Below are positions 1 through 5,108 of a DNA stretch of 5,108 nt, one piece after another (the first letter of the stretch is position 1; each line of letters begins with the position of its first letter). Below the pieces are notes generated by a model. That model was not told the DNA's origin and searched no databases. It worked only from the letters and a program-made list of their open reading frames with translations. The stretch covers positions 1-5,108 of the forward strand of contig JAJRTK010000478.1 of assembly GCA_024278345.1 (NCBI GenBank), read 5' to 3'. This DNA comes from a bacterium (GTDB lineage: Bacteria > CSSED10-310 > JAJRTK01). The position numbers were made by a program, and so were the translations under genes.

Positions 1-28
1 TGACGCATACCATGGGCTGGGTTCCGCT

Positions 29-92
29 CCCATCGGTCGCCGTCCGGCGCCCACTGCTCGCCATTTTCGCCCCTTTCCCCATCGGTGGCCGT
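29..92. repeat. Short direct repeat pair (15 bp, one mismatch)
   Basis: CCCATCGGTCGCCGT at 29-43 recurs as CCCATCGGTGGCCGT at 78-92, with one mismatch and a start-to-start distance of 49 bases. The similarity does not extend convincingly beyond these bases. It could be a pair of protein-binding sites or coincidence in a C-rich stretch. Function unknown. Confidence 0.4.
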
Positions 93-138
93 AAAAATGA
101 AGCGCCACCCGGTATTCCCCGGCTGCACCGCAAAGGTG

Positions 139-190
139 ACTGGCTCCAAAGGAAACGGTTGTGCGGGAAAGTGTGTCCTTTGGCACCAGT
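139..190. repeat. Imperfect inverted repeat, candidate activator-binding site
   Basis: The arms are 139-153 (ACTGGCTCCAAAGGA) and 176-190 (TCCTTTGGCACCAGT). They are reverse complements at 13 of 15 positions and are separated by 22 bases. The centre is at about 164.5, roughly 126 bases upstream of the start point predicted from the -24/-12 promoter at 264-279. Sigma-54 activators commonly bind dyads about 80-150 bases upstream of their promoters, so the placement fits an upstream activating sequence. The symmetry is visible in the sequence; the role is inferred. It could alternatively form an RNA hairpin if transcribed from further upstream. Confidence 0.45.
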
Positions 191-263
191 TCCTTTTTCC
201 AGATGGTGAGCTCTGTTTCTTCCGTGGAGCTCGGCTTCTCTGCTTCTCCACGAAAAGCCTAGT

Positions 264-279
264 TTGGCGCGATCCTTGC
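264..279 (+). promoter_or_regulatory. Predicted sigma-54 (RpoN) -24/-12 promoter
   Basis: The bases TTGGCGCG-ATCC-TTGC match the sigma-54 consensus YTGGCACG-N4-TTGCW at every position of the core except one A-to-G change in the -24 box; the W after TTGC is G. The invariant GG (266-267) and GC (278-279) have the correct 12-base offset. Taking the C at 279 as -12 puts transcription start near G291, leaving about 60 bases of leader before the ATG at 351. No equally good -35/-10 pair was seen nearby. An upstream dyad at 139-190 supports the reading. Confidence 0.6.
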
Positions 280-284
280 GCCTC

Positions 285-307
285 TGTTCCGGCGAAAGAA
301 CGGAACA
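285..307. repeat. Perfect 7-bp dyad over the predicted transcription start
   Basis: TGTTCCG at 285-291 and CGGAACA at 301-307 are exact reverse complements separated by nine bases. The dyad covers the start point predicted from the -24/-12 promoter, so a protein bound here could block transcription. A transcript starting near 291 would lack the left arm, so a DNA operator is likelier than an RNA hairpin. No regulator family can be assigned. Confidence 0.35.
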
Positions 308-318
308 CCCAGCATCCC

Positions 319-336
319 GTGGGGAATCATTCCCAC
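319..336 (+). repeat. Small inverted repeat in the leader just before the ribosome binding site
   Basis: GTGGGGAAT at 319-327 is followed by one base and then ATTCCCAC at 329-336. As RNA this gives about seven base pairs with one bulged G (321) and a three-base loop, ending three bases before the AAGGAG at 340. It may be a leader hairpin affecting translation or mRNA stability, a DNA operator, or chance. Confidence 0.35.
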
Positions 337-339
337 ACA

Positions 340-345
340 AAGGAG
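340..345 (+). promoter_or_regulatory. Ribosome binding site fixing the flavoprotein start
   Basis: AAGGAG lies five bases before the ATG at 351. It decides the start: the same frame is open upstream to a TTG at 264, but that codon lies inside the predicted -24 promoter box and has no ribosome binding site. The extra 29 residues would be a low-complexity, Arg/Ser/Glu-rich stretch. Confidence 0.85.
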
Positions 346-350
346 AAGGT

Positions 351-2642
351 ATGGCGGGCGAGGACACGAAACAACTCTTCGTGATGACTCAAAACCATCA
401 GCTTCAGCGCCATTTGTCCCAGCTTCTCCAGGAGTTCTATCCGTGGGGAGTTGTGGTTTCGGAGCCATCCCTTGTGGCTCTGCTCGAGGGTCTCCAGAAC
501 GCAACGCCAACAGCCCTGATCCTCGATGATTCAGCGGGCTCCGAGCTCCTGGCCGAAGGTATTTCGTGTGCCAAAGGGCTGGTCCCATCGCTTCCTATCG
601 CCGTCGTTGCCGTGGAGCAGGTTCCAGAGATCGAGCTTCGGAGAGTCGGCGCACGGATCGTCTTGTCCTGGCCGCAAGACCGGGAACAGCTAGACGACTG
701 GCTTCGCCACCTATTTTCTCCGGGAGATCAAGGGGGAACCTCCAAGAGAGCTGGCCAGGATGAATCCGGTGCCACCTGGCTCCGGATGGGAGTTTCCGCC
801 AGCGCTTCGTGGCGGCCGAGCAACTTTCCTTGCCGAGCCGCCTGTCCCGTGGGCACCAATGCGGGGGGGTATTCAAGCCTGGTGGCCCAGGGCCGCTACC
901 GCGAAGCCTACGCTCTGGCGCGGCGCCCCAATCCGCTGGCATCGGTCTGTGGCTGGATTTGCGCGCATCCCTGCGAAGTGGCCTGCCGGCGGGATCGATT
1001 GGATCAGCCCATCGCCATTCGCGCCCTCAAGCGATTCGTCACGGAGCGGTGCGGACCGGAGAGCGGGCGGGACTTCGACGAGATCCTCAGCATCGTCGAG
1101 ATCCCCAGGCCCAGGATTGCTGGTGGGAAAGTGGCGATCATCGGCGCGGGCCCGGCAGGCCTTGCGGCTGCGCACGATTTGGCGCTCATGGGGCACACTG
1201 TGGTGATTTTTGATCGGGCCCTCTTGGCGGGGGGAATGCTTCGAGCGGGGATTCCCAGATATCGTCTCCCACGGGAAACCCTGGACCTCGAGGTGGAGTT
1301 CATCCGCTATCTGGGCGTGGAATTCCGCATGGGGGTGGAAATTGGATCTGAGGTCTCTTTCCAGGAGCTCCGCCAGGAGTACGACGCTGTTTTTCTTGCT
1401 CCCGGCTGCGGGACCGGTCGAAATCTGTCGATTCCTGGAAGTGAACTGGAAGGCGTGATCAACGCCGTGAGCTTTTTGGCCCACGTCAACCTCGGGCACC
1501 CCATCGCCATCGGCCAAGAGGTCGTTGTCATCGGTGGTGGAAATGTTGCCTACGACGTGGCGCGGAGCGCACAATTGCTCTTCGTGGCTGACGGTGAGTC
1601 GGGGCGCCTTGCTCTGGACAGCGCCAGGATCGCCGCTCGTTCTCTCCGGCGCAAGGTGACGATGGTGGCGCTGGAGGCCCCCAGCGAAATGCTGGCAGAC
1701 CCCACGGAGATCCGCGAGGCAGCCGAAGAGGGAGTGCGGCTGGTGACTCGGCGAGGACCCGCTGAGATTCAGGGCGAAGGCGGGCGAGTCAGCGGCCTGG
1801 TGACTCTGCAAGTGGAGCGCGTTTTCGACCAGAAGGGCAAGTTCAGCCCGATCCTCACGCCCGGAACAGAGCAGATCATCCAAGCAGACACCGTGATCAT
1901 CGCCATTGGCCAGGTGGCGGATCTCCGGTTTCTTGGAGAGGAGCACGGACTGGAGATCACTCCACGTTGGACCGTCAAGGTCGAGCCCAAGACCCTCGCC
2001 ACATCGGACCCGCGTGTTTTCGCCGGTGGCGACGTAGTATGGGGTCCTCGCATTGCCATCGATGCCATTGCCGATGGCCGCAAGGCCGCCCGCTCAATCG
2101 ATACTCTTATCACCGGAAGAGGCGACGAGGCCAAAGAGCTTGTCTACCGAACCTTCCCCACCGATGGATACTCGCATCCTTTCGCCGTGGGCGACTACGA
2201 AAAGATCCCGCGGCATCGCGTTCCCATCCGCGCTCCGGACGCCAGAGCCCTCCGACAGCCAGTGGAACTGGGTTACGGCGAGGAGCAGGCCAGGGAGGAG
2301 GGCAGCCGATGCCTCCACTGCTGGATCAACACGATCTTCTATTCCACCGCGGTCAACGGATCGGAATGCATCCAGTGCGGCGGATGCGTGGATGTTTGCC
2401 CCGAAGACTGCATCGATCTGATTTCCCTGGTCCGCGTGGCGGGGGAAGAAGATGGAAACCGGAGGCTCTTGCCTGATGGAACGGAGTTCACCATCAGCGG
2501 TGCCGCGATGATCAAGGACGAGACAAGCTGCATTCGCTGCGGCCTCTGTGCCCGGAGGTGCCCGGCGGAAGTCATCTCCATGGAGGCTTTTTACCAGAAA
2601 GACGAGCTCCCCTGGATCCAACATGCCGATATCTCGGTCTGA
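351..2642 (+). CDS. GltD-like FAD/Fe-S NAD(P)H oxidoreductase with N-terminal receiver-like domain
   Basis: 763 residues, no membrane segment, presumably cytoplasmic. Residues 8-122 follow the alternating strand/helix pattern of a CheY-like receiver. D59 or D60 could be the phosphoacceptor, but the acidic pair after strand 1 is missing and the Lys of KP is Trp (W107-P108), so it looks degenerate. A GltD-type cysteine region follows (C161, C165, C200, C204, C208, C212). Next come the FAD motif GAGPAG (265-270), a second dinucleotide motif GGGNVA (395-400), and the C-terminal FAD motif AGGD (558-561). The C-terminus has CLHC (654-657) and a two-cluster ferredoxin module, C673-x2-C676-x2-C679-x3-C683 and C727-x2-C730-x2-C733-x3-C737. 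The family moves electrons between NAD(P)H and iron-sulfur clusters. As first gene of a Rieske/cytochrome b cluster it is likely the NAD(P)H module of that complex, not glutamate synthase: no glutamate synthase large-subunit gene is in this window. The enzyme class is firm; partner and direction are inferred. Confidence 0.9.
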   Translation: MAGEDTKQLFVMTQNHQLQRHLSQLLQEFYPWGVVVSEPSLVALLEGLQNATPTALILDDSAGSELLAEGISCAKGLVPSLPIAVVAVEQVPEIELRRVGARIVLSWPQDREQLDDWLRHLFSPGDQGGTSKRAGQDESGATWLRMGVSASASWRPSNFPCRAACPVGTNAGGYSSLVAQGRYREAYALARRPNPLASVCGWICAHPCEVACRRDRLDQPIAIRALKRFVTERCGPESGRDFDEILSIVEIPRPRIAGGKVAIIGAGPAGLAAAHDLALMGHTVVIFDRALLAGGMLRAGIPRYRLPRETLDLEVEFIRYLGVEFRMGVEIGSEVSFQELRQEYDAVFLAPGCGTGRNLSIPGSELEGVINAVSFLAHVNLGHPIAIGQEVVVIGGGNVAYDVARSAQLLFVADGESGRLALDSARIAARSLRRKVTMVALEAPSEMLADPTEIREAAEEGVRLVTRRGPAEIQGEGGRVSGLVTLQVERVFDQKGKFSPILTPGTEQIIQADTVIIAIGQVADLRFLGEEHGLEITPRWTVKVEPKTLATSDPRVFAGGDVVWGPRIAIDAIADGRKAARSIDTLITGRGDEAKELVYRTFPTDGYSHPFAVGDYEKIPRHRVPIRAPDARALRQPVELGYGEEQAREEGSRCLHCWINTIFYSTAVNGSECIQCGGCVDVCPEDCIDLISLVRVAGEEDGNRRLLPDGTEFTISGAAMIKDETSCIRCGLCARRCPAEVISMEAFYQKDELPWIQHADISV

Positions 2643-2657
2643 GCCGGGACTCAGACC
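2636..2657 (+). other. Perfect stem-loop spanning the flavoprotein stop codon
   Basis: GGTCTGAG (2636-2643) and CTCAGACC (2650-2657) are exact reverse complements with a six-base loop, CCGGGA. The left arm contains the TGA stop (2640-2642). No run of T follows on either strand, so it does not look like an intrinsic terminator. It could limit read-through, protect or process the mRNA between the first gene and the rest of the cluster, or be chance. The remaining gap to 2772 holds no gene. Confidence 0.5.
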
Positions 2658-2760
2658 ACAAACCGGTTGATGCGCGACCGCGGGATGGAAAGAACAGACT
2701 AAGAAACCAATGCTGCTTCCCAAGATCCCGTGAGTAGAAGGCAAGCAGCCAAGAAAGAGC

Positions 2761-2764
2761 GAGG
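2761..2764 (+). promoter_or_regulatory. Ribosome binding site for the GTG start of the Rieske gene
   Basis: GAGG lies eight bases before the GTG at 2773. Upstream in this frame a TGA occurs at 2731-2733 and there is no ATG between, so the non-ATG start is forced if the twin-arginine region is to be kept. A TTG at 2776 is the only close alternative. Confidence 0.6.
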
Positions 2765-2772
2765 TCCAAAAA

Positions 2773-3258
2773 GTGTTGCTCGACGATTTAGCCGAACAAG
2801 CTGAAGAAAACGAACCGAACCGCCGAGAGTTCTTGGCACAAGCTGGAGTCGCCTCCCTTGGTGTGGCAACGGTGGGTACGGGAACGGTCGCCGTGGGATT
2901 CCTCTCGCCGGCGGTGCTGTACGAACCGCCGAAAAAGGTTTCTGCCGGCACCCTGGGCGATCATCCGGAAGGCACGGTGCATTTCTCGCCGGAGTACAAG
3001 CTGTACGTGATCCATCGGAAGCGGCGACTTTACGCCTTGAGCGCCATCTGTACGCATCTCGGATGCATGACGCGGTATCAGCGAGATTCGCGGGAGATCC
3101 ACTGCCCCTGCCACGGAAGCCGGTTCTCGCTGGAGGGTGAGGTTCTGAATGGGCCTGCGGCCGAGCCTCTTCCTCGGTTTCCCATCGCCCTTCAAGAAGA
3201 GCAGCTCGTCATTGATCGCGGGCGCGAGGTGGGTCCTGATGAAGCACTCGTAATCTGA
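2773..3258 (+). CDS. Rieske 2Fe-2S protein of a cytochrome bc/b6f-type complex
   Basis: 161 residues with a GTG start. It carries electrons from quinol oxidised at the Qo site to a c-type cytochrome. A short acidic N-terminus precedes a twin-arginine motif (N16-R-R-E-F-L21) and one hydrophobic segment (about 24-49), so it is probably exported by Tat and kept as a membrane anchor. The cluster boxes are C93-T-H-L-G-C98 and C111-P-C-H-G-S116. Ligands should be C93, H95, C111 and H114, with a C98-C113 disulfide. The Ser after the second box is present, but the Tyr that raises redox potential in many homologues is Phe (F118), suggesting a lower potential. Length fits compact bacterial Rieske subunits. 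The cytochrome b gene begins 11 bases downstream. Equivalent genes are called petC or qcrA; I leave the symbol open. Confidence 0.95.
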
Positions 3259-3269
3259 AGGAGCCATCC

Positions 3270-4049
3270 ATGAGCAGCTTCCCGAAGAAAAAACGCCCGG
3301 GCTTCGCCAAGAGGGTTTGGCGCTCCATTGTTCGCCACGGCGCTCCCAACACGAACCGGAACCGATCCCTGGCGGTCTTCACGAATCTCTTTCTCCACAT
3401 TCACCCGGTGAAGGTCCGGCGCCGAGCCATGCGGTTCCGGGCGACCTATTACCTTGGCGGACTCACAGCGGCGACCTTCTTTTTGCTCGTGGTGTCGGGC
3501 GCCTTCCTGATGATCTACTACCGGCCGGATCCCCTGCGAGCCTACGGGGATATGAAGGATCTTCAGTACGTGGTCTGGATGGGCCGGTTCCTACGCAATC
3601 TTCACCGCTGGGCGGCGCACACGATGGTGCTCTTGGCGTTTCTTCACCTCTGCCGAGTCTTTTTTGCCGCGGCGTACAAGCCGCCTCGGGAGTTCAACTG
3701 GGTGATCGGCGTCGTTTTGATGGGCCTGACGCTTCTTCTGAGTTACACGGGCTACCTGCTTCCGTGGGATCAGTTGGCCTTTTGGGGCGTGTCCGTGGGG
3801 ACCAACATCATCAGTGCGATGCCCGCGGGCGGTGACATGGTCAAGCTCTTGCTTTTGGGGGGAACAGGCGTAGGCGGAAACGCTCTCATCCGATTCTACG
3901 TCCTACACTGTTTCATTCTGCCGGCGGTGTTGACCGTGGGGATCGCGCTCCACATCTGGCGCTTCCGGAAGGATGGCGGCGTCTGTCTGCCCCCGTATGA
4001 GGGGCCGGATCAACAGGCAACGACGGCATCGAAAGGGGGATCCCCATGA
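3270..4049 (+). CDS. petB: Cytochrome b6-type subunit (N-terminal, four-helix half of cytochrome b)
   Basis: 259 residues; it binds two b haems and forms part of the quinol-oxidising and quinone-reducing sites. About 57 basic, hydrophilic residues precede four predicted membrane helices (roughly 58-83, 108-132, 144-165, 205-231). The haem ligands are H112 and H126 in helix B and H213 and H228 in helix D. The 15-residue step in helix D is that of b6, not mitochondrial-type cytochrome b. Also b6-like are HRW (112-114), PRE (139-141) and LPWDQ (164-168). The YCLGG motif of b6, whose Cys binds haem c_i, reads YYLGG here (Y61), so that haem should not be covalently attached in the usual way. AAGGAG at 3258-3263 is six bases before the ATG. 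The gene ends in an ATGA overlap with the next, indicating translational coupling and a split cytochrome b. Confidence 0.94.
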
Positions 4050-4744
4050 AACGCTTCGAACCGGTCATCGGACAAGACGTGGGCGAGGTTCCCGTGAGGC
4101 TCCTCTTCACTCAGGACGAAGCCGGCGTTTTGGTGGACCAGGCCCAGGAGCCCATGGTCATGACCGTGCCTCACTTGATCCTCCGGGAGCTCATCGCCTT
4201 CCTGGTGCTGACTTGGATCCTGGTGATGGTCTCTCTTCTCTGGGACGCGCCTTTGGAGGCGATTGCGAATCCGAGCCAGACCCCGAATCCATCGAAGGCG
4301 CCGTGGTATTTCCTTGGCTTGCAGGAACTGCTCCACTACTACCCTCCCCTGATTGCGGGGATCGTCTTGCCGGGCCTTGCGGTCCTGGCCCTTGTCATCA
4401 TCCCCTATTTTGAAATCAACATCCGGCGGCCTCCTCTTTTCGATGAAAAACGAGGCAAGCGGCTGGCGGCGCTCTGGGTGACCATCATCGGGGCCTGCGT
4501 GGCCATGAGCCTGCCGGCTGAAGTGATGCCCTGGGTCTTGGTAATTCCGACTCTGCTGGGAGGTCTGGTCATCACGGGGAGCGCGTTGGGACTTGGAGTC
4601 TTGGCGCGGCTTCAGGACCGTTCCCTGGCTTTCTGGCTCATGTCCTGGTTCATCCTGGAGCTCACCGTTCTCACCATCGTGGGCACCTTCTTCCGAGGTC
4701 CATTTTGGATGTTGACTCTACCCTGGATCGAGGGGATTTACTGA
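4046..4744 (+). CDS. Cytochrome b C-terminal subunit (subunit IV-like, extended)
   Basis: 232 residues; it supplies the other half of cytochrome b, including most of the Qo site, and no b-haem ligands. A hydrophilic N-terminus (1-42) is followed by about five predicted membrane helices (roughly 46-66, 102-121, 140-157, 161-187, 194-213), more than the three of plant subunit IV. The Qo motif PEWY is replaced by APWY (85-88), followed by FLGLQELL. This pattern is familiar to me from menaquinol-type and planctomycete/nitrospira-like complexes. A conserved-looking GTFFRGP (213-219) closes the last helix. Start: AGGGGGA (4034-4040) five bases before an ATG overlapping the previous stop by four bases. 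PetD is the nearest named relative, but the extra helices make the symbol uncertain. Confidence 0.9.
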
Positions 4745-5108
4745 TGGAAAACATCAATAAGGACTACAGCCGCACCGTGGTTCTCTTCGCCCTCGTCTCA
4801 GTGGGCTTCACCGTCACGCTCGCCGTGGCGCCACTAAGAGACGCTTGGACATCCTGGCGGCAAACTCAGGGGGAGTACGTCGAAGAGGCCAGGACCCGTG
4901 GATTCGGAGCCAACTTCACCGTGGGGATCCGACAGATCTGGAACGAAGAGCTGGGAATCGTGGACCGTTGTGTCACTTGCCACCTGGGGATGGGAGACGA
5001 CACTCCCCTGCCCGGACAGGCTCTTTTCGAAGAGCATCCGCCCATTCCCCATTCGACTCGAGCCTTTGGCTGCACCACCTGCCACCGGGGGCAGGGCTGG
5101 GCCACCAA
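4744..5108 (+). CDS. Membrane-anchored multihaem cytochrome c, N-terminal part (truncated by window end)
   Basis: 121 codons plus two bases are visible, with no stop before the edge. It begins at ATG 4744, sharing one base with the preceding TGA, with GAGGGG (4730-4735) eight bases upstream. Residues 11-30 form a hydrophobic segment after a short N-terminus containing K6 and R10, most likely an uncleaved anchor placing the rest outside the cytoplasmic membrane. Two haem c attachment motifs are present, CVTCH (76-80) and CTTCH (110-114), each with GC-rich, Gly-rich surroundings (RCVTCHLG, GCTTCHRGQG). Such proteins often carry more haems further on. By position it replaces cytochrome f or c1 as electron acceptor of the Rieske protein. 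The number of haems and full length cannot be judged here. Confidence 0.9.
   Translation, partial: MENINKDYSRTVVLFALVSVGFTVTLAVAPLRDAWTSWRQTQGEYVEEARTRGFGANFTVGIRQIWNEELGIVDRCVTCHLGMGDDTPLPGQALFEEHPPIPHSTRAFGCTTCHRGQGWAT

Follow-up and report, generated by a model that had tools for sequence, protein, structure and literature searches.

Organization of the locus

The window, by which we mean the whole 5108-bp stretch analysed here, is an entire contig, so that its last gene, for a multihaem c-type cytochrome, is incomplete. A sequence-only reading of this DNA had described a flavoprotein, a Rieske protein, a split cytochrome b and a multihaem cytochrome c on one strand; the reading frames and Pfam matches agree with it (Table 1), the last gene probably being completed on a second contig. 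The tight junctions that it reported within the last four genes are also there. The Rieske and b6-type genes are 11 bp apart, the latter overlaps the subunit IV (SUIV)-type gene by 4 bp, and stop and start codons overlap between this gene and that of cytochrome c, while 130 bp separate the flavoprotein and Rieske genes.

Table 1. Features of the window (positions in the 5108-bp stretch)
Feature	Positions	Strand	Remarks
Flavoprotein ORF	351-2642	+	763 aa from ATG 351; AAGGAG upstream
N-terminal extension, ~150 aa	351-800	+	No Pfam match; pLDDT ~50
N-terminal [4Fe-4S] cysteines C161, C165, C200, C204, C208, C212	831-989	+	
Glu442, acidic NAD-site residue (VALE)	1674-1676	+	Aligned to NfnA 9n5u, StnC 8oh5
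Ferredoxin module, two CxxCxxCxxxC sets (C673-C683, C727-C737)	2367-2561	+	
Rieske ORF	2773-3258	+	Pfam Rieske 5e-13; RREFL-type signal
Cytochrome b6-type ORF, four-helix	3270-4049	+	Pfam Cytochrome_B 6e-41
His43 of b6-type subunit	3396-3398	+	Position of interface-haem ligand proposed for Kuste4571
Tyr61, at haem cN (ci) cysteine position of b6f-type proteins	3450-3452	+	
Subunit IV-type ORF (C-terminal cytochrome b)	4046-4744	+	Pfam Cytochrom_B_C
Multihaem c-type cytochrome ORF, 5′ part	4744-5108 (contig end)	+	2 CxxCH

This gene order is not a matter of chance: two further loci of the same genome (C183 and C457) share it, and the succession flavoprotein–Rieske–cytochrome b is found again across many phyla. 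The tetranucleotide profile of the window correlates with that of the other contigs of its genome (r 0.92–0.94). An Rfam search of the window gave zero matches, and promoter and terminator scans stayed at the level of shuffled sequence.

The flavoprotein

With Pfam domains Pyr_redox_2 (at the 1e-32 level), Fer4_20 and two Fer4, the first gene product is a predicted GltD/NfnA-like FAD and Fe–S protein, carrying a C-terminal 2x[4Fe-4S] ferredoxin module. Its AF2 model has a mean pLDDT of 77. The closest solved relatives, by sequence and by fold, are NfnABC, StnABC and NfnA (best PDB matches), soluble flavin-based bifurcating enzymes that differ from it in having an NADPH-type YRR site and no Rieske/b partner. 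A role as the small subunit of glutamate synthase, GltD, does not fit: the protein scores below the cut-off of the GltD-type NCBIfam models, and the cluster has no GltB gene. The N-terminal extension is present only in the window protein, its homologues beginning near residue 150. It shows alternating strands and helices and looks receiver-like by eye, with low confidence.

Among 62 homologues linked to a Rieske/b set, the alignment keeps the N-terminal [4Fe-4S] cysteines in 54–58, the remainder being mostly gaps, and those of the ferredoxin module in 60. Residues for four [4Fe-4S] clusters, the FAD site and the NAD site are conserved. At the position of Glu442, NADPH enzymes carry YRR, and the acidic residue is nearly invariant in the group labelled A3. 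The nucleotide site of the window's class is therefore predicted to prefer NAD(H) to NADP(H), which retains the link to NAD(P) of the sequence-only reading in its first half, not in its second.

Rieske protein and cytochrome b

The Rieske cluster motif, CTHLGC...CPCHGSRF, retains the serine and has phenylalanine instead of tyrosine, the pattern described for Kustd1480; two anammox Rieske proteins (9rk3 and 9rk4) are its second and third best PDB matches. For cytochrome b and SUIV the best family models are ExtP and ExtQ, the NCBIfam cytochromes of a selenite/tellurite operon, with scores under the curated cut-offs (254.8 of 290, and 50 of 150). In the SUIV-type protein, KAPWY replaces the PEWY motif (motif survey). 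The b-haem ligands of the b6-type subunit, H112, H126, H213 and H228, are kept in all aligned linked loci. Tyr61 takes the place of the cysteine ligand of haem cN, which this cytochrome b is accordingly predicted to lack. Of the features of canonical b6f and bc1 complexes, neither cytochrome f nor c1 was found in the window (a multihaem c stands instead), nor was the cN cysteine.

His43 aligns with His43 of the Brocadia orthologue, and the interface-haem residues of the anammox-type cytochrome b, His43 and Arg247, correspond to H43 and R233 here. It was tempting to take this histidine as a marker of the NAD-linked type. We rejected it: conserved in 76/76 linked and in 55/55 unlinked ExtP-like loci, and thus kept without any flavoprotein, it is not specific to that type and gives no evidence for NAD coupling.

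A probable Cyc2-like neighbour

Contig C228 begins with what is likely the remainder of the multihaem cytochrome (L303:2-1885, seven more CxxCH), followed by a mono-haem cytochrome c and a Cyc2-like cytochrome-porin (L303:2316-3548). It is likely the continuation of the window. Cyc2 proteins were defined by AXPXFAR[Q/K][T/Y] before CXXCH, a single CXXCH, PXL four residues after it, a length of at least 365 residues and an OprO/OprP-like beta-barrel. The C228 protein has AIPAFARKH, ending in H where the pattern asks for T or Y, a single CXXCH (CASCH-SAM-PYL, hence the PXL) and 411 residues. Its AF2 model (pLDDT 62) is a fused beta-barrel with OprO (Z 19.6) and OprP (Z 19.2) among the top fold matches, tied with other porins. 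The motif reads AFPIFARKY in Geothrix, and Terriglobia versions have FSR in place of FAR. The gene of this putative iron oxidase of the Cyc2 type probably lies beside the window locus, and the outer-membrane cytochrome-porin is the likely high-potential partner of that locus, which bears on the direction of electron flow. Of 29 loci whose cN site reads Y, W or F, 22 adjoin a Cyc2-like gene; among the 47 other loci, no such neighbour occurs.

Linkage and distribution

The co-occurrence of flavoprotein and Rieske/b set, proposed as a check in the sequence-only reading, was sought in 386 diverse genomes. All 23 best flavoprotein matches have an ExtP-like cytochrome b as neighbour; GltD-like proteins that lack the ferredoxin module have none beside them. 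No flavoprotein accompanies the canonical b6/bc1-type cytochrome b genes of these genomes (about 24 loci), as that reading had held for canonical complexes. The linkage is real, and conserved from both search directions.

The window's class is large, comprising Acidobacteriota, Binatota, Verrucomicrobiota and others; hosts of linked loci include Geothrix campi SG10 (locus L085), which is in culture. The genes next to the module vary by locus (cbb3, NapA-like, NarGH, NosZ, octahaem c), a Cyc2-like cytochrome-porin being the partner in the window's clade. At 13 loci of Acidimicrobiia only a stand-alone 2x[4Fe-4S] ferredoxin occupies the flavoprotein's place, directly before cytochrome b, which suggests that contact is made by the ferredoxin module.

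Comparison with the anammox complexes

The arrangement itself is already known. In line with the sequence-only reading, which pointed to anammox planctomycetes, two clusters of Kuenenia, Kuste4569-74 and Kustd1480-85, provide a published precedent. NAD(P)H-making bifurcation was proposed for the former, whose subunits reportedly comigrate, and an AF3 model places Arg511 of the flavoprotein, within the ferredoxin module, near the interface haem (PMC12954380). Brocadia loci served here as stand-ins, L139 (with the same residue numbers) for Kuste4569-4574 and L308 for Kustd1480-1485. Like the anammox-type complexes, the window has a GltD-like NAD(P) oxidoreductase in the cluster, b6-like cytochrome b and SUIV-like protein, and, once two contigs are joined, a multihaem c in place of cytochrome f. 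It shares with Kuste4569-4574 not only the Rieske protein, SUIV and multihaem c but also a ferredoxin module on the GltD-type flavoprotein and His43 in the b6-type cytochrome b. There, however, the order is Rieske–flavoprotein–cytochrome b, whereas the window flavoprotein comes first; the cN cysteine is kept and the nucleotide site is of the YRR type, against Tyr61 and Glu442; and the partner is an octahaem c, against a likely Cyc2-like protein. Kustd1480-1485 also gathers Rieske, cytochrome b, flavoprotein and SUIV, with a Rieske protein devoid of the tyrosine, and includes an 8-haem c (PMC12954380), but in L308 the flavoprotein follows cytochrome b, the cN cysteine is kept and the site is YRR.

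The window-class flavoproteins make one clade (support 100/100). In AU tests, one flavoprotein clade of class A with L139 had p 0.025, one of class A with Chloroflexota p 0.397 (not rejected), and one of all linked flavoproteins p 0.093, so that a single origin is not rejected. As judged from these sequences, the window flavoprotein clusters apart from the Kuste4570-type protein of anammox bacteria, and the L139 cytochrome b belongs to another clade than the window's. The resemblance to the anammox arrangement is one of gene set, not of flavoprotein descent or of the cN ligand.

Among 75 full loci whose site could be read, 62 have lost the cN cysteine, as have 15 of 53 flavoprotein-free loci read in the same way; it is retained in Chloroflexota, anammox bacteria, L153, L229 and L233. 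Its loss goes with the acidic NADH-type residue, where anammox flavoproteins have Arg-Arg (NADPH type): 49 loci show both, 7 neither and 3 are mixed. A strict tie between cN loss and flavoprotein is weakened by the linked loci that keep the cysteine, by the losses without flavoprotein and by independent pairs, which were not significant; the loss follows clades. What is new is a distinct, widespread class with two differing cofactor sites, of which we found no description outside anammox in the literature open without subscription.

A proposed bifurcating complex and its alternatives

We give about even credence to the view that the window locus specifies a Rieske/b complex that is coupled to NAD(H), bifurcates at quinone and can work in both directions; the assembly of its subunits, the route of the electrons, the choice of NADH and the direction of flow are what we infer. 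Quinol would be oxidized at the positive-side Qp site, one of its electrons reaching the multihaem cytochrome c through the Rieske protein and the other crossing to the negative side over the b haems. On that side it would be taken from haem bN by the flavoprotein's ferredoxin module, perhaps via a dimer-interface haem near His43, and passed through [4Fe-4S] clusters and FAD to NAD+. Since the haem cN site is gone in the window's class, the negative-side exit appears rebuilt, from quinone reduction to Fe–S/flavin. The positive-side partner would depend on the locus: a Cyc2-like outer-membrane cytochrome at some, O2 via cbb3, N2O, nitrate or nitrite at others. Where the partners are of the cbb3, NosZ or Nar/Nap-like type, the positive-side electrons finish on strong acceptors, and these would cover the cost of reducing NAD+. 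Published potentials are about -70 mV for MK, -320 mV for NAD and +303/+335 mV for the anammox Rieske proteins (PMC12954380), and +208 mV for Cyc2 (PMC8406198). Averaging -320 and +208 gives -56 mV, close to MK, so that with a Cyc2-type partner the energetics are near even and the enzyme may run either way: forward, as bifurcation, from quinol to NADH and cytochrome; in reverse, as confurcation, from NADH and electrons of Fe(II) origin to quinol.

Among the hosts are many Acidobacteriota, which are probably heterotrophs rich in NADH and to which quinol-driven NAD+ reduction is not obviously useful; this counts against bifurcation, as do the clade-following cN loss and the losses in flavoprotein-free loci. 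Identical genes and wiring would suffice for an NADH:quinone/cytochrome c oxidoreductase, in which electrons of NADH would run through FAD, Fe–S and b haems to quinone on the negative side, and cytochrome c would be supplied by quinol oxidation at Qp, that is, a fused complex I-like and complex III-like route akin to the proposed ferredoxin-to-b6f cyclic flow. The NADH-type site, heterotrophic hosts such as Geothrix and the stand-alone ferredoxin version fit this possible but rather unlikely arrangement; yet negative-side quinone reduction is expected to need the lost cN haem (though bc1 works without cN), and two complex I (NuoH) loci in the genome can oxidize NADH. In chloroplasts, FNR, likewise an NAD(P)-linked flavoprotein, binds cytochrome b6f, a b6-type complex, on its negative side, but FNR has an unrelated fold and no Fe–S, and the cN and cytochrome f of b6f are both missing from the window locus.

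That the flavoprotein would be a separate soluble NADH:ferredoxin-type enzyme, merely co-transcribed with the complex, might account for the 130-bp gap, for cbb3-type loci where it lies several genes off, 5 kb downstream (L108, L118, L138), and for a few near relatives, such as L081, that lack it. We think this unlikely, given a specific linkage across many phyla, kept through several gene orders, its convergence in anammox and the comigration mentioned above. Least probable, to the point of being improbable, is that the complex of the window's clade admits electrons of iron oxidation uphill: Cyc2 would pass them by way of the cytochromes c to the complex, which would work in reverse, driven by the proton motive force, to make quinol and NADH. 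Iron oxidizers are held to run bc1 in reverse (PMC7029218), and the association of Cyc2-like genes with Y/W/F sites, one such gene being likely adjacent in the window's genome, goes the same way. Against it, the Cyc2 motif of this genome deviates by one letter and Terriglobia have FSR for FAR, and these hosts are not known as iron oxidizers; the other partners being reductases, the common ancestor probably ran forward. RuBisCO, the one route of CO2 fixation searched, was not found in the 88% complete genome, which speaks against RuBisCO-based autotrophy.

Returning to quinone bifurcation, a tentative, rather doubtful generalization would make of these loci an unnamed, widespread NADH-coupled Rieske/b family, in which an Fe–S/flavin exit replaced the cN/quinone exit and the module was exchanged between terminal enzymes for O2, N2O, nitrate and nitrite, while in one clade a single membrane enzyme would connect the pools of quinone and NAD(H) with extracellular iron through a Cyc2-type porin-cytochrome. 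So far the anammox proposal of NAD(P)H making concerns a single group, which grows slowly and resists genetic work. Should this wiring exist in many phyla, including a cultivated Geothrix strain, and have arisen more than once, the proposal becomes testable in tractable organisms. The class without cN and with an NADH-type site, set against that with cN and an NADPH-type site, offers a natural comparison for the negative-side exit, and the variety of terminal partners hints at the high-potential reactions that would pay for it, a question raised by Kustd1480-85.

Gene content of the window and its genome

The flavoprotein and Rieske/cytochrome b set of the sequence-only reading is confirmed by open reading frames and protein families on the + strand of the window, which is identical with the whole 5108 bp contig G000:C421. 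The closest solved relatives of the flavoprotein are the bifurcating enzymes NfnABC and StnABC; its N-terminal extension has no family match and is absent from relatives. When the Rieske protein was searched against the PDB, the matches ranked second and third were 9rk3 and 9rk4, whose names correspond to both anammox Rieske proteins of PMC12954380. Its box, CPCHGSRF, retains Ser and has Phe in place of Tyr, the same pattern as is given for Kustd1480 of the anammox bacterium Kuenenia (Ser retained, Tyr absent, +335 mV; PMC12954380). Three loci of the genome have the flavoprotein and Rieske/b arrangement, on C421, C183 and C457. A fourth, distant cytochrome b/Rieske pair (L056, on G000:C263) has no flavoprotein near it.

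Features of the window and of contig C228 of the same genome
Feature	Position	Strand	Remark
Flavoprotein, 763 aa	351-2642	+	GltD/NfnA type with C-terminal 2x[4Fe-4S] ferredoxin module
N-terminal flavoprotein extension, ~150 aa	351-800		receiver-like strand/helix pattern
Rieske protein	2773-3258	+	
Four-helix cytochrome b	3270-4049	+	
Subunit-IV-type protein	4046-4744	+	
c-type cytochrome	4744 to contig end	+	start only
Cyc2-like fused cytochrome-porin	L303 (contig C228) 2316-3548		3' of multihaem c

A flavoprotein tied to one group of cytochrome b

Among 60 relatives, Rieske/b genes adjoin the flavoprotein only where the cytochrome b belongs to a group related to NCBIfam ExtP; the flavoprotein lies beside none of roughly 24 canonical b6/bc1-like genes, which bears out the earlier statement that canonical bc1 and b6f operons lack such a subunit. 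Co-occurrence, proposed as a check, proved conserved: in separate searches of 386 diverse genomes with cytochrome b and with the flavoprotein, all 23 best flavoprotein matches (at least 357 bits and reaching the ferredoxin module) adjoin an ExtP-related cytochrome b, and weaker GltD-like matches, ending before the module or at 35-38%, lie mostly away from one. In a scan of named genomes the arrangement turned up in Acidobacteriota (Geothrix campi among them), Chloroflexota, Binatota, Verrucomicrobiota, Zixibacteria, Planctomycetota (Brocadia, a Phycisphaeraceae), Abyssobacteria, Nitrospirae, a deltaproteobacterium and a Bacillota MAG.

Of 62 linked homologues, 60 retain every cysteine of the ferredoxin module. 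In Acidimicrobiia the flavoprotein is absent and a separate 2x[4Fe-4S] ferredoxin gene lies immediately 5' of cytochrome b (L122, ferredoxin at 4128-4538, and 12 other loci, in the order ferredoxin-cytochrome b-subunit IV-Rieske-cytochrome c), which suggests that the module is the part meeting cytochrome b. With this accords a published AF3 model that places flavoprotein Arg511 near a proposed interface haem (PMC12954380), a residue which falls in the ferredoxin module in our alignment. The interface-haem histidine, one of the signs relied on in that paper, is present in 76/76 loci with the flavoprotein and 55/55 without, and so by alignment is general to this cytochrome b group.

Cofactor sites and descent

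Tyr61 of the window's cytochrome b occupies the column of the cysteine that holds the extra b6f haem, cN. This cysteine is lost in 62 loci with a full flavoprotein and kept in 13; where the flavoprotein is missing, 38 keep it and 15 do not. Since these are clade-level states on the tree, and an independent-pairs test of cN loss against the flavoprotein was not significant, the loss is a class trait and not proof of correlated evolution. The flavoprotein nucleotide site reads (V/C)(C/S/A)LE in the window's class (loci with flavoproteins as in the window, from Acidobacteriota, Binatota, Verrucomicrobiota and others) where NfnA and other NADPH enzymes have YRR. An acidic motif goes with NADH and YRR with NADPH under the usual Rossmann rule, which predicts NADH for the window's class and NADPH for the YRR proteins. 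Motif and cN-site state go together across the aligned loci: 49 have the acid without the cysteine and 7 YRR with it; one (L153) has both acid and cysteine, and two (L041, L114) have neither. Both loci of Candidatus Brocadia WS118, L139 (Kuste4569-74 type, with the same residue numbers for His43, Arg247 and Arg511) and L308 (Kustd1480-85 type), have YRR and keep the cysteine, whereas the window's class has the acidic residue and has lost it.

The flavoproteins of the window's class form a single clade (100/100 in a careful tree). Placing the Kuste4570-type protein of L139 with them was rejected (p 0.025); placing the Chloroflexota flavoproteins there was not (p 0.397), nor was one origin for all linked flavoproteins (p 0.093). 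Recruitment on more than one occasion thus appears likely, though not proven.

Proposed electron splitting and its precedent

For anammox bacteria it has been proposed that quinol electrons are split, one path leading through the Rieske protein to a strong acceptor, the other through b haems and Fe-S centres to NAD(P)+ (PMC12954380). The anammox relatives with an NAD(P)-linked proposal that the sequence-only reading pointed to are already in print, as is, for anammox, its splitting idea, which we find partly supported: linkage is conserved across phyla. The nucleotide motif of the window's class predicts NADH, not NADPH. The best reading is anammox-type wiring with NAD(H) as the likely nucleotide and without haem cN. 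In the window's class one quinol electron would pass by the Rieske protein to an acceptor on the positive side of the membrane, the other through b haems and Fe-S centres to NAD+; the split would run downhill if the sink were oxygen, nitrite, nitrate or nitrous oxide. Searches of the genome (88% complete) gave matches to complex I (NuoH) at two loci but none to RuBisCO, and so do not point to an autotrophic need for NADH. Apparently new against the anammox precedent are the wider class, its cofactor differences, the exchange of partners and a Cyc2 link, none of which was found in the non-subscription literature searched.

Positive-side partners and the Cyc2-like protein

The genes that follow the flavoprotein and Rieske/b module vary: cbb3 oxidase genes CcoN/CcoO/CcoG (C183 of the window's genome; L108, L118, L138); a NapA-like molybdoenzyme with a NapH-like Fe-S protein (C457 of the same genome; L051, L121, L128, L141); NarG-like/NarH (L045, L107, L114, L132, L220, L225, L227); NosZ (L053, and by similarity L218 and L219); an octahaem c (L139) or an OmcA/MtrC-type decahaem c (L231). 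L053 (7664-14689) has the order flavoprotein-Rieske-cytochrome b-pentahaem c, with the nitrous oxide reductase NosZ directly 3'. The L231 decahaem cytochrome (7207-9993), adjoining the flavoprotein and Rieske/b module, hints at extracellular electron transfer; an HAO-like octahaem cytochrome lies upstream of the flavoprotein in the NapA-like cluster of L051.

In the window's clade the partner is a Cyc2-like gene. It occurs in 22 of the 29 linked loci whose cN site is Tyr, Trp or Phe (the remaining 7 include the NosZ group and loci at contig ends), in 0/34 with other non-Cys residues and in 0/13 with Cys. A relative's multihaem cytochrome, used as query of the genome, aligned in two parts, its residues 18-126 to the window and 128-599 to the extreme start of C228; the two ends overlap by just 3 bases, CAA, and the reading frame runs on to give a protein of ~748 aa with 9 CxxCH. 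The contigs are thus likely to join, which would put in the same operon what follows on C228, a mono-haem cytochrome c and then a 411-aa Cyc2-like protein. Near its N-terminus this protein reads AIPAFARKH-NLT-CASCH-SAM-PYL; it agrees in everything except one motif letter with published Cyc2 criteria (AXPXFAR[Q/K][T/Y], a single CXXCH, PXL downstream, at least 365 aa, an OprO/OprP-like barrel; Keffer et al., PMC8406198). Its predicted model (pLDDT 62) resembles OprO (Z 19.6) and OprP (Z 19.2), with which other porins tie. With +208 mV for Cyc2 (PMC8406198), both exits average -56 mV, compared with ~-70 mV for menaquinone, which may not be the host's quinone; a Cyc2-linked reaction would therefore be close to equilibrium and could reverse, as confurcation. 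A Cyc2-like gene also lies just upstream of Rieske/b genes in L081 (Myxococcaceae) and L142 (Chlorobiaceae), which have neither the flavoprotein nor the cN cysteine.
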